Shown here in pieces: positions 1-64,000 of a stretch of 64,000 nt of DNA. This DNA comes from an uncultured Bacteroidales bacterium. GTDB taxonomy: Bacteria; Bacteroidota; Bacteroidia; Bacteroidales; Muribaculaceae. The DNA lies in contig CACYVC010000009.1 in NCBI GenBank assembly GCA_902777835.1, forward strand, positions 33,877 to 97,876, written 5' to 3'. The notes under the pieces were generated by a model that was given only the letters and a program-made list of their open reading frames with translations, did not search any database and was not told the origin of the DNA. Made by a program: the position numbers and the translations under genes. Positions within the stretch are counted from its first letter, which is position 1; each line of letters opens with the position of its first letter.

Positions 1-453
1 GCCAGCAACGCTGTTGACCAAATCAAGGCGTTCTGCGAGGCTGCCAGCGAGTTCCTCGTGGATGCCGGTCAGCGTGTGAACCTCTACTGCTCACCCGCCA
101 TCTACCGCAACTATCTCAAGGACTACCAGGCTACCGTCGGCGCTATCCCCTACAACACCAGCTACGACAAGACTGTGGTCGAGGGATTCGAGAATGTGCA
201 CTTCGTGCCTCTGTACAACAAGGCAAACTCGCCTTACATCCACCTCTCCACTCAGGCCAACATGCTCGTGGGCGTGAACCTTGAGGGCGAGGAGGAAGAC
301 ATCCGCATCGAGAAGCATGAGGCCTTCGTGCTCCAGTACATCGCCACCATGTTCTTCGGGGTGCAGTTCGAAAGCATCAATCCCGAGCGTCTGCTCGTTG
401 GTAAGTTGTATTCTACATCTGCTTCAGCTGGCGGTAGCGAAGGTAATCATTAA
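1..453 (+). CDS. Phage major capsid protein, 3' part (5' end outside window)
   Basis: The frame is open from the first base, so this is the last 150 codons of a longer gene. The sequence is acidic and soluble, without signal peptide or membrane segment, and ends in a Ser/Gly/Ala-rich tail. The stretch from FVPLYNK through FVLQYIATMFFGVQFE resembles the C-terminal part of HK97-fold capsid proteins of Bacteroides phages. It lies directly before another virion-type gene and upstream of the terminase, which fits a capsid gene. The assignment rests on resemblance and position, because the N-terminal part is not visible. Confidence 0.55.
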   Translation, partial: ASNAVDQIKAFCEAASEFLVDAGQRVNLYCSPAIYRNYLKDYQATVGAIPYNTSYDKTVVEGFENVHFVPLYNKANSPYIHLSTQANMLVGVNLEGEEEDIRIEKHEAFVLQYIATMFFGVQFESINPERLLVGKLYSTSASAGGSEGNH

Positions 454-472
454 AAAGAAAGGAGATTGACTT

Positions 473-1084
473 ATGGCAAACAATAATCCCTGCGCATCGA
501 CCGCGCTCTATGAATCGCTTGTGCACTGCAAAGGCACTACAGTTCTCCCCGGTCTGCGCCCCCACATCTTCTACATCGCAAAGAGCGATATTGTGACGTT
601 CCCCGCTCCTCCCAACACCGTGCCCTCGGGCGGCTCGATGGGAGCACTGGCGACTATCAGCGAAAACTTTGTTCTCAAGGCTGACGCGAAATGGAAGCGC
701 ATCGACATCATCGCAAGCGCATCTAATGTGAACAGCGAGAGCCAAGGCGAGGCACCCAGCAAGACATTCAACAACACCGGTGCATTCCGCTACCCGGGCA
801 ACAATGCTGAGGCTGCGGCCTTCTGCCGTCAGGCTAACGCCGACGACATCGTGTATCTCTGGCCACAGCGTGATGGGCAATACCGTGTTCTCGGTAACTC
901 GATGTTCGAGACCAACACCACGCCCGCCCAAGAGAGCGGCTCGGCTGAGACTGATGCCTCGGGCACCACAATCAACGTGGCGGTGACCGACATCATGCCC
1001 TCGCCTTTCTACACTGGAAAGATTGAGACCGAAGACGGCGACATCAGTGGGGCTGATGGCTCTCCTGTCGCCGCTGGTGGATAA
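473..1084 (+). CDS. Phage virion structural protein, possibly tail tube or head decoration
   Basis: A 203-residue protein preceded by a clear AAAGGAG ribosome binding site at about 462-468. It has no signal or membrane segment. The middle contains a short motif reading YLWPQRDGQYRVLGN, followed by Thr/Ser-rich sequence and a Gly-rich acidic C-terminus, a composition typical of abundant virion proteins. It follows the capsid gene by 19 bp and is closed by a terminator. I cannot choose between a tail-tube-like and a decoration-like protein from sequence alone. Confidence 0.5.
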   Translation: MANNNPCASTALYESLVHCKGTTVLPGLRPHIFYIAKSDIVTFPAPPNTVPSGGSMGALATISENFVLKADAKWKRIDIIASASNVNSESQGEAPSKTFNNTGAFRYPGNNAEAAAFCRQANADDIVYLWPQRDGQYRVLGNSMFETNTTPAQESGSAETDASGTTINVAVTDIMPSPFYTGKIETEDGDISGADGSPVAAGG

Positions 1085-1120
1085 TCATATTTTGCAAGCC
1101 TCGCATGGACCCTTTCCCCA

Positions 1121-1167
1121 GGTCGGGCACCAGTCTTATAGTAGCCTGGACTGCCCGGCCTTTTTTA
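1121..1167 (+). terminator. Intrinsic terminator after the capsid operon
   Basis: The arms GGTCGGGCA and TGCCCGGCC, extended inward by CCAG/CTGG, form a GC-rich hairpin. It is followed by six T residues, in the 93-bp gap before the next gene. Confidence 0.75.
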
Positions 1168-1177
1168 ATTTCTCATT

Positions 1178-1999
1178 ATGGACAACAAACTGACTCAACA
1201 AATCACCGACTGGCTGAACACACCACGCGCTCAGCGTGACATCAACGACGGTGCCATGATGCTGCTGCGGCTGAACAACAACCGCTTCCTCTATGCCAAC
1301 ATCTTGCGCCGACCTGATAAGTTCGCCGATAAATTGGAGTACGAGCTGCGGAAACACCTGCGCATTCGACTCGACAACATGACCATGGCCGATGTTGTCA
1401 GACTCGAAGCTCATGTGATTCCTGCAGCTGAAAAAACGCTTGCCACACCTCCGGCAGTCATATCTACAGATGATGAACTGCCCGAGGCTAAGGTCGCCAG
1501 GGGCCGACGTGTGGACCACGACCGACTCCCTGCCGCAGTGCAAGCGTTATGGGACAACAACCTTCAGCTGTACAAAACCATCAAGAATGTTTTTGAACAA
1601 CTGAAGACCATGGAGCGGGCAGAGCCGTGCGACCGATACGAGTATCTGAAGATACTGGATGAAGCCGACAAGAAGTACCGCGCCAATCTCGAACGCTATG
1701 ACGGCTTCGTCATCGGCAACGAGCCTGACGCTTCCCCTGCGGTGCAGGACGCGACAGACAACGCCACCGACGACCAAGCCGCCCGCAAGATTAACGCCGC
1801 GCGCAAGACTTTAAGCAAGTATAAGAAGATACTTGCCAAATCACTGGAGCAGGACAATGCCGAGAAAGCCGACACCGCCAAGGAGAAAATCCTTGACAGC
1901 GTCGCAGCAATCCGCAACGCCGGTGGCATCGTGGGTGCCGCCGTCACTGCAGAGTTGCTGGCTCTGGGCATCAACATAAATGACGATGCCCAGGCGTGA
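1178..1999 (+). CDS. Conserved phage protein of unknown function, helical
   Basis: A 273-residue protein with no signal peptide. The N-terminal 100 residues are rich in Arg, Leu and Asn. The central part (about 125-170) is strongly helical, and the region from about 195 to 245 is Lys/Ala/Asp-rich with coiled-coil character. It begins right after the capsid-operon terminator and its stop lies inside the next gene, so it belongs with the terminase operon. I do not recognise the family; a packaging or head-assembly role is only suggested by position. Confidence 0.5.
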   Translation: MDNKLTQQITDWLNTPRAQRDINDGAMMLLRLNNNRFLYANILRRPDKFADKLEYELRKHLRIRLDNMTMADVVRLEAHVIPAAEKTLATPPAVISTDDELPEAKVARGRRVDHDRLPAAVQALWDNNLQLYKTIKNVFEQLKTMERAEPCDRYEYLKILDEADKKYRANLERYDGFVIGNEPDASPAVQDATDNATDDQAARKINAARKTLSKYKKILAKSLEQDNAEKADTAKEKILDSVAAIRNAGGIVGAAVTAELLALGININDDAQA

Positions 2000-2471
2000 G
2001 GTCAATCACCTGAAACCGTTGTCGAACACGCCCCTGCAGGCTTACTTCGACAACCGTTTGCAGCTGGCAGACGTGATTGACCAGGTTCTGCGGCAAATCG
2101 GTCCTGCTGAACTGGTGATTTCGACCTTCTCGACAAGCGATGCGTTCATCAGACGCTTGCACCGACTGAAGAACGAAGGCCTGGTAAAGTCTTGCTCGCT
2201 GTTTCTCGACTTGAAGGCAAGTCGAAAAACGGTACTTCTTGCCGGCTTCATCAAATCGGTCTTCGATGCTGTGTTCCTCTGCGAGAACCACAGCAAAGTG
2301 GTGCTGCTCGGCAACGACAGTCACCGCGTGACAATCGTCACTTCGCAGAACCAAACACAGGGCAACCGCATGGAATGCGGCATGATCACTACCGACAACG
2401 ACATCTATCAATACATCACACATGGATTCCTACAACTCAAAAATGCTGCACTACCTCTCGACAGGCTTTGA
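1980..2471 (+). CDS. Small PLD-superfamily-like protein
   Basis: A 163-residue protein that overlaps the previous gene by 20 bp; a second in-frame ATG two codons later is an alternative start. Residues 103-111 read NHSKVVLLG and are followed by a Ser/Asn segment, TSQNQTQGNR, at about 122-130. That resembles the H-x-K-x(n)-N/S pattern of a single phospholipase-D-type HKD half-site. The preceding strand-rich segment (residues 43-100) would fit that fold. A single-motif enzyme would have to act as a dimer. The function is inferred from the motif only; a nuclease or DNA-binding role beside the terminase genes is possible. Confidence 0.45.
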   Translation: MTMPRREVNHLKPLSNTPLQAYFDNRLQLADVIDQVLRQIGPAELVISTFSTSDAFIRRLHRLKNEGLVKSCSLFLDLKASRKTVLLAGFIKSVFDAVFLCENHSKVVLLGNDSHRVTIVTSQNQTQGNRMECGMITTDNDIYQYITHGFLQLKNAALPLDRL

Positions 2472-2742
2472 CCAAGATATGCTCGACCGTATCGCCGAGC
2501 TGGCGGGCGACCTGACACCCATCAGCGAGATGGCTGCGCTGCTTGACCTCAATGAGGACATGCTGCGCCTGGCCATCAACGACAAATCCTCGCCGGTGAG
2601 ACGCGTCTATCTCAAAGCCAAAGCCGAGACGGCACACAAACTGCGCAAGCAGGAGATTGAACTGGCCGAAGTGGGCTCGCCGCTGGCAGTACAGCTCACA
2701 TCGGCATACCTGCGTGATATGCAAACCGACGAAGACCTGTAA
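2422..2742 (+). CDS. Small DNA-binding-like protein in the terminase operon
   Basis: A 106-residue helical protein overlapping the upstream gene by 50 bp; its stop overlaps the next start. Residues 27-60 (DLTPISEMAALLDLNEDMLRLAI and following) read like a helix-turn-helix of the type found in terminase small subunits and terminase-associated regulators. The C-terminal half is a Lys/Arg/Glu-rich helix. It could be the DNA-recognition component of the packaging motor together with the next gene, but the family is not certain. Confidence 0.5.
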   Translation: MDSYNSKMLHYLSTGFDQDMLDRIAELAGDLTPISEMAALLDLNEDMLRLAINDKSSPVRRVYLKAKAETAHKLRKQEIELAEVGSPLAVQLTSAYLRDMQTDEDL

Positions 2743-3362
2743 TGTTACCTGCTATTCTTGACACAGCGAAAGACTATCTTTTTGCTGACGTGGGCAAAAT
2801 GATTGAGGCGGGGCTGCCTGAAAAGACGCAGCGCCACCTCATTCGCTTGCGTGACATCTACAACTACTGGCTGCAGTTCCCGATGACGAAAGACCGCGAA
2901 CTGGTGGCGCACATCATGCAGGCCTACTCACTACAGGCCACACAGGCTTACGCTGACTTGCGGCTGGTCAAAGCTCTGCTCGGCGACTTGCAGAAGTCAA
3001 CCAAAGAATATCACCGCTACCGCCTCATCGAGATGATTAACGCTGCCTACGAGATGGCACGCATCAACCGGGACGCTAAGAGCATGGTGGCAGCCGCCGA
3101 CAAGTATGGCAAATACACCCAGCTCGACAAAGAAGACCTTATCGATCGCGGCTTCGACAAGATAATGATCCAACCGTTCAAGCCCACCGATGATCCGTCA
3201 GTGGCGGGCTTCAAGCCGGTGCCTAACATCCGCGAGAAGATTCAGAAGAAGATTGCCTCATACTGGAACGAGGAAATCGAAGAAGTGGAGTTTGAGGCGG
3301 TTGAGTTCGATGAGGATGAAATATTCAAACCAAAACCCAAACAGGATGAAGCAGCCGATTGA
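2742..3362 (+). CDS. Terminase small-subunit-like protein
   Basis: A 206-residue, mostly helical protein immediately upstream of, and overlapping, the large terminase gene. It starts one base inside the preceding stop. The first 120 residues are amphipathic helices with many Tyr and Arg residues. The last 35 are very acidic (Glu/Asp-rich) and end in a Lys/Pro tail. Position, size and helical character match a terminase small subunit that recognises phage DNA for packaging. No catalytic motif is expected or seen. Confidence 0.5.
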   Translation: MLPAILDTAKDYLFADVGKMIEAGLPEKTQRHLIRLRDIYNYWLQFPMTKDRELVAHIMQAYSLQATQAYADLRLVKALLGDLQKSTKEYHRYRLIEMINAAYEMARINRDAKSMVAAADKYGKYTQLDKEDLIDRGFDKIMIQPFKPTDDPSVAGFKPVPNIREKIQKKIASYWNEEIEEVEFEAVEFDEDEIFKPKPKQDEAAD

Positions 3363-4974
3363 ACCACAGCCATTCTACTTGAACGACATTCAGAACGAGG
3401 TTATCTATACCGGCGCAAAGGACACCATCCTCTGCGCTGGACGTGCCTTGGGCAAGGGCGTGGTGCATGCCTTGTGGAACTTGCGCAACATGCAGCGCAT
3501 GCCTGGATCTATCACTGGCATCGTTTCTCCCAACTGCAAGCGTGCGCTCACCAACACGCTGCCATCGATGTTGGTGCATTGGGAGAAACTTGGCTACCTG
3601 CGCAACGTGCATTGGTGTATTGGCATCAAGCCTCCTAAAGCTTGGCATTGGCCAGAGCCTATCTTCCGTCCTGAGAACTATGAGAATGTGCTGTCGTTCT
3701 ACAACGGCAGCATTGGCTTCATCATATCCCAGGACCGAAGCGGCACATCGAACTCTCAGTCTTACGACGCGCTCGACATCGACGAAGCTAAGTTCATCGA
3801 CTTCGAGCAGCTGAAAGACGAGACGCTACCAGCCAACCGAGGCAACCGCCAATACTTCGGCAAGCACTACTTCCACCACGGCATGCTTATCACAAGTGAT
3901 ATGCCAGTGACCAAGAAAGGCTCTTGGTTCCTGGAGTATGAACACAAGTGCGACCCCGAACTGATTGAGCTGATACAAGGCACGGTCTATGAGGTGTGGC
4001 GTGTGGAGCAGAAGATTAAAGCCTTACTCGCTGAGGGCAAGACTATCCCTGCTTGGCTGCGCTCACAGCTGCGAACGCTCAACCGTGACCTGTGCCGTAT
4101 GCGCTCCGTGGCCACCTACTACCGTGAGGCATCCACCATCTACAATATGCAGGTGCTTGGCGAGGCATTCATCAACCAGCTAAAGCGTGACCTGCCACCG
4201 CTCACGTTCCAGACATCGGTACTCTGCAAGCGCATCGGCATTGCTCGTGATGGCTTCTATTCATCAATGACCGAGGGCAACAAGTACAGTGCCACCAACT
4301 TCTCGTACCTCGATAACCTGGAATATCAGTTCGATAAGATTAAAGAGCCGTCATCTCTTGCCGATGCTGATGTGGACTTCAATCAGTCGTTGTGCATCGC
4401 GTTCGACTACAACGCCAATATTAACTGGCTTGTAGTGGGGCAGCCACGCAAGGCGCAACTGCTTATCCTCAAATCATTCTTCGTCAAGTTCGAGCGCAAA
4501 CTTCCCGAACTGATTGATGACTTCTGCAAGTACTACCGACACCACAAGCGTCGGGAGGTTGTGTTCTACTACGACAGCACAGCTCTCGGCTCGAACTATG
4601 CGGTGAACCGTGAAGATTTCCGTTGGGTCATCATCAACGAGTTCAAGAAGCGAGGCTGGCGGGTGCGTGATGTGTATATTGGTAGACCTATGCACCACAT
4701 CGAAAAGCAGCTGCTCATCAACCGCATGATGGCTGGCCATGCTCGACTGCGCCCGATGTTCAACCGTGAGAACAACGAGGACTTGCTTGTCAGCGTGCAG
4801 ACCGCTGGCGTGTACAATGGCAACAAGGATAAGCGTGGCGAGAAATTGGCCGAGACCGAAGAAGATAAATTGGAAGCTCGTACCGATGGAAGCGATGCCT
4901 TTGACACGCTCTGCATCGGGTGCGAGAAGATGCCGCAGTCCTCGCACTCTGTGCAGGTGACTTCATCATTCTAA
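3346..4974 (+). CDS. Phage terminase large subunit
   Basis: ATPase-nuclease motor that packages phage DNA. The start is taken at 3346, inside the end of the small-terminase gene, giving 542 residues; upstream in-frame codons would only overlap that gene further. The N-terminal half has a Walker A-like loop CAGRALGKG at about residues 30-38 and a Walker B-like segment ending DIDEA at about 144-148. The C-terminal half carries acidic positions of an RNase H-fold nuclease: AFDYN, FYYDST and GSDAFD near the C-terminus. Length and domain order fit large terminases. It is the last gene of its operon and precedes a hairpin-rich gap. Confidence 0.88.
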   Translation: MKQPIEPQPFYLNDIQNEVIYTGAKDTILCAGRALGKGVVHALWNLRNMQRMPGSITGIVSPNCKRALTNTLPSMLVHWEKLGYLRNVHWCIGIKPPKAWHWPEPIFRPENYENVLSFYNGSIGFIISQDRSGTSNSQSYDALDIDEAKFIDFEQLKDETLPANRGNRQYFGKHYFHHGMLITSDMPVTKKGSWFLEYEHKCDPELIELIQGTVYEVWRVEQKIKALLAEGKTIPAWLRSQLRTLNRDLCRMRSVATYYREASTIYNMQVLGEAFINQLKRDLPPLTFQTSVLCKRIGIARDGFYSSMTEGNKYSATNFSYLDNLEYQFDKIKEPSSLADADVDFNQSLCIAFDYNANINWLVVGQPRKAQLLILKSFFVKFERKLPELIDDFCKYYRHHKRREVVFYYDSTALGSNYAVNREDFRWVIINEFKKRGWRVRDVYIGRPMHHIEKQLLINRMMAGHARLRPMFNRENNEDLLVSVQTAGVYNGNKDKRGEKLAETEEDKLEARTDGSDAFDTLCIGCEKMPQSSHSVQVTSSF

Positions 4975-5097
4975 TTGGGGTGGTAAGTGACTCACCGCGG
5001 CACGCTGAAAACGCCCACGGGCGCACGGCGAGCGACCGCTGGCATATTCCGCCGACATTAAGGCGGTAAGCGGCTCGGCGGCGTAGGGCAGTGGGGG

Positions 5098-5294
5098 CAG
5101 AACTTTCGTTCTGACCGCAGAATTGCGGTCAAATTGCGCTCGCAATACCCTATTTGTTAAGGGTTTTGCTCGCTGGAGTCGCGAAGGACTTCGCTTTTAC
5201 CCCTCGTGGGTCGCATCTAAAATAGGGTAATTCCCCTATTCCAGAAACTTCTACGACCCACGAATGAAACCATTTTATTGAGGCCAATAAAATG
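5098..5294. repeat. Dense array of short palindromes between terminase and tape measure genes
   Basis: This 384-bp gap (4975-5358) holds no gene I can support but many inverted repeats. They are CAGAAC/GTTCTG (5098-5113), GACCGCA/TGCGGTC (5113-5130), ATTGC/GCAAT (5133-5146), GCGAAG/CTTCGC followed by four T (5181-5198), CGTGGGTCG (5205-5213) with CGACCCACG (5254-5262), and CATTTTATTG/CAATAAAATG (5271-5294). AAATAGGGT at 5220-5228 can pair either with ACCCTATTT at 5147-5155 or with CCCTATT at 5234-5240. It could be a structured RNA, a terminator cluster or a packaging-site region; the arms are seen, the role is not known. Confidence 0.7.
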
Positions 5295-5306
5295 AGAGCT
5301 GTGGCA

Positions 5307-5341
5307 GTCTTTTTATAGACTTCCGCATTGGTTTAACTTTG
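5307..5341 (+). promoter_or_regulatory. Late phage promoter P1 (tape measure)
   Basis: GTCTTTTT at 5307-5314 and TAACTTTG at 5334-5341 are separated by 19 bp, followed by CA. The downstream box matches the Bacteroidetes TAnnTTTG element. It lies 17 bp before the tape measure start and is one of four copies with identical spacing in the prophage. Confidence 0.75.
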
Positions 5342-5358
5342 CACAAAAAGCAACGATT

Positions 5359-8300
5359 ATGCCTGATATATCAACAAAAGCAACTGTCGGCATTGAGCTG
5401 AACACCCAACCAGTGGGGCGCAAGATTGCCGAACTGGAAACCAAACTCGACAAACTGAACGAAAAAAAACGTCAGTTTGAGGCGGCTGGCGACCAGAAAG
5501 GTCTTGTCAAAATTCAAAAGGAGATTAACAAGGTCTCTCGTCAGCTTGACACCGCTCGCACCGCTTCGGAGCGGTGCAAGGCTGCTTTGGCGAAACTCAA
5601 TGAGTCATCGCCAAAGGAATTGCGTCACACACTCAAACAGCTGAAATCCGACTTGGACCACATGGAGCGTGGCTCGTCGGCTTGGAAAGCTCACGTCGAA
5701 GCCATCAAACGGGTTAAAGCTGAAATCAAAAGTGTGGATGCTGAGCTTCGGGAACATGAAGGGCTGCTGTCGCGCATCAACCGCAAGGTGAATGAGTGGG
5801 GCATGAGCATCGCCAGTGCTGCCGCTGCCTTCACCGGCTTGGTGTTTACAGCACGCCAAGCGGTGCAAGCCTATGCCGACATGGAGGCCGAGATGGCTAA
5901 TGTTCGCAAGTTCACCGGCATGACGGCCGATGAGGTGGAGCGATTGAATGACGAGTTCAAGAAAATCGACACTCGCACCAGTCGCGAAGATCTGAACAAA
6001 CTGGCACAAGAGGCTGGCCGCTTGGGCTTGCAGAGCCAGGAAGACGTGCTTGGCTTTGTCAACGCTGCGAACCAAATAAATGTGGCTCTCGATGACCTGG
6101 GTGAGGGTGCTACGCTGACACTTTCCAAGCTGACCGACATATTCGGCGATAAAGACCGGCTCGGTGTGGAGCAGTCGCTGCTCGCCGTGGGCTCGGTCAT
6201 CAATGAGCTGTCGCAGAACTGCACGGCTTCGGCTCCATACCTTGCCCAGTTCGCTCAACGCCTTGCAGGTGTTGGCAAGCAAGCCAATATGACCATTCCG
6301 CAGATCATGGGCTTTGCTGCCGTGCTTGACTCGCAAGGCCAAGCGGTGGAAATGAGTGCCACTGCCCTCTCGCAACTCATCATGAAGTTGTTCCAGGATC
6401 CAGCCAAGATCGCCAAGGCTACCGGCATGGACCTGCAAAAATTCAGCAAAGTGCTGAAAGAGGACACCAACGAAGCGCTGTTGATGCTCCTCCAGCGACT
6501 GAATGAGCTTGGCAATCTCAATGTGTTGGCTCCCGTTTTCGATGCCATGGGCACCGATGGTGCACGCGCATCGCAGGTTATTGCTGCTCTCGCTGGCAAT
6601 GTTGACATGGTGAAACGTCAACAGATAGAAGCTAACAAGGCTTTCAAAGAGGGCACATCAATCACGAAAGAGTACAATGTGCAGAACAACACTGTGCAAG
6701 CACAACTCGATAAGGCCAAGAAGCGCTTCCACGAAATGGCGGTAGAACTGGGCGAAAAACTTGCACCGGCTATGAAGTACGCCATCACTGGCACCAGTGC
6801 CATGATGCGAGTGCTTTCAACCGCTGTTTCGTTTATATCTAATCATAAAGCACTTGTCGTTAGCCTTACGGTGGCTATCGTGTCATATACTTTGGCAACG
6901 AAAGCATCTGCTATGGCTCAGACATTGTGGAATGCCGCTCAGAAAGCTGCGAATGTGGTGATCAAAACGGTAGAGGCTACGGTTATCGCAATCAAGTATG
7001 CCTATTTCCTCCTGACTGACCAGCTGCGTAAGGCTGATGTCGCACAAAAGGCCCTCAATCGAACTATGAAAGCCAATCCTTATGGCTTGGTTCTCGCTGC
7101 GCTGTCTGTGTTGATTGGTGCCATAATAGACTTGACATCAAGAGCAGAAGAAAATCGACGCAAGGCAGAGGAGGCCAGAAAGGAATATGAGGAGTGGAAA
7201 GAATCACTCGTTGATATCGGCCAGGCCAGTGCAGACTATTGCGCTGGTGAGATAACCCGCCTAAAGGCACTTTATAAAGAAGCTACTAATGAGGCTCTTT
7301 CTAGGCGTGAGCGTATCAAGGCCGCCAATGAACTGCAGAGTATCTACCCCACAGTTTTTGGGAACCTCTCTACTGAAGCCATCATGACTGGTCAGGCTGC
7401 TGCAGCTTACGACAGTCTGACGCAATCAATCATCAACTCGGCGAGGGCTCGTGCCGCTGCCGCTAAGATTGAGGAGAATGAACGTGAGTTACTGGCTTTG
7501 GAGGATAAGCTTGAAAAGCAAAAAGAAGACCGTGATGCTAAGCAAAAAGCCGCTAACGATAAGCGTAAACAAGCCAACAAGGTCAAAGAAGAAAATAAAG
7601 GTACGGTCTATGGTGCTGCTCTTGGTGACACGCGAGAAATGAATAGCCGAGAAGTGCAATCGGCTGTTGGCGCAATGAATGAAGCTGGTGCTGCTGCCGC
7701 CAAAGCGGAGAAAGCGGCCCAAGATGCTTCTGATGCTGTCGCTACTACTGAAAAGCAAATCCAAACTATTAACCAGGCTAATCAAACATTGGCCGAGAAA
7801 TATAAGGTTTCTGCTTCTCAGCTGAAAACTCCTACCGCACCTACCTTCACACCTGGGGCGGGCTTTAAGCCGATTGACGAGAAAGCTGCCAAGAAAGCCG
7901 CTGCCGAGGAAAAGAAACGCCAGCGTGAGGCTGATGCTGCCGAGAAAAAACGCAAGGCAGAAGAAGAAAAAAAGGCTAAGCAGGAGTTCAAAGATGATGT
8001 CGAGAGGGTTAAAAAGAATCTTGCCGACCAAAATGCAGCGGCTCTTAATGCCTACAACAAAGGAGAGATAGACTATGTGACATACCTTGATCGTAAGCAA
8101 GCAGCGTCTGAAAAATATTATAAAGCGGCCGAAGAAGTCTACAAGAAACATGGTCTTGAAGAGTCTGATGATTTGGCAAAGCTCAGGGAGAAGCAAGCCG
8201 AAGAAGATAAGAAATATAAAGAGGCGCGAAATAAGATGCTCAAGGAGCAGTATGCCCAGGAACGTGACCTTGCCAAAGTCGCCGCTAATATGGAGTACTA

Positions 8301-9777
8301 TAATCCAGACAATAAAGAGGCCTATCACAACCAGCGTGTGCTGGACGAGAAACTGGCCCAAATTGACCTTGAATATCTACGCAAGGTACTGAAGGCGCAG
8401 ACAGAAGGCTCTCAAGAATATGAAGCCGCACGCCGAGCCCTTGAAAAAGCAGAGCGTGATGAAGAACTTCGTCAGCGTAAAAAGCTTGAGGAAGATCTTT
8501 CTGCTTGGCTATACATCTATTCGCAGCAGGGTGCTAAGGATCGTATGGATGCAGAACTGCGCGTTGCAAAGCAACTCTACGACCAAAAACTGCTCAAAGA
8601 GGAAGAATACCAGGAAGCTCGTGCCGCCATCGAGAAGAAGTATCGAGACGAGGTGAACTCTAAGACTGGCACCAAAGCCAAGAATCAAGACTTCGACGAT
8701 GCCAAGGATACCTACGATAAGCAGATGAATGCACTCGAGGATGCACGCAAGCAAGGGCTTATCTCACAAGAGGACTATGAGTCGCGCAAGTTCCAGATCA
8801 CGCAGAACTACCACAACAAGATTGTGGAGCTAATCAAAGGTCAAGGCTCGGAGTGGGCTACCATGGTCACCACGCTCGTCGAGACTTGGAAGGCTGGTTT
8901 CGAGAATCTCGGCAGCACCTTACCTGAGAAACTTAAAAGCATCGCCGATATGGCATCGGCAGCATTCGCTATAATGAATGCCGGTGTCAAGTCTTACACC
9001 GACTATGCCAATGCTTGCCGCGACCTCGAACTTGCTAAAGTAGAAAAGAATTACAAAGCGCAGATTGACGCTGCTGGCAACAATGACAAGAAAAAGAAGA
9101 AACTTGAAGAACAGAAAGAGAAGGAAATCGCTAAGATTAAGACCAAGTATGATAAACGTGCTATGGTCATCGAGATGGCGCAAGCCGTGGCATCGACAGC
9201 AATGGCTGCGATTAATGCTTATGCCAGCGCAGCGCAAGTGCCGATGATTGGTTACATACTTGGCCCAATTGCTGCCAGTATGGCCCTCGCGGCTGGTGCC
9301 TTGCAAATCGCTACCATCAAGAAGTCGCACCAGGCGCAGCAGATGGGCTACTACGAGGGTGGCTTCACGAGCCGTGATCCAAACAACCGCCGTGAAGCCG
9401 GTGTGGTGCACGCCAATGAGTTCGTGGCGAACCATAATGCTGTGTCGAATCCTCAGTTGCTTCCTGTGCTTCGTTTGATAGACCAAGCGCAACGCAACAA
9501 CACAGTGGGCTCGCTCACTCGAGAAGATGTGAGTCGTGCCATCGGACAGGGTGCCATACTCGGCGATATGACTGTCGCCCAGCAACGCACCGCCGAACAG
9601 CACGACACCTCGATGGTGATGGTAGCAGCCTCCATGGAGCGGCAGACCGATGCCATCAACGAACTCAACGCTCGCCTTGCCGACGGCATTGAGTCGTTCA
9701 TGGTGATGGACGGCGAGCGGGGTTTTGACCGCTCGTGGGAACGTTACCAGCGCATGAAGAACAATCCCAAGCGATGA
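5359..9777 (+). CDS. Phage tail tape measure protein
   Basis: A 1472-residue protein that sets tail length and occupies the tail lumen. The first 140 residues are coiled coil. Residues of about 150-480 match the tape-measure core of the TP901/PhageMin_Tail type (segments such as EMANVRKFTGMTADEVERLN and AGRLGLQSQEDVLGF). Hydrophobic helices lie at about 490-530 and 570-590. Long Lys/Glu/Ala coiled coil runs from about 590 to 1200, and a hydrophobic Ala/Gly-rich stretch lies near 1270-1320. It sits alone under promoter P1 and is followed by a terminator. Such length predicts a long, non-contractile or contractile tail; a short-tailed phage is unlikely. Confidence 0.9.
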   Translation: MPDISTKATVGIELNTQPVGRKIAELETKLDKLNEKKRQFEAAGDQKGLVKIQKEINKVSRQLDTARTASERCKAALAKLNESSPKELRHTLKQLKSDLDHMERGSSAWKAHVEAIKRVKAEIKSVDAELREHEGLLSRINRKVNEWGMSIASAAAAFTGLVFTARQAVQAYADMEAEMANVRKFTGMTADEVERLNDEFKKIDTRTSREDLNKLAQEAGRLGLQSQEDVLGFVNAANQINVALDDLGEGATLTLSKLTDIFGDKDRLGVEQSLLAVGSVINELSQNCTASAPYLAQFAQRLAGVGKQANMTIPQIMGFAAVLDSQGQAVEMSATALSQLIMKLFQDPAKIAKATGMDLQKFSKVLKEDTNEALLMLLQRLNELGNLNVLAPVFDAMGTDGARASQVIAALAGNVDMVKRQQIEANKAFKEGTSITKEYNVQNNTVQAQLDKAKKRFHEMAVELGEKLAPAMKYAITGTSAMMRVLSTAVSFISNHKALVVSLTVAIVSYTLATKASAMAQTLWNAAQKAANVVIKTVEATVIAIKYAYFLLTDQLRKADVAQKALNRTMKANPYGLVLAALSVLIGAIIDLTSRAEENRRKAEEARKEYEEWKESLVDIGQASADYCAGEITRLKALYKEATNEALSRRERIKAANELQSIYPTVFGNLSTEAIMTGQAAAAYDSLTQSIINSARARAAAAKIEENERELLALEDKLEKQKEDRDAKQKAANDKRKQANKVKEENKGTVYGAALGDTREMNSREVQSAVGAMNEAGAAAAKAEKAAQDASDAVATTEKQIQTINQANQTLAEKYKVSASQLKTPTAPTFTPGAGFKPIDEKAAKKAAAEEKKRQREADAAEKKRKAEEEKKAKQEFKDDVERVKKNLADQNAAALNAYNKGEIDYVTYLDRKQAASEKYYKAAEEVYKKHGLEESDDLAKLREKQAEEDKKYKEARNKMLKEQYAQERDLAKVAANMEYYNPDNKEAYHNQRVLDEKLAQIDLEYLRKVLKAQTEGSQEYEAARRALEKAERDEELRQRKKLEEDLSAWLYIYSQQGAKDRMDAELRVAKQLYDQKLLKEEEYQEARAAIEKKYRDEVNSKTGTKAKNQDFDDAKDTYDKQMNALEDARKQGLISQEDYESRKFQITQNYHNKIVELIKGQGSEWATMVTTLVETWKAGFENLGSTLPEKLKSIADMASAAFAIMNAGVKSYTDYANACRDLELAKVEKNYKAQIDAAGNNDKKKKKLEEQKEKEIAKIKTKYDKRAMVIEMAQAVASTAMAAINAYASAAQVPMIGYILGPIAASMALAAGALQIATIKKSHQAQQMGYYEGGFTSRDPNNRREAGVVHANEFVANHNAVSNPQLLPVLRLIDQAQRNNTVGSLTREDVSRAIGQGAILGDMTVAQQRTAEQHDTSMVMVAASMERQTDAINELNARLADGIESFMVMDGERGFDRSWERYQRMKNNPKR

Positions 9778-9812
9778 TATCTTAATTTCAACGTTTATAT
9801 AGTAACTGATGA

Positions 9813-9848
9813 GTGGCGGTGCCAGTGATGGTATCGCCACTATTATTT
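9813..9848 (+). terminator. Terminator-like hairpin after the tape measure gene
   Basis: GTGGCG (9813-9818) and CGCCAC (9835-9840) pair. The stem extends inward through wobble pairs (GTGCC with GGTAT), and TATTATTT follows. Confidence 0.6.
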
Positions 9849-10494
9849 CGCCTATGCCTCTCGGCAGGCTGGTGGGGCGTTGTGCTGCTGCGGTGGCGGT
9901 GAGTGCTGCCCACTACCGGCCCATTTCCTCGCTTCAACCATCGTGCTCCTTGCCCTTGTCACATGGTCATAATCATCTTGCAACCGTTAGAGTGGCGGTT
10001 GAACGGACTTGCATCTTAGAACTTGCAACCCCCCTCTCGCGCTCACCCCTTGACCTTGGCTTGTGGGCTCCCATCAGCGTGACCACCTCTTGGCAATTAC
10101 TCGGCGCGGTTCTCTCCTCTGGCATTCATACAAAGGGTTTCGGGTCGGGCATTCGTCGGTGTCGGCACCCGCTGGGCTTGCCGGTTGTCGCCTGTATTTC
10201 CGCACTGCGTGCCCTGCCTTGCCGCCTGGGTGGTGGGAGGCGTGGCAAGCGGCCAGATGTGACATTGTTCATCGTCGCGTCTGAGTGGACCATAACAAAT
10301 TTTGAGAGTAATTTTTTCTTTTACACCGCAAAGTTACGGCTTGGCTCGATATGCAAGGTCAGGCGCTGTTTCAGCCGAAATCTCCAGCCCTGCGGGTAGT
10401 ATTTAGCCTTGGAAAACCTTGCTGGCAATCTCACTCTTTGCTCGTCACGTGGCAGTGTAAATAAAAAATTATTCACTCTTAAAATTTCTATGTT
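9849..10494. other. Gene-poor 650-bp gap; no supported gene
   Basis: The plus-strand open frame here (9809-10399) has a composition unlike its neighbours (Arg/Ser/Cys-rich) and no recognisable motif, so I do not call it. On the minus strand a TAACTTTG box (10336 down to 10329) with CTTG 17 bp upstream looks like a promoter. It lies 36 bp before a possible 55-codon minus-strand frame (10293 down to 10126), Arg/Pro-rich and unrecognised. That frame is a weak candidate only. Confidence 0.3.
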
Positions 10495-11067
10495 ATGGTA
10501 CACATTTCAAACACTCCCGATTTCGAGAACAACGACAACATCTTCATGGCTGCTCGCTACACCTACATCCCCACCACCGTTCAGGCTGATGGCAAGGCTT
10601 GGGGCATCCGCAAGAAAGTGTGGAAATTCAAAGACGGCGACACCGCCATCTCAGCAGAGGTCGCCCAGTGGGTTAGCACGACACTCGACGAGTCTATGCC
10701 TGACCTCGAAAACTGTACCTTCGTCTGCATACCTGCAAGCAGCGAGGAGAGAACACAGATGCGCTACGAGCAATTCGCTCAAGAGGTCTGCAAGGCAACG
10801 CAGATGGCTAACGCCTACAAGCACATCAAGGTCGAGGGAACACGACTCGCTATTCACGAGCACAAGGTGTGCAAGTCTATCTCTAAGGTGCAAGTCTTGA
10901 AGTTCGACCGCCGTTTCTTCAACGGACGCAAGGTGATTATCTTCGACGATGTGATTACCAAGGGCAAGAGCTTCAGCACCATGGTTGAGTATCTCGAGGA
11001 GATGGGCGCAAAGGTGGTGGGCGGCATATTTCTCGCCGCTACCGCTTTCCAGCACAACACGAAATGA
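10495..11067 (+). CDS. Phosphoribosyltransferase-fold protein
   Basis: A 190-residue soluble protein. Residues of about 146-158 (VIIFDDVITKGKS) match the PRPP-binding signature of type I phosphoribosyltransferases: hydrophobic strand, two acidic residues, then a T/G/K/S loop. The following segment MVEYLEEMGAKVVGGIFLA fits the helix and strand that come next in that fold. The N-terminal third shows no known substrate domain. Family members salvage bases or act in competence-type (ComF) or regulatory roles; the substrate here cannot be read. It stands alone in the accessory block, closed by a terminator, as a likely phage moron gene. Confidence 0.65.
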   Translation: MVHISNTPDFENNDNIFMAARYTYIPTTVQADGKAWGIRKKVWKFKDGDTAISAEVAQWVSTTLDESMPDLENCTFVCIPASSEERTQMRYEQFAQEVCKATQMANAYKHIKVEGTRLAIHEHKVCKSISKVQVLKFDRRFFNGRKVIIFDDVITKGKSFSTMVEYLEEMGAKVVGGIFLAATAFQHNTK

Positions 11068-11074
11068 TCTCCCT

Positions 11075-11100
11075 GCCTCCCACCCACGGGAGGCTTTTTT
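11075..11100 (+). terminator. Intrinsic terminator after the phosphoribosyltransferase gene
   Basis: GCCTCCC (11075-11081) pairs with GGGAGGC (11088-11094), followed by six T residues. Confidence 0.85.
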
Positions 11101-11164
11101 ATGCTCAATGTTAATAAATTGTTGAAATCTAAAATATTTTATTGGTAATTCGGAAATTGTTGCT

Positions 11165-11252
11165 ACCTTTGCCACCACATAGAAATGATGAGTTGCAGCG
11201 ATATGCTGTAAGTTTGACGGTCAGCTTGCTGTGAAGCAGGCTGATTTTTATT
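11165..11252 (+). ncRNA. Candidate phage small RNA, about 75 nt, with promoter and terminator
   Basis: A TACCTTTG -7 box at 11165-11172 is followed after about 75 bp by a strong terminator: TCAGCTTGCT (11221-11230), loop GTGA, AGCAGGCTGA (11235-11244), then TTTTTATT. Only an eight-codon frame lies between, so the transcript is probably non-coding or a short leader. Its end lies only 9 bp before the -33 box of the next promoter, which argues that it is a separate unit. Confidence 0.5.
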
Positions 11253-11261
11253 GGCACAGAA

Positions 11262-11293
11262 TTTGCACACTCTAAAAATTAGAGTTATCTTTG
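11262..11293 (+). promoter_or_regulatory. Bacteroidetes-type promoter with internal palindrome
   Basis: TTTG at 11262-11265 and TATCTTTG at 11286-11293 are 20 bp apart. Between them lies CTCTAA-AAA-TTAGAG (11270-11284), placed where a repressor would block RNA polymerase. It serves the gene starting at 11316. Confidence 0.6.
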
Positions 11294-11315
11294 CACCATC
11301 TAAATCGTTATTTCT

Positions 11316-11864
11316 ATGTACAGACTCATCGTTAATATATTATTGGTTGCGTGTTTCGCCCTGCCTTCGTGGGGCAAATTCGCCGGACTCGCCTATGTGG
11401 GCGAGATAGAATGGGATAAGAGACACCAGACTGCCGTGAAGCTATTTTGTGACACCACGGCGACTGACACGGTGTGGTCTCTCGAGATGCAGGGCGCGGT
11501 GGAGCATTATGACACGCTGCTGCTCAAAACGGGCGACGGCAAGGTGTTGGAGCTGGTTCCATACGACGAGAAGTTTGACCATGTTACCGACAGCATCGGG
11601 CACAGCTCTGTCACGGGTGAGCTGATGGAGTTCTATCACTACGAGACGGTGATATACTTCCACATCACCACCACCGCCTTAAACTACATCGCTGAACATG
11701 GCATCGCTAAACTGCGCTATGGGCACAACGAATTCTATAGAGACAAGGACTACAAGCACAACGAGTTCGGTAAAGACCTTGCCGAAGCCTACCATAAGGT
11801 CCTCGAGCAGATGTCACCCGACTATGTGCCACCACAGAAACCATCTATCCGGGACGGCTTCTGA
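11316..11864 (+). CDS. Secreted protein of unknown function
   Basis: A 182-residue protein with an N-terminal signal peptide (Arg near the start, then a hydrophobic run ending ALPSWG at about residue 20). The mature part is rich in Tyr, His and acidic residues and has no motif I recognise. It has its own promoter and lies between morphogenesis operons. That is a typical position for a lysogenic-conversion gene expressed from the prophage and altering the host envelope, though this role is inference from position and signal peptide. Confidence 0.55.
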   Translation: MYRLIVNILLVACFALPSWGKFAGLAYVGEIEWDKRHQTAVKLFCDTTATDTVWSLEMQGAVEHYDTLLLKTGDGKVLELVPYDEKFDHVTDSIGHSSVTGELMEFYHYETVIYFHITTTALNYIAEHGIAKLRYGHNEFYRDKDYKHNEFGKDLAEAYHKVLEQMSPDYVPPQKPSIRDGF

Positions 11865-11898
11865 TACATGTTACATCATTTTAGAAAAAATAAAGTAT

Positions 11899-12483
11899 AT
11901 GGAAACTTTCATAATGATTCTCTTAGTTCTTGTAATAGCCTTTGTTGTGGGCTTGCTTATAAAGAGCAGTAAAAATGAACCTAAGGATAATAGCACCCCC
12001 AAAACTAAAGAAAAGTTCGTAAACGAGAAAGCTCTTGAACTCAAAATACCAAAGACTCTGGAAGATGAATTAAATCAAGATGATATCTCAATTAAAGTTA
12101 CAATAAAGACTGACAGATCGCTTGCTTATGCAAGGCATCCTGAGATAGTAGAAGCGGAACGCCTTAAATATCATGAACCACAACGTGCGCTTGAGATATT
12201 ATTGCCGCTATGTGATGTCGAAAAAGGCATCTATGTTAAGCACATGTGCCTTTTTTGCTATAGGCAGATGAAAGACCCTGAATCTGAAAAGCAAATGATT
12301 TATCGTATTCTTGATAGAATTGAGACAGTCCAGCCAGATGAATGTGATGAGCTGGAGTATGAGAACATGAAATGCTCGACACAAAAATATTTAGATAGAA
12401 TGAAATGGGTCGAAACATTGATAGAGCGAAAGCGCATTAGAGAAGAAAAAGCTAAGTTAAAGGCGAATAGACCTACGAAATAA
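11899..12483 (+). CDS. Membrane-anchored cytoplasmic protein of unknown function
   Basis: A 194-residue protein starting at the ATG at 11899. A longer upstream frame exists but overlaps the preceding gene and lacks coding character. Residues 4-24 form one transmembrane helix (FIMILLVLVIAFVVGLLI), followed by a Lys/Glu-rich soluble part. Residues of about 75-190 are helical and TPR-like in feel (paired Tyr/Leu helices) without a firm match. Its AT-rich codon use differs from the GC-rich structural genes nearby, which suggests a recently acquired accessory gene. A terminator follows at once. Confidence 0.55.
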   Translation: METFIMILLVLVIAFVVGLLIKSSKNEPKDNSTPKTKEKFVNEKALELKIPKTLEDELNQDDISIKVTIKTDRSLAYARHPEIVEAERLKYHEPQRALEILLPLCDVEKGIYVKHMCLFCYRQMKDPESEKQMIYRILDRIETVQPDECDELEYENMKCSTQKYLDRMKWVETLIERKRIREEKAKLKANRPTK

Positions 12484-12499
12484 TATGTTCTACAACATA

Positions 12500-12528
12500 A
12501 ATCCGCAAAAATGCGGATTTTTTTTTGC
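12500..12528 (+). terminator. Intrinsic terminator
   Basis: AATCCGCA (12500-12507) pairs with TGCGGATT (12512-12519), followed by an uninterrupted T tract. The last T residues plus G also form the TTTG of the next promoter. Confidence 0.9.
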
Positions 12529-12554
12529 TCAATTCAAAAACTCGACATATCTTT
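12524..12554 (+). promoter_or_regulatory. Bacteroidetes-type promoter
   Basis: TTTG at 12524-12527 and TATCTTTG at 12547-12554 are 19 bp apart. The predicted transcript starts near 12561, inside the first copy of the repeat described next. Confidence 0.65.
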
Positions 12555-12557
12555 GCT

Positions 12558-12763
12558 GTCGCTAAACATTCACGGTAGTCAGTCTACCCCGCCGGGCATC
12601 GGATATTGCTCACAACATTGCGGTGGGCTTTTTTTATAGCCTATACCAGCCAAATACATACGGCTGCCTTATCCAACGATTTTTGCTCTTCGGGGTGACA
12701 TCGTGAATGTTTAGCGACGGGATAACGGCAGCCGTTTTTCTGCCATCACGCTAAACATTCACG
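12558..12763 (+). repeat. Leader with three copies of a 15-17-bp repeat and two terminators
   Basis: GTCGCTAAACATTCACG stands at 12558-12574. Its exact reverse complement is at 12702-12718, and 15 bases of it return in direct orientation at 12749-12763, five bases before the ATG at 12768. Between them are a CCGC/GCGG hairpin followed by TTTTTTTAT (about 12588-12638) and a 15-bp stem ACGGCTGCC-TTATCC (12660-12674) with GGGATAACGGCAGCCGT (12719-12735) followed by five T. The middle copy lies in or beside the loop of that stem and can pair with either outer copy, so the arrangement looks like a riboregulator or attenuator. Confidence 0.6.
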
Positions 12764-12767
12764 AGCA

Positions 12768-13025
12768 ATGAAAACAGTATCATTGACCCCGAACGAGAGC
12801 GTTCCCATCAGGGAACTGGCCAAAGTGCTTGCCACAAAAGCACTGGAGTTTCTAACCTCGCTACGCCTGAGCATCGTGCTTGGCGTGGTGGCTTTCATCG
12901 CCATCATGTCCTATCACATCACCGGTGCACATCCTGTGCGCATGGCGTGCATCACACTCGCCTGGGCGGTGCAGCTCGCCCTCTACCTCACCATTGACAT
13001 CAAGAAAGGAGGTGCCGAGTTATGA
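12768..13025 (+). CDS. Small phage membrane protein
   Basis: An 85-residue protein with two predicted transmembrane helices (about 32-52 and 59-77) and a cytoplasmic Lys-rich end. It heads a run of four tiny genes joined by 4-base start/stop overlaps, and so is probably translationally coupled to the coiled-coil protein that follows. Size and topology resemble holin-like or superinfection-exclusion proteins, but a more typical holin is present beside the endolysin. The function is unknown. Confidence 0.55.
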   Translation: MKTVSLTPNESVPIRELAKVLATKALEFLTSLRLSIVLGVVAFIAIMSYHITGAHPVRMACITLAWAVQLALYLTIDIKKGGAEL

Positions 13026-13372
13026 AAGCCTGGAACCGTGAGAGCCGAGAGCTCAAGCTGCGCTACGACATGAAGCGCGCCCAAGTGAACCTTAGCTTTA
13101 ACCAGCGTCAGGTGCAACTGAGCCATGAGATTGACATGGCCAAGAACGAACTGCACTACTGCAACCAGAGTATGCGCCAGGCAGGTGCAGACATTGTTGC
13201 ACTGAAGTCACGGCTCGATGCTGCCGTGGAGCGCATTCATGAGCTGTCGCAGAAGAAGGTGCTGCTTGACTTCGACCGCAAGAACTGTCTCGTGGCACTC
13301 GAGCGCGAGCACGCCGCCGAAGTCGATGCCCTCGAAGCTAAATACAACCGAGAGGAGGTGGTTGCCGTATGA
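13022..13372 (+). CDS. Small coiled-coil protein of the phage accessory operon
   Basis: A 116-residue protein with charged heptad-like sequence almost throughout (about 10-110) and no hydrophobic segment. It overlaps its neighbours by ATGA at both ends. Nothing identifies a family; the coiled coil suggests an oligomer or a partner of the membrane protein upstream. Confidence 0.5.
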   Translation: MKAWNRESRELKLRYDMKRAQVNLSFNQRQVQLSHEIDMAKNELHYCNQSMRQAGADIVALKSRLDAAVERIHELSQKKVLLDFDRKNCLVALEREHAAEVDALEAKYNREEVVAV

Positions 13373-13644
13373 AAGGACACATCTGGACGTTTGAGTTGCG
13401 CAAGGGCACACAAGTTCTTGAGCACTTCGAGGGCACCTGCCCCGAGTGCCACCGCAAGGGTGACGATCTGGCCACACGCTTAGGCAGCGTGGAGTGCTAT
13501 GCCTTCAACGAGCCGCTGAACCAGTGGCAGAAGATGGGCACTTACCGTGGCCACTATGTGTTCACCGACAGCTTCGGCGATGACCGCCGCATGAAATTCG
13601 ATTACTCCGGCATGGCTCCCATGGGAAAGGAGGTGGCCGTATGA
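13369..13644 (+). CDS. Small protein with a Cys pair
   Basis: A 91-residue protein. Residues 25-28 read CPEC and a further Cys lies near residue 44, so a metal-binding ribbon is possible but incomplete. The rest is aromatic-rich with several Gly turns, suggesting a small beta fold. It is coupled to its neighbours by 4-base overlaps. I do not recognise the family. Confidence 0.45.
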   Translation: MKGHIWTFELRKGTQVLEHFEGTCPECHRKGDDLATRLGSVECYAFNEPLNQWQKMGTYRGHYVFTDSFGDDRRMKFDYSGMAPMGKEVAV

Positions 13645-13970
13645 ACACTATCGACATCAAAGGTTATCTCGACAACCTCGAGACCTATATCCACGACCCC
13701 GAGCGCATGGGCTTTGCAGACAACATTATCCCTGTGGCGATGTGGCTGCGCGGCTTCTTGCCGGGTGATGATGAGAACAGCATGCACAACATGAGCGGCA
13801 CCGACATACGTGCGCTGCTGTGCGACATCGTTGACGTGGACCTAAATGACGTGTCACGGCTGATGGTGCTGGCGGGCTACTCGCTGAGCGGCAACCGCCT
13901 GCATCCCGAGTGGATGATGCAGCCCATCGACAACGAGGTGGTGCGCGTGACCGAGCTTGGTCAAAATTAA
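13641..13970 (+). CDS. Small phage protein of unknown function
   Basis: A 109-residue acidic, helical protein, the last of the four-gene coupled run. No motif is recognised. Its last codons and stop lie inside a TTGGTCAA-type palindrome (13957-13974), and a terminator follows at 14016. Confidence 0.45.
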   Translation: MNTIDIKGYLDNLETYIHDPERMGFADNIIPVAMWLRGFLPGDDENSMHNMSGTDIRALLCDIVDVDLNDVSRLMVLAGYSLSGNRLHPEWMMQPIDNEVVRVTELGQN

Positions 13971-13974
13971 CCAA
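13957..13974. promoter_or_regulatory. Putative operator O1
   Basis: TTGGTCAAAATTAACCAA is an inverted repeat with one mismatch between half sites. It overlaps the stop codon of the upstream gene. Two related copies follow at 14044 and 14461. Confidence 0.55.
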
Positions 13975-14015
13975 AGCGACACATTTTTTTACATAGAACC
14001 AAAATAGATCGTCAA

Positions 14016-14045
14016 AGCCCTGCTCCGGGAGGCGCGGGGCTTTTT
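14016..14045 (+). terminator. Intrinsic terminator
   Basis: AGCCCTGC (14016-14023) pairs with GCGGGGCT (14034-14041) with one G-T pair, followed by TTTT. Confidence 0.85.
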
Positions 14046-14061
14046 GGTCAATTTTGACCAA
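14044..14061. promoter_or_regulatory. Putative operator O2
   Basis: TTGGTCAATTTTGACCAA has perfect 8-bp half sites around a 2-bp centre. It lies 30 bp upstream of a TATCTTTG promoter box (14092-14099) that serves the small genes at 14121 and 14266. Confidence 0.6.
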
Positions 14062-14120
14062 TAATATAATCTTGGTTTCAACAATATATTGTATCTTTGC
14101 AACATTAAACTCTTGTTATT

Positions 14121-14273
14121 ATGGGCATAATACTTAAAATCTTGATAGGCCTGGTGCTGCTGGCTGTGCTGGCGGTGGTCGTTGTGTTCGGGGCCTACTT
14201 CATCGCCGTTGTACGGCATGAGTGGCGATGGCGAAAATTGACTACTGACGAATACAGGGAGAAATATGAGTAG
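14121..14273 (+). CDS. 50-residue single-pass membrane protein
   Basis: The ATG at 14121 follows a TATCTTTG box (14092-14099) by 21 bp. The product is a hydrophobic helix (ILKILIGLVLLAVLAVVVVF) followed by a basic, aromatic tail ending KYE. The gene overlaps the next by eight bases (start at 14266). It is too short for a family assignment. A clean promoter, a coding-like frame and coupling to the next frame support it as real. Confidence 0.5.
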   Translation: MGIILKILIGLVLLAVLAVVVVFGAYFIAVVRHEWRWRKLTTDEYREKYE

Positions 14274-14448
14274 CAAGAAAAAAGATGAGACCTGGCTGGC
14301 CGTGCCGCCCAGTGTGCTGGCGCGTGTGCTGTGCCGCTACTGCACGGCATGCGGCAAGCGTGACAGCCGACGGCAGCACCCGCTGCAGTGCCTGAGTGTG
14401 AAACGCTTCATCGCCGAGCTGCGCGACCGCTCACGTGGCCTGGGCTGA
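14266..14448 (+). CDS. 60-residue basic protein with Cys motif
   Basis: A small Arg/Lys-rich protein coupled to the membrane peptide upstream. Residues of about 23-29 read CRYCTAC, with a further Cys near residue 46, so a small zinc site is possible. No family is recognised. It ends just before late promoter P2. Confidence 0.4.
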   Translation: MSSKKKDETWLAVPPSVLARVLCRYCTACGKRDSRRQHPLQCLSVKRFIAELRDRSRGLG

Positions 14449-14450
14449 CT

Positions 14451-14485
14451 GTCTTTTTAGCTGGTCAAATTTAACCATAACTTTG
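14451..14485 (+). promoter_or_regulatory. Late phage promoter P2 with overlapping operator O3
   Basis: GTCTTTTT at 14451-14458 and TAACTTTG at 14478-14485 are 19 bp apart. The space between them is filled by CTGGTCAAATTTAACCAT (14461-14478), a third relative of the TTGGTCAA palindrome. A repressor bound there would cover the promoter of the portal operon. Confidence 0.7.
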
Positions 14486-14489
14486 CACT

Positions 14490-15506
14490 ATGATTAATTT
14501 CAATGACATAGGCTCCTGGCACTTTGTGAGCGAGCTTGACGTGATTGAGGTGACCGCTGCCGCCAATGTGGAGGTGCGCATCACCGCAGCCGACGGTTCG
14601 GTGCTGCTCGACGGCACCTACATCCCGGTGGACGGTGTGGCGCGAGTGTATCACCTGCACAAACTGTTGTCGCCGCTGATCGTAGAGGTGGTGGCCGACT
14701 TCACGCTGACGGTGGGCGGCGTGAGCAAGACGGTGCATGTGGTGCAGAGCCGCGTGGCGGTGAGCGAGACGGCGAGCGAGTTCCTGCCGTCGTTCTTCCT
14801 GAGCCCGGTGATGACCGAGCGCGACACCGCCCTGGGGCGCAAGGAACTGCTCTCGATCCTGCCCATTGAGGCAACGCTGCCCACGGTGCAAGCGGTGTGC
14901 AGCTTCTGGGACGGCAGCGCGGTGGTGACCGACACCAAGACTTTGTCACCAGTCTTAGTCACCGGCGTAGTGACAGAGATAGACGTGAGCCCCGACCAGT
15001 TTGTGGACACCACGGTGGGCGAGCTGGTGGGCTACACGATCACCGCCGGAGAACGCCGCATGGCATACCGAGTGAGTGCGCTGCCCACCGCCGAAGTGGC
15101 TATGCTGGTGCGCAACACCTTCGGGGCCTGGGAACCGGTGTACTTTGCCGGTATGAGCGAGAACGCGCCCGAGTACACTCGCGAGACGGCGATGGTGAAC
15201 GGCGGGCTGCGACTGTATAACATCGAGGAGGTGGACACGGTGCGCAGCTACAGCGGTCCGTTGCGCCCCAGCGGCGTGGCCCTGCTGCGTGACCTGGCCC
15301 GCAGCCGCGACGTGGTGCTGCTGGTCAAGGGCGTGGCGAGCGACATGGTGGTGGTGACCGCCGTGGACGTGAAGCACACCACCGCCGACAACGACATCCC
15401 CGACATGACGGTGACGTGGCGGCGGTCGAGCCTGCTGAGCGCGAAGCTGGTGCCTGTGCGTACTCCTAAACTGTTTGACGAGACATTCGATGAGACCTAC
15501 AACTAA
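14490..15506 (+). CDS. Phage structural protein, beta-rich
   Basis: A 338-residue protein rich in Val, Thr and Asp with alternating strand-like sequence, no signal peptide and no membrane segment. The first 90 residues look like one beta-sandwich domain (EVRITAADGSVLLDGTYIP). It is the first gene after P2 and is followed by a small coupled gene and the portal gene, so a virion or minor tail role is likely. The leader is only about five bases from the promoter box to the ATG, so a very short or leaderless mRNA is expected. Confidence 0.5.
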   Translation: MINFNDIGSWHFVSELDVIEVTAAANVEVRITAADGSVLLDGTYIPVDGVARVYHLHKLLSPLIVEVVADFTLTVGGVSKTVHVVQSRVAVSETASEFLPSFFLSPVMTERDTALGRKELLSILPIEATLPTVQAVCSFWDGSAVVTDTKTLSPVLVTGVVTEIDVSPDQFVDTTVGELVGYTITAGERRMAYRVSALPTAEVAMLVRNTFGAWEPVYFAGMSENAPEYTRETAMVNGGLRLYNIEEVDTVRSYSGPLRPSGVALLRDLARSRDVVLLVKGVASDMVVVTAVDVKHTTADNDIPDMTVTWRRSSLLSAKLVPVRTPKLFDETFDETYN

Positions 15507-15738
15507 AGGCGTGATTCACATCAAGGATGCCATCACGCTGCTTGAAGCCGGCTATCCTTGCGACCTGCGCTTGTGGAAACTGAGCACGGGCGACATCCTG
15601 CACTACCGCGGAGCGGTGTGCATAGGCGGCCACTGGCGGCGCGGCACGCACCGCGTGCGCCTGCCGGAGAGCGGCTTGATACGTGAGTTCCGCGATGTGA
15701 CCCTATTCGAGATTAACAATATGACCATATACAGATGA
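15490..15738 (+). CDS. Small phage protein between structural and portal genes
   Basis: An 82-residue protein with the start taken at ATG 15490, inside the end of the upstream gene; an ATG five codons earlier is possible. It is Arg- and Gly-rich with several His residues and has no recognised family. Its stop overlaps the portal start by four bases. Confidence 0.5.
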   Translation: MRPTTKGVIHIKDAITLLEAGYPCDLRLWKLSTGDILHYRGAVCIGGHWRRGTHRVRLPESGLIREFRDVTLFEINNMTIYR

Positions 15739-17126
15739 AACGCGAAGACTTTAACATCAACCTGCCCAAAGGCGAGATATTCACCGTGGGCAAGAGCAAG
15801 GTGGCGGCGCTGATGAGCGAGGTGGGCAGCTCGGCCGACATCTTCGACGAGGACGGGCTGCCGTCGGTGCGCGACCTGCCGCAGTATGGCGGCAAGTACC
15901 AGTATGTACCTTTCGGTGCCGACGACCAGCTGCCGTTTGAGATGATCCGGCTGATTGGCGAGGATGAGATCATGAGCCAGAACAAACTGTTTAACGTGCT
16001 GACCTGCTACGGCAATGGCTTGCGCTATAACAACCCCGCCACTGGCGCGCCTACCACCGACGCGGAGGTGAGCCGCTGGGCGTTCCAGAACTCGCTGCCG
16101 GAGTTTTTCCTGGAACAGGCCACCGACATGAAATACTTCTTCTTTGCCGTGGCTGTGCTCATCATGAGCCGCGACGGCAAGAAGATTGTGCAGGTGCGTC
16201 ACAAGGAGGCGTGCTACTGCCGCTTTGAGAAAGCCGACAGCCGCGGTCGCATCAACCATGTGTTCTATGCCAACTGGCGCGGCCAGCGCAGCTTGCAGGC
16301 CAAGGACATCGAGGTTATTCAGTTGCTCGACGAGAAAGACCCGCTGGGCCACCTCGAGGTGCTGATGGGGCGTGCCCCAGGTTGGGACGGGCTGACCAAG
16401 GAGCGCACCAAGAACCGCAAGTTTGCCGTGCTGATGCGCTTCCCAACACCGGGGCTACAATACTACCCTGTGCCGTATTACACGGCAATCTTCCGCGGCG
16501 ACTGGTTTGACATCAAGAAACTCATCGGCACTGGCAAGAAAGCTAAGCTGCGCAACCATGCCAGCGTGAAATACCAGGTGGAGGTGCATCGCGACTACTG
16601 GTATAACATCTGCGACGAGGAGAACATCACCGACCCGCTGAAGCAAGCCGAGCGCATCAAGCAGGAGAAAGAGAACATCAAGAACTTTGTGGCTGGCATC
16701 GAGAACAGCGGCAAGGTGTGGATCACGGGCTACTACATCGACCCTAACGGCAAAGAGAACCGCATGGTGCGCATCAACGTGATAGATGCAAGCAAAGAGG
16801 GCGGCGACTGGAGCGAAGACATCCAGGAGGCGGCCAACATGACTTGCTATGGCGACAACATCCACCCGAACCTCGTGGGTGCCACACCTGGCAAGTCGCA
16901 GATGAACAACAGCGGCAGCGACAAGCGCGAGTTGTTCACGCTCAAGCAGAGCCTCGAGAAGTCGTGGCACGACATTATGCTCAAGGTGCATTGGGTTATC
17001 ATCTACTTCAACGGCTGGCAAGACCGTGCCGTGCCCGACGTGCCGCTGATCATGCTGACCACACTGGACCAAAAGACCGACGCTAAAGAAGTTTCACTGA
17101 ACCAAGATAACAACGACGAACAATGA
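15735..17126 (+). CDS. Phage portal protein
   Basis: A 463-residue protein forming the dodecameric DNA gate at one capsid vertex. The N-terminal part YVPFGADDQLPFEMIRLI (about 56-73) and the central segment WYNICDEENITDPLKQAERIKQEKENIKNFVAG are typical of portal proteins of Bacteroides phages. A long helical region of about 295-320 fits the stem. Length and the following head-tail connector genes agree. It lies in a tightly packed operon under P2, far from the terminase, so the usual terminase-portal order is rearranged. Confidence 0.7.
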   Translation: MKREDFNINLPKGEIFTVGKSKVAALMSEVGSSADIFDEDGLPSVRDLPQYGGKYQYVPFGADDQLPFEMIRLIGEDEIMSQNKLFNVLTCYGNGLRYNNPATGAPTTDAEVSRWAFQNSLPEFFLEQATDMKYFFFAVAVLIMSRDGKKIVQVRHKEACYCRFEKADSRGRINHVFYANWRGQRSLQAKDIEVIQLLDEKDPLGHLEVLMGRAPGWDGLTKERTKNRKFAVLMRFPTPGLQYYPVPYYTAIFRGDWFDIKKLIGTGKKAKLRNHASVKYQVEVHRDYWYNICDEENITDPLKQAERIKQEKENIKNFVAGIENSGKVWITGYYIDPNGKENRMVRINVIDASKEGGDWSEDIQEAANMTCYGDNIHPNLVGATPGKSQMNNSGSDKRELFTLKQSLEKSWHDIMLKVHWVIIYFNGWQDRAVPDVPLIMLTTLDQKTDAKEVSLNQDNNDEQ

Positions 17127-17929
17127 CACGCGAAGAATTTGAATACTATGTGCCGAGTGCTGTGATGCCCGATGACACGTTGTTTGAGCGTATCGCCGAG
17201 CAGTTGGCCGAGGGCGAGACGGCTGTAAAATCGCTGCTGGGTGGTGACCTGTATGCCGCGAGAGAGGAAGACTTGACGCTGCTGAACCTGTGCAAGCGCA
17301 TGGCTTGCCTGACGGCGTACAAACTGGCGATTCCACACCTTGACCTTGTGCTGACGGAGAACGGTTTCGGGGTGGTGAGCAACCAGAATGTGGCTCCTGC
17401 AAGCGCGGAGCGTGTGAACCGCCTGAGGCAGCAGGTGCAGTTTGCGCTTGACGACACGATCGACGAGCTGCTGGACCTGCTGCGTGGCAACAAGCAATGG
17501 GTGAATACACATGTGGCGGTGGAGGTGTTCCGCTCGCTGGCGTGGAACGGTCGGCAGCAACTGGTGTACTTCGGCGTGCCTAACGGTCACCGCTCGACCC
17601 TTGACGAGCTGCGGCCGAAGATTACGGCGGCTGAGGCAAAGGTGCAGCACTGCATCTCGCCGGAGTTCTACCAGGAGCTGTGTGACGCTGTGCGTCTGCG
17701 CACGGCCACGGCTGAGCAGAACACGGCGATCCACAAGATACTGATGACGGTGGGCGCCGATGTGACCGAAGACCGGGCGATGGCGCACTTCCACGTGAAG
17801 AAACTGGTGGAGTGGCTCGACGGCAACATCCGCACGTTCTCTACCTACGCCAACTCGACGGCCTACGCTGCCAACACGTTTGAACCTTACAAGAACGAGA
17901 AGGATGACCCGTGCTACTTTTTCGGTTGA
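17123..17929 (+). CDS. Probable head-tail connector protein
   Basis: A 268-residue, mostly helical protein coupled to the portal gene by ATGA. Two long helical segments (about 15-95 and 100-180) surround an Asp/Glu-rich part, without catalytic motifs. Position directly after portal suggests an adaptor at the head-tail junction; I cannot name the family with confidence. Confidence 0.5.
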   Translation: MTREEFEYYVPSAVMPDDTLFERIAEQLAEGETAVKSLLGGDLYAAREEDLTLLNLCKRMACLTAYKLAIPHLDLVLTENGFGVVSNQNVAPASAERVNRLRQQVQFALDDTIDELLDLLRGNKQWVNTHVAVEVFRSLAWNGRQQLVYFGVPNGHRSTLDELRPKITAAEAKVQHCISPEFYQELCDAVRLRTATAEQNTAIHKILMTVGADVTEDRAMAHFHVKKLVEWLDGNIRTFSTYANSTAYAANTFEPYKNEKDDPCYFFG

Positions 17930-18659
17930 GCAGAACCGGCTGCGGTTGACAGTGCCGACCGGGTGGCACGAACTGAGCCAGGGCGAGCTGTGCATGGCGC
18001 TGCGATGCAAGGCGCGCAACGAGGAGCCATGGCGGCAGCGGCTGGCAGTGCTGCTGCACTTGACAGGCATGAAGATCATCAGGCGCGAGGGCGCACACTG
18101 GGTGTGCAGCGTGCCCACCGATGAGCAGAAGTCGCAACGCTTCAACCTCGACCACGAACTGCTGCCGAGCATCCTTGACAATCTACAGTGGCTGGATGAG
18201 CCCGGCGGCCACCCCGTGCGTCCTGACCGACTGCGCGGCGTGGCTGCCCTGCCGGCCACGCTGCATGATGTGGCCTTCGGCACCTACCTGCAGTGCGAGA
18301 ACTGCTACCAGGGCATCTTGCAGAGCCAGAGCGAGGCGGCGGTGACACACCTTGCCACGCTGCTATACCCCGGGCTGAAGGGCAAACTGGCGATGTGGGA
18401 GCAGCTGGGCGTGATACAGTGGTGGGCACAGGTGAAGACGCTATTTTCCCAGCAATGGCCGAACTTTTTCAAGCCGGGCGACGGCGGCAGCGCCGCCGCG
18501 ATGGTGGAGGTGATGAACAACCAAATCAGGGCGCTGACCGGCGGCGACGTGACCAAAGAGGCCGAGATCCTGGGCATCGACACGTGGCGCGCGCTGACCG
18601 AGCTGGATGCCAAGGCCCGCGAGGCCGACGAGTTTAACCGCAAAATGAAGAAGAAATGA
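17904..18659 (+). CDS. Phage tail-assembly-chaperone-like protein
   Basis: A 251-residue protein. The ATG at 17904 is preferred over 17880 because it shortens the overlap with the connector gene and stands after AGAAGG. Trp- and Leu-rich helices dominate. The C-terminus (about 205-251) is a charged helix ending in KMKKK. It lies in the connector operon. The proposed role comes from operon position and the helical, charged C-terminus; it could equally be another neck protein. Confidence 0.4.
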   Translation: MTRATFSVEQNRLRLTVPTGWHELSQGELCMALRCKARNEEPWRQRLAVLLHLTGMKIIRREGAHWVCSVPTDEQKSQRFNLDHELLPSILDNLQWLDEPGGHPVRPDRLRGVAALPATLHDVAFGTYLQCENCYQGILQSQSEAAVTHLATLLYPGLKGKLAMWEQLGVIQWWAQVKTLFSQQWPNFFKPGDGGSAAAMVEVMNNQIRALTGGDVTKEAEILGIDTWRALTELDAKAREADEFNRKMKKK

Positions 18660-19159
18660 ACGCACGACAACTCTTTGACTACATAGGCTACTTTGAAGAC
18701 CTTTGGCAGAGCAACAAACTGGCACAGGCAGAGAACTTCAAGTTCTGCACCTGCTCTGGCATCGAGACCTTGCAGGGCCCGCTGCAGCAGTTCCGCACAG
18801 CACCAGCATTCTTCTGCGTGGATGACACCAACGACGGTGCCACATTCCGTGGTCGCAACGGCGGCTGGTTCAAGAAACGCACAGTGACGGTGTTCCTAAT
18901 GCACCGCTACAACATCAAATCGATGGCCACCTACACGGCAGCACTCGAGAAATGCCGCACGCTGTTCCGTCAGCTGCTCACCCGTATGCTCATCGACGAG
19001 GATTTGCTGAGCAACGAAATGGTGTACCTGCGTACCGAGAGCGTGCTGAGTCGTGAACTGGGGCAATACTTCCTGAATGGCTGCACCGGTCTCTACTTCA
19101 TGGTAGAGGTCGCCGAGCCTATCGACCTAACCTTTGACGCGACGGAATGGCAGAGCTGA
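18656..19159 (+). CDS. Phage neck or tail-completion protein
   Basis: A 167-residue protein overlapping the previous gene by four bases. It has mixed alpha/beta character, with FFCVDDTNDG at about 52-61 and a long helix near 90-130. Size and position between connector and gp10-like genes fit a tail-completion protein, but no specific motif proves it. Confidence 0.45.
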   Translation: MNARQLFDYIGYFEDLWQSNKLAQAENFKFCTCSGIETLQGPLQQFRTAPAFFCVDDTNDGATFRGRNGGWFKKRTVTVFLMHRYNIKSMATYTAALEKCRTLFRQLLTRMLIDEDLLSNEMVYLRTESVLSRELGQYFLNGCTGLYFMVEVAEPIDLTFDATEWQS

Positions 19160-19650
19160 ACCGACAGGAGATAGAACGCCAGCAGCAACTGTGGGTTGAC
19201 AACTGGGCGAAGATGATGGTGCAGATTTGGCAAGACAAACTGCAGTACTGGAACATCCGGCGCACCGGCGCGCTGATGGGCTCGTTCACCGAGAGCGTGT
19301 CACATGACGGCTTGAGCGCAAACATCGTGATGCGCTTCCTTGCCTACGGCATCTATCAAGCCTACGGCGTGGGCAACGGCTACAGCCACGACAACGGCGG
19401 CGATCTGCCGTTCCTGGGTGCGGCCTACCGAAAGGAGCATAGGCTGGACGTGCCGCGCAAAGTGGGCCCTGCATGGGGCGGCTACTACAGCAGCGGCGAG
19501 CCACGTGAGAGGCGCGACTGGTTCAATCCAAAACTCTACGCCTCACTGATGCGAATGAAAGAGACTATGGCGCACATGATAGGTGAGGAGGCCGCCGCAG
19601 TGATCTGCGAAGCCCTCGAGGATGCCGGCAAAGCCGTAGGGCGACGTTAG
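19147..19650 (+). CDS. HK97 gp10-like neck/tail protein
   Basis: A 167-residue protein overlapping its neighbour by 13 bp. The N-terminal helix is followed by NIRRTGALMGSF at about 36-47, which resembles the conserved T-G-x-L-x-x-S region of HK97 gp10-type proteins acting at the head-tail joint. The middle is Gly/Tyr-rich and the C-terminus is a helix with Ala and Glu. It is the last gene of the P2 operon. Confidence 0.5.
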   Translation: MAELNRQEIERQQQLWVDNWAKMMVQIWQDKLQYWNIRRTGALMGSFTESVSHDGLSANIVMRFLAYGIYQAYGVGNGYSHDNGGDLPFLGAAYRKEHRLDVPRKVGPAWGGYYSSGEPRERRDWFNPKLYASLMRMKETMAHMIGEEAAAVICEALEDAGKAVGRR

Positions 19651-19655
19651 GAGCT

Positions 19656-19690
19656 GTCTTTTTGTCTGCGCTTCGTGAATGATAAATTTG
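19656..19690 (+). promoter_or_regulatory. Late phage promoter P3 (receptor-binding protein)
   Basis: GTCTTTTT at 19656-19663 and TAAATTTG at 19683-19690 have the same 19-bp spacing as the other late promoters. It lies 31 bp before the start of the giant fibre gene. Confidence 0.75.
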
Positions 19691-19721
19691 CAGTGTATTT
19701 AATCACTAAAATCATTATGTA

Positions 19722-22700
19722 ATGAGTAAACTAAGCAACCTATTGCAACAAGCCGCCGTGATTCGCGACGCTACAGAGGAGCACGAGAACACCGCGGTGA
19801 GAGTCGGCACTATGTTTGTCGACTTCATCCAGAGTTGCCTCGATGTGCTGCCGCCCGAGATAGTGGATGCCACAGGCATCTCGACGAGCACAAGCGAGAC
19901 CAACTTTGTGGTGCGCTATCGCACGGTTGACGACACGGGGGCGAGCGTGAGCAAGAGCATCACCATCCCTGCCGCGTCGAGTGCCAACGCCGGTCTGCTG
20001 TCAACATCGCTGCTGGCACAGATTAACCAGGTCATCACGTCGGTGACTGCCGCCGTGAGCGAGCTGGCCACCGTTAGAGGCATCGCCGAGGGCGCACAGA
20101 CCACAGCCACCCGAGCCGAAGGCAAAGCCGACGCTGCGCAGAGTGCGGCTGACGATGCCGATGTTGCGGCGCAAGCAGCGCAGAGCGCGGCCGACGCGGC
20201 ACAATCAGCAGCCGAGGCAGTAGCCGCCACCGTGGAAGCGATGAAGAAGTACGGCTACAAGTTCATGGGTGTGGCCACGCCGGCCACGGACCCCGGCACA
20301 CCGAGCGAGAACGTGTTCTACCTCGCCACCACCGAGGGCTACTACACCCACTTCCCGACCAACGCGGCAACCGAGGAAGGACCGCTCTACTTCACTATTG
20401 GAGCCGACGAGGTCGCCATCTTGCGCTACACCAAGCCGACCGACGACACGCCAATCGTCACCAACTGGAGCAAGGTGACGCTGAACCTTGCCAAAGGTAC
20501 GGCGATAACCGAAATAAGAACCGCCATTGAGACCCTGCAGAGCAACATCAGCGACCTTGAGGACGGCCTCGCACCTCGCCTGTTCTTCAACGGCAACGTG
20601 CTCACTGGCACCGAGGGCGATAACCTCTCGCTCGCACAGTTCGTGGCATTGACCGCCGGCACCGTTTTCGCCTTTGCCCGCAAGAAAGGTGTTGTGGTGG
20701 CTCTCTCTACCGCTGACGGCTTGAAGAACTACCAGTGGAAAGGCACGACATGGAACAACACCGACGACTGGCGCAACTTCGGCGGCTCGGCTGCCGTGGG
20801 CAACTGCTACAACGTCACCAACGAGGCGAGCGACCTGCTGCCTGCCGGCACGGGTTACTTCACCCTCACCACCGCCATCGCGGCCGTGAAGACCAAAGGT
20901 GTGCAGGGTGTGGGTATGCAGATAACCTTTGCCGTTGGAGAGTCCACATGGAAGACTTACCAGTATGTGGGTGCCGACGTGACCGACACCAATTTTGACC
21001 TCGAGACCAACTGGGTTGACATGGCGGGTATCACCGCAGGCAACGAGGCAGTAATCAACATTCTCGACCTTTGCGGCCCTTGCACGGTTGCCCCTTACTA
21101 CAACCTGCAATATGCCATCGCCGCGCTTGTTGACAAGCAGAATGCGACAGGTATCACCTACGCAAAGAGTGGCCTTGTCATCACTTACCCGATAGGCGAG
21201 AACCTTTGGGAGGCCAAGCAGTTCAACGGCATCGTCGAGAACTTCGGCGAGACCGGCCTGTGGAAAGACTTCGGCGGTGGCGGCAGTGCCGATGTAGAGA
21301 CCAGCGACACCCCTGTCAGTGGTGGCGAGGACGCGTTCAGCACAGGCGGCGCTTATACCCACCTCGCAAAGGGTGTGGAGATGCTGGAGGATAGCGAGGC
21401 ACAGCAGCGTGAGGATTACGTTGAGGGCTACAACTACTTCTATCTCATCAACGAGAACGGAGACCGCATCGGCAACGTGTGGCGCATACCTAAAGGCGGT
21501 GGCGGCTCATCGACGACCAAAGTGTTCAGCGTGAACTTCCAACAATCGCCGTTCTATGCCGCCGTTGGTGGTAATTTCACCTTGCGTGCGTCAATCCGCA
21601 GCGCGACCGAGGAAGGTGGCGTGACAACTACCGACAGCATCGAGTCAATCCAAATCGTGGACCGCGACACTGCCCAGGTGTTGTTCAGCGACACCACGAC
21701 ACACGCATCGAGCGAGAGCCGCACCGACTACTCGTTCACCTTTGACCTGTCCTCGTTCTTCACCTCGGCAAGCACCCGTCGCCTGCAACTGATTGCTGTG
21801 GACGGTGCCGGAGACAGGGCATCACGCACCATCAACGTGGTGGCCGTGGACGTGACTTGCCAGTGCGTGCAGGTGCTCAACTACACCAATGCGAGTGTGG
21901 TGTTCACTACCGACACCGTCAAGTCGTTGCAGATGTATCAGTTCCCGAACAACCAGGGCACGATTACCGCCGTCGTTGACATCTTCGTTAACGGCGAGTG
22001 GGTGAACATCGGCACGGCACAGGTCACAGACAGTTATGCCCACAACATCACCGTCAACCCGACCGCCTTGGGCTTGACGCACGGCGCATACCCCATCCGT
22101 ATGTACGGCACCGACAACGCCAGCAGCGTGCGAGGCAACACCGTCTATTCGACCATCATGGTTGTTGACACGGCGAGTTCGCTGCCTATCGTCGCCATGC
22201 GCTACAACGATGCCAACAATGGCGAGGTGCGGCTCTACGATACCGTGGCTCTTGAAGTCACCGCCTACACGCCCGACGCACAGGAGAGCGAGGTGGTAGT
22301 TACCGAGAACGGGGCCACCATCGCCACGCTGAATGTGAACCGCAGCGCCGTGGAGACCGTGAACCGCCAAATTAGCGGCGTGGAGCAAGGCACGACACTT
22401 GCCTACCAAGCCACGAGCGGAGCCAGCGCGAGCGGCACAATCAGCCTCACCGTCAACGGCAGCGTGATTGATGCGGCACTGACCACCGGCGCGATATGTG
22501 CATTCGACTTCGCCAACCGCACCAACAGCGAGGCAGGAAACCACGAAATCGTGGACGGCAACTACGAGATAGCCGTGAAAGGCTCTAACTGGTCGTCCAA
22601 CGGCTTCAAGAACTATCTCGGCGGCAACGCCCTTGCCGTGAAAGAGAACGTGACGGCAGAGTTGAACCTCGCTCCGTTCGCCACTGTAGATGTCGCCAGC

Positions 22701-25700
22701 ACAGGTTTCGCCCTGCTGTTCCAGTTTGCCTCGAACAACATCGCCGACAACGATGCCCACCTCATGGAGTGCTACGACGAGAACAACGGAGCGGGCTTCT
22801 ACATCACCGGTCAGGCTATCGGCATCAAGTGCGGCAGCAAGGTCGAGGAGAGAACCTACCCCAACGGCGAGCGCATCACCGTTGGCATCCTCGTTGAGCC
22901 ATCGAGCAAGTATGTGGAGTTCAAAGGCACGCGTTACTCGCTGATCAAGTTGTTCATCAACGGCGAGGAGAGTGCCTGTGTCGAATACACCTCCAATAAC
23001 GACCTATTGCAGGACAGTACCATCAAGTTCAGCGGCATCGAGGGTGACTTCTACCTCTACTACCTGATTGCGTGGATGCAGTACATCGCCTGGATGCTGC
23101 AGTTCTTCAACTACCTCGTCAAGTTGACCGACACCTCGGCGATGGTGACGGAGAATACCTTCGAGGACGTGTGGAGCGGAAACACCTCCAACGGCCCCAC
23201 GGCTGCAAAGCTCACCGCAAAGGGCATGCCGTACTTGATTGAGGCACCGTTCAACGGCAGTGACATCACCGCCCTGGACAACACCACCTCGACGAGCCGC
23301 AACAACTATATCACGCTGACCTACCGCGACCCGAGCCGTCCGTGGCGCAACTTCGTCGCTACCGATGTGCGCCGGCGCAACCAGGGTACGACCTCGGCGA
23401 AGCGTCCCATCAAGAACGCCCGTTACTACCTCGCCAAGAAGAACGGCTCGACCTACGACAAGGCGACCAAGACCGGCGGCACGGTTGTCACGCCCGAGCT
23501 GTCGAGAACCGAGTTCATTGCCGCCTACGGCACCGAGCACATCGCGCTATACGACGAGGCTGTGGCACTGTTCGCCAAGAATAAGGTGCGTGTGAGAGAG
23601 GACAGCATTCCTGTTGACCTCATCACCGTCAAGGTGGACTACTCGGACAGCACCAACGCCAACGACTGCGGCGCGTGCAACATGATGAACACCGTCTATC
23701 GCCGTCTGGGAGCGCAGTACATGACCCCTGCGCAACGCTACTACGATGGCACCTACGATAACGGCGATGTCCATTTGACGGGGTTGCAGTTGAACCACTC
23801 GACGGCCAACCACCCGATTGCCATGTACCGCGACTTCAGCGGCACCGGGACGAGCCTCAAGTTCTACGCCAAAGGCAACTGGAAGGAGGACAAGAACGAG
23901 CAGATGGCTCTCGGCTTCAAGGACACGCCGGGCTACAACAAGGGCTGCCTCAACTACGGCGACTTCGTTGAGTTCTTCGGCACGTCGAGCGAGACGCTGG
24001 CGCAAGCCGTGACCCGCTTCCTCTCTGCAAGCGTCACGAAGGACACGAGTAAGGTTTACCTTATCTCGCAGTACTGCGGCTCGTCCTACAAGTTCTACCG
24101 CTATCGCAATGGCGCGTGGACCGACACCACTGGCACAATGCGGCAGGTGAACGGCGCATGGGTCATCACTGGCGACGTACTGAACCCAGTGGACGGCTTC
24201 GAGTTGCTTGCCTACCAGGGAATGTGCTGGTGGCAGGGCGTTGCGAGCGTGAGCGACTTCATGGCTCCCAGCACCAACATCTCCTCTTGGGTGCAGAAAC
24301 TCATCGATAAGGAGGGCAGCGGCGTGTCCGGCACCACGTTCCCCGCATGGACCAACTACTTCGAGTGCATGATTGACGATGACCAGCTGCAGGCCGACCT
24401 CGCCATGGGGCGCAAGGCTCCCTACTGGCTCTACCGCCTGCTCAAGTTCTGCAACGACTGCGACTACTCGCAGGGTGCGGACCTCAGCGGCGACTGGCAC
24501 GACAATCTCTACAAGTACGTCAAGCCCTATGCGCTGTATGTTTACAACGCGTTCACCGACTATCTCGCCGCCGTTGACCAGCAGGCCAAGAACATGCAGC
24601 CCATGTTCTTCCTCGACGAGGGAGGCTCGGTAGAGGGAGGTGTGTACAAGTACAACGGCGTGGCCACCGAGGATTGTGCCGTGCGCATGTACCCCAACAA
24701 GGTGTACGATGCCGACACCCTGCTCGGCAAGGACAACGCCGGTGGCGCGACCGTCGATCCCGAAGTTGACCCCAACAAGCCGAGCGACCCGACAACTGGC
24801 TACAACAACCCCTACGCCGGTTGGGGCTCCGTGTTGTGGAACAACATCTACCGCCAGCCAACCGTCAAGGTCGATGCGAACAACGAGACCGACATGAACA
24901 CCATCGTGGCGGCCATGCGCAACCTGCAAGCCACCGTTGACGGTGTTTCTCTGTCGCCGTTCTCGCCCGAGGGCTGCAAGCACTTCTTCCTCGACAACAT
25001 CTGCAAGCGTTGGCAGAAGACTGTCAGCTCGTATGACGGCGAGAGCAAGTACATCGACAGCACCGAGAACATCGACACAACGGTAGAGGACAACACCACC
25101 TACTTCTACGCGCTGCACGGCTTGCGCCTCACCTCGCTGCCGTCGTTCATCGACCGCCGTTTCCGTGTCCGTGACGGCTTCTACCGCACCGGATTGTTCT
25201 TCAGCGGTGTATGGTCGGCGCGTATCAACGGCAACGTGAGCACGTCAGGCATCACTATCAAGGCCGCCAAGACGGGCTACTTCGGTGTCGGTAGCGACAA
25301 CTCTGGCAACCTGCGTGAGAGCGTGTATCTTGAGGCCGGTGAGAGCCACCGCTTCACGCTGTTCGACCACACCGAGGGCTCATTGCTCTACATCTACCAG
25401 GCGAACCGCATCAGGGAGATAGACCTCAGCGAGATTTCCATTTCGCAGAGCGAGATTGTGTCGTTCGGTGCTTTCACCCTCGCAGAGAAGATAATCCTCG
25501 GTGGAGCTGACCACGTCAACATGGGCATCGGCTCTTACGCCCCCATGACCGAACCGCCGCTGGGCTCGCTGCCGTTCCTCAAGGAGTTGAACATCGTCAA
25601 CACCCTTGCCACGGCCATCGACGCGTCGCAATGTCCTCGTCTGGAGACTTTGGACGCGACCGGTTCACCGCTTGCGAGCCTCGCCCTTGCCGAGACTTCG

Positions 25701-27824
25701 CCTGTGAGTGTGCTGACCCTGCCAGCGACCATCTCTCGCCTGACGTTGGTCAACCTGCCCAACCTGTCGTATGAGAGCGGTTGCCTCACTTTCGAGGGAA
25801 TGAGCGCACTCACGCAGATACGCATCGACGGCTGTCCGCTGCTTGATGGGGCGAAACTGCTCAACGATGCAGTGACCGCAGGCGCATCGCTGTCGCGCAT
25901 CCGTCTTGCGGGCATTGACGTGAACGGAAAGAGCGACATCCTCGTTGCCCTGCGCGACATGGGTGTGCGTGGACTTGACGCAAACGGCGATGCTATTGCT
26001 GAGAGCAACCAATGTTCCGGCTTGACTGGTGTGTGGACGTGCAGCGATGTGATAGAGGCCACCTTGCTCGCCAGCCTGCAAGCCTACTTCCCGTTGCTGA
26101 CCATCTACAACGCCCAGTACACGGTCGTTCAGTTGGATGACAGCAAGACCGCGCCTGCCGAGGACAGCGTCATCAACCTTGACAACGGCACTTATGCCAA
26201 CGACGGCAAGATGGGCTACGTCGCCAGCGGCCATATAACCAAGATTAAGGCAATGATGCACGTCTATAAGTCTGTGTACGACGAGAGTGCACAGAAGATG
26301 AAGTGCTACCAACTTGACGATGACGACATCGAACTGCTTGCCAACGGCGAGTCCTTTGACAGGACCGATGCAGGTGGCGAGGGCTACGATGTGATGCTCG
26401 GCCTGCCTCATTTTTGGTACAAGGGAGTGAACGACGCGCTCAACAGGAAGAAATACCTCGTACTGTCGAGCGAGACCGGCACACCCCGAAGTACTGCATC
26501 CGCCATCAGCCGTGTGTCGCTTGCTGCAACCATTGACGGGGCGGCCAACCCTGCTTTGGTCGCCGAGTACGTGGCCGTGTATATGTCGGCGTTCAATGTC
26601 GGTGACGTGTTCTCTTCCGCCAACCTGGGCCAGTCGTCCACCACGAAAGTCTATCAGATGAGCGTGGTGGGCATGAAGCAGGTGCGCTGGCCGACCATGA
26701 GCAGTTCGACCACCGGCATCCTGTTCCTCGACAAGGACGGCAAGGTCATCAGCAAGTTCGCGCCGTCGATCGCCGACAGCATGACCGACTTCCTCGCCGG
26801 TGACTACGTGTTCATGGACGTGCCTGCCAACGCCGTGAGGTTCGTGTTCACCGTGCCCATCACGTTCGGCAACACCACCACACTCGACGAGAGCGAGGCT
26901 ATCGCCGTCAGCAGTACGGCGATTGAGGCTATCGAGCCCGACTGGGTGGAGCATGAGTTTGAACTCATCGGCACCTACAAGGCTTACAAAGACGCGCTGC
27001 AACGTCTGCGCAGTGTGAGCGGTGTGGCACCCACCCGAGGCTCGGGAACGAGCACCACATCAAGTTACTGGCAATACGACGCCAACGGCAATGTCGTTTC
27101 GGCCTTGCCCGACAGCAGCCGCACGTTCAACATGACGTACCTCGACTTCCGCAACCTCTCGCGCTGCCGTGGAGCGGGATACCAGCTTGTGGACTACGAG
27201 ATGCACAAGTGCGTTGACCTGCTGTTCCTCGCCTGCTTCGGCACCCGCAACAGCCAGTCGCTGTTCGGCAACGGACAGGGCAACGGCACGCAGACCGGCG
27301 GCAGCGACATCTACACGACCAACATCGAGCGTGACGCGTCGCCGCTGCGTGAGGCCTCGCGGCCCCGTTTCTTCGGCTTGGAGGACTGGTGGGGCAACTG
27401 CTGGGAGTTTATGGACTTCGTGGCCATCAATGTCAAGAGTTACGCCGAGTACTACAAGAACAAGTGCGAGGTTCCTGCCGGCAGCGATACGGACAGGGTT
27501 TGGCACATCCGCATGCCCGACGGCACCGAGCGCGCCGTCAAGGGCGACCCGAACAGCAACTCAGGCGAGATTGTCCGCTTGCGCTGGGGGCGCTTCTGCG
27601 ATGTGGTGCCGAGCAAGTTGCACACCAACAGCAGCTACAACCAGTACTACTGCGACATGATGGAAATGCAGAACTCTACTGGTCGCGTCGTGGCGCGGTC
27701 CGGGCACTACAACAATGCGTACTGCGGCTTCGTCTTCGTGAGCGCGAACAGCGCTTCCTCGAGCTCGAACGGCAGCGGCGGCGCGCGGCTTGCCTTCAGG
27801 GGCGCAATCGAAATCGTCGAGTAG
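19722..27824 (+). CDS. Giant DGR-diversified receptor-binding/tail fibre protein
   Basis: A 2700-residue virion protein expected to bind the host surface. Visible regions are an N-terminal attachment part (1-105), an Ala-rich coiled coil (108-175), repeated beta modules with Gly linkers (180-620), Ig-like beta domains (about 620-915), a LamG-like sandwich (about 920-1120), a CotH-kinase-like region (about 1200-1615, with NQGTTS), a leucine-rich-repeat-like stretch (about 1890-2090), and a C-terminal C-type-lectin/FGE-like fold (about 2410-2700) containing FFGLEDWWGNCWEFMD. The last 47 residues include the variable repeat (residues 2654-2693), in the ligand-facing part of this fold. It stands alone under P3 and is followed by the DGR template and reverse transcriptase. 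The inner domain calls are by resemblance; the DGR target assignment is firm. Confidence 0.88.
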   Translation: MSKLSNLLQQAAVIRDATEEHENTAVRVGTMFVDFIQSCLDVLPPEIVDATGISTSTSETNFVVRYRTVDDTGASVSKSITIPAASSANAGLLSTSLLAQINQVITSVTAAVSELATVRGIAEGAQTTATRAEGKADAAQSAADDADVAAQAAQSAADAAQSAAEAVAATVEAMKKYGYKFMGVATPATDPGTPSENVFYLATTEGYYTHFPTNAATEEGPLYFTIGADEVAILRYTKPTDDTPIVTNWSKVTLNLAKGTAITEIRTAIETLQSNISDLEDGLAPRLFFNGNVLTGTEGDNLSLAQFVALTAGTVFAFARKKGVVVALSTADGLKNYQWKGTTWNNTDDWRNFGGSAAVGNCYNVTNEASDLLPAGTGYFTLTTAIAAVKTKGVQGVGMQITFAVGESTWKTYQYVGADVTDTNFDLETNWVDMAGITAGNEAVINILDLCGPCTVAPYYNLQYAIAALVDKQNATGITYAKSGLVITYPIGENLWEAKQFNGIVENFGETGLWKDFGGGGSADVETSDTPVSGGEDAFSTGGAYTHLAKGVEMLEDSEAQQREDYVEGYNYFYLINENGDRIGNVWRIPKGGGGSSTTKVFSVNFQQSPFYAAVGGNFTLRASIRSATEEGGVTTTDSIESIQIVDRDTAQVLFSDTTTHASSESRTDYSFTFDLSSFFTSASTRRLQLIAVDGAGDRASRTINVVAVDVTCQCVQVLNYTNASVVFTTDTVKSLQMYQFPNNQGTITAVVDIFVNGEWVNIGTAQVTDSYAHNITVNPTALGLTHGAYPIRMYGTDNASSVRGNTVYSTIMVVDTASSLPIVAMRYNDANNGEVRLYDTVALEVTAYTPDAQESEVVVTENGATIATLNVNRSAVETVNRQISGVEQGTTLAYQATSGASASGTISLTVNGSVIDAALTTGAICAFDFANRTNSEAGNHEIVDGNYEIAVKGSNWSSNGFKNYLGGNALAVKENVTAELNLAPFATVDVASTGFALLFQFASNNIADNDAHLMECYDENNGAGFYITGQAIGIKCGSKVEERTYPNGERITVGILVEPSSKYVEFKGTRYSLIKLFINGEESACVEYTSNNDLLQDSTIKFSGIEGDFYLYYLIAWMQYIAWMLQFFNYLVKLTDTSAMVTENTFEDVWSGNTSNGPTAAKLTAKGMPYLIEAPFNGSDITALDNTTSTSRNNYITLTYRDPSRPWRNFVATDVRRRNQGTTSAKRPIKNARYYLAKKNGSTYDKATKTGGTVVTPELSRTEFIAAYGTEHIALYDEAVALFAKNKVRVREDSIPVDLITVKVDYSDSTNANDCGACNMMNTVYRRLGAQYMTPAQRYYDGTYDNGDVHLTGLQLNHSTANHPIAMYRDFSGTGTSLKFYAKGNWKEDKNEQMALGFKDTPGYNKGCLNYGDFVEFFGTSSETLAQAVTRFLSASVTKDTSKVYLISQYCGSSYKFYRYRNGAWTDTTGTMRQVNGAWVITGDVLNPVDGFELLAYQGMCWWQGVASVSDFMAPSTNISSWVQKLIDKEGSGVSGTTFPAWTNYFECMIDDDQLQADLAMGRKAPYWLYRLLKFCNDCDYSQGADLSGDWHDNLYKYVKPYALYVYNAFTDYLAAVDQQAKNMQPMFFLDEGGSVEGGVYKYNGVATEDCAVRMYPNKVYDADTLLGKDNAGGATVDPEVDPNKPSDPTTGYNNPYAGWGSVLWNNIYRQPTVKVDANNETDMNTIVAAMRNLQATVDGVSLSPFSPEGCKHFFLDNICKRWQKTVSSYDGESKYIDSTENIDTTVEDNTTYFYALHGLRLTSLPSFIDRRFRVRDGFYRTGLFFSGVWSARINGNVSTSGITIKAAKTGYFGVGSDNSGNLRESVYLEAGESHRFTLFDHTEGSLLYIYQANRIREIDLSEISISQSEIVSFGAFTLAEKIILGGADHVNMGIGSYAPMTEPPLGSLPFLKELNIVNTLATAIDASQCPRLETLDATGSPLASLALAETSPVSVLTLPATISRLTLVNLPNLSYESGCLTFEGMSALTQIRIDGCPLLDGAKLLNDAVTAGASLSRIRLAGIDVNGKSDILVALRDMGVRGLDANGDAIAESNQCSGLTGVWTCSDVIEATLLASLQAYFPLLTIYNAQYTVVQLDDSKTAPAEDSVINLDNGTYANDGKMGYVASGHITKIKAMMHVYKSVYDESAQKMKCYQLDDDDIELLANGESFDRTDAGGEGYDVMLGLPHFWYKGVNDALNRKKYLVLSSETGTPRSTASAISRVSLAATIDGAANPALVAEYVAVYMSAFNVGDVFSSANLGQSSTTKVYQMSVVGMKQVRWPTMSSSTTGILFLDKDGKVISKFAPSIADSMTDFLAGDYVFMDVPANAVRFVFTVPITFGNTTTLDESEAIAVSSTAIEAIEPDWVEHEFELIGTYKAYKDALQRLRSVSGVAPTRGSGTSTTSSYWQYDANGNVVSALPDSSRTFNMTYLDFRNLSRCRGAGYQLVDYEMHKCVDLLFLACFGTRNSQSLFGNGQGNGTQTGGSDIYTTNIERDASPLREASRPRFFGLEDWWGNCWEFMDFVAINVKSYAEYYKNKCEVPAGSDTDRVWHIRMPDGTERAVKGDPNSNSGEIVRLRWGRFCDVVPSKLHTNSSYNQYYCDMMEMQNSTGRVVARSGHYNNAYCGFVFVSANSASSSSNGSGGARLAFRGAIEIVE
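27681..27800 (+). repeat. DGR variable repeat (VR)
   Basis: These 120 bp at the 3' end of the fibre gene align without gaps to 28007-28126. Over the first 110 positions there are 12 differences, all at adenines of the template (eight to G, three to T, one to C), while the 83 other positions are identical. The last ten positions add three more adenine changes and one T-to-C, so homology fades there. The VR starts exactly at codon 2654 and ends eight codons (stop included) before the gene ends. A GC-only stretch, GGCGCGCGG, near the 3' end fits the initiation-of-homing segment. Confidence 0.95.
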
Positions 27825-27860
27825 CGAGCGTGAGCGTCGGCGAAAAAATCGGCAAAGCGT

Positions 27861-27895
27861 AGAGTGAGAGTCGCCGTAAGGCGGCTGCTCACTCT
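27861..27895 (+). other. Hairpin downstream of the variable repeat
   Basis: AGAGTGAG (27861-27868) pairs with CTCACTCT (27888-27895), and AGTCGCC pairs with GGCGGCT inside, closing a GTAA tetraloop with one bulged G. The stem begins 60 bp after the VR and 36 bp after the stop codon. In the Bordetella phage DGR a hairpin with a GRNA loop 3' of VR aids homing, so this may be the counterpart. It may also be a terminator, but no U tract follows. Confidence 0.6.
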
Positions 27896-27967
27896 CCCTT
27901 TAGCCGCGAAGCGGCTTCGATTTTGAAAATTTTTTGTTCCAGGTGGCACAAATCGCAAAAAATGCCG

Positions 27968-27975
27968 TACCTTTG
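27968..27975 (+). promoter_or_regulatory. Possible promoter of the template RNA/RT unit
   Basis: TACCTTTG fits the -7 consensus and lies 31 bp before the template repeat. No TTTG is found at the usual distance upstream, so the call is tentative. Confidence 0.4.
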
Positions 27976-28006
27976 TCGCCGAAATCAAGGCGGACGACCT
28001 CTTTGT

Positions 28007-28126
28007 GGTCGCGTCGTGGCGCGGTCCGGGAACAACAACAATGCGAACTACGGCTTCGTCTACGTGAACGCGAACAACGCTTCCTCGAACTCGAACAGCA
28101 ACAACGGCGCGCGGCTTAATTTCAAG
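28007..28126 (+). repeat. DGR template repeat (TR)
   Basis: The invariant donor copy of the variable repeat, lying in the non-coding gap between the fibre gene and the reverse transcriptase. Read in the VR frame it carries eleven AAC codons plus AAT, TAC and AGC codons, the usual design that lets adenine mutagenesis reach many amino acids without creating stop codons. It has 31 adenines. Its RNA is the expected substrate of the reverse transcriptase. Confidence 0.95.
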
Positions 28127-28336
28127 GTACACCGCCCATGTTTCAGCGTGGGCAGGTCGCAAATCGTTCCTCTACGTCGGCGACGTGTCGCCATGACGCA
28201 AGGGCGAGGGGTCTGAGCCTCGGCAATCCTTTGTGGAGGAAGTTAATTTCCTCCACGAGAAGACCGAAACAAAAGAAACGTGGCAGAATTGCCGGTAGCG
28301 GAAGCGACAGTGACGAGCCACACCACCCTGAAGGCA
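28127..28336 (+). ncRNA. Structured spacer between template repeat and RT gene
   Basis: This stretch has no convincing reading frame but has perfect hairpins GGCGAC-GT-GTCGCC (28179-28192) and GTGGAGGAA-GTTAAT-TTCCTCCAC (28233-28256). In characterised DGRs the RNA downstream of TR is needed to prime cDNA synthesis and bind the RT, so this is the likely equivalent. The second hairpin also lies before the RT start and could affect translation. Confidence 0.55.
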
Positions 28337-29635
28337 ATGAAACGATATGGGCACTTGATACCGTTAATCATCGAGCAGGGAAACATGAGCACCAGCTTTG
28401 ATGATGTGCTCGGCGACTTGAAGAACGAGAGCCGCAAGGCCACTCTGCGGGCAAGGAAACAGGACATCATCGACCGATTAGCAGCCGCCATCCGTGACGG
28501 CTCTTTTCGTATCACCACCGTCCATGAGATGGAAGTCACCGACGGCCCGAAGCGGCGTGTCGTGCAGGCACCGCCCGTCATCCAGCGCATAGGCTGCCAC
28601 GCCATCATGAACATCGTTGACCAAGTGTGCTACAAGTCAATGATACCCACCAGCGCGGCGAGCATCAAGGGGCGAGGTATGCACTACCTGCACAAGATTG
28701 TGAGCGACGACCTGCGGCAGCACCCCGGCGAGACCACCTACTTCTACAAGTGCGACATCAAGAAGTTCTACGAGAGCATTGACCAAGACATAATGTATGA
28801 GTGTGTCTGTCGTTATATTAAAGACAAGACATTGCTGCCGATACTCGAGAACTTTGTGCGCGTCATGCCGTCAGGTTTGGCGATAGGTCTGCGCAGTTCG
28901 CAGTGCTTCGGCAACATTCTCCTTGACAGATTGGACCACTTCATGAAAGAAGTGGTGAAAGTGCGTTATTACTACCGCTACTGCGACGACATAGTGATGC
29001 TGCACCACGACAAGAAGACTCTTTGGCTGTGGCGTGACATCCTCGTTGACCAACTCGCGTTGCTCGGCTTGTCAATCAAAGACAACGAGGTGGTGCGTCC
29101 TGTCGCCGACGGGCTGGACTTTCTCGGCTTCATTCACTACGGCACCCATTCGCTGCTGCGCAAGCGAGTGAAGAAGCGGTTCGCCCGGCACATGGCGAAA
29201 GTCAAGTCACGCAAGCGGCGTGTCGCCCTCATGGGCTCGTTCAAGGGCATGGCGGTGCACGGAGACTGCAATCATTTATATTACACAATAACAGGACAGC
29301 ACATGAAAAAGTTCAGCGAGATGGGTGTGACCTACACCCCTGCCGACGGGAAGAAACGTTTCCCCGGCAAAATGATGCGCCTTGGCGCTATAGTAAACAA
29401 AACCATTGAAGTCCACGACTACGAGAGCGGGATTAAGACGAGCCAGGGTGAAGACCGCTATGTTGTCAGTTTCTTCGACCCTGCAACAAAAGAGTGGGGC
29501 AAGTTCTTCACAGCGTCCGAGGAGATGAAAAACATTCTCGATCAGATCAGCGACATCGAGGACGGCTTTCCTTTTGAGACAACAATCATCAGCGAGGTGT
29601 TCGACGGAAACAAAGTCAAGTACAAGTTCAGTTAA
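28337..29635 (+). CDS. DGR reverse transcriptase with C-terminal extension
   Basis: Copies the template RNA with adenine-specific errors for retrohoming into the fibre gene. The ATG at 28337 (432 residues) is preferred over a GTG at 28280, because the MKRYGHLIPLI opening resembles the beginning of the Bordetella phage Brt protein. Palm motifs are visible: KCDIKKFYESID with Asp140, the DGR-type GLRSSQ at 184-189 in place of the group II intron motif, and the catalytic YCDD at 215-218. FLGF and basic KRVKKRFARH segments follow. The last 115 or so residues (from about 318) exceed the Brt length and look like a separate small beta domain (TSQGEDRYVVSFFD). No Avd-like gene lies nearby. Confidence 0.93.
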   Translation: MKRYGHLIPLIIEQGNMSTSFDDVLGDLKNESRKATLRARKQDIIDRLAAAIRDGSFRITTVHEMEVTDGPKRRVVQAPPVIQRIGCHAIMNIVDQVCYKSMIPTSAASIKGRGMHYLHKIVSDDLRQHPGETTYFYKCDIKKFYESIDQDIMYECVCRYIKDKTLLPILENFVRVMPSGLAIGLRSSQCFGNILLDRLDHFMKEVVKVRYYYRYCDDIVMLHHDKKTLWLWRDILVDQLALLGLSIKDNEVVRPVADGLDFLGFIHYGTHSLLRKRVKKRFARHMAKVKSRKRRVALMGSFKGMAVHGDCNHLYYTITGQHMKKFSEMGVTYTPADGKKRFPGKMMRLGAIVNKTIEVHDYESGIKTSQGEDRYVVSFFDPATKEWGKFFTASEEMKNILDQISDIEDGFPFETTIISEVFDGNKVKYKFS

Positions 29636-29655
29636 CTAAGTTCTTCAATAAAGGC

Positions 29656-29690
29656 AGCGCACTCTATGAATGGAGTGCGCTGTCTTTTTA
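29656..29690 (+). terminator. Terminator of the DGR unit, merged with promoter P4
   Basis: AGCGCACTC (29656-29664) pairs perfectly with GAGTGCGCT (29673-29681). The following GTCTTTTTAT acts as U tract and is at the same time the -33 element of P4. Confidence 0.85.
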
Positions 29691-29716
29691 TATTACTTCA
29701 CGCTCAACTAACTTTG
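29682..29716 (+). promoter_or_regulatory. Late phage promoter P4 (lysis and tail tip)
   Basis: GTCTTTTT at 29682-29689 and TAACTTTG at 29709-29716 are 19 bp apart, like P1-P3. It lies 17 bp before the next start codon. Confidence 0.75.
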
Positions 29717-29733
29717 CAAAAAAAAAGAACATA

Positions 29734-30219
29734 ATGGACAAAATCTACGGAGCCGTTGCGCGTTTTGACGGCATTCAGCAAATAGGACGCACCACATTTG
29801 AAGTGTTCTATGGTTTTGGTGAAGACGATAATGGTAAGTTCCAGTATCGACAAACACTCCCTTATAAGCCTCCTTTTGAATTCGTTAAGGACATGATTTT
29901 AACACAGGTGAATGCTAACACCCAGGAGAAAATCACGTCTGGCTTCATGTGGAAAGATAAACTCGTGTGGCTTAGTGAAGCTAACCAGTTGAACTATGCC
30001 CGTGACTTCGCTGTAGCTTACTACTGCGAAAAGAATGGTGAGCAGTATTCTTTACCTACATACAAATTTGGTACAGACGAGACCCCCATTTTCTACACTT
30101 TTGAAAGCTTTGAGGAATTCAAGCAATTCAGCAAAGCTTGGGCGCAACACATCAGCGATACCGTGCGCGATGGTTGGTATGAAAAAGCAAATATTAATTG
30201 GAATAATTATCAAATCTGA
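29734..30219 (+). CDS. Phage protein of unknown function, possibly tail-fibre accessory
   Basis: A 161-residue protein rich in aromatic residues. Segments WLSEANQLNYARDFAVAYY (about 80-98) and FGTDETPIFYTFESFEEFKQF (about 111-131) recall accessory domains found next to phage tail fibres, but I cannot name the family. It is the first gene under P4 and precedes the lysis cassette. It does not look like the four-helix Avd protein. Confidence 0.45.
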   Translation: MDKIYGAVARFDGIQQIGRTTFEVFYGFGEDDNGKFQYRQTLPYKPPFEFVKDMILTQVNANTQEKITSGFMWKDKLVWLSEANQLNYARDFAVAYYCEKNGEQYSLPTYKFGTDETPIFYTFESFEEFKQFSKAWAQHISDTVRDGWYEKANINWNNYQI

Positions 30220-30225
30220 TTAGTT

Positions 30226-30510
30226 ATGAGACCTAATAAAAAAGACAGCGTTGCGACATGGAGTGCGGTGGGCATGCTCGCTTTCGGCATAGCAATCACC
30301 ACCGCAGGTTTTATCATCCCGCCTTCAGGAGAGATTCACGACTCGGTGCTGTGGGTGCTCGGTCAGGCTCTGCTCTACAGCGGCAGCATCTTCGGCATCA
30401 CACTATACACCAAGCGCAAACTGGGCGAGATTGAAGAAACCATTGCCAACCGTTTACCCAAAAACAAAGCCATCACAAATGAAGACTATCAAGAGGGGCA
30501 GCAGGGGTGA
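30226..30510 (+). CDS. Probable holin
   Basis: A 94-residue inner-membrane protein with two hydrophobic helices (about 12-31 and 40-60) and a charged C-terminal tail. The endolysin starts inside its 3' end. Size, topology and place before an amidase and a spanin support a holin that opens the cytoplasmic membrane at lysis. Holins share little sequence, so the call rests on context. Confidence 0.6.
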   Translation: MRPNKKDSVATWSAVGMLAFGIAITTAGFIIPPSGEIHDSVLWVLGQALLYSGSIFGITLYTKRKLGEIEETIANRLPKNKAITNEDYQEGQQG

Positions 30511-31276
30511 CGAGGTCATCGCCCTGCAGCAAGCGTTGCATATCACAACGGATGGCGACTTCGGTACAAAGACCGAGGCTGCCGTGATAGCGTTCCAAAA
30601 GAGCCACAATCTCACACCCGACGGAATTGTCGGCTCCATGACATGGGCGGCACTGGGCGTGACCGACAGCAGGTGTGTTGATCCATCGGTCATCTACGCA
30701 CCACTGTCAGGCTGCATCACTCGCACGCCTAACCGCTCTATCAAATACCTGGCCATTCACTACACAGCCGGCGGCAGCAGCGCACCAGGCCGCGCCAAGG
30801 GAATGAAGGCTTCGTGGGAGGCGACAAAGCGTGCCTCGGCCGACTTCGGCGTGGATGACCGCGACATGGTGCAGTTCAACCCCGATCTGCGCAACTATCG
30901 CTGCTGGAGCGTGGGTGATGCCAAGAAACCTGCCGGTGGCGGTGCGCAGCTCTACGGCATAGCCACCAACAGCAACACCATAAGCATCGAGATCTGCTCT
31001 AACCTCAAGGCCGGCTACAGCCACCAGGCAGTGAACCACGATGGGTGGTACTTCACAGAGGCAACGCTTGCCAATGCCGTGCGACTGGCGAAGATCCTGA
31101 TGCGCAAGTTCAACATTCCCATTGAGCGTGTGGTGCGCCACTACGACATTTCGGGCAAGATATGCCCGGGTGTTGTGGGCTGGAACAACTATGTACGCTA
31201 CGACAAGAATGGCAACCGTATCGGCAAAAAGAACGACAGCACCGCATGGATAGCTTTCAAAAAGAGATTGTTATGA
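30479..31276 (+). CDS. Endolysin: peptidoglycan-binding domain plus N-acetylmuramoyl-L-alanine amidase
   Basis: A 265-residue lysis enzyme cutting the bond between muramic acid and the stem peptide. The start is taken at ATG 30479, so the gene overlaps the holin by 32 bp; a start 16 codons earlier gives an unlikely tail. Residues of about 5-62 form a PG_binding_1 domain (GDEVIALQQAL to DGIVGSMTWAAL). Residues of about 85-245 form an amidase_2 domain with zinc-ligand candidates in LAIHYTAGG and VVRHYDISGKICPG. No signal peptide is seen, so export depends on the holin. Confidence 0.85.
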   Translation: MKTIKRGSRGDEVIALQQALHITTDGDFGTKTEAAVIAFQKSHNLTPDGIVGSMTWAALGVTDSRCVDPSVIYAPLSGCITRTPNRSIKYLAIHYTAGGSSAPGRAKGMKASWEATKRASADFGVDDRDMVQFNPDLRNYRCWSVGDAKKPAGGGAQLYGIATNSNTISIEICSNLKAGYSHQAVNHDGWYFTEATLANAVRLAKILMRKFNIPIERVVRHYDISGKICPGVVGWNNYVRYDKNGNRIGKKNDSTAWIAFKKRLL

Positions 31277-31695
31277 ACAAGATATTACATATTCTCTGTC
31301 TGGTTCTGTTGTGCGGCTGCCATGGCACCAAGACTCTCACCGAGAGGGTCGAGGTGCCGGTGGTCGTCACACAGGAACACACGATCGAGAGCGTGCGCAT
31401 CGACCATGTGCGTGACACGCTGGTGCAGCGCGACAGCATCTACCACTTTGTGCAGGGCGACACAGTGCGCATAGAGCGGTGGCACTACCTGCAAGGCATG
31501 ACCAATGTGGTGCGTGTTGACACCGTACACGTCACCGACAGCGTGCAGGTGCCGGTGGTCACCACGCAGACAATAGAGAGAGAGGTGGAGGTGCCGCGCC
31601 CTTTATCATGGGCGCAGAAGACGCTGATGATCATCGGCTGTGTGTCGATGATAGCGGTGCTTCTGCTCATAGCTTACAAAACCAGAAAGCGATGA
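31273..31695 (+). CDS. Unimolecular spanin (lipoprotein with C-terminal membrane helix)
   Basis: The start is the ATGA overlap at 31273, giving 140 residues. The N-terminus is a lipoprotein signal with lipobox LLCGC at about 13-17. The C-terminus has a transmembrane helix (LMIIGCVSMIAVLLLIAYK) followed by basic residues. Between them lies a Val/Thr/Arg-rich beta segment of about 90 residues that could span the periplasm. This topology (outer-membrane lipid anchor plus inner-membrane helix in one chain) is that of u-spanins, which fuse the two membranes in the last step of lysis. It follows holin and endolysin directly. The topology is read from sequence; the activity is inferred. Confidence 0.75.
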   Translation: MNKILHILCLVLLCGCHGTKTLTERVEVPVVVTQEHTIESVRIDHVRDTLVQRDSIYHFVQGDTVRIERWHYLQGMTNVVRVDTVHVTDSVQVPVVTTQTIEREVEVPRPLSWAQKTLMIIGCVSMIAVLLLIAYKTRKR

Positions 31696-33752
31696 TTGAA
31701 CTTTTCCTTGACAACAAGCCCGCTGTGCTGCGTGAGAATGTGGCCATCAAACTCACGCGTGAGAACGTCTATTTCAACAAGACAGGCAGCTACACCTACG
31801 ACATTGAGTTACCGATGCAGTGCGCCGAGAACCGTGCCATTTTCGGCAGCATCAACAGGGTTGACACAGTGACCGAATTCCGTGAGTTGCACGCCGTGCT
31901 GCGTGTCGATAACAAGGTGCTGCTTGATGGCAAGGCGGTCATCAACCAAGTCACCGACTCGGCGGTCAGGGTGCAGCTGCTGGGCGGCAACAGCGAGATG
32001 AACTTCTACACAAAAGGTGCAGAGCTTTATGTTGACGAACTCGACCTCGGCGACTGGATGCACGAATTGTCATATCAGCCCGAGCCGCAGCCGGCCGAGA
32101 AAGGCACGGCGTTCTATCGTGCCGTGCTTGACTGGTGGGAGTGCGTGGACATCCGCTTTCTCAATAAGCCGGACGGCCAGGATAAGTCCAAAGCACAGAA
32201 CGCCCTTGAATGGTGGCAAAAGAGATGGTGGGCTTATGACCATTCACAAGGTTATGATGCCTATGACAATAGAGGCGTAGCATTCCCCGTCATCAATGTT
32301 AACAGTTCTTGGAACAGTTACTGCGACAGCGGGCTGCTTTGCAACGAGATTGTGATGCGTATGCATGGGCGCGACGGCAATGGGTACGGATATTATTTCC
32401 CGGAATACCGTCTTGAATGGGAAAACCAGGAAGAGAAATCTGACGGCACTCCGCAAGTGTGCCCATCATACATGCCGATGCTCTGCCGCACGATCCGCAA
32501 AGTGCTGTCCGCTGTCGGCTATGAGATAGACCTTGAAGGCCTTAGGAGGTTATACACTGACAACACTTTATTCAGGCGCATTTTCATCGTCACGGCCAAC
32601 AACCGTGTGGACATCGCAAAGGCTTTGCCTCACTGGACGGTGAACGAGTTCCTGACGCAGGTCGAGAGATTCCTGGGCATCGTTGTCGAGGTTGACGAGA
32701 TAACCAAGTCCTGCACGCTGGTGAACCACCAGACATGGTGGAGCGACACACCGCTTCCCATCGAAGATATTGTTGATGAATACACGTCAGAAGTGGAGAA
32801 AGAAGACACCAAAGATGTGAGCAACGGCAACATCGGGTTTAGCATGGAGGACAGCGAATATCACCTTTCGGAGGACATCCTTGGGGCTGCCACTATAGAT
32901 AATCGCTTCACAACTTTCGAACAGATGCAGGCATATCTGCGCAGTGGCGCTTCGGCAGACGACAAAAACAAGCTGTTCAATGTTCAAGGGCATCAGTTTA
33001 TTCTTGCCACCGTCAAGGACACCAACGGCAATGTCACCGAATACTACTTCAAAGAGGTCAACCAGTTCGGTGCCCTCATGCGGCAGCCCGACAAAAAGGA
33101 TATTGATGTTGAACTGAAGATTGTGCCGGCCACCACAATCATGCAGAATGTGCCATTTGTTATTACATCGTCATACACGCAGAATGGCAAGACTTACTAC
33201 AGTGAACTGAAGGTTGCCGAGGTGCCGATGCCGATACTGGCCATCGAAGGCCCTGCTGATGTCGGCGAGAAGATCCTGGTGCGCGCTGCCGATACCGTCA
33301 AGACCGACCTTGAGTCACTCATCTCGGGTGAGACTACGGTTGACAGCGCATCTGAAGTCGATAAAATGTATGTGGCCTACGTGCCCGAATCGATGACAGC
33401 CATTGCCACCGATGACTTGAGCTGCATCGGCGACTACCCGGTGGTGCAGCCATGCTCGGCTTACGAAGTCAAGGCCAATGCCTATGGCAACAAACATATC
33501 AGTGCGCATAATTTCTTGACACTGCAGCAACTGCAAGACAAAGAGACTATCGGCAACACGAGTTTCGCCGATGGCACTGTCATCGACACCACCGTTAAAT
33601 ATTGCATCAAGTTTATCTCCAATGAGGTGCTGAAGCCTACGAGGGCTTTTCTTATTCATGGCCAGCGTTTCGCTTGCGAGAAACTTGAATACAACATCAC
33701 GGCAAAAGGCGTGTCGCCATTGGTGACCGGCTATTTCTATAAGCTGGACTAA
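31692..33752 (+). CDS. Phage tail-tip/distal tail protein
   Basis: The start is taken at ATG 31692, overlapping the spanin gene by four bases, giving 686 residues. The N-terminal 120 residues (YTYDIELPMQCAENRAIFGSI and DGKAVINQVTDSAVRVQLLGG) resemble baseplate or distal-tail proteins of Bacteroides phages. The middle has Trp-rich sequence (about 145-215). The C-terminal 250 residues are beta-rich. It probably forms the tail tip to which the giant fibre attaches; that link is inference. Its stop codon overlaps the convergent integrase stop. Confidence 0.55.
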   Translation: MIELFLDNKPAVLRENVAIKLTRENVYFNKTGSYTYDIELPMQCAENRAIFGSINRVDTVTEFRELHAVLRVDNKVLLDGKAVINQVTDSAVRVQLLGGNSEMNFYTKGAELYVDELDLGDWMHELSYQPEPQPAEKGTAFYRAVLDWWECVDIRFLNKPDGQDKSKAQNALEWWQKRWWAYDHSQGYDAYDNRGVAFPVINVNSSWNSYCDSGLLCNEIVMRMHGRDGNGYGYYFPEYRLEWENQEEKSDGTPQVCPSYMPMLCRTIRKVLSAVGYEIDLEGLRRLYTDNTLFRRIFIVTANNRVDIAKALPHWTVNEFLTQVERFLGIVVEVDEITKSCTLVNHQTWWSDTPLPIEDIVDEYTSEVEKEDTKDVSNGNIGFSMEDSEYHLSEDILGAATIDNRFTTFEQMQAYLRSGASADDKNKLFNVQGHQFILATVKDTNGNVTEYYFKEVNQFGALMRQPDKKDIDVELKIVPATTIMQNVPFVITSSYTQNGKTYYSELKVAEVPMPILAIEGPADVGEKILVRAADTVKTDLESLISGETTVDSASEVDKMYVAYVPESMTAIATDDLSCIGDYPVVQPCSAYEVKANAYGNKHISAHNFLTLQQLQDKETIGNTSFADGTVIDTTVKYCIKFISNEVLKPTRAFLIHGQRFACEKLEYNITAKGVSPLVTGYFYKLD

Positions 33753-34906
33753 AGATTGCCCTTGAAATTCTTGGTCTCCTCATGCACGGGCGCGTCACGC
33801 CCTTGCAGATACTTGTTGGTGGTCGCCACATCGGTATGGCGTGCTTGGTCTCTGGCAATGACAATGCCCTCTGCATTGGCGAGGTCACGCAAACCGCTGT
33901 CCTTCAAACTGTAGAACTGATAGCAGTCGGCCCATTTCAGCCCTTTACGCACGAGCGTGTTCCACTGGCGGCGGAACATCTCGCTGTCGCTGCGTGTCGC
34001 TGATGGGCGCGACACCTTCGGGCCAAACAGGTAATAATCGTTGGGATATTTGAAAACGCCAAGGTCTATCATAAACATGATGATCTTGGCGTTCAAGCCT
34101 ACCTTGCCATCGTGCTTATTCTTCGACACCTCCGCACTGATGAACACCGACTGCTCTTTGACGTTGATGTCGGCGAGCTTCACATGAGTCAGCTCCTCGG
34201 GGCGGATAAAGGTGTAATACTCCATCATGCAGGCAAGGTAGAAATAAGGGTGTGCTTCACGCAGGTGCTGCTCCAGCTCGTGCAGCATCTGCGCCGTCAA
34301 AGGCTGACGCTTCTTGCCGGTCTCGGCAATGGTCTTGATTTTCTCGACGGGGTTGGTCGTGAGATACTGCTTCTCGATGAAGAATGTCGCCAGCGAGGCA
34401 CACCACTGGCGATAGTTGTTGCGAGTGCGGGCGTTTGTCTCACGATCCAAAAATATATAGTCGAGAAAATCGCTGACAAATGCCGTGTCGAACTGATAGA
34501 CATAACGTATCGGCAACAGGCGGCTGGCATTGTATTTGCGGAAGATGTTCAGCCGCGACGTGTATGCCTTGCGGGTCTTGTACTTCGGCATTCTTTCAAC
34601 GTATGCCTCATATTTTTCAAGGGCATCCTCCAATAGAGTGTAGCTTCGGTTGGTCTCGGCGTTGATCCATGGCGACCAACCCGACCGCAAAAGTTTGGTC
34701 AGGCTCTCGATCATCTCGTTGGCGCGTTTGCGGCGCTCTGTGATTTTTACGATGTTGTCAAGGTGGAACTTCTTTCGACGCATCGTGTCGGTGGCAGGGT
34801 CGTAGGCATAGAAGTCAACGTACCACTTCGGACCGGTGTGAAGTTTGGGGAACGTGAACTGAAGTACCTCGCTGAGCGAGTTGAGTTTTTTTCGTGATGC
34901 ACACAT
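33749..34906 (-). CDS. Tyrosine-family phage integrase
   Basis: A 385-residue site-specific recombinase. The N-terminal 110 residues include a helical arm-binding part, then a SAM-like core-binding domain (about 115-215) and a C-terminal catalytic domain. Visible catalytic residues are the first Arg in FIRPEELTHV, a Lys in the following beta hairpin, the ARH motif and the nucleophile Tyr in TTNKYLQG. In place of H-x-x-R the protein reads YSLKDSGLR, a variant common in Bacteroidetes integrases. It is the outermost prophage gene beside a tRNA gene, as expected for tRNA-site integration. Confidence 0.88.
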   Translation of the reverse strand: MCASRKKLNSLSEVLQFTFPKLHTGPKWYVDFYAYDPATDTMRRKKFHLDNIVKITERRKRANEMIESLTKLLRSGWSPWINAETNRSYTLLEDALEKYEAYVERMPKYKTRKAYTSRLNIFRKYNASRLLPIRYVYQFDTAFVSDFLDYIFLDRETNARTRNNYRQWCASLATFFIEKQYLTTNPVEKIKTIAETGKKRQPLTAQMLHELEQHLREAHPYFYLACMMEYYTFIRPEELTHVKLADINVKEQSVFISAEVSKNKHDGKVGLNAKIIMFMIDLGVFKYPNDYYLFGPKVSRPSATRSDSEMFRRQWNTLVRKGLKWADCYQFYSLKDSGLRDLANAEGIVIARDQARHTDVATTNKYLQGRDAPVHEETKNFKGNL

Positions 34907-34998
34907 TTTTTTTACATTCTTTGGCGTGAAGAATGCAAATGGTGGAACATTCGATTTTTTGCAACCGTCTATATAGCGTCTATGGTTTTCTAACCAAT

Positions 34999-35035
34999 CA
35001 AGGGTAACTCGTTGCGGTGCAACTTGTTACCCTTG
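34999..35035. repeat. Perfect hairpin between integrase and tRNA
   Basis: CAAGGGTAAC (34999-35008) and GTTACCCTTG (35026-35035) are exact inverted repeats, with GTTGC/GCAAC nested inside. It lies four bases from the 3' end of the tRNA, in the zone of the phage attachment site. It may be the tRNA terminator or an integrase-related site. Confidence 0.7.
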
Positions 35036-35038
35036 TTT

Positions 35039-35128
35039 TGGCGGAGAGGACAAGATTCGAACTTGCGGTAGAGTTACCCCTACGGCAGTTTAGCAAACTG
35101 CTGGTTTCAGCCACTCACCCACCTCTCC
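35039..35128 (-). tRNA. tRNA-Ser (anticodon GCU), probable prophage attachment site
   Basis: On the minus strand the acceptor arms GGAGAGG and CCTCTCC, discriminator G and encoded CCA, a T arm GCAAG-TTCGAAT-CTTGT, an anticodon stem GCAGT/ACTGC with loop TTGCTAA (GCU) and a long variable arm GTAG/CTAC are all present. Length is 90 nt. Its 3' end faces the prophage integrase, so the att core is expected in the 3' half of this gene, with the partner copy beyond the left edge of the window. Confidence 0.95.
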
Positions 35129-35295
35129 AGTGCCATGTTATCTGCCAAATTTTTTTTGAAAAATATTTTGGTTTCTTCTCTGCAACCCACTTCTAAAACA
35201 CTATCAACACTCTAATTTTCAACAGACAAAACATCTTCTAAGCGGAAATTATTTAATGTTGTTTTCTTTATAGCGCGCGTTGTTTCTTTGCGGGC

Positions 35296-37272
35296 ATGAA
35301 GAATACAGAACAACATATAACGGCCAACAACAACGCCAAAGCGACACACACAATCGACAGCATGTCTCGCGACGAGATTATTGCCGAGAACTCGCGTCGC
35401 AAAGCTGCTTTCGTGGCCCCATACGACCCCATCACGGGCGTGGGATGCTGCAACAGCCGTGTGCCCTACCCTTTTCAGAATGACGATGACACGGTCACAG
35501 AGTATCAGATTCCTGAGTCGATGGCGGCCGAACTGGCGACAATGCCCGTCACGTCATATCACGAGTGGCAACTGCTGCGCTTTAGGCATGACTTTGAGTA
35601 CTGGTGCGCCACGTGCGTGACGATTCTCGACAAGATCTCGGGGAAGTTTGTGAAGTTCAACCTCAATCGTCCGCAACGCCGTGTCCTCCAGATTCTTGAG
35701 GCGCAACGGTTGGCAAATCAGCCGCTGCGCCTCATTATGCTCAAGGCTCGGCAATGGGGTGGCTCCACACTGATTCAAATCTACATGATATGGATTCAAC
35801 TTGTGCTTAAGAAAAACTGGAACAGCCTCATCTGCGGACATTTGCAGCAGACTGCGGCAGCAATCAAGAGCATGTATGGCCGTGTGCTGCAGCGCTATCC
35901 TAAAGAGTTCTTCCCCGACGGCGAGCGCCCCCGCTTCCTCTCCTTTGAGGGCAGCCGCAACGTGAAGCAACTCAGCAGCAGCGAGTCGCTGATTATCACC
36001 GCTTCGGCACAGAGCGAGGATGCCGTCCGTGGTTACGACGTGAAGATGGCGCACTTGAGTGAGGTATCATTTTGGCCCGACACCACACTCCACTCGCCCG
36101 ACGACCTGATACGCTCTATCGGCGGCACCATTCCTATTGAGCCGATGACGATGATAGTTCTCGAATCGACTGCTAACGGCGTGGGCAACTACTTCCACAA
36201 CGAGTGGCAGCGCGCCATGAGTGGTCACAGCGACAAGGCCCCGGTTTTCGTGCCCTGGCATGAGATAGAAATATACCAGATGCCTGTGCCGGTCAATCAA
36301 GTTGAAAAGCTGGTTGACGAGCTCGATGACTACGAAAAGGAACTGTGGAACGAAGGGTGCACCCTCGAGCAAATCAACTGGTATCATCACAAGCGCAAGG
36401 AATATTCCAGCCACGTGTTCATGCAGACGGAGTTCCCCAGCACCCATGTGGAGGCGTTTCTCACCACCAGCCGCAACGTGTTCGACCCCTATTTGCTCGA
36501 AGAGCTGCGCCTCACCTGCAATCTTCCTAGTGAGCGTGGCGACATAATGGCAAATGGCGCAAAAACAGTAGCGGGAGCAAGTTTTGAGAAAAGATTTGGC
36601 AGCAACGCAATGCAGGTGTGGAAGATGCCTGAGCCCAGTAAGCGCCGCTACCGCTACCTCGTCGCGGTGGATGTGGGCGGCAGCCGAGCCGATGCCGACT
36701 GGTCGGTGATTGCCGTCTTCGACACCCACAACGATGCCGTCGAGAGCGACAACTGCCATCCCGAAGTGGTGGCGCAATGGCGCGGTCACCTCGACAAAGA
36801 CCAGATGGCATGGAAGGCGGCGCAGATAGCTCGATTCTACGATAACGCGCTGCTGGTGTTTGAGAGCAACTCTATCGAGTGCGACCTCATGGTGGGCGAC
36901 ACGCTGCTCAGGTCCATCGCCATGAAGTATCCACATCTCTATTACCGCGACAATGACAAGTCGAAACCAGGCTTCCACACTAATGTCAGGACCAAAAACG
37001 AAGCCATCAGCAACCTCATCGCCTACATACGCGACAAGGGCTACATAGAACGCGATGTAAATGCCATCAACGAAATGATCAACTATGAGATTTTGCCCAA
37101 CGGCAGGAGTTACGGCGCACGTAAAGGCTGCCACGACGATATCCTCATGACTCGCGCCATAGGCCTACAGGTCATAGAGCAGAACAAACTCTACTGCGGA
37201 GGATCAAGAGCAGGTGACGCCCTCCATTTCATTGATCAAAATAGGCCTTCGCCAAAAAGACATTATTTATAA
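35296..37272 (+). CDS. Isolated phage terminase large subunit outside the prophage
   Basis: A 658-residue ATPase-nuclease of the terminase family, distinct from the prophage enzyme. Walker A-like KARQWGGST lies near residues 152-160 and a Walker B-like MAHLSEVSFW near 251-260. The C-terminal nuclease has VAVDVGGSRADADWSVI, LVFESNS and GCHDDI acidic motifs. The N-terminal 100 residues are extra. It lies on the host side of the tRNA, without portal or capsid genes beside it, preceded by a TTTCTTTG promoter-like box. The reading frame and all motifs look intact, so it is either a remnant of another phage or a retained chromosomal gene. Confidence 0.8.
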   Translation: MKNTEQHITANNNAKATHTIDSMSRDEIIAENSRRKAAFVAPYDPITGVGCCNSRVPYPFQNDDDTVTEYQIPESMAAELATMPVTSYHEWQLLRFRHDFEYWCATCVTILDKISGKFVKFNLNRPQRRVLQILEAQRLANQPLRLIMLKARQWGGSTLIQIYMIWIQLVLKKNWNSLICGHLQQTAAAIKSMYGRVLQRYPKEFFPDGERPRFLSFEGSRNVKQLSSSESLIITASAQSEDAVRGYDVKMAHLSEVSFWPDTTLHSPDDLIRSIGGTIPIEPMTMIVLESTANGVGNYFHNEWQRAMSGHSDKAPVFVPWHEIEIYQMPVPVNQVEKLVDELDDYEKELWNEGCTLEQINWYHHKRKEYSSHVFMQTEFPSTHVEAFLTTSRNVFDPYLLEELRLTCNLPSERGDIMANGAKTVAGASFEKRFGSNAMQVWKMPEPSKRRYRYLVAVDVGGSRADADWSVIAVFDTHNDAVESDNCHPEVVAQWRGHLDKDQMAWKAAQIARFYDNALLVFESNSIECDLMVGDTLLRSIAMKYPHLYYRDNDKSKPGFHTNVRTKNEAISNLIAYIRDKGYIERDVNAINEMINYEILPNGRSYGARKGCHDDILMTRAIGLQVIEQNKLYCGGSRAGDALHFIDQNRPSPKRHYL

Positions 37273-37348
37273 AAAGCAAGCCACCTTTAAGAAAAAACAT
37301 TGATTTCTTATCTTTTTTTAAAAAAAAACGATATTTTTCAAGAAAAAA

Positions 37349-37487
37349 TTTGGTTTTTAAAAAAATGTGTTATATATTTGCACCAAAATCTGATTGAGGG
37401 GTGACCCCTCTACATTCTCAAAAAATAGTTGTTTTATAGATAATTGTGTATTTAAGGAACGGGATAGTCGTGAGATTATCCCTTTTT
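37349..37487 (+). ncRNA. Candidate host small RNA, about 100 nt, with strong promoter and terminator
   Basis: TTTG (37349-37352) and TATATTTG (37373-37380) are 20 bp apart, a full-consensus promoter. The predicted RNA from about 37387 contains the hairpin GAGGGG-TGA-CCCCTC (37396-37410). It ends in GGGATAGT/ATTATCCC (37461-37482) followed by five T. No frame of note lies inside. Confidence 0.55.
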
Positions 37488-37496
37488 CTTTGCTCT

Positions 37497-37690
37497 CATC
37501 GCTGGGAAGCCATGCACTGGCATGCATGGAAAAATAAAGAGCCTGCGGCTCTAAAATTATTGTGGTGCTTCGCACTAAAATTTTAGCACACAGTGCTTCA
37601 ATTTTCACTCCGCTAGGAGTGGCTAAAAGCAGCCGACATGAAATTTTAAATCTATCTTTCATATAATTTTAAGCGCGTAGCGCGTCCTTC
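37497..37690. repeat. Cluster of short palindromes in host intergenic DNA
   Basis: Between the small RNA and the next gene are many small stem-loops, including AGAGCC-TGC-GGCTCT (37538-37552), GTGC-TTC-GCAC (37565-37575), ACTCC-GCTA-GGAGT (37597-37610) and CGCG-TAG-CGCG near 37675. Similar palindromes occur at 40490-40690, 42010-42030, 49020-49060 and in the prophage gap at 5098-5294. They look like REP-type elements. No gene is seen in 37488-37899. Confidence 0.5.
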
Positions 37691-37899
37691 GAGCATCTAG
37701 CGGTGTCGCGTTGTGTGTGGCTCTCGGCGTTAGCGGCACCCCTTTTTTGGTAGATATTTAAGGCAGATTGGTCTATAAATTATCTCCAAACGGCGGCAAA
37801 TGGCCCACCAGTACTGAAATTGCCGTTAAACCAACCCTTAAACGAGAGGTCAAAGAGACAAACAAAAACAATTTATTCACTTACTAAAAATTGAGCATT

Positions 37900-39153
37900 A
37901 TGAAAAGGACAGTTTACAACACAATGATTGGCTTGATGCTCGCATGCGGGCTCGCCATGACATCGACTGGAGCAATGGCGCAAGGCCGCCGCCCAGCAGC
38001 AACTAACAACGCGGCAGCAGCAGGCAACCGCAGTGTTGCCACTGCACCTCGAAATAATGCCGCGACAGTGACTAACAATAATAATGTGTCGAGCCGCCCA
38101 ACGGCAACCAGCGTGACTCCACAGGTTAACAGGAGCACCACCACTACCGGCACGCGCTCGACAAGCGGCAGCACCACTACCACCGTGCGTCCATCAACTG
38201 GAAGCACCACTAGCAGCCGCAGCACTGGCTCAAGCAGCACTACCGTTCGCCCCAACACTGGCGGCAACCACGGCACTGGCAGCTCAGTGGGCACTACAAT
38301 CATCAACGCCAACACTGGCAACCGCTCGGCAACTGTGGGCACCAACAGCAATGTGCGCTCCACCAGCGGCACCAGCAATGGCAACAATGGTAGCGGCAAC
38401 GTTCGCCCCAGCACTGGCAGCAGCACCACTAGCAACAGCAACGCTCGCCCCAGCACTGGCAACGGCAACCGCACGAACTCAGGACACAGCACAGTTCCTA
38501 GCAGTCGTCCCGACAACCGTCCAAAGGTTAAGGGCCACGTAGTGACTGGTGGCGGTCCCAAGATCGACTACTCGACCTACCGCTACAACAGCAGCTGGCG
38601 TCCTCGCTACGATGGCGACCGCTTCTTCAACAGTTTCCGTTACAACAGCTGGAGTTGGAGCAACCCCATTCGTCCCTCGGTACGTCCTTGGCGTCCTGCC
38701 ACAATGTGGGTTTATCGTCCTATCGTAACTGTCAATGTAAGTCGCTTCTACGGCTATCCCACCATTGGTGGAGTGCTCGGACTGGCATGGGGAACTTCAT
38801 TCGGCAACGCTTTGAACTACCTCTACTACAACGACTATTACATCGACGGATTCATGGACAACATCGTTTACCTGACCGACGTAGAACTGCTTGACTATGG
38901 CTGGGATGATGTGATGATGCAGTTTGATGGCAATAACAGACTCGACTACGTAGAGTTTGTTTACACCAGCGACGACTATGACACCTATCGCTTCTTCAGC
39001 CTCTACAACGAGCTGTGCAGCATCTATGGCAGCCCCGTGAGTTTCTCCAACAATATGTACTCATGGTATGGCGGCGATGGAATAGGATTCGTAAACCTCG
39101 GCTTCGAGCGTACTTACGACTACAGCTACACCGTACTTGCCTTCGGCGTATAG
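37900..39153 (+). CDS. Secreted protein with Ser/Thr/Asn-rich low-complexity region
   Basis: A 417-residue protein starting at ATG 37900, with a signal peptide ending near AMAQG (about residue 28). Residues of about 30-215 are low-complexity with repeated STG, TVRP, RPSTG and NS motifs. The C-terminal 190 residues are an aromatic-rich folded domain (many Tyr, Trp and Asp), without catalytic motifs I recognise. It is probably exported to the periplasm or surface, where the flexible region would act as a spacer. A terminator follows. Confidence 0.6.
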   Translation: MKRTVYNTMIGLMLACGLAMTSTGAMAQGRRPAATNNAAAAGNRSVATAPRNNAATVTNNNNVSSRPTATSVTPQVNRSTTTTGTRSTSGSTTTTVRPSTGSTTSSRSTGSSSTTVRPNTGGNHGTGSSVGTTIINANTGNRSATVGTNSNVRSTSGTSNGNNGSGNVRPSTGSSTTSNSNARPSTGNGNRTNSGHSTVPSSRPDNRPKVKGHVVTGGGPKIDYSTYRYNSSWRPRYDGDRFFNSFRYNSWSWSNPIRPSVRPWRPATMWVYRPIVTVNVSRFYGYPTIGGVLGLAWGTSFGNALNYLYYNDYYIDGFMDNIVYLTDVELLDYGWDDVMMQFDGNNRLDYVEFVYTSDDYDTYRFFSLYNELCSIYGSPVSFSNNMYSWYGGDGIGFVNLGFERTYDYSYTVLAFGV

Positions 39154-39201
39154 AAAGCCGGCAAGCGACGACTATATACCAAACACTATCATTAAAAAAC
39201 C

Positions 39202-39233
39202 AGGAGCCTCACGAGCTGGGGCTCCTTATTTTG
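39202..39233 (+). terminator. Intrinsic terminator
   Basis: AGGAGCC (39202-39208) pairs with GGCTCCT (39220-39226), followed by TATTTTG. Confidence 0.75.
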
Positions 39234-39464
39234 TCCTTAATTGTCTTCCAAAACCGAGTCTGTATATAAAAAAATTATGCAGATGTTTCGCAACAGCCGC
39301 ATAAAGTAAACCTTAAAAATCTAATCCTATGAAAAAACTTGGTGCAAAGTTATTATGTTGTGAGATAGTATGCAAGAGTTGTGAATAATTAGTTTGTGGA
39401 TTTTAACTTTTTTTTAGCGGAAATGTACAAATTTCTCGCCATTTTGGGTAGGGTTTGGTATAAA

Positions 39465-39496
39465 TTTGCTTATCTGATAAATTATAATTACCTTTG
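39465..39496 (+). promoter_or_regulatory. Promoter of rnz
   Basis: TTTG (39465-39468) and TACCTTTG (39489-39496) are 20 bp apart, in a 330-bp AT-rich gap without a convincing gene. The start codon is 74 bp downstream of the box. Confidence 0.65.
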
Positions 39497-39569
39497 AAAA
39501 CTATTTGCTGCTCGCGGTGCTCGCAGGTTTTAAACATAAATGCGTAATATTTGGAGATAAATTGTTGAT

Positions 39570-40487
39570 ATGGACATACTAGAACTTAATATCTTGGGGT
39601 GTGGGTCGGCAAAGTCAACCTTACAGCACCTGCCTTCATGCCAGGTGCTTAATGTGAGAGGCAACCTGATGATGATAGACTGCGGCGAGGGCGCCCAGCT
39701 TGGCATGCATCGCAACCACCTGAAGTTCTCGAGGCTTAGGAACATATTCATCAGCCACCTGCATGGCGACCATTGCTTTGGGCTGCTGGGCTTGCTATCA
39801 ACTATGGCGCTTCACAACATTGGGGGCACCATAACGGTGCACATCTTCAAAGATGGCGCCGAGCTCTTTGGCAGGATGCTCGACTTCTTCTGCCGCGAAC
39901 GCTCCTTCGACCTGCAGTTCAACATCATCGACACCCATAAGGCGGTAATCTATGAGGACAACGCCATCACGGTGACCACGTTTCCGGTGACGCACCGAGT
40001 GCCTTGCGTGGGGTTCCTGTTCCAAGAGAAGCCCAAGCTGCGCCACATCAACTCATGGGCATGCCAGCAGCATCAGGTGCCACAATATGCCATGCACAGC
40101 CTGCAGCAAGGCAAGGACTATGTCACTCCCAGCGGAGTGGTGATACCTAATGCTGAGCTCACCACCGACGCCTATCCTGCCATCTCCTACGCCTACTGCA
40201 GCGACACGAAATATTCCAAGCGCGTGATTAATGCGGTGCAGGGCGTGGATTGGATTTACCACGAGGCCACCTATGGCGACGAGAACATGAAGAACGCCAC
40301 CAAGCGCTATCACAGCACGGCGCGACAGGCAGGCATGGTGGCTCGCGAGGCGGGCGCTAAGAGGCTTATCTTAGGGCACTATAGTAGCCGCTACCAAGAC
40401 ATCGGCCTGCTCGAGAAAGAGGCGCAAACCGAGTTCCCCAACACCATCGCCGCCACCGAAGGAATGAAGATTGACCTCACTCGCTAG
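39570..40487 (+). CDS. rnz: Ribonuclease Z
   Basis: A 305-residue metallo-beta-lactamase-fold endonuclease that trims the 3' trailer of tRNA precursors lacking or masking CCA. The zinc motif HLHGDHCFGL lies near residues 65-74; further ligands are in TFPVTHRVPC (about 137-146), the Asp of YCSDTKYS and the final GHYSSRY. FHEATY-like YHEATYGDEN matches the RNase Z signature. Length agrees with bacterial RNase Z. It stands alone under its own promoter. Confidence 0.92.
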   Translation: MDILELNILGCGSAKSTLQHLPSCQVLNVRGNLMMIDCGEGAQLGMHRNHLKFSRLRNIFISHLHGDHCFGLLGLLSTMALHNIGGTITVHIFKDGAELFGRMLDFFCRERSFDLQFNIIDTHKAVIYEDNAITVTTFPVTHRVPCVGFLFQEKPKLRHINSWACQQHQVPQYAMHSLQQGKDYVTPSGVVIPNAELTTDAYPAISYAYCSDTKYSKRVINAVQGVDWIYHEATYGDENMKNATKRYHSTARQAGMVAREAGAKRLILGHYSSRYQDIGLLEKEAQTEFPNTIAATEGMKIDLTR

Positions 40488-40793
40488 GCCAAACCCGCTG
40501 AGTCGCCTGACGGCGAGAAATCTATCAAATCGTTCCAAATCTAACAAAATAATTATTTATTTGATTTTTATTCATATTTGTAAGATTTGAGTCGCGCATG
40601 ATGGCTTCGCCACCGCCCACCGCACTTCGTGCGACTAAGGCCTCATGCACTCTTCGAGCTAAAGGTTCTGCGCGAGCGCACTCTGCATGGTGAAAGTTTT
40701 ATAATCTGAAGAGAAAAAATGAAACTTAACACTTAAAACTTAACACTTATCACTTAAATTCACTACCTTTGCACTAACAAATTCTTCAAAACT
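40488..40793. other. Intergenic region with palindromes, tandem repeats and a promoter box
   Basis: Small hairpins such as GTCGCC-TGAC-GGCGA and GCAC-TTC-GTGC are followed by tandem copies of ACTTAACACTTA just before TACCTTTG (40764-40771), which lies 22 bp from the next start. No gene is seen. Confidence 0.5.
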
Positions 40794-42008
40794 ATGAAAC
40801 GACTTCTCAATTTGATGCTGGCTAGTGTGCTGGCTTGCGCTGCCTGGGCAGCGGGTAATGACACCTACACCGTGATAGTTTCGTGCGACGGACTACGTTG
40901 GGATTATGCCGAGTGCTTCGACATGCCGTTCTTCGACCGCCTCGCCAAAGAGGGCGTGAAGGCGGTGATGCAACCCTCGTTCCCATCTAAGACTTTCCCC
41001 AACCACTACACCCTGGCTACGGGCCTCTACCCCGACCATCATGGCATTATCGCCAACACTTTCAGAATTCTTGACGAAGACAAAAAATATAAAATAGGTA
41101 GTGAGGTGGCAGGTCAAGGTAAGTACTACGGCGGCGACCCCATCTGGCTCACTGCAAAGCATCAAGGTGTGAAGACCGCCACCGTGTATTGGGTGGGCAG
41201 CGACGTAAAAATCAATGGCGAGTACCCTGATTACTGGCAGGACTACCGCAAGAAACCGCTGCTCAAACCCGAGGAGCGTGTTGACAAGGTTATCGAGCTA
41301 CTCAACATGCCCGAGGACAAGCGCCCACACCTGGTGATGTGCTACTTTGAAGAACCCGACCACACAGGACACAGCTACGGCCCCATAAACAAGAAGACGC
41401 GCCGCGTTGCCGAGGGCCTCGACGACTTGTTATGGAAGCTCTGGGCACGATTGAAAGCCATCCCCGAGATTGGCGACAAAATAAACCTTATCATCACCGG
41501 CGACCACGGCATGACATGGCTGAGCGACGTGCGCGTGGTGCGCAGCGACAACTATGTTAAGAAAGAATGGGTGAAGCATTTCGACGGCGACAGCCCAGCG
41601 CTTATCTACACCACCAAACCTGAATATGCCGACTCTATCGTCAACGCACTGCAAGGTGTGGATCACATTCGAGCATGGAAGAAGGGCGAAGTGCCCGAAT
41701 ACCTGCACTACGGCACCAACAAGAACATGGGCGACGTGGTGGTAATGCCCGACCTGGGATGGGTGTTCCGCGACAACACCAAGGTGATATCAGGTAATCA
41801 CGGCTGGGACCCAACCTATAGCGACATGCTCGTGGGATTCCGCGCCATAGGTCCCGACTTCAAAGTGGGATATGTGCGCCCCGGCACTTTCCGCAACGTG
41901 TGCATATACCCACTGCTCGCACACCTGCTGGGCATCACCCCAGCCCCCAACGACGGCGACCTCAAAGAAGTGGGCGACATGCTCCGAGTGCCCCTGCCAC
42001 AGTTTTAG
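40794..42008 (+). CDS. Secreted type I phosphodiesterase/nucleotide pyrophosphatase
   Basis: A 404-residue alkaline-phosphatase-superfamily enzyme with a signal peptide (cleavage near AWAAG, about residue 21). Metal-binding and catalytic segments are visible: SCDGLRWD near 30, SFPSKTFPNHYTLATG with the nucleophile Thr near 67, EEPDHTGH near 187, TGDHGM near 236 and GNHGWD near 338. These match nucleotide pyrophosphatase/phosphodiesterases, which cleave phosphodiester or pyrophosphate bonds in the periplasm. The exact substrate is not readable. It stands alone with its own promoter. Confidence 0.85.
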   Translation: MKRLLNLMLASVLACAAWAAGNDTYTVIVSCDGLRWDYAECFDMPFFDRLAKEGVKAVMQPSFPSKTFPNHYTLATGLYPDHHGIIANTFRILDEDKKYKIGSEVAGQGKYYGGDPIWLTAKHQGVKTATVYWVGSDVKINGEYPDYWQDYRKKPLLKPEERVDKVIELLNMPEDKRPHLVMCYFEEPDHTGHSYGPINKKTRRVAEGLDDLLWKLWARLKAIPEIGDKINLIITGDHGMTWLSDVRVVRSDNYVKKEWVKHFDGDSPALIYTTKPEYADSIVNALQGVDHIRAWKKGEVPEYLHYGTNKNMGDVVVMPDLGWVFRDNTKVISGNHGWDPTYSDMLVGFRAIGPDFKVGYVRPGTFRNVCIYPLLAHLLGITPAPNDGDLKEVGDMLRVPLPQF

Positions 42009-42158
42009 TTTACGCCCGCGAAGCGCTTCGCTAGTTTTCTCTCCACTCTCTCCTGAAAAACTCTCTCCCCTGAAAAGGAGCGTGGGCGTAGTTGACGTAG
42101 TGCGCCGCAAGCGCGGCGTTCGCCCATAGCCCTCACTCACCATAAAAAATCAAAAACT

Positions 42159-42914
42159 ATGAACGACAGCGACAACGAGTGGTGGCGATATCGCCAATAT
42201 AGCGACAATGATGGCATAGAATTTAATGTCATCGGGCTCGTGTTGCTGGGTGCTGGAGTAGTGCTCCTGTGGCAAGATAGCACCTATCTCATGTTCATCC
42301 TATGCCTGGCGGTCAACGTGCTGCTGCATGAGTGCGGCCACTATGCTGCCGGCAGGGTGTTCAAGTGCGTGGTAAGAAGGGTCTCGGTGTTTTTCGTGCC
42401 GATTGCCTCCTATAAAAACAGAGCTACCAGCTCCTACGACCCTGACACGCACACATGGCGCGACACCGTGTGGTCGCTGGGAGTGATACCCTTCGGAGGA
42501 TACACCTCTTTTGAGAACGCTAATACACCAGCGCCCGACGACTGGCGCCACAGCCCCTTCCTCAACCATAAGCCAGCATGGCAGCGCCTCATCATCAACA
42601 CCGCCGGCATCCTAGTAAACCTTGCCACCTTCGTCGTGTGCTTCGCCATCAACGGCTTCTCATTGAATGTTGCAGGCAACCCATTGCTCAGCACCATGCT
42701 TTACCTGTCGCTGTCACTCTCCATCCTCAACCTGCTGCCGCTCTACCCCCTCGACGGCTCCGCAGCCGTCACCTCTATCTATGAGATAATCGCTGGCCGC
42801 AAGCCCTCTAAGGCCTTCATGACATGCTATATGGTTGTGGGCGTGGCACTATTCATCTACTTATTCTGGATAAACCCAACATTCCTAAACAAACTTATCG
42901 CTTCGCTATTTTGA
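42159..42914 (+). CDS. M50-type integral-membrane zinc metalloprotease
   Basis: A 251-residue membrane protein with about five hydrophobic helices. HECGH at about 49-53 lies in a helix and fits the HExxH zinc motif, and YPLDGSAAV (about 203-211) carries the third ligand Asp of site-2-protease-like enzymes. There is no PDZ domain. Such proteins cleave membrane-bound regulators or signal remnants within the bilayer; the substrate is unknown. It converges with the next gene across a shared terminator. Confidence 0.75.
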   Translation: MNDSDNEWWRYRQYSDNDGIEFNVIGLVLLGAGVVLLWQDSTYLMFILCLAVNVLLHECGHYAAGRVFKCVVRRVSVFFVPIASYKNRATSSYDPDTHTWRDTVWSLGVIPFGGYTSFENANTPAPDDWRHSPFLNHKPAWQRLIINTAGILVNLATFVVCFAINGFSLNVAGNPLLSTMLYLSLSLSILNLLPLYPLDGSAAVTSIYEIIAGRKPSKAFMTCYMVVGVALFIYLFWINPTFLNKLIASLF

Positions 42915-42966
42915 CGCTCGCGGAGCGAGATGCTTTTCTCTCATCTCTTCACTCTTCCCTCTCAAC

Positions 42967-42996
42967 AAAAAAAGGACCCCGAAAGGTCCTTTTTTT
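42967..42996. terminator. Bidirectional terminator between convergent genes
   Basis: AAAAAAAGGACC and GGTCCTTTTTTT form a stem with A and T tracts on both sides. It overlaps the stop codon of the minus-strand gene. Confidence 0.85.
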
Positions 42997-43747
42997 AGAA
43001 GTTCACACCGAAATTAAGGTAGAATGTGCCGTTGCTGCTTGAGTGGTAATCATTGTGACTAATATTGGCCAGGCCAATATCGTAGCACAATTCAAGATAA
43101 AACATGCTGAAACCGGCACCGCAGCCTATGCGCAGACCGCCGTCGAAACGCTTATAACGAGGAAAACCAATATTCTCATCATCAGGAAGAACACTCAATT
43201 TATCTACTGATTCATTGGATCGCAAGTTTTTTCCAAAAGCACCTGTCTTCTTCGGAGTAGTAATGTTCTTTATGCTACCATCCACACCAACAGCCAAATA
43301 TCCACCAAAGAGAGGGTGAATCGACAACCCCATATCAGTGTAATATATGTACTTAAACACCAGTGGCAGCTCAATATAGCTAAGGCTAGTATTGAACTTT
43401 TGATTATGATAATCTCCATTGCCACCTTTATTCACGTAGCTGAGTCCAGTCTCAAAGAATACTGGAGCGCGGTTGGTAATCTCAAAACCTACCACAGCTC
43501 CCAGGTGCAGACCTGTTTTGCCGCCACCAGCATAGGAGATGGCGTCGCCACCCACATGCGAGAAGGCAGGACCAATGCGCAGACCAAAGTACATGTCCTT
43601 GCCGTAGTAGTTGCGAATCCAGCGGCTGTGGCCACGCTCATAATCATAACGGTTGCTAGTCGATGTAGAGGTGTAGCTGTGACGCTGTGCCATCATGGGC
43701 AGGGCAGCCATAAGGGCAATCATTGCTAAAGTAAATAGTTTCTTCAT
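42995..43747 (-). CDS. Outer-membrane beta-barrel protein (porin/PorT-like)
   Basis: A 250-residue protein with a signal peptide (MKKLFTLAMIALMAALPMMAQ) and alternating aromatic/Gly strands. It has GLRIGPAFSHVGG near 55 and ends in the C-terminal phenylalanine sequence YLNFGVNF typical of outer-membrane barrels. Length fits an eight-stranded barrel of the Bacteroidetes outer-membrane beta-barrel group. The specific transport or adhesion role is unknown. It has its own minus-strand promoter. Confidence 0.75.
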   Translation of the reverse strand: MKKLFTLAMIALMAALPMMAQRHSYTSTSTSNRYDYERGHSRWIRNYYGKDMYFGLRIGPAFSHVGGDAISYAGGGKTGLHLGAVVGFEITNRAPVFFETGLSYVNKGGNGDYHNQKFNTSLSYIELPLVFKYIYYTDMGLSIHPLFGGYLAVGVDGSIKNITTPKKTGAFGKNLRSNESVDKLSVLPDDENIGFPRYKRFDGGLRIGCGAGFSMFYLELCYDIGLANISHNDYHSSSNGTFYLNFGVNF

Positions 43748-43789
43748 AATTCTAAATTATTGTTATTGTGAATATTAGTTTCCAAACTG

Positions 43790-43820
43790 CAAAGATAGTA
43801 AAAACTTTTTAAAAAAACAA
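43790..43820 (-). promoter_or_regulatory. Promoter of the beta-barrel gene
   Basis: On the minus strand TATCTTTG (43797 to 43790) is preceded by TTG (43820 to 43818) at 20 bp. Confidence 0.65.
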
Positions 43821-43843
43821 GCATTTATTTTCTCCATATGATT

Positions 43844-44057
43844 TTTGTATTACAAAAAAATGCACTACCTTTGCACCGAAAATTTGTGCATAACAAGAGA
43901 AATGAAGTTATTAGATTTTCTTATACTTGCAGCGCATTATCCTGGCAGTCACACAGTTACTGTTCAGGACAAAATAGCAGACGCTAAATGCACAACAACT
44001 AAATGTACCTTCACACCGCTATTAACATTTCATTAATAGCGGTGTGCGTCTTTTTTT
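43844..44057 (+). promoter_or_regulatory. Promoter, possible leader ORF and strong terminator before the TonB-dependent receptor
   Basis: TTTG (43844-43847) and TACCTTTG (43866-43873) are 18 bp apart. The transcript would contain a 44-codon frame (ATG 43902, stop 44034-44036). It then meets a perfect 13-bp terminator stem, ACACCGCTATTAA (44013-44025) with TTAATAGCGGTGT (44033-44045), followed by TTTTTTT. The small frame ends inside the stem. Either a separate small RNA or an attenuator controlling the receptor operon is possible. Confidence 0.5.
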
Positions 44058-44117
44058 ACACACATTATTTTAATTAGATTACTTTATTTAATTATTTTAT
44101 TTATTAATCAAAATTCT

Positions 44118-47100
44118 ATGCTTAAAAGATTTTACTTCTCAGCGTTGATGATGTTGCTCGCAGGAGCAATAGCATTGAACGCCCAGATTACAACCTCGTC
44201 TATCTCGGGTGTAATCGTCGATGAAGCCAATGAGCCTCTCATTGGCGCAGTAGTAAAACTTGTACATGGTCCTTCGGGAACTGAGTACAACACCGTCACC
44301 AACTTGGATGGACGATTCTACCTGCAAGGTATGCGTACTGGTGGCCCTTACACAGCAACTATTTCTTATGTAGGCTACCAGAACACTGTAGTTAATGGTA
44401 TTATCCTTGAACTTGGTGAGAACTACAACCTCCAGCAAATTGCGATGAGCACCGACGCCAACACCCTTCAAGAGGTGGTAGTAACAGCCTCAGGGTCGAA
44501 ATTCCCCATCGACAAGACTGGAGCATCAACCAACATCACCAACGTGCAGATTACCAACCTGCCTACCGTGACACGCAGCATTACCGACGTGACTCGTCTC
44601 TCACCTTACGGTGGCAATGGAATGGCTTTTGCAGGTGCTGATGGACGTACTGCCAACTTCACCGTTGACGGTGCCAACTTCAACAACAACTTCGGTCTTA
44701 GCGACAAACTTCCTGGTGGTGGTAATCCTATCTCGCTCGACGCTATCGAGGAGATGCAGGTTGTGATCTCGCCATTTGACGTGCGTCAAACCAACTTCAT
44801 TGGCGGTGGTGTGAACGCCATCACCAAGAGTGGTAACAACACCTTCAAGGGCAGCGCCTACATCTATCACCGCAACGAGCACATGCGCGGCGACGCTGTT
44901 GATGGACAGCAGCTTGCTGGTGCCCGTGAGAAGGACCGCAACACTACCTACGGCTTCACCCTGGGTGGCCCAATCATCAAGAACAAATTGTTCTTCTTCG
45001 TCAACGGTGAAATGGCTAAGATACCTACCGTTGCCAACCGCTGGCGCGCATCAGAGAATGGCGTTGCCGACCCCGACAACTACCTCTCGCGCACCACTAT
45101 CGCCGACATGGCAAGAGTTCAAAAGCACGTAAAGGACAAATATGGCTATGACACTGGTTCGTTTACCGACTTCCCTGCCGACGAGAGCAACTATAAGCTG
45201 CTTGCCCGCATCGACTGGAACATCAATAGCGACCACCACTTGGCATTGCGTTACAACTACACTAAGAACAACATCTGGAATGCAGCTAATGCTTCATCAA
45301 TGGACGGCGGCACACGTTCGGCCTTTGCACGCGCTTCGCAATACTCGATGATTTTTGCCAACTCGATGTACTCGATGCAGAACCTCGTGCACTCGCTCTC
45401 ATTTGACTTGAACAGCCGCTTGACCGACAACCTGTCAAACCAGTTCCTCGCCACTTGGTCAAAACTTGACGACGTGCGTGGCACAAATTCAAGCGAGTTC
45501 CCATTCATCGACATCCTCGATGGCACAGGAACTACAGGCAACTACATGGCGCTCGGTTATGAGCTCTTCACCTGGAACAATGCCGTTCACAACACCATTT
45601 GGAACATCAAGGACGACATCACCTACTATGCAGGCAACCACAAGATTACCGCCGGCATCAACTTTGAGCACCAGATGGCCGACAACCAGTATATGCGTAA
45701 CGGTAGCGGCTACTATCGCTATCAAAGTGTTGACGACTTCATCAACGGCGCTGCTCCTGAGGTTGTTTGCTTGACCTACGGCTATGACGGCGAGAAAGCT
45801 CCCGCTGCACGCGTTCAGTTCAACAAAGCTGGCATCTACGGCCAGGACGAGTGGAACGTGACTCCAAAATTCAAATTGACCTATGGTCTCCGCATCGATG
45901 GTCTCTTCTTCAACAACAAGGACCTTATGACCAACCAGGCCATTTTGGCTCTTAACTATTATGACAATGACGGCAATGTTCGCAACATCGACACTGGCAA
46001 GTGGCCTAAGACTAGCATCACCTTCTCGCCTCGCGTAGGTTTCATCTGGGATGTAATGGGCAACAAGAGCCTCAAGGTGCGTGGTGGAACAGGTCTCTTC
46101 TCTGGCCGTCTGCCTCTGGTATTCTTCACCAACATGCCTACCAACGGCGGTATGGTTCAATTCCAAGCTCAGCTCAACTCTAAGAACACCGATATGAGCC
46201 TCTTTGAGGGCGGTCTTGTTACCGACGCTAACGGACATGCCACTATCGATGCTCTGCAGCAGAAACTCTTCAGCATGGGCTATCCACAGACCGTTAGACC
46301 TGAGGACGGCACTGTTCCCTCGGCTGTTAATGGTGTAGATCCTAAGTTCAAGATGCCACAGGTGTGGAAAACTTCAATCGCTATCGACTACGCGATCCCA
46401 GTATCGTTCCCATTTGAGCTCACTGGTGAGTTCATCTTCAACAAGACTATCAACGCTGTTTCTATCAGTGACTGGTCAATTCCTAGCGTAGGTGGCTTTG
46501 CACGCTTCAACGGTGCCGACAACCGTCCTATCTATCCTTCTGGATTCCGCACTGGTACTAAAGCATTCGTCCTCGAGAACACCAGCAAGGGCTATGGCTG
46601 GAGCGCCAACATCATGGCAACTGCCAAGCCTGCCGACTGGGTAAGCCTCATGGCTTCTTACACTCACACCGTTTCTAAGGAAGTTACCGGTATGCCAGGT
46701 TCGGCCGCCGAGAGTGCCTTCACCTACGTTCCCACTTGGGAAGGTCCTAACAACATTCGTCTGCACAACTCGCAGTATGTAACTCCCGACCGTTTCATCG
46801 CTAGCGCTACTCTGCACGACCGCAGCGGCAACCACTACAGCCTCATCTATGAGACCTGGCGTGGAGGTTACAACTACTCTTACATGACTAGCAATGACAT
46901 GAACGGTGACGGCTACAACTACGATGCAATCTACATCCCAACCGATGAGCAGGTTGCTAATCGTGAGTTCCGTTTCGTAAGCGATAACGACCGCGACCGC
47001 TTCATGGACTACGTTCACAAAGACAGCTACCTGAAGAAGCATCAGGGCGAGTATGCCGAGGGCTACAGTGTTTACAGCCCATGGGTACACCGCATCGACC

Positions 47101-47399
47101 TTGGTTACAAGCACGATTTCACATTCCGTGCCGGCGAAACCAAGCACACCATCCAGCTGAGCTTCGATATGAAGAACGTTCTCAACTTCTTCAACTCTAG
47201 CTGGGGCGTAAGCAAGTATCTCAATCCTGAGATTGGCAGCGACGCACGCATCCTTGAGTACAAGGGCGTAGATGCCGACGGATATGCTACATTCTCTACC
47301 AATAAGGCTATCAACGGCAACACTAAGACTTGGACTCCTAACCACAACATTGGTCAGTGCTGGAACGTGTCTATCGGTGTTAAGTATATTTTCAACTAA
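44118..47399 (+). CDS. TonB-dependent outer-membrane receptor, Oar-like
   Basis: A 1093-residue outer-membrane protein with a signal peptide ending at about residue 22. A carboxypeptidase-regulatory-like domain (about 28-110, GVIVDEANEPLIGAVV and NLDGRFYLQGM) is followed by a plug region (about 125-250, with EVVVTASG) and a long beta-barrel with TonB-receptor features, ending in ISIGVKYIFN-like sequence. This resembles Oar/SusC-type importers. It takes up an unknown ligand together with the lipoprotein encoded next. A promoter and terminator lie in the leader. Confidence 0.82.
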   Translation: MLKRFYFSALMMLLAGAIALNAQITTSSISGVIVDEANEPLIGAVVKLVHGPSGTEYNTVTNLDGRFYLQGMRTGGPYTATISYVGYQNTVVNGIILELGENYNLQQIAMSTDANTLQEVVVTASGSKFPIDKTGASTNITNVQITNLPTVTRSITDVTRLSPYGGNGMAFAGADGRTANFTVDGANFNNNFGLSDKLPGGGNPISLDAIEEMQVVISPFDVRQTNFIGGGVNAITKSGNNTFKGSAYIYHRNEHMRGDAVDGQQLAGAREKDRNTTYGFTLGGPIIKNKLFFFVNGEMAKIPTVANRWRASENGVADPDNYLSRTTIADMARVQKHVKDKYGYDTGSFTDFPADESNYKLLARIDWNINSDHHLALRYNYTKNNIWNAANASSMDGGTRSAFARASQYSMIFANSMYSMQNLVHSLSFDLNSRLTDNLSNQFLATWSKLDDVRGTNSSEFPFIDILDGTGTTGNYMALGYELFTWNNAVHNTIWNIKDDITYYAGNHKITAGINFEHQMADNQYMRNGSGYYRYQSVDDFINGAAPEVVCLTYGYDGEKAPAARVQFNKAGIYGQDEWNVTPKFKLTYGLRIDGLFFNNKDLMTNQAILALNYYDNDGNVRNIDTGKWPKTSITFSPRVGFIWDVMGNKSLKVRGGTGLFSGRLPLVFFTNMPTNGGMVQFQAQLNSKNTDMSLFEGGLVTDANGHATIDALQQKLFSMGYPQTVRPEDGTVPSAVNGVDPKFKMPQVWKTSIAIDYAIPVSFPFELTGEFIFNKTINAVSISDWSIPSVGGFARFNGADNRPIYPSGFRTGTKAFVLENTSKGYGWSANIMATAKPADWVSLMASYTHTVSKEVTGMPGSAAESAFTYVPTWEGPNNIRLHNSQYVTPDRFIASATLHDRSGNHYSLIYETWRGGYNYSYMTSNDMNGDGYNYDAIYIPTDEQVANREFRFVSDNDRDRFMDYVHKDSYLKKHQGEYAEGYSVYSPWVHRIDLGYKHDFTFRAGETKHTIQLSFDMKNVLNFFNSSWGVSKYLNPEIGSDARILEYKGVDADGYATFSTNKAINGNTKTWTPNHNIGQCWNVSIGVKYIFN

Positions 47400-47422
47400 T
47401 TCATTAAAGCGATATTACGACT

Positions 47423-48955
47423 ATGAAACTTAAATATTTTATTCCCGCTTTTATTGCACTCTTTGGAGTTGTGCTTTCTAGCTGCTCCGATGAGGACACT
47501 ATGACGCTGCTCAAAGAGATTCAAGTCTCTCGCTCTTATGTGCCCATCAACCTCGACGGCGGTGAGGCAACTATCGACATTGCTGCTACCGACAGTTGGA
47601 GCTTTGAAGAAGCCGACATTCCTGAATGGCTGACAATCTCTCCTATGAACGGAGGCGCTGGTGAGACTAAAATTAAATTTAGTGCTCCTGCAGCTAACAA
47701 CGGCCGCAATGCCGACCTGAAAATCAAGTGCGCTGGTCGCACTCAGAACATCAAAGTGATTCAAGGTCTTCCTGTTGTTCAAAATGCTACTTGTGCCGAG
47801 GTTATCGAAGGTCCCGAAAGCAAGACCTATCGCGTGACTGGTGCTGTGACACGCATTGCCAACACCGAGTATGGCAACTGGTACCTTGACGACGGCACTG
47901 GCGAAATCTATATTTACGGCACACTCGACAAGAACGGCAAAGCCGGTAAGAACAACTCTATAGCAGCTTGGGGCATTGAGGTTGGTGATGTGATCACCGT
48001 AGAAGGTCCTAAGACTGTGTATAATGGCGTTGTAGAGCTCGTTGACGTGAAAGTGGTTAAGATTGTTAAATCATTGCTCAAGATTGATGGTTATGATCCC
48101 GAAGATGCCACTATTCCTAAAGAGGGTGGTGACGTTGAAGTTAACCTTACTTGCAAGGGCAATGGCGTGAGCGTTGAGATTCCTGAGAATGCTAAGAACT
48201 GGCTCGCTATCAGCAACATCACCGCTGGAAGCAATCCAACCGTTACCTTCCATGCCAACGCCAACGCTGGTGGCGACCGCAGCGCTGAAGTAATCTTCAA
48301 GACCAGCAACGGCTCGCAGGAGAGTGTAGTGACTGCTACTATCCATCAGATTGGTTCCATCGTGGCAGTTAACTGTCTCGAGTTCCTTGAAGCCGATGAG
48401 GGTGACACCCAGTACCGCATCACCGCAGTTATCCAAGAAGTAAAGAACACTACCTATGGCAACGTTTATCTGCGTGACTGGACCGACGAGCCAGTTTACG
48501 TATATGGCATCGGTGCTAAGGGTGAGTTCCAGAATCTTGGTCTTAAAGAAGGCGACATCGTAACATTAGTTGGCAAGCGCGGCTCTTACAATGGCAGTCC
48601 ACAAATGACTGGTGCACAGTATGAGAGTCACATCTCAGTGACCGACATCAGTATTGCTGACTTCCTTACCAAGCCCGACAGCGAAGATGTTTACTATCGC
48701 TTAACCGGTCAGATTACCGATGTTGACAATCCAACCTATGGCAACCTTACTTTGAGCGACGACGATGCCGATGTCTATGTATATGGCTGCTACCCAGGCT
48801 GGGGCGCCACAGGCGACAATCGCAAGAACTGGCTCGAAACTGCAGGCATTGAGATTGAAGACAATCTTACTATCATTGGTTACAAAAAGACCTACAATGG
48901 CAAGATTGAGCTTTGCGGAGGTATCTACTTCTCGCACAGCAAACCTGCTCAATGA
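47423..48955 (+). CDS. Surface lipoprotein with BACON-like and OB-fold domains
   Basis: A 510-residue lipoprotein (lipobox LSSC at about 18-21). A BACON-like beta domain (about 33-115, with WLTISPMNGGAGET) is followed by three related OB-fold modules (about 125-215, 318-405 and 410-505), each with YRVTG/YRLTGQ and GNxYLxD-type signatures; a second BACON-like segment lies at about 220-310. It probably forms a ligand-binding partner of the TonB receptor just upstream. The ligand is unknown. Confidence 0.7.
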   Translation: MKLKYFIPAFIALFGVVLSSCSDEDTMTLLKEIQVSRSYVPINLDGGEATIDIAATDSWSFEEADIPEWLTISPMNGGAGETKIKFSAPAANNGRNADLKIKCAGRTQNIKVIQGLPVVQNATCAEVIEGPESKTYRVTGAVTRIANTEYGNWYLDDGTGEIYIYGTLDKNGKAGKNNSIAAWGIEVGDVITVEGPKTVYNGVVELVDVKVVKIVKSLLKIDGYDPEDATIPKEGGDVEVNLTCKGNGVSVEIPENAKNWLAISNITAGSNPTVTFHANANAGGDRSAEVIFKTSNGSQESVVTATIHQIGSIVAVNCLEFLEADEGDTQYRITAVIQEVKNTTYGNVYLRDWTDEPVYVYGIGAKGEFQNLGLKEGDIVTLVGKRGSYNGSPQMTGAQYESHISVTDISIADFLTKPDSEDVYYRLTGQITDVDNPTYGNLTLSDDDADVYVYGCYPGWGATGDNRKNWLETAGIEIEDNLTIIGYKKTYNGKIELCGGIYFSHSKPAQ

Positions 48956-48975
48956 TATTAACCCCCAATAATCAC

Positions 48976-49007
48976 GAAAAGACTGGCTCGATTGAGTCAG
49001 TCTTTTC
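48976..49007. terminator. Bidirectional terminator
   Basis: GAAAAGACTG (48976-48985) and CAGTCTTTTC (48998-49007) form a perfect stem between the lipoprotein gene and the minus-strand gene that follows. Confidence 0.8.
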
Positions 49008-49045
49008 TGTTTTATCCAAAAAGGAAAACTAGCGAAGCGACAAAA

Positions 49046-51472
49046 CTAGCGAGATTGCGAGCGAAAATCTATTACAGTAGGCAGCAGCAAGGTTCCTGTG
49101 GAGATTGTCGCTTCCACCTCAATCCTTAATATGCGGGTGGGCGGCGCGATTATGGGCCGTGAAAGTGGCGCAGCAACTATGCCGTTAGCCCTCACCTGGC
49201 TGATGATGTAACCATGACAACTTGCGCCCCTCTCTCCACGAAGTGTCAGTGCCAGCGACGAAGTCGATTCCGCTGGCACAGAAAAGATGTTCCAAGATAT
49301 CCTTTTGAGCCGTTTTGTGACGTCGATTTCAAAGGGATGGGACAAAAACAACACATTTTTCACTGTTGGCACTTCGTGAGACAGATTGACGAGATTGCCA
49401 GCGCTAGTCACCGCCAGCGCATGTGTGGGGTCGCTATAAAGGTTTCCCAGCGCCAAGTCACGACTATATGTGCGCCCCGACGGCATAAGCACCTGCACTC
49501 CCCCATCGCTTGCAGCCAACCACAGTTCACGCTTACAATCGTTCCACGCCAATTGAGTTTCTGGATTCACCTCGTGCAGCATACGCTTAACGGTGCTCCC
49601 CGAGAGCCGGCACAAAATACCGTGCTGCGACACAAACCACAACGCATCTCCACCCGCCACAGGTCTTGCGCCATAGGCGAGCACCACCTCGGTGATGAGC
49701 CGCGGCTCGCCCCATGTGCCATTAGAGCTCTGCGGCAGCGCCATGATGCCCTGTGTTGTGAAAACATAGATAGGATAACGTCCAAATCCTCCCGAGTAGA
49801 TGGGGCGGCACGCTGCACCAAGCGCCAAAATGCAACATCCGCTCACCTCGGCACGCCACTGCGTCACCAGTGGGTTGCCCACAGCGCTCACCACTATTGT
49901 ACCCTGCGATGGTAGCGTCACCGATGAGCTACCTTGCCCTGAGATCGTGCCTGTAGTCATCACATTGCTATTGAGTGACGGATTTATATATGCCGCCATG
50001 CCCGTGCCGTCAATCGGTGCCAAGTCGCCCTCCCACTTTTTGTTGCCCACTGCAATAGCGATGTGGGTAGCACGCGCGTCGGGAAACGAAATCATGGGAT
50101 TGAGACTTGCAGCGCTGCAGCGGCACGTCTCTTGACTTGTAATCACCACTTCGCCATCGTTGGTGCTCAGCGTTACTTTCACCTTTGCAGTGGTGGTACT
50201 GGTTGTCGGAGACCCATCAAGCCAAGGAAGCGCTCGCCAGGGATTTGTCACAGAAAATGCCGTGGGTGCCTCAAACAATCGACCGTTGTGCTCCATCGAT
50301 ACGTGCGACACCGCCTCACGCGAGCAGTTCTTCATCACTTGTGCACACTGCCCACGGCTCACACGCGGCGCTCCGAGCACCTGCGAGGTCACCACGTCGC
50401 ACCGCAGCCCCGCGATAGCCTGCTGCGACGCCATGGCAGTGTTTACAGCCACAAAGCCGCTTCCGTCGAGCACCGTGGTCGAGGCCACCACGCGCCAGTC
50501 GCCACTGAGCACAGTTTGCAACATCGCAGTCGCTGCTCGTGATTTGGGACCAAATTCTAGCAGGTAGCGCCGTGTGCCACTTGATGTCGTTATCACGCAA
50601 CGGTAGTCCAGTCCTGCATTGAGATCCACTAAACTCGACACAGGCGAAACAAGCACATCTATCGCCTTGACCAAGTGCCGCCACTCACTGGCAATGCCAC
50701 TTGCCATTGTGATTCCCAAGCGATAGCTATTCATGCTCATGATGCACGATTCAATTCCGGTGAAAGAGTTTCCGCTAGTGGTAACGGTTGCGGTAGTGCG
50801 ATAGGAATTACTTATGAAACCGTAACCAATCATAACTGGTTGGCTCATCCACAAATAGCTGTCGTCCCACAACCGCACTGCATAGCGTGCAAGCAGCACA
50901 CCGGTGAAGCGTCCTTGCGACGTCGCCTGGCTCTGCAGCGTGATTTCTGCAGAGCACATTATCTTGGTCAGCGACTCAAGGTCGGCACTGCTCAACGGCA
51001 CCTGCCACGTGGTGTATGGACTAGCAAAATCGTAGGCGGCAACTTGCGTCGTCATAGTGGTGACTTCGGCAGCAGAAATGTGAATCTGGGGAATAGCGTC
51101 CATGGGGTCGAGCACCTCATAGCCTGAGGAGGTGCGGCGCATCATCACTTTGCCCTCATCTGTCACGACCACCAGCAGCGGGCCCACCCTGTGGGCGTCT
51201 AACACCGTCCCCGCCGGCGACACCACCATCGATGAACCCCACATCACACTGTTGCCTCGAAGCACCAGTGTGCGGTCTTCATCAACGAGCAGCACCTTGT
51301 CGCCAGCGTTGAGTTGACCGATGGACTCTGGCTCGCCCACCACTTCTAGCGCCTCCTCGCGCTCACGCATGTTCACCAACTCCGCTCCCTCACCCGCCAT
51401 AGCGCTCTCGCCATTATGCAGTTCCACCACGCCACGAGGCACTATTCTTAATTTCTTTGATTGGTTTTTCAT
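49046..51472 (-). CDS. Isolated phage-like structural protein in host DNA
   Basis: An 808-residue protein without signal peptide, rich in Ser, Thr and Val with strand-like sequence. The N-terminal segment (VPRGVVELHNGESAMAGEGAELVNMRERE) and the repeated WFVS/LWLA propeller-like pieces in the last third resemble phage tail or stem proteins of Bacteroidetes. No catalytic motif is seen. It lies 12 kb from an isolated terminase gene in the same host segment. It may be a relic or a retained phage gene; the assignment to a phage protein type is tentative. Nothing else is seen in the 261-bp gap after its start. Confidence 0.45.
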   Translation of the reverse strand: MKNQSKKLRIVPRGVVELHNGESAMAGEGAELVNMREREEALEVVGEPESIGQLNAGDKVLLVDEDRTLVLRGNSVMWGSSMVVSPAGTVLDAHRVGPLLVVVTDEGKVMMRRTSSGYEVLDPMDAIPQIHISAAEVTTMTTQVAAYDFASPYTTWQVPLSSADLESLTKIMCSAEITLQSQATSQGRFTGVLLARYAVRLWDDSYLWMSQPVMIGYGFISNSYRTTATVTTSGNSFTGIESCIMSMNSYRLGITMASGIASEWRHLVKAIDVLVSPVSSLVDLNAGLDYRCVITTSSGTRRYLLEFGPKSRAATAMLQTVLSGDWRVVASTTVLDGSGFVAVNTAMASQQAIAGLRCDVVTSQVLGAPRVSRGQCAQVMKNCSREAVSHVSMEHNGRLFEAPTAFSVTNPWRALPWLDGSPTTSTTTAKVKVTLSTNDGEVVITSQETCRCSAASLNPMISFPDARATHIAIAVGNKKWEGDLAPIDGTGMAAYINPSLNSNVMTTGTISGQGSSSVTLPSQGTIVVSAVGNPLVTQWRAEVSGCCILALGAACRPIYSGGFGRYPIYVFTTQGIMALPQSSNGTWGEPRLITEVVLAYGARPVAGGDALWFVSQHGILCRLSGSTVKRMLHEVNPETQLAWNDCKRELWLAASDGGVQVLMPSGRTYSRDLALGNLYSDPTHALAVTSAGNLVNLSHEVPTVKNVLFLSHPFEIDVTKRLKRISWNIFSVPAESTSSLALTLRGERGASCHGYIISQVRANGIVAAPLSRPIIAPPTRILRIEVEATISTGTLLLPTVIDFRSQSR

Positions 51473-51733
51473 AGGCTTTAAACATGTGTTTTCAATCTTA
51501 TTATTTTATGTTGAAATTGTTGTGTTTTTCGCGCAAAATTATCTCCAAAGCGCAACACAAGCAACATCAAAAAATGAAGAAAAAGAACCTATGCATATTC
51601 TTCATTTTGGTCTGTTTTTAGGGCTTCCATGATTTAAGGTGTAGTGTAAATGCAATAATCTTGTGCCTGATGCGTTATTTTCTAATAAGGGGGATATTAT
51701 GCCCTTTTGTGAACAAAATAAATCAGAATTCAG

Positions 51734-54700
51734 ATGACAAAATACTATCATAAAATACTGAAATCTTTCACCCGTACGGTCGCAGTGCTACTGCTGCTTG
51801 TCGTGTGGCAGAGCGCCTATGGCTTTGACATCACGCACTATGCCGACACGTCGAAGCTTGCTACAGGCAAATGGGTAAAAGTGGCAGTGAGCGAAAGCGG
51901 CATCTATCAGATTACCGCCAGCGACGCCAGCAAATGGGGCTTCAACGACATCAGCCGCGTGAGGGTGTTCGGCTACGGTGGCGAGCAACTGAGCGACACG
52001 CTGAGCGCACAAAATTTCCTTGACGACCTGCCCCAAGTGCCAGTGCTCCGTAGCGGTGACCGCATCCTCTTTTATGCACGTGGTCCCCTGTCGTGGAAAT
52101 GGAACTCCTTCTATGGCTACTACAAGCAACGCCAGCACCCCTATGCCACTCAGGGCTACTACTTCATTACCGACGACAGTCGTTTCCAGGAACTCACCCC
52201 CACCAAGATGAACATAACTCCTGATGGCGAAGTGGTGAACACATTCACTGAGCGCATGTTTCATGAGCAAGAACTCATAAACCCTGGCGAGACTGGACGA
52301 GTGCTTCTAGGTGAAGATTTCACAAGCAGCAACTCACAATCGTTTAAATTCACCCTCGACGGCCTCGTTGACGGTTCCACAGTGCAAGTGCTCACGCGCT
52401 TTGCCACCAAGACACTAAATGCAGGCAGCAACGTGTCGTTTAAATACAATGGTAACAACCTCGACGGCATCCACAGTATAGCCGCCGTCAACAAGGACGA
52501 CCCAAGCCATTACCACTACAATGCCCTGACAACAACCAAGTCATTTGAGCTCAGCGGCACTAAGGACCTAACCTACACCGTGACTTATAGCCCTGGCGGA
52601 ACGGTGAATCTCGCCCGCCTCGACTTCATAACCGTCAACTACAAGCGTGCGCTTGACATGGGTGGCAAGAGCAGTCTCACCTTTGGACTGCGAAACATGA
52701 AACCAACTCAATATGAAATCAGCGGCGCAAGCAGCAGCACCCACGTGTGGGACCTCTCCAAGAAAGAAGCTCCCGTGGAGATAAATCTAGTGGTTGATGG
52801 CAACAAGGCACGTTTCGGCCTTGAGGACAACATACGCCGCGACTTTATAGCCTTCAACGACAATGGCACCTTCCCCTCGCCATCCTTTGTGGAAACAGTA
52901 GAGAACCAGAGCATCCACGGCAGTCCTATCCCCGACATGATAATACTTGCCCCAAGTGAATTTCTGCCACAGGCACAGCAGATAGCAGACATGCACGAGG
53001 AGATGGACAGCATGCGCGTGATGGTACTAGACCACAACAAGGTATTTAACGAGTTCTCGAGCGGCACCCCTGATGCTGCAGCCTATCGTCTGTTATGTAA
53101 ATATTTTTATGACCGAGGCCTCGATGACAAAGGTCATCATTTTGGATATCTGCTGCTCATGGGCAACGGCTTCTGCGACAATCGCCGCATCTCTAACGCT
53201 GCCAAGTCGCTCACCTACCCCATGCTGCTTGTATGGGAGAGTGAAGACGAGGACGACAAGTCCAACCCCTTCAGCTGCAATGAGATGAAGTCTTTTACCA
53301 GCGATGACTATTTCGGACTGCTGCAAGACGACTCATCCATCGGCCTCTCAAGCGCCAAGATGATGATTGCCGTGGGTCGCATACCTGCACGCAGCACCAC
53401 TAGTGCCAGCATCGCAGTGAACAAAATAGTTAAATATGCCACTCTGGCCGACTATGGCACATGGAAAAACACTATGCTCAACGTGGCCGACAATGAAGAC
53501 AACAGCAGCCACTGGCAGCACGGCGAGGACGTGGTGGAAACTGTAATGGCTAACGGCGGTGAGTACGTCAACTTCAACCGCGTGTTCCTCGACAACTTTG
53601 AGGAAAAGAGCGACGGCTCGGGCTCCAAGTTCCCCGATGCGCGCAAAAAGATGTACAAAACACTCACCGAGGGCACTCTGTGGTGGAACTATTCAGGACA
53701 TGGCGGACCCTCGGGATGGACCGGCGACGGCCTGCTGGTGACCAGCGACATCGAGAACAACCTGTTCTACAGCCACCAGCCTATCCTCTTTGCTGCAACC
53801 TGTGAGTTCTCACGACACGACGGCACCAACCCCTCGGGAGGCGAGAACGTGTTCTTCAACCCCAACGGCGGATGCGTGGCCATGATATGCCCTCCACGAC
53901 TGGTGTATATGGACAACAACCGCTACCTCAACATCACTGCTGCCACCAAGATGTATAAGCGCGACAACAATGGTCAGGTGATGCGCCTTGGCGACCTGCT
54001 CACCTATGCCAAGAACAACACCAACACTGGCCGAGACAACTCGTTGCGCTATCACCTCTATGGCGACCCCGCCATGCGCCCAGCTATGCCACAGCTCAAA
54101 GCAGTAATCGATAAAATCAACGGCAATGACGTTGACCCCAATAATATGCCTGTATTTAAAGCACGCCAAACAATGGCCATCACTGGCCACATAGAGAACC
54201 TCGCTGGTCAGAAACAGACCAACTTCAACGGCCTCATCGAGAGCACACTATTCGACTGCGAGAAGTCGGTGTCGTTTATCGACAACAACGACCGTGTGCA
54301 CACCTATGAGGAGCGACAAAACAAACTCGCTCTTAACGTGAACCGCGTGAAAAATGGCGAATTCACATTCAACATCACCATCCCAAGCGAGGTGACAGTG
54401 AACTACGACAACTACCGCCCATCGCTTGTGAGTCTCTATGCCTACGACAGCGAGAACAAAAAAGAGGCGGCTGGCTCATGCGACGACTTCTATATCTACG
54501 GCTACGATGAGACCGTGGTCGCCGACACCATAGGCCCTGACATAAGCTATATGGGCCTGAACAGCACTAACTTCAGAGACGGTGACAACGTGAACGAGTC
54601 GCCACTGTTCATCGCCAGTGTGAGCGATGAGAGCGGCATCAACTTCTCAAACGCAGGAATTGGACATAATATGACACTCACACTCGACGGCATCACCACA

Positions 54701-55189
54701 TTCAGCGATGTGAGCAGCTACTACACCGCTGTGGAGACCGATAATGGTTCGGCAGGAACAATTAACTACGCCCTCTCTGACCTGAGCAATGGACATCACA
54801 CCCTCAAACTCAAGGTATGGGACGTATTTAACAACTCAAGCGAAAAAACCATTACCTTTAACGTGATGAGCGGCCTAAAACCTGAAATTGACGAGATAAA
54901 GGCCTTCCCCAACCCTGCTTCCACCTCAACCACATTCCTTATAACACACAACCGCCCCGAGGCAACGGTGACTATCACAATCGAGGTGTTCAACCTCATG
55001 GGACAACGAGTGTGGAGCACCACACAGAGCGGCCGTAGCTCAATGTTTGCCGCATTCCCAATCACTTGGGACTTGAGCGACTACAGCGGCACCCGCCTCG
55101 CCCGTGGCATCTACCTCTATAAGGCAACCATCAGCAACGACGGCCACCAAGAGAGTACCAAGACAAAGAAACTGGCTATTACCAGTTAA
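51734..55189 (+). CDS. porU: Type IX secretion sortase PorU-like C25 peptidase (copy 1)
   Basis: An 1151-residue gingipain-family (C25) cysteine peptidase that would cleave C-terminal signals and attach type IX cargo to the cell surface. A hydrophobic signal region lies at 12-31, followed by the PorU N-terminal beta domain (KWVKVAVSESGIYQIT). The catalytic domain is at about 395-810, with His in NYSGHGGPSGW and Cys in LFAATCEFSRHD. An Ig-like part follows, and the C-terminus resembles a type A sorting domain (AFPNPAS, LARGIYLYKA). Length fits PorU. Of the three copies in the window this one is the best PorU candidate. Confidence 0.8.
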   Translation: MTKYYHKILKSFTRTVAVLLLLVVWQSAYGFDITHYADTSKLATGKWVKVAVSESGIYQITASDASKWGFNDISRVRVFGYGGEQLSDTLSAQNFLDDLPQVPVLRSGDRILFYARGPLSWKWNSFYGYYKQRQHPYATQGYYFITDDSRFQELTPTKMNITPDGEVVNTFTERMFHEQELINPGETGRVLLGEDFTSSNSQSFKFTLDGLVDGSTVQVLTRFATKTLNAGSNVSFKYNGNNLDGIHSIAAVNKDDPSHYHYNALTTTKSFELSGTKDLTYTVTYSPGGTVNLARLDFITVNYKRALDMGGKSSLTFGLRNMKPTQYEISGASSSTHVWDLSKKEAPVEINLVVDGNKARFGLEDNIRRDFIAFNDNGTFPSPSFVETVENQSIHGSPIPDMIILAPSEFLPQAQQIADMHEEMDSMRVMVLDHNKVFNEFSSGTPDAAAYRLLCKYFYDRGLDDKGHHFGYLLLMGNGFCDNRRISNAAKSLTYPMLLVWESEDEDDKSNPFSCNEMKSFTSDDYFGLLQDDSSIGLSSAKMMIAVGRIPARSTTSASIAVNKIVKYATLADYGTWKNTMLNVADNEDNSSHWQHGEDVVETVMANGGEYVNFNRVFLDNFEEKSDGSGSKFPDARKKMYKTLTEGTLWWNYSGHGGPSGWTGDGLLVTSDIENNLFYSHQPILFAATCEFSRHDGTNPSGGENVFFNPNGGCVAMICPPRLVYMDNNRYLNITAATKMYKRDNNGQVMRLGDLLTYAKNNTNTGRDNSLRYHLYGDPAMRPAMPQLKAVIDKINGNDVDPNNMPVFKARQTMAITGHIENLAGQKQTNFNGLIESTLFDCEKSVSFIDNNDRVHTYEERQNKLALNVNRVKNGEFTFNITIPSEVTVNYDNYRPSLVSLYAYDSENKKEAAGSCDDFYIYGYDETVVADTIGPDISYMGLNSTNFRDGDNVNESPLFIASVSDESGINFSNAGIGHNMTLTLDGITTFSDVSSYYTAVETDNGSAGTINYALSDLSNGHHTLKLKVWDVFNNSSEKTITFNVMSGLKPEIDEIKAFPNPASTSTTFLITHNRPEATVTITIEVFNLMGQRVWSTTQSGRSSMFAAFPITWDLSDYSGTRLARGIYLYKATISNDGHQESTKTKKLAITS

Positions 55190-55250
55190 GCGGTAGTTAT
55201 AAGTGATAATTTGAAAGTGAAAACTGTGAACTATAAATTATGAACTAAAA

Positions 55251-55922
55251 ATGAGCGACAGTGAGCGACATATCAACCGAGCTATGCTTCCGGAGCCTAC
55301 TCTCAGGAGGCTACCGTGGTATTTGGCATTCTTGAAGATGCTTGACAGCAAGCATGAGGAATATGTCTCCTCAACGCAGATTGCCAAGCGCCTCAACGTT
55401 GACGCGTCGCAGATTGCTAAAGACCTGTCGTTCCTCAACATAAAGGGCAAGACACGCATAGGATATGAGGTGCACCCGCTCACAAAGGCCCTGACAGAGT
55501 TCCTGGGTTTCAAGCACCGCCACAATGCCTTCCTCATTGGTGCTGGCTCTCTGGGCAGCGCTCTGATGCGTGACCTAGGGCTGATGCAGTATGGGCTGAA
55601 CATCGTGGCAGCCTTCGACATTAACCAAGACATAATTGGGTCAAAAGTTGGCAACATCCCTATCTACGACCTTACTGAACTACCATCACGGCAGCGCAGC
55701 AGCGGAGTAGCGATAGCCATCGTAGCTGTGCCTTTTGAGAGTGCACAAAATGTTGCCGACACTCTCGTCGAAAACAATATAAAGGCAATATGGAACTTCA
55801 CTCCGTTCCGCATCAAGGTGCCGCGGAATGTGGTTCTGCAGAACACATCGATTTATTCGGACCTCGCTCTGATGTATAACAACATTGAAGCGAATGTCAA
55901 TAACAAAAATATCACAAAGTGA
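55251..55922 (+). CDS. rex: Redox-sensing transcriptional repressor Rex
   Basis: A 223-residue regulator that senses the NADH/NAD ratio. The winged helix is at about 8-75 (STQIAKRLNVDASQIAKDLS). The Rossmann domain carries LIGAGSLGSALM at about 96-107. It ends with the swapped C-terminal helix. Length is normal. It overlaps the next gene by four bases and lies between peptidase genes, whose promoters it might control, though no operator was identified. Confidence 0.92.
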   Translation: MSDSERHINRAMLPEPTLRRLPWYLAFLKMLDSKHEEYVSSTQIAKRLNVDASQIAKDLSFLNIKGKTRIGYEVHPLTKALTEFLGFKHRHNAFLIGAGSLGSALMRDLGLMQYGLNIVAAFDINQDIIGSKVGNIPIYDLTELPSRQRSSGVAIAIVAVPFESAQNVADTLVENNIKAIWNFTPFRIKVPRNVVLQNTSIYSDLALMYNNIEANVNNKNITK

Positions 55923-56488
55923 AGATAATAGGCATAGGCAGAGAGCTGCCCAAACAGGTTTACTTGATGGCCGACTCGGCAATTATCAAAAGTAACAAAC
56001 CGTTTTTTGTGCCTCACTTTGCACAGAGTTTTACTGGTACACCAGCCATCGTGCTGCACATCGACAGACTGGGCAAGCACATCGCGCCACGATTTGCACA
56101 CCGCTACTGCCTCGCAGTGGCGCCAGCCATCAAGGTAACAGCACGAGGCATAGCGATGGAACAGCCATTTGAGGCGACTTCGGCACTAGCACACAGTTTC
56201 GACGGCGCACTGCTTTTGGGAGATTTCACCGCCATCGCCGACCCCGCAAGCATCAACATCAGCGAGGTGACAATAGAACGCAACGGCGAGCAGGTAACAC
56301 AAGGCTGCCTTGATGGCCAAAGCATTGACTTCAGGCAGCTTATATCGCAGTTGAGCACATATTTCACGCTGAAAATGGGCGACATGATAGTCGTGGAACT
56401 TGACAGCAGCGATATAGAACTAACAATTGGCGACACTCTGCACGCCGCCATAAACGGGAACCACAAACTCACAATTAGAGTGAAATAA
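55919..56488 (+). CDS. Fumarylacetoacetate-hydrolase-fold protein, probably inactive
   Basis: A 189-residue protein overlapping rex by four bases. The opening MKIIGIGRELPKQV and the body resemble FAH-family proteins. The usual acidic metal ligands in the E-x-E region seem to be replaced (the region reads TPAIVLHIDRLGKHI), so catalysis is doubtful. A role beside rex in sensing or stabilisation is speculation. Confidence 0.55.
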   Translation: MKIIGIGRELPKQVYLMADSAIIKSNKPFFVPHFAQSFTGTPAIVLHIDRLGKHIAPRFAHRYCLAVAPAIKVTARGIAMEQPFEATSALAHSFDGALLLGDFTAIADPASINISEVTIERNGEQVTQGCLDGQSIDFRQLISQLSTYFTLKMGDMIVVELDSSDIELTIGDTLHAAINGNHKLTIRVK

Positions 56489-56534
56489 CATTAAAAACGA
56501 AATATATAGCACGAAATCAAATTATTAAACTACT

Positions 56535-59500
56535 ATGCATAAGAAGTTTTTATTCAAAATCATGAGCCTGATGACTATCGTTGCGGCCACAACGATAAGT
56601 TCACAGGCGTTCTCGTCGTCTAGCTACTCCTACACCTCAAAGCTGGCAAATGGACGATGGGTGAAAATCGAGATCCCCGAGAGTGGCATCTATCAGCTCA
56701 CTTTCGACGAACTAGCGCAAATGGGATTCAGCAATCCCGGGAATGTTAGAATCTATGGTATGGGAGGATACCCCATAAATGAAGTACTAGATGGCTCGCA
56801 AATCGATGACTTGCAACAGGTGCCTATCAAGCTCTATGACAACAAAATCTGCTTTTATGGATGTGGAGCGGTAAAATTCACACTCTCCACACCCACTGGC
56901 ACTCCACACTACACGAGGGAGTTTAATAGTTACTCTACTAAAGGCTATTATTTTGTTACTGAAAACGACAATGAAGCCCCCTTGGTAATCAACGATGTCA
57001 ACAGCACTACTGTTGCCACTCCTGTTGTTAGAGCTCAAAGCCTTGACTACTGGCACCATGAGCAAGACCTAATCTCACCAGGGGAGTCAGGAAAAGAGAT
57101 GCTTGGAGAAGTCATGGTGGGTGGCATGATCGACGTGCCCTACTCTATCCCCACTCTGCGCAACGACACAACAATAGTGGTGAACATCTGCGCTGGCGCC
57201 AAGGTCACCGCAGCTTCCTACATCTACGGCAAGCTCAACGACAACAGCTTAAACTTCCAAAACATCGCCGCCAAAATTTATGCTCCGGCCAACAGCTTCG
57301 TTTACTATAACTATGCTTCGCCCTATGTGGCCTTCGTGCCCGCTGAAGGCGAAACAGTGCCTTCTAACGGCAGCATCAACGTGAGAATCAGCAGCGAAAC
57401 AGGCGATGTAACCAGTGCTTGGCTCGACTATGTGATAGTCACTTACTATCACAATAACAGCCTTGTTGGCGCTACCGACAACCAGCTGCGCATGGGCTTC
57501 CAGAAACCCACTAAACAAGATCTCATCACATTTGCTGAAAATGGCAACGACTATCAACTCTGGAACATCGACAACCCCTACTTGCCCACCAATTGCGTGC
57601 TGAGCACCGATACCACTGGTGTAATGGGCTTTGCTCCAAACGTCAATGCCAATTTGGGGCAGTACATAGCCTTCAACCCAGCCGAAGAGCTTAAATCAAT
57701 CAGCAACTATACCGAAATTGAGAACCAGAATATCCACGGTCTCCCAAGTCCCAACATGATAATCGTCACCTGCGAGGAATTGCTGCCGCAAGCTGAACGC
57801 ATTGCACAGATGCACCGCGACAACGATAACATGGTAGTACACGTGCTTGACCAGCAGAAGATATTCAACGAATTCTCAAGCGGCACCCCCGATGCAATGG
57901 GCATCCGCTTGATGAGCAAAATGTTCTATGACCGTAACAAGAACAAATACAAACACCTGCTAATGTTTGGCGCTGGCAACTACGACAACCGTCAACTGCA
58001 CGCCAAGCGCGAATGCACTATCCTCACCTATGAGGCCACCGTCAGCAACGACGAGGAGTACAGCTACGTTAGCGACGACTTCTTTGGCATCCTCGACGAC
58101 AACTCGGGAACAGAGCTCGCCAAGGACTACCTCAGGCTTGGTGTAGGACGCATTCCCAGCGTCTCAACCCAAGAAGCCGAAAGCGATGTGGATAAACTTT
58201 TGGACTACGTCAATAACCCAGACTTCGGTTCATGGCGAAACAATGTCGTTCTTGTTGCCGATGACTATGACAATGGACTTCATGACTTCCAAACCGAGGG
58301 CATCAACAACATCATTGTTGATTCGCTTGCCACTGGTCTGATGAACAACAAAGTCTATATACACCAGTTCCCCAACGACCCCGTATCGGGATTCGCCTTT
58401 GATGCACGCAAGGAGCTAATCTCCAAACTTACCGACGGACAATACTTCATGACCTACGTGGGACACGGTAATCCAAACTATCTTACCAAAGCAGTGCAAC
58501 TATGGACAACCAACCAATCAAACAATGTGGAATATCCTCATCTCCCTATCCTCACCACGGCATGCTGTGATGTGGCACGTTACGACTGCAACCAGCGAGG
58601 ACTAGTTGAAATCATGTTCCACAAGCCTGGAGGTGGCGCCATCGCCATAGTCACTTCTGCACGCTCAGTTTATGCCACCGATAACGATGCCCTCAATCAA
58701 GCCTTTGTTAGAGCTATGTTCTGCTACGGCATAAAGGGCTACATGCCCACAATTGGCGAGGCTTATATGCTCTGCAAGCAGTCGTTTGGCACTAATAAAC
58801 CCAACTGGAATAAGATGTCGTTCCTGCTATTGGGTGACCCTGCCATGAAGGTTAACTATCCCAAACCATTCTTCAAAATCACCAAAATCAACGGAACCGA
58901 TGTGGGCACTGAGGCAATCAACTCGGGTGCAATGCAAGAGGTAACTGTTGAGGCAAAGGTTTATAGCACCGACGGAACTACTGTCAACACTAATTTCAAT
59001 GGCGACGCTACACTCTCTATTTACGACTACAAGAGGAAAGAAAGAGACAACACTCAGCGTGTAAACCGCGTAGATGTAACTCGTGAGATATTCTTCCCAC
59101 AAAACCTGCTCACAAGTGTCAACGGACGCGTCGAGAACGGCGTGTTCACTGCTAAAGCCGTGATTCCTCGCTTCATCCTCTCGACGGGTTCTTATGGCTC
59201 GGTTAAGGTATATGCACACCAAGACGACAGCGAAAATATGGTTAATGGCTCATTCGACCTGCTTCAATTAAACTCCTACAATGACAATGATCCTCTCACA
59301 GTGCATGACAACATGCCTCCAGTAATCGAGGCCATTTACTTCAACGACGAGCAAAGTTTCTCTAATGGAGCCCTAATTCCCTCGGGAAGCACTCTCTACA
59401 TTCGTGCTAGCGACGACTACTCATTCAACAACCAGTCAATGGCCGTGGGCAACACTATGAGCCTGATGCTCGACGGTGGCAAGACAACCTACCCATTCAT

Positions 59501-59957
59501 CCAGAACCACACCACTCTCCAAGACGAGGGCAAAGCTCTATCTATTGAGTTCCCAATGGATTTACAAGAAGGCCGCCACACGCTGCAATTCACCGTCTAT
59601 GACGCCGCAGGAAACAAAGCCACCGAGACCATCTCATTCCTCGTGGGCAACGACTCTCACCTCAGCCTCACCATCGACGAGGAACCTGCAATGACTGAGG
59701 CTACATTCAACGTGAGCACAGCGCTGTCACCAACTCCCGAAGTCACCATCAAGGTTCTTGACAATGTGGGCAACCTCGTGTGGAGCACTACCACATCTAA
59801 CTTCCCCTACACCTGGAACCTTATCGACAGATTTGGCAATCGACTGTCAGCAGGCGTCTATAAGTTCTATGGCACCTACAAAGGCAACAACAGCTATGGA
59901 GGTACCGAAATAGGACGCCTAATAATCATCGATCCATACCGTAGCAACGACCAATAA
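56535..59957 (+). CDS. PorU-like C25 peptidase (copy 2)
   Basis: An 1140-residue paralogue of copy 1 with the same layout. It has a signal region (about 8-26), the PorU-type N-terminal beta domain, a catalytic domain with His in TYVGHGNPNY and Cys in TTACCDVARYD, then Ig-like modules. The C-terminus lacks the PNP motif of copy 1. FNEFSSGTPDA is conserved among copies. The enzyme is probably exported and may process a different set of surface proteins. A terminator follows. Confidence 0.78.
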   Translation: MHKKFLFKIMSLMTIVAATTISSQAFSSSSYSYTSKLANGRWVKIEIPESGIYQLTFDELAQMGFSNPGNVRIYGMGGYPINEVLDGSQIDDLQQVPIKLYDNKICFYGCGAVKFTLSTPTGTPHYTREFNSYSTKGYYFVTENDNEAPLVINDVNSTTVATPVVRAQSLDYWHHEQDLISPGESGKEMLGEVMVGGMIDVPYSIPTLRNDTTIVVNICAGAKVTAASYIYGKLNDNSLNFQNIAAKIYAPANSFVYYNYASPYVAFVPAEGETVPSNGSINVRISSETGDVTSAWLDYVIVTYYHNNSLVGATDNQLRMGFQKPTKQDLITFAENGNDYQLWNIDNPYLPTNCVLSTDTTGVMGFAPNVNANLGQYIAFNPAEELKSISNYTEIENQNIHGLPSPNMIIVTCEELLPQAERIAQMHRDNDNMVVHVLDQQKIFNEFSSGTPDAMGIRLMSKMFYDRNKNKYKHLLMFGAGNYDNRQLHAKRECTILTYEATVSNDEEYSYVSDDFFGILDDNSGTELAKDYLRLGVGRIPSVSTQEAESDVDKLLDYVNNPDFGSWRNNVVLVADDYDNGLHDFQTEGINNIIVDSLATGLMNNKVYIHQFPNDPVSGFAFDARKELISKLTDGQYFMTYVGHGNPNYLTKAVQLWTTNQSNNVEYPHLPILTTACCDVARYDCNQRGLVEIMFHKPGGGAIAIVTSARSVYATDNDALNQAFVRAMFCYGIKGYMPTIGEAYMLCKQSFGTNKPNWNKMSFLLLGDPAMKVNYPKPFFKITKINGTDVGTEAINSGAMQEVTVEAKVYSTDGTTVNTNFNGDATLSIYDYKRKERDNTQRVNRVDVTREIFFPQNLLTSVNGRVENGVFTAKAVIPRFILSTGSYGSVKVYAHQDDSENMVNGSFDLLQLNSYNDNDPLTVHDNMPPVIEAIYFNDEQSFSNGALIPSGSTLYIRASDDYSFNNQSMAVGNTMSLMLDGGKTTYPFIQNHTTLQDEGKALSIEFPMDLQEGRHTLQFTVYDAAGNKATETISFLVGNDSHLSLTIDEEPAMTEATFNVSTALSPTPEVTIKVLDNVGNLVWSTTTSNFPYTWNLIDRFGNRLSAGVYKFYGTYKGNNSYGGTEIGRLIIIDPYRSNDQ

Positions 59958-59985
59958 TTCAAGCCTCATCGCGAGGAGTTATAGG

Positions 59986-60024
59986 AAAAGCATTTCACGC
60001 CTGAATGGTGTGAAATGCTTTTTA
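59986..60024 (+). terminator. Intrinsic terminator between C25 peptidase genes
   Basis: AAAAGCATTTCAC (59986-59998) pairs with GTGAAATGCTTTT (60010-60022), a 13-bp stem with a following T tract. Confidence 0.9.
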
Positions 60025-60143
60025 ACTATCTCAAAGCCAACTAAGCTGCAAATCTATAAATCACAACTACAATAAATATCTATATTCCGCGTTAATATAT
60101 ATAATGTAATTAACGAACGAACATACATATATAGCATATCATC

Positions 60144-63100
60144 ATGAATAAACAATTTTTATTCAGCATTTTATGTGTCATTGCCCTCTCTATTGTAGGC
60201 TTTGGCACAGTTTCGGCATTTCCTCTCAAGAATTATGCAACAACATCAAAACTCAGTAAAGGCAGATGGGTGAAAATTGCCATCCCCGAAGATGGAATGT
60301 ACCAAATCACATTCTCAGAGTTGAATTTGATGGGCTTTAGCAACCCGCAAAAAGTAGGCATTTTTGGCACTGGTGGGCACCCTTTGAGCGAGGTGCTCGA
60401 TGGCTACGCAGTTGACGACCTTAAGCAAGTGCCTAGCAAGATATATGGCAACAAGTTATGCTTCTATGCCTGTGGACCTGTAGAATACACCATGAACACG
60501 TCAGAAGCTATTCCACATTTCACACAAAAAGTGAACTCCTGCTCAACAATGGGCTATTACTTCATTGGCGAGATAGAAGACACACCTCTCCAGCCTCAAA
60601 CAATAACTTACGGCATTACTGGCTCTAAAGTCAGGAACACAAGCCTCGACTATTTCCACCACGAGACAGAAGAGACATCAATGTCACAATCTGGCAAGGA
60701 GTTCCTAGGTGAACTAATGACTAACGGCACAATAACCATTCCCTACACACTCCCCAAGCTATGTGGCGACTCAACAATAATCATCAACCCCCGAGTTGCC
60801 GTCAAGAGCAAAAACGTCTCTTACTTGGCATTAAAACTCAATGGCGAGAACATTGAGCTAGACCTTCAGGAATCAAAGATTTATAGTGCATCTTCTGAAT
60901 ACGTGTTCTACAACACCAGCCAGCCTGTGGCAACTTTTAAAAAAGGAAACGGTACTACCATTCCTGGAACAGGAGAAGTGACCATGAGCATCAACGCTTA
61001 TTCGCCCTACATTTGGGCAAGACTTGATTATTGCATGATCACCTACTACCACACCAACAACCTCAATAACGCTTCAGGCAACCAGTTGCGCATGGGATTT
61101 GACAAGGTGTCATCGACTGATATCATCGCCATCAACGGCGCTAACTCATCAACTCAATTATGGAATATTGATAACCCATTGATACCTAAGAACTACACCA
61201 TAAGCAAAAAAAATGGAATAAGTGGATTCACCCCTCTATATAGCGTAGATTACACACAATTCATCGCCTTTGACCCCTCTAAGGACTTGAAGAGTATCGC
61301 AGGATATGAGGTTGTTGAGAACCAAGACATCCACGGCTTGGAAGTCCCCAACATGGTAATCGTCACCAACGAGACACTGCTGCCACAAGCCGAGCGCGTG
61401 GCACAAATGCATCGCGACAACGACAACATGGTGGTGCACGTGCTCGACCAGCAGAAAATATTCAACGAGTTTTCGAGCGGCACACCAGACCCTATGGCTA
61501 TCAGACTCATGAACAAGATGTTCTACGACCGTAGCGTTTTAGGCAAGTTTAAATATCTACTCATGTTTGGATCTGGAAGCTACGACAACCGCCAACTGCT
61601 AGCAAAGAACCCCTGCAATATCATAACCTACGAGTCGAAAGTGAGCAACGACGAGAACAACAGCTTCGTTAGTGACGACTTCTTCGGCTTTCTAGACAAC
61701 AACTCGGGAGCAAATCCTCCCGGTGAGTTACTGAGACTAGGAGTGGGGCGTATTCCCTGTGCCTCGGTCGAAGAAGCCGAGGCCGATGTTGACAAGTTGC
61801 TTAACTACGTTAACAACCCCGATTTCGGGCCATGGCGAAATAATGCACTTTTTGTCGCCGACTTTGCCTACACCAAACCTGATGAAAGCTATATGCACGA
61901 ATCTCAGGCCGAAGGAATAGGAAACATCATCAACGACGAACTCAACATAGGTCTAATAAAGAACAAAGTTTATGTCACCCAATTTCCCAAAGACCCATCC
62001 TCAGGTTTCCTCCTTGAAGGCCGCAGAAGCATGAATATGCTGCTCGAGAGCGGACAGTTCTTCATGACCTACGTAGGACATGCCAACCCCAACTCCCTCA
62101 CCAAGGAAGTGAAACTGTGGACCTCCTATGAGTCAAAACACGCTACACATCCACACTTGCCCATAATCACCACAGCATGCTGCGACGTGGCACGATATGA
62201 CGGCAGCCAGCGAGGACTCATGGAAGTCATGTTCCACAATCCCAACGGTGGGGCCATAGCAGTACTGGCTACTACACGGTCCGCCTACGCCAATGGCAAT
62301 GATGCCATGAATAAAGCTTTCGTACGAAACTTCTTCTGCTACAACACCAATGGTAACATGCCCACTCTGGGTGAAGCCTACATGTTAGCCAAGCAGTCGT
62401 TTGGAACCACAACTGCCTACAACAAGATGATGTTCTCTCTCCTAGGCGACCCTGCAATGAAAGTGTATTACCCCAAGCCGTTATTTAACATCACTAAGAT
62501 TAACAACAAAAACGTGGCCACCAGCACCACGAATATCGCCACCGGAGCTTTACAACAAATCACAGTGGAAGCCAAAGTGATGACACCCGACGGCTCAGCA
62601 GTTGATAACACTTTCAACGGCAACGCCACACTCTCAATCTACGACTATCAAAAGAAAGAGACCACCTATAATAACCGAGACATCTTCTATCCACGCCAAT
62701 TGCTCACCGAAGTGAGCGGAAGGGTGAAGAACGGCATCTTCACAGGCAAAGCCATTATTCCACGCTATACACTAACCCCTGGAGGTGCTGGACTATTGAC
62801 GGTATATGCACACCGTGACAATAGCAACGAAATGGTTAACGGCAGCTACGACAAACTCGTAATCGCCAGCTACTCTGCCTCTAACGCACATACCATACAC
62901 GACAACACTCCACCCACCATCGACGCCATCTACTTCAACGACAAGCAAGACTTTGAGATGTGCAACACCATAAACCCATCATCAACTCTCTACATCGTTG
63001 CCAACGACGACAATGCCTTCAACAACCAAAACCTTTCAGTTGGCAACAGCATGGATCTCAAGCTCGACGGTGGCAAGACCAGCATCCCTAACGTTAAAGC

Positions 63101-63542
63101 TTTTGCTTCAATGACCAATGAGGGCAAGACTCTGACAGTAGAAATGCCCTTGGAACTCAAACCAGGGGACCACACCTTGCAATACAGCGTATATGACATC
63201 GCTGGAAACTTGACAACCCGCACCATCAACTTCGCCGTGAGCAGCGCACAGCAAGCACAGCTAACCGTTGAACAAGAGCCAGCAGTGAATGTGGCTACAT
63301 TTAACTTCACATCTGACCTAAACTTCACGCCACCAGTGACCATTAAGGTAATTGATAGCCGTGGTTCAATGAGATGGAATCAGACAATAAACAATTTCCC
63401 ATACGACTGGAACCTCATTGGCACAAACGGACGACTTCCAGCCGGTGTTTACACCATCTACGGGAAGTACAACAACGGCACCATTTACGGCGGAACAACC
63501 AAAGGAACTCTAGTCGTCGCCGAAGAGCTGAAGATGCAATAA
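60144..63542 (+). CDS. PorU-like C25 peptidase (copy 3)
   Basis: An 1132-residue paralogue closest to copy 2, sharing long segments such as QAERVAQMHRDNDNMVVHVL. Catalytic candidates are His in TYVGHANPNS (the usual Gly after His is Ala) and Cys in TTACCDVARYD. A signal region is present (about 5-28). The C-terminus (TINNFPYDWNLIGTNGRLP) again resembles a beta domain without PNP. It has its own 5' gap and terminator and so is separately transcribed. It is likely a recent duplicate of copy 2 with a changed active-site loop. Confidence 0.78.
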   Translation: MNKQFLFSILCVIALSIVGFGTVSAFPLKNYATTSKLSKGRWVKIAIPEDGMYQITFSELNLMGFSNPQKVGIFGTGGHPLSEVLDGYAVDDLKQVPSKIYGNKLCFYACGPVEYTMNTSEAIPHFTQKVNSCSTMGYYFIGEIEDTPLQPQTITYGITGSKVRNTSLDYFHHETEETSMSQSGKEFLGELMTNGTITIPYTLPKLCGDSTIIINPRVAVKSKNVSYLALKLNGENIELDLQESKIYSASSEYVFYNTSQPVATFKKGNGTTIPGTGEVTMSINAYSPYIWARLDYCMITYYHTNNLNNASGNQLRMGFDKVSSTDIIAINGANSSTQLWNIDNPLIPKNYTISKKNGISGFTPLYSVDYTQFIAFDPSKDLKSIAGYEVVENQDIHGLEVPNMVIVTNETLLPQAERVAQMHRDNDNMVVHVLDQQKIFNEFSSGTPDPMAIRLMNKMFYDRSVLGKFKYLLMFGSGSYDNRQLLAKNPCNIITYESKVSNDENNSFVSDDFFGFLDNNSGANPPGELLRLGVGRIPCASVEEAEADVDKLLNYVNNPDFGPWRNNALFVADFAYTKPDESYMHESQAEGIGNIINDELNIGLIKNKVYVTQFPKDPSSGFLLEGRRSMNMLLESGQFFMTYVGHANPNSLTKEVKLWTSYESKHATHPHLPIITTACCDVARYDGSQRGLMEVMFHNPNGGAIAVLATTRSAYANGNDAMNKAFVRNFFCYNTNGNMPTLGEAYMLAKQSFGTTTAYNKMMFSLLGDPAMKVYYPKPLFNITKINNKNVATSTTNIATGALQQITVEAKVMTPDGSAVDNTFNGNATLSIYDYQKKETTYNNRDIFYPRQLLTEVSGRVKNGIFTGKAIIPRYTLTPGGAGLLTVYAHRDNSNEMVNGSYDKLVIASYSASNAHTIHDNTPPTIDAIYFNDKQDFEMCNTINPSSTLYIVANDDNAFNNQNLSVGNSMDLKLDGGKTSIPNVKAFASMTNEGKTLTVEMPLELKPGDHTLQYSVYDIAGNLTTRTINFAVSSAQQAQLTVEQEPAVNVATFNFTSDLNFTPPVTIKVIDSRGSMRWNQTINNFPYDWNLIGTNGRLPAGVYTIYGKYNNGTIYGGTTKGTLVVAEELKMQ

Positions 63543-63603
63543 AACAGAAGACAGGCCAGATATAAGAAGACAGATAAAAGAAGTCAGATATAAGATTTTA
63601 TAG

Positions 63604-63653
63604 GCAACCAGATTTCACATCAATACAGGATCGAGATCTGGTTGCTGCTTTTT
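63604..63653 (+). terminator. Intrinsic terminator before rplU
   Basis: GCAACCAGAT (63604-63613) pairs exactly with ATCTGGTTGC (63636-63645), followed by TGCTTTTTG. Confidence 0.75.
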
Positions 63654-63730
63654 GTAGTGGTTAGCTGACCTTCCAATTTTTTTCTTGTGGCACATTTTTC
63701 ACTTTTACAATATTTTTTTCATCACATCTA

Positions 63731-63843
63731 TTGTGTATTCCAAAACTTTGTAGTACCTTTGCACCGATTTTCCGAAAGGCTCGACTAAGTGCCTCTGTCT
63801 CAAGGGGCCGCCGCACGGTATAACTTGTAATACAATTATTTAA
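63731..63843 (+). promoter_or_regulatory. Promoter and leader of rplU
   Basis: TTG (63731-63733) and TACCTTTG (63754-63761) are 20 bp apart. The 75-nt leader contains GTGC/GCAC and CCTC/GAGG-like pairings (about 63787-63818) and may be a ribosomal-protein leader, but no known motif is certain. Confidence 0.55.
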
Positions 63844-64000
63844 ATGTACGCAATTGTAGAAATTCAGGGACAACAGTTCAAAGCCGAAGCAGGCAAGAAG
63901 TTGTTTGTTCACTATCTCGGCGACGAGAAGAACGAGGGCGATGCAGTAGAATTCAGCAAGGTCCTCCTCGTGGATGCCGACGGTGCCATCACAGTTGGCG
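63844..64000 (+). CDS. rplU: 50S ribosomal protein L21, 5' part
   Basis: The first 52 codons begin [20 protein letters not shown], the conserved opening of bL21, followed by [12 protein letters not shown] and VLLVDADG, also typical. The gene runs off the window end. L27 would normally follow. Confidence 0.93.

Follow-up and report, generated by a model that had tools for sequence, protein, structure and literature searches.

Among the described systems closest to the one studied here are those of the Bordetella phage BPP-1 and of hankyphage (Bacteroides phage p00). The diversity-generating retroelement (DGR) of BPP-1 works by adenine mutagenesis and acts on a target at the C-terminus of a tail protein, with a template repeat (TR) located between this target and the reverse transcriptase (RT) and with a structured spacer RNA. 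In hankyphage, a fibre gene with a C-terminal variable repeat (VR), the TR, the RT, and a further ORF follow each other on one strand, and an RNA of the Rfam family RT-3 lies 3' of the TR, between TR and RT. Published descriptions of hankyphage report identical TRs accompanied by varied VRs as well as activity in culture (PMC6199706, PMC12135933), describe the diversity in these cultures as adenine-targeted, and classify the phage as transposable (PMC12135933).

The locus that we analysed lies in a stretch of 64,000 nucleotides ("the window"; positions 33,877 to 97,876 of contig CACYVC010000009.1, assembly GCA_902777835.1) from an uncultured Bacteroidales gut bacterium of the Muribaculaceae. 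All coordinates below refer to the window, and features lie on its forward strand unless stated otherwise. We are highly confident, judging from its sequence, that the locus is a functional DGR carried by a temperate phage that has integrated at a tRNA-Ser gene of its host. The layout described above for hankyphage, including the position of the RT-3 RNA, recurs in the window, which also shares with BPP-1 the target at the C-terminus of a tail protein, the TR between target and RT, and the presence of a structured spacer RNA. The assignment to a prophage, already made in the preliminary description, is borne out by a tyrosine integrase gene (33749–34906, reverse strand; Pfam Phage_integrase) adjoining a tRNA-Ser (35039–35128, reverse strand), whose 3' end coincides with an exact 18-bp attachment-site repeat (35038–35055, no strand assigned). 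The other copy of this repeat is found 43,177 bp away, to the left of the window (positions 25737–25754 of the same contig), which delimits an element of about 43 kb. Hankyphage is a Mu-like transposable phage, whereas the phage in the window has a tyrosine integrase and a tRNA-Ser site with an attachment repeat, and in this trait of the hankyphage genus the two differ. Between DGR and integrase, the prophage encodes an amidase endolysin (30431–31276; Pfam Amidase_2 and PG_binding_1).

The target of the DGR is a giant tail-fibre gene of 2700 codons (19722–27824) that matches phrog_14959 with 2232 bits and, over its C-terminus, the tail-protein family phrog_5302. The VR (27680–27793) lies in frame within the last ~50 codons of this ORF, so that its placement at the C-terminus of a giant prophage fibre holds. 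It aligns with the TR (28006–28119) at an offset of 326 and with zero gaps, as had been claimed for a stretch of 120 bp, and its likeness to the TR fades at about 27801. Our recount over 27681–27790 gave the same figures as before: 12 of 27 template adenines are changed (8 A>G, 3 A>T, and 1 A>C) compared with 0 of 83 other bases (Fisher p = 5e-9). The full VR differs from the TR at 14/29 template adenines and at 0/85 other positions, and extension to 27681–27800 gives 15/31 and 1/89, respectively, with the sole non-adenine change being a T>C at 27794, close to the 3' boundary. When the TR region was used as query in a DNA search of the entire host assembly, it matched 2 places, the TR and the VR, so the search revealed no second VR. 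On the same strand, a frame of 97 codons (27923–28216) covers the TR, but it starts with TTG and contains the TR itself, and we did not count it as a gene.

Support for recent activity behind this adenine bias comes from two close relatives of the window locus, L004 and L084, whose RTs are 99% and 94% identical to that of the window, respectively. The preliminary description had treated activity as inferred and had pointed to related prophages with identical TR but different VR as a possible check. In these three loci, the TR is identical over 114 bp (0/114 differences), while their VRs differ from each other at 16/27, 18/29, and 18/27 adenine columns and at 0/84, 0/85, and 0/84 of the remaining columns; all changes are opposite template adenines. 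As far as such alignments can tell, close relatives with a common template but different tips show that the DGR has been working recently. Tail-fibre ends are often swapped between phages, and the differences could thus have arisen by recombination among existing fibre alleles instead of recent retrohoming. We consider this very improbable because the differences are confined within the repeat boundaries and sit opposite TR adenines throughout (0 of 84–85 other positions), while the flanks of the repeats differ at just 4–7 of 672–673 positions; moreover, the alleles to be exchanged would themselves need a DGR as their maker. Beyond these relatives, an adenine-specific TR/VR pair was found in 61 of 86 related loci; no pair was found in the other 25, several of which, though not all, end at contig edges.

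The RT gene itself (28337–29635) matches Pfam RVT_1 and the PHROG reverse transcriptase family, is the sole match to the Pfam RT family in the host assembly, and encodes both motifs reported previously, the DGR-type GLRSSQ and YCDD. Its product would have 432 residues if translated from the ATG at 28337, which is probably the true start rather than the GTG at 28280 because the latter falls inside the structured RNA described below and because the aligned consensus of relatives begins at the methionine encoded at 28337. A profile search against the PDB identified the BPP-1 RT as the nearest solved structure (8ub7_A, E 2e-42; next match 5e-20), and BPP-1 RT entries also took ranks 1 to 5 of a fold search (E 2e-20) in which the whole RT was the query and RT entries dominated the results. 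The closest RTs in the phage collection are those of the Bacteroides phages BS-TP4 (51%) and BKO1-TP3 (49%), and the hankyphage RT is 48% identical over 96% of the query. In an alignment of 37 members, the window RT matches this clade over its full length including the C-terminal domain, and we regard its DGR as related to the hankyphage type within the RT-3 clade. Like the window, BS-TP4 has an RT-3 RNA and a TR/VR pair, but it carries a gene pair annotated as RelE/XRE between fibre and TR that the window lacks. The kinship extends to the ORF of 161 amino acids after the RT (29734–30219; phrog_19239), which is related to its counterparts in hankyphage (29% identity, E 7e-20) and BS-TP4 (37%, E 6e-36).

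Between TR and RT, positions 28162–28321 match the Rfam family RT-3 (RF03068), a structured RNA, with 46.4 bits against a gathering score of 40.5. An RT-3 RNA is present in all 39 scanned relatives of the window's RT clade, while BPP-1 has the Rfam family Phage_DGR in this place and the more distant DGRs have RT-17 there in 4 of 17 cases. Rfam names only Phage_DGR of these three families as a DGR element. Our literature search, whose reach excluded a 2017 survey of 224 candidate RNAs, returned no link between RT-3 RNA and DGRs, and the portions of the literature on RT-3/RF03068 that it covered deal with structure without mentioning DGRs. We propose that the RT-3 RNA likely functions as a DGR spacer RNA and that the same probably applies to RT-17. 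At 46 bits, compared with 147 in hankyphage, the window's match to RT-3 is weak; its 3' hairpin has broken pairs, and the thermodynamic fold of 27980–28300 is ordinary (z -1.1; 16/100 shuffles equally stable). This low score would fit a decayed DGR, in which the VR was diversified formerly but either the RT or its RNA has ceased to function in the window prophage. Yet the score is not the lowest of the 40 RT-3 matches including the window (L004 and L084 have 45.2, L023 43.6, and L047 43.3 bits), the RT is intact, and L004 and L084 share the TR and score slightly lower while their VRs differ from that of the window and from each other, so that decay seems most improbable and we retain the reading of a functional system. 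A 3' hairpin containing the internal loop GGUA/GAA, called by a rough script at a score of at least 8, occurs in 17/49 loci of the clade compared with 43/2940 shuffles and in 6/22 distant loci compared with 11/1320 shuffles; the script did not find it in the window, L004, L084, or BPP-1, and we treat such a shared hairpin among DGR spacers as a lead.

Further elements surround the repeats. The octamer TACCTTTG (27968–27975), 38 nt upstream of the TR, matches TAnnTTTG, the consensus of the Bacteroidota promoter -7 element. Among 51 distinct loci, 24 have this motif at -75 to -15 of the TR, compared with 237 of 11450 control windows. Downstream of the RT, a terminator-like hairpin of 17 pairs is followed by a T-rich tail (29650–29687); the region has 5 terminator-like sites in total, which is only a modest excess over the 2.7 that shuffles give on average. 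By analogy to BPP-1, the invariant GC-rich 3' end of the VR (27780–27801) is a candidate IMH (initiation of mutagenic homing) element. Further 3', a stem-loop with a 15-bp stem, one bulged base, and a GTAA loop (27861–27895; z = -3.5 for the fold of 27825–27940, 0/200 shuffles equally stable) is also present in L004 and L084. It is a candidate target-recognition hairpin or cruciform, and a stem-loop 3' of the VR has been described as required in BPP-1 (PMC3240598).

The variable domain had no Pfam match, but the best fold match of its model (mean pLDDT 75) is TaqVP, the Thermus aquaticus variable protein (PDB 5vf4; E 2.5e-7), followed by formylglycine-generating enzymes (FGE) and Mtd, with a TM-score to TaqVP of just 0.44 by query length and 14–15% identity. 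The modelled domain at the fibre C-terminus thus resembles C-type lectins. Together with the DGR-type RT, the adenine-only TR/VR changes, the VR stem-loop, and the spacer RNA, this variable-protein-like target upholds the original interpretation as a DGR. Read in the frame of the VR, the TR has 16 mutable codons, and none of these can turn into a stop codon; we propose that the tip could exist in as many as about 10^17 amino-acid variants with zero stop codons. The fibre presumably binds a host receptor. An affinity of the diversified tip for mucus or another surface instead, of the kind suggested for hankyphage by its describers (PMC6199706), appears unlikely given that in a giant tail protein the C-terminal domain is where receptor binding is expected, as in Mtd.

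The working that we envisage builds on what is read directly from the DNA, i.e., the TR/VR relation, the adenine-only divergence between relatives, the RT type, the RNA family match, and the prophage context. A transcript would start just upstream of the TR and carry TR, RT-3 spacer RNA, and RT message; the RT would bind the spacer RNA, start cDNA synthesis near the TR 3' end, and misread template adenines. The mutated cDNA would then replace the VR at the 3' end of the fibre gene, possibly helped by the invariant GC-rich end and the stem-loop downstream, and the outcome would be a diversified, C-type-lectin-like fibre tip.

The preliminary description had called the DGR complete, which stands for all parts except Avd, a protein that BPP-1 has. 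On the prophage contig we recognised no Avd: bAvd and IVP profiles, which are narrow, gave no match there, and a comparison of BPP-1 Avd with 187 frames had a best E of 1.7. Among 50 records, the bAvd profile picked out BPP-1 alone; it did not detect FP_Brigit, although an Avd is named in the record of that phage. Elsewhere on the host chromosome, we found 3 bAvd matches (1 above cut-off) and 6 matches to PF05635 (IVP; 4 above cut-off), but the three places that they share score far higher as IVP, and we rejected them as Avd in favour of ordinary IVP proteins. What the window's clade has beyond BPP-1 is a C-terminal RT domain of ~90 residues (about residues 342–432; 29360–29632): the BPP-1 RT lacks it and ends about 116 residues after YxDD, whereas the window RT runs about 218 residues past this motif, and the corresponding stretch has at least 215 residues in 39/39 RT-3 loci but more than 180 in only 1/17 others. 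In all 21 of the 21 members aligned, phrog_19665 covers this domain. A PDB profile search gave it no match below E 0.026, and against Pfam no member had one below E 0.0058; the domain has the strand order b-b-b-a-b-b in the AlphaFold2 model, which by strand order alone may be OB-like. We tentatively raise the possibility, to which we give somewhat less than even chances, that in phage DGRs of the RT-3 clade Avd is replaced by this RT-fused domain with the strand order of an OB-fold, which would form a priming complex with the RT-3 RNA; in that case, the DGR spacer would be a single functional RNA, with RT-3, RT-17, and Phage_DGR as its versions.

The DGR described here confirms that a known strategy is also used in a host group that has received little study, and points to a DGR clade in which an RT-fused domain instead of Avd may do the accessory work. 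If RT-3 and RT-17 are DGR spacers, they would offer a sequence handle for finding further DGRs.

The preliminary description had proposed a complete adenine-mutagenesis DGR at 27681-29635, aimed at the C-terminus of a giant prophage fibre, and its central observation holds: over the 110 positions that it considered, 12 of 27 template adenines are mismatched vs 0 of 83 other bases (Fisher p 5e-9). The variable repeat (VR, 27680-27793) and the template repeat (TR, 28006-28119) align without gaps at an offset of 326, and over 120 positions mismatches affect 15/31 template adenines and 1/89 others. Read in the frame of the fibre, the TR carries adenine in 16 codons, and randomization of these adenines never creates a stop codon while permitting ~10^17 protein variants. 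An assembly search found the repeat at only 2 places in the host assembly, the TR and VR themselves, and the Pfam reverse transcriptase (RT) family has a single match there. The target is a 2700-codon ORF that matches phage tail families and lies downstream of a tape-measure gene, while an endolysin and a tyrosine integrase follow 3' of the RT. Since this integrase adjoins a tRNA-Ser whose end recurs as an exact 18-bp copy 43,177 bp off, the left 35 kb of the window are part of an integrated temperate phage of ~43 kb.

The comparison of relatives for identical TRs with different VRs, suggested earlier, gave this very pattern. Two close relatives of the locus, L004 (from IMG/VR; 97.4% identity over 7.4 kb) and L084 (from a MAG; 95.8% over 9.5 kb), share the identical 114-bp TR with the window, and the VRs differ pairwise at 16/27, 18/29, and 18/27 adenine columns vs 0/84, 0/85, and 0/84 other columns; the flanks of the same pairs differ at 4, 7, and 7 of 672-673 positions. 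Judged from these sequences, an identical TR with adenine-only VR divergence in three relatives is the trace that would be expected from a working DGR, in a sample of three because searching the viral collection for the exact TR returned the contig of L004 again and nothing else. The VR of L004 (L004:5400-5543) is one codon shorter than its TR, so homing or copying can alter VR length too. The MAG holding L084 has a second contig (L086) that carries a further DGR of this clade, whose TR is different.

More broadly, adenine-specific TR/VR pairs were found in 61 of 86 related loci by a scan demanding, per 60 bases, at least 3 adenine mismatches and no more than 1 of any other kind. Across 62 loci including the window, 935/1954 adenines and 114/5493 other bases are mismatched, a bias that this threshold partly builds in, and template-T matches were only mirrors of adenine pairs. 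The threshold scan found no pair in 25 of the 86; in 2 of these a looser scan revealed pairs that were short and partial, the remainder being cut by contig ends or without explanation. Among more distant loci, 27/28 have a pair (one, L118, is also counted among the 86). In phage BS-TP4, a gene pair annotated as RelE toxin and transcriptional regulator (L131:6956-7616) lies between fibre gene and TR, and the VR-TR spacing is similarly long, at 954, in three other loci (L016, L017, and L039).

A profile built from 38 RT relatives matched the RT of the Bordetella phage BPP-1 DGR (8ub7) with an E-value of 2e-42, followed by the next solved protein at 5e-20, and the five best fold matches of an AlphaFold2 model (mean pLDDT 87.8) were all BPP-1 RT entries. 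The BPP-1 match stops at profile position 320; beyond it, the model predicts a disordered link and a C-terminal domain of ~90 residues with strand order b-b-b-a-b-b, and all 21 aligned RT members match phrog_19665, whose function is unannotated.

Between TR and RT, at 28162-28321, lies a match to the Rfam RT-3 RNA (RF03068) that is weak (46.4 bits, cut-off 40.5) and contains unpaired positions in its 3' hairpin; thermodynamic folding did not set the spacer region apart. Since this match overlaps a GTG start, and from the alignment of relatives, we place the probable RT start at ATG 28337. Many DGRs have a GGUA/GAA internal loop in the spacer RNA 3' hairpin, of which 28262-28321 by eye contains an apparent GGUA/GACA variant. 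RT-3 was present in 39/39 scanned clade relatives (batches of 14/14, 7/7, 10/10, and 8/8), a set with several near-duplicates and one locus (L138) obtained through an RT-3 search, and in 0/17 distant DGR loci, where the same place holds RT-17 (4 loci) or no Rfam match (13). The RT-17 matches lie at L061:5916-6010, L079:5915-6010, L083:5910-5992, and L118:9932-10018, between TR and RT like RT-3 in the window. The BPP-1 spacer is Rfam Phage_DGR; three other phage records (L145-L147) gave no match. When RT-3 was conversely sought independently of the RT, 9/9 matches in 101 genus genomes adjoined an RT relative, as did all 3 new matches in 393 order genomes (2/3 with a TR/VR pair), and a 395-genome phylum sample yielded only the window's own match. 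The RT extends at least 215 residues past YxDD in 39/39 RT-3 loci, vs 116 in BPP-1 and <180 in 16/17 loci without RT-3 (exception L059 with 199), counts that are not independent as the loci were collected by similarity. The long C-terminus together with RT-3 is thus a clade trait and no independent evidence of joint function.

Further signals surround these elements. TACCTTTG lies 38 bases upstream of the TR, where the pattern TAnnTTTG, known as a Bacteroidota promoter element, occurs in 24/51 distinct loci vs 237/11450 control windows. A terminator-like hairpin follows the RT, and a stem-loop of 15 pairs lies 3' of the VR, a position at which the BPP-1 DGR is described as needing one (PMC3240598). 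The model of the VR domain (mean pLDDT 74.9) most closely resembles the DGR variable protein TaqVP, then formylglycine-generating enzymes and Mtd, at low TM-scores (best 0.44).

In the search for the accessory protein Avd, all bAvd and IVP profile matches of the host fall outside the prophage contig, the bAvd profile being narrow (1/50 records matched), and BPP-1 Avd matched none of the 187 frames in 26001-35060. Three four-helix-bundle genes on the host chromosome, away from the prophage (L148, L149, and L150), match IVP and, weakly, bAvd. The DGR of the Bacteroides hankyphage is described with a small ORF near the RT that is Avd-like in size and charge (PMC6199706), and a figure of a second account carries an Avd label (PMC12135933); the window's ORF after the RT is related to the hankyphage ORF at the same place (29%), a relation of sequence that does not itself point to a DGR function.

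The window's DGR is real and ordinary in kind, one more member of the known DGRs, because earlier reports on hankyphage already describe VRs that differ although their TRs are identical, as well as adenine-targeted variation in culture (PMC6199706, PMC12135933); hankyphage is itself another type of temperate phage than the window's. What deserves follow-up is the assignment of the spacer RNA to RT-3, together with the RT domain specific to this clade.
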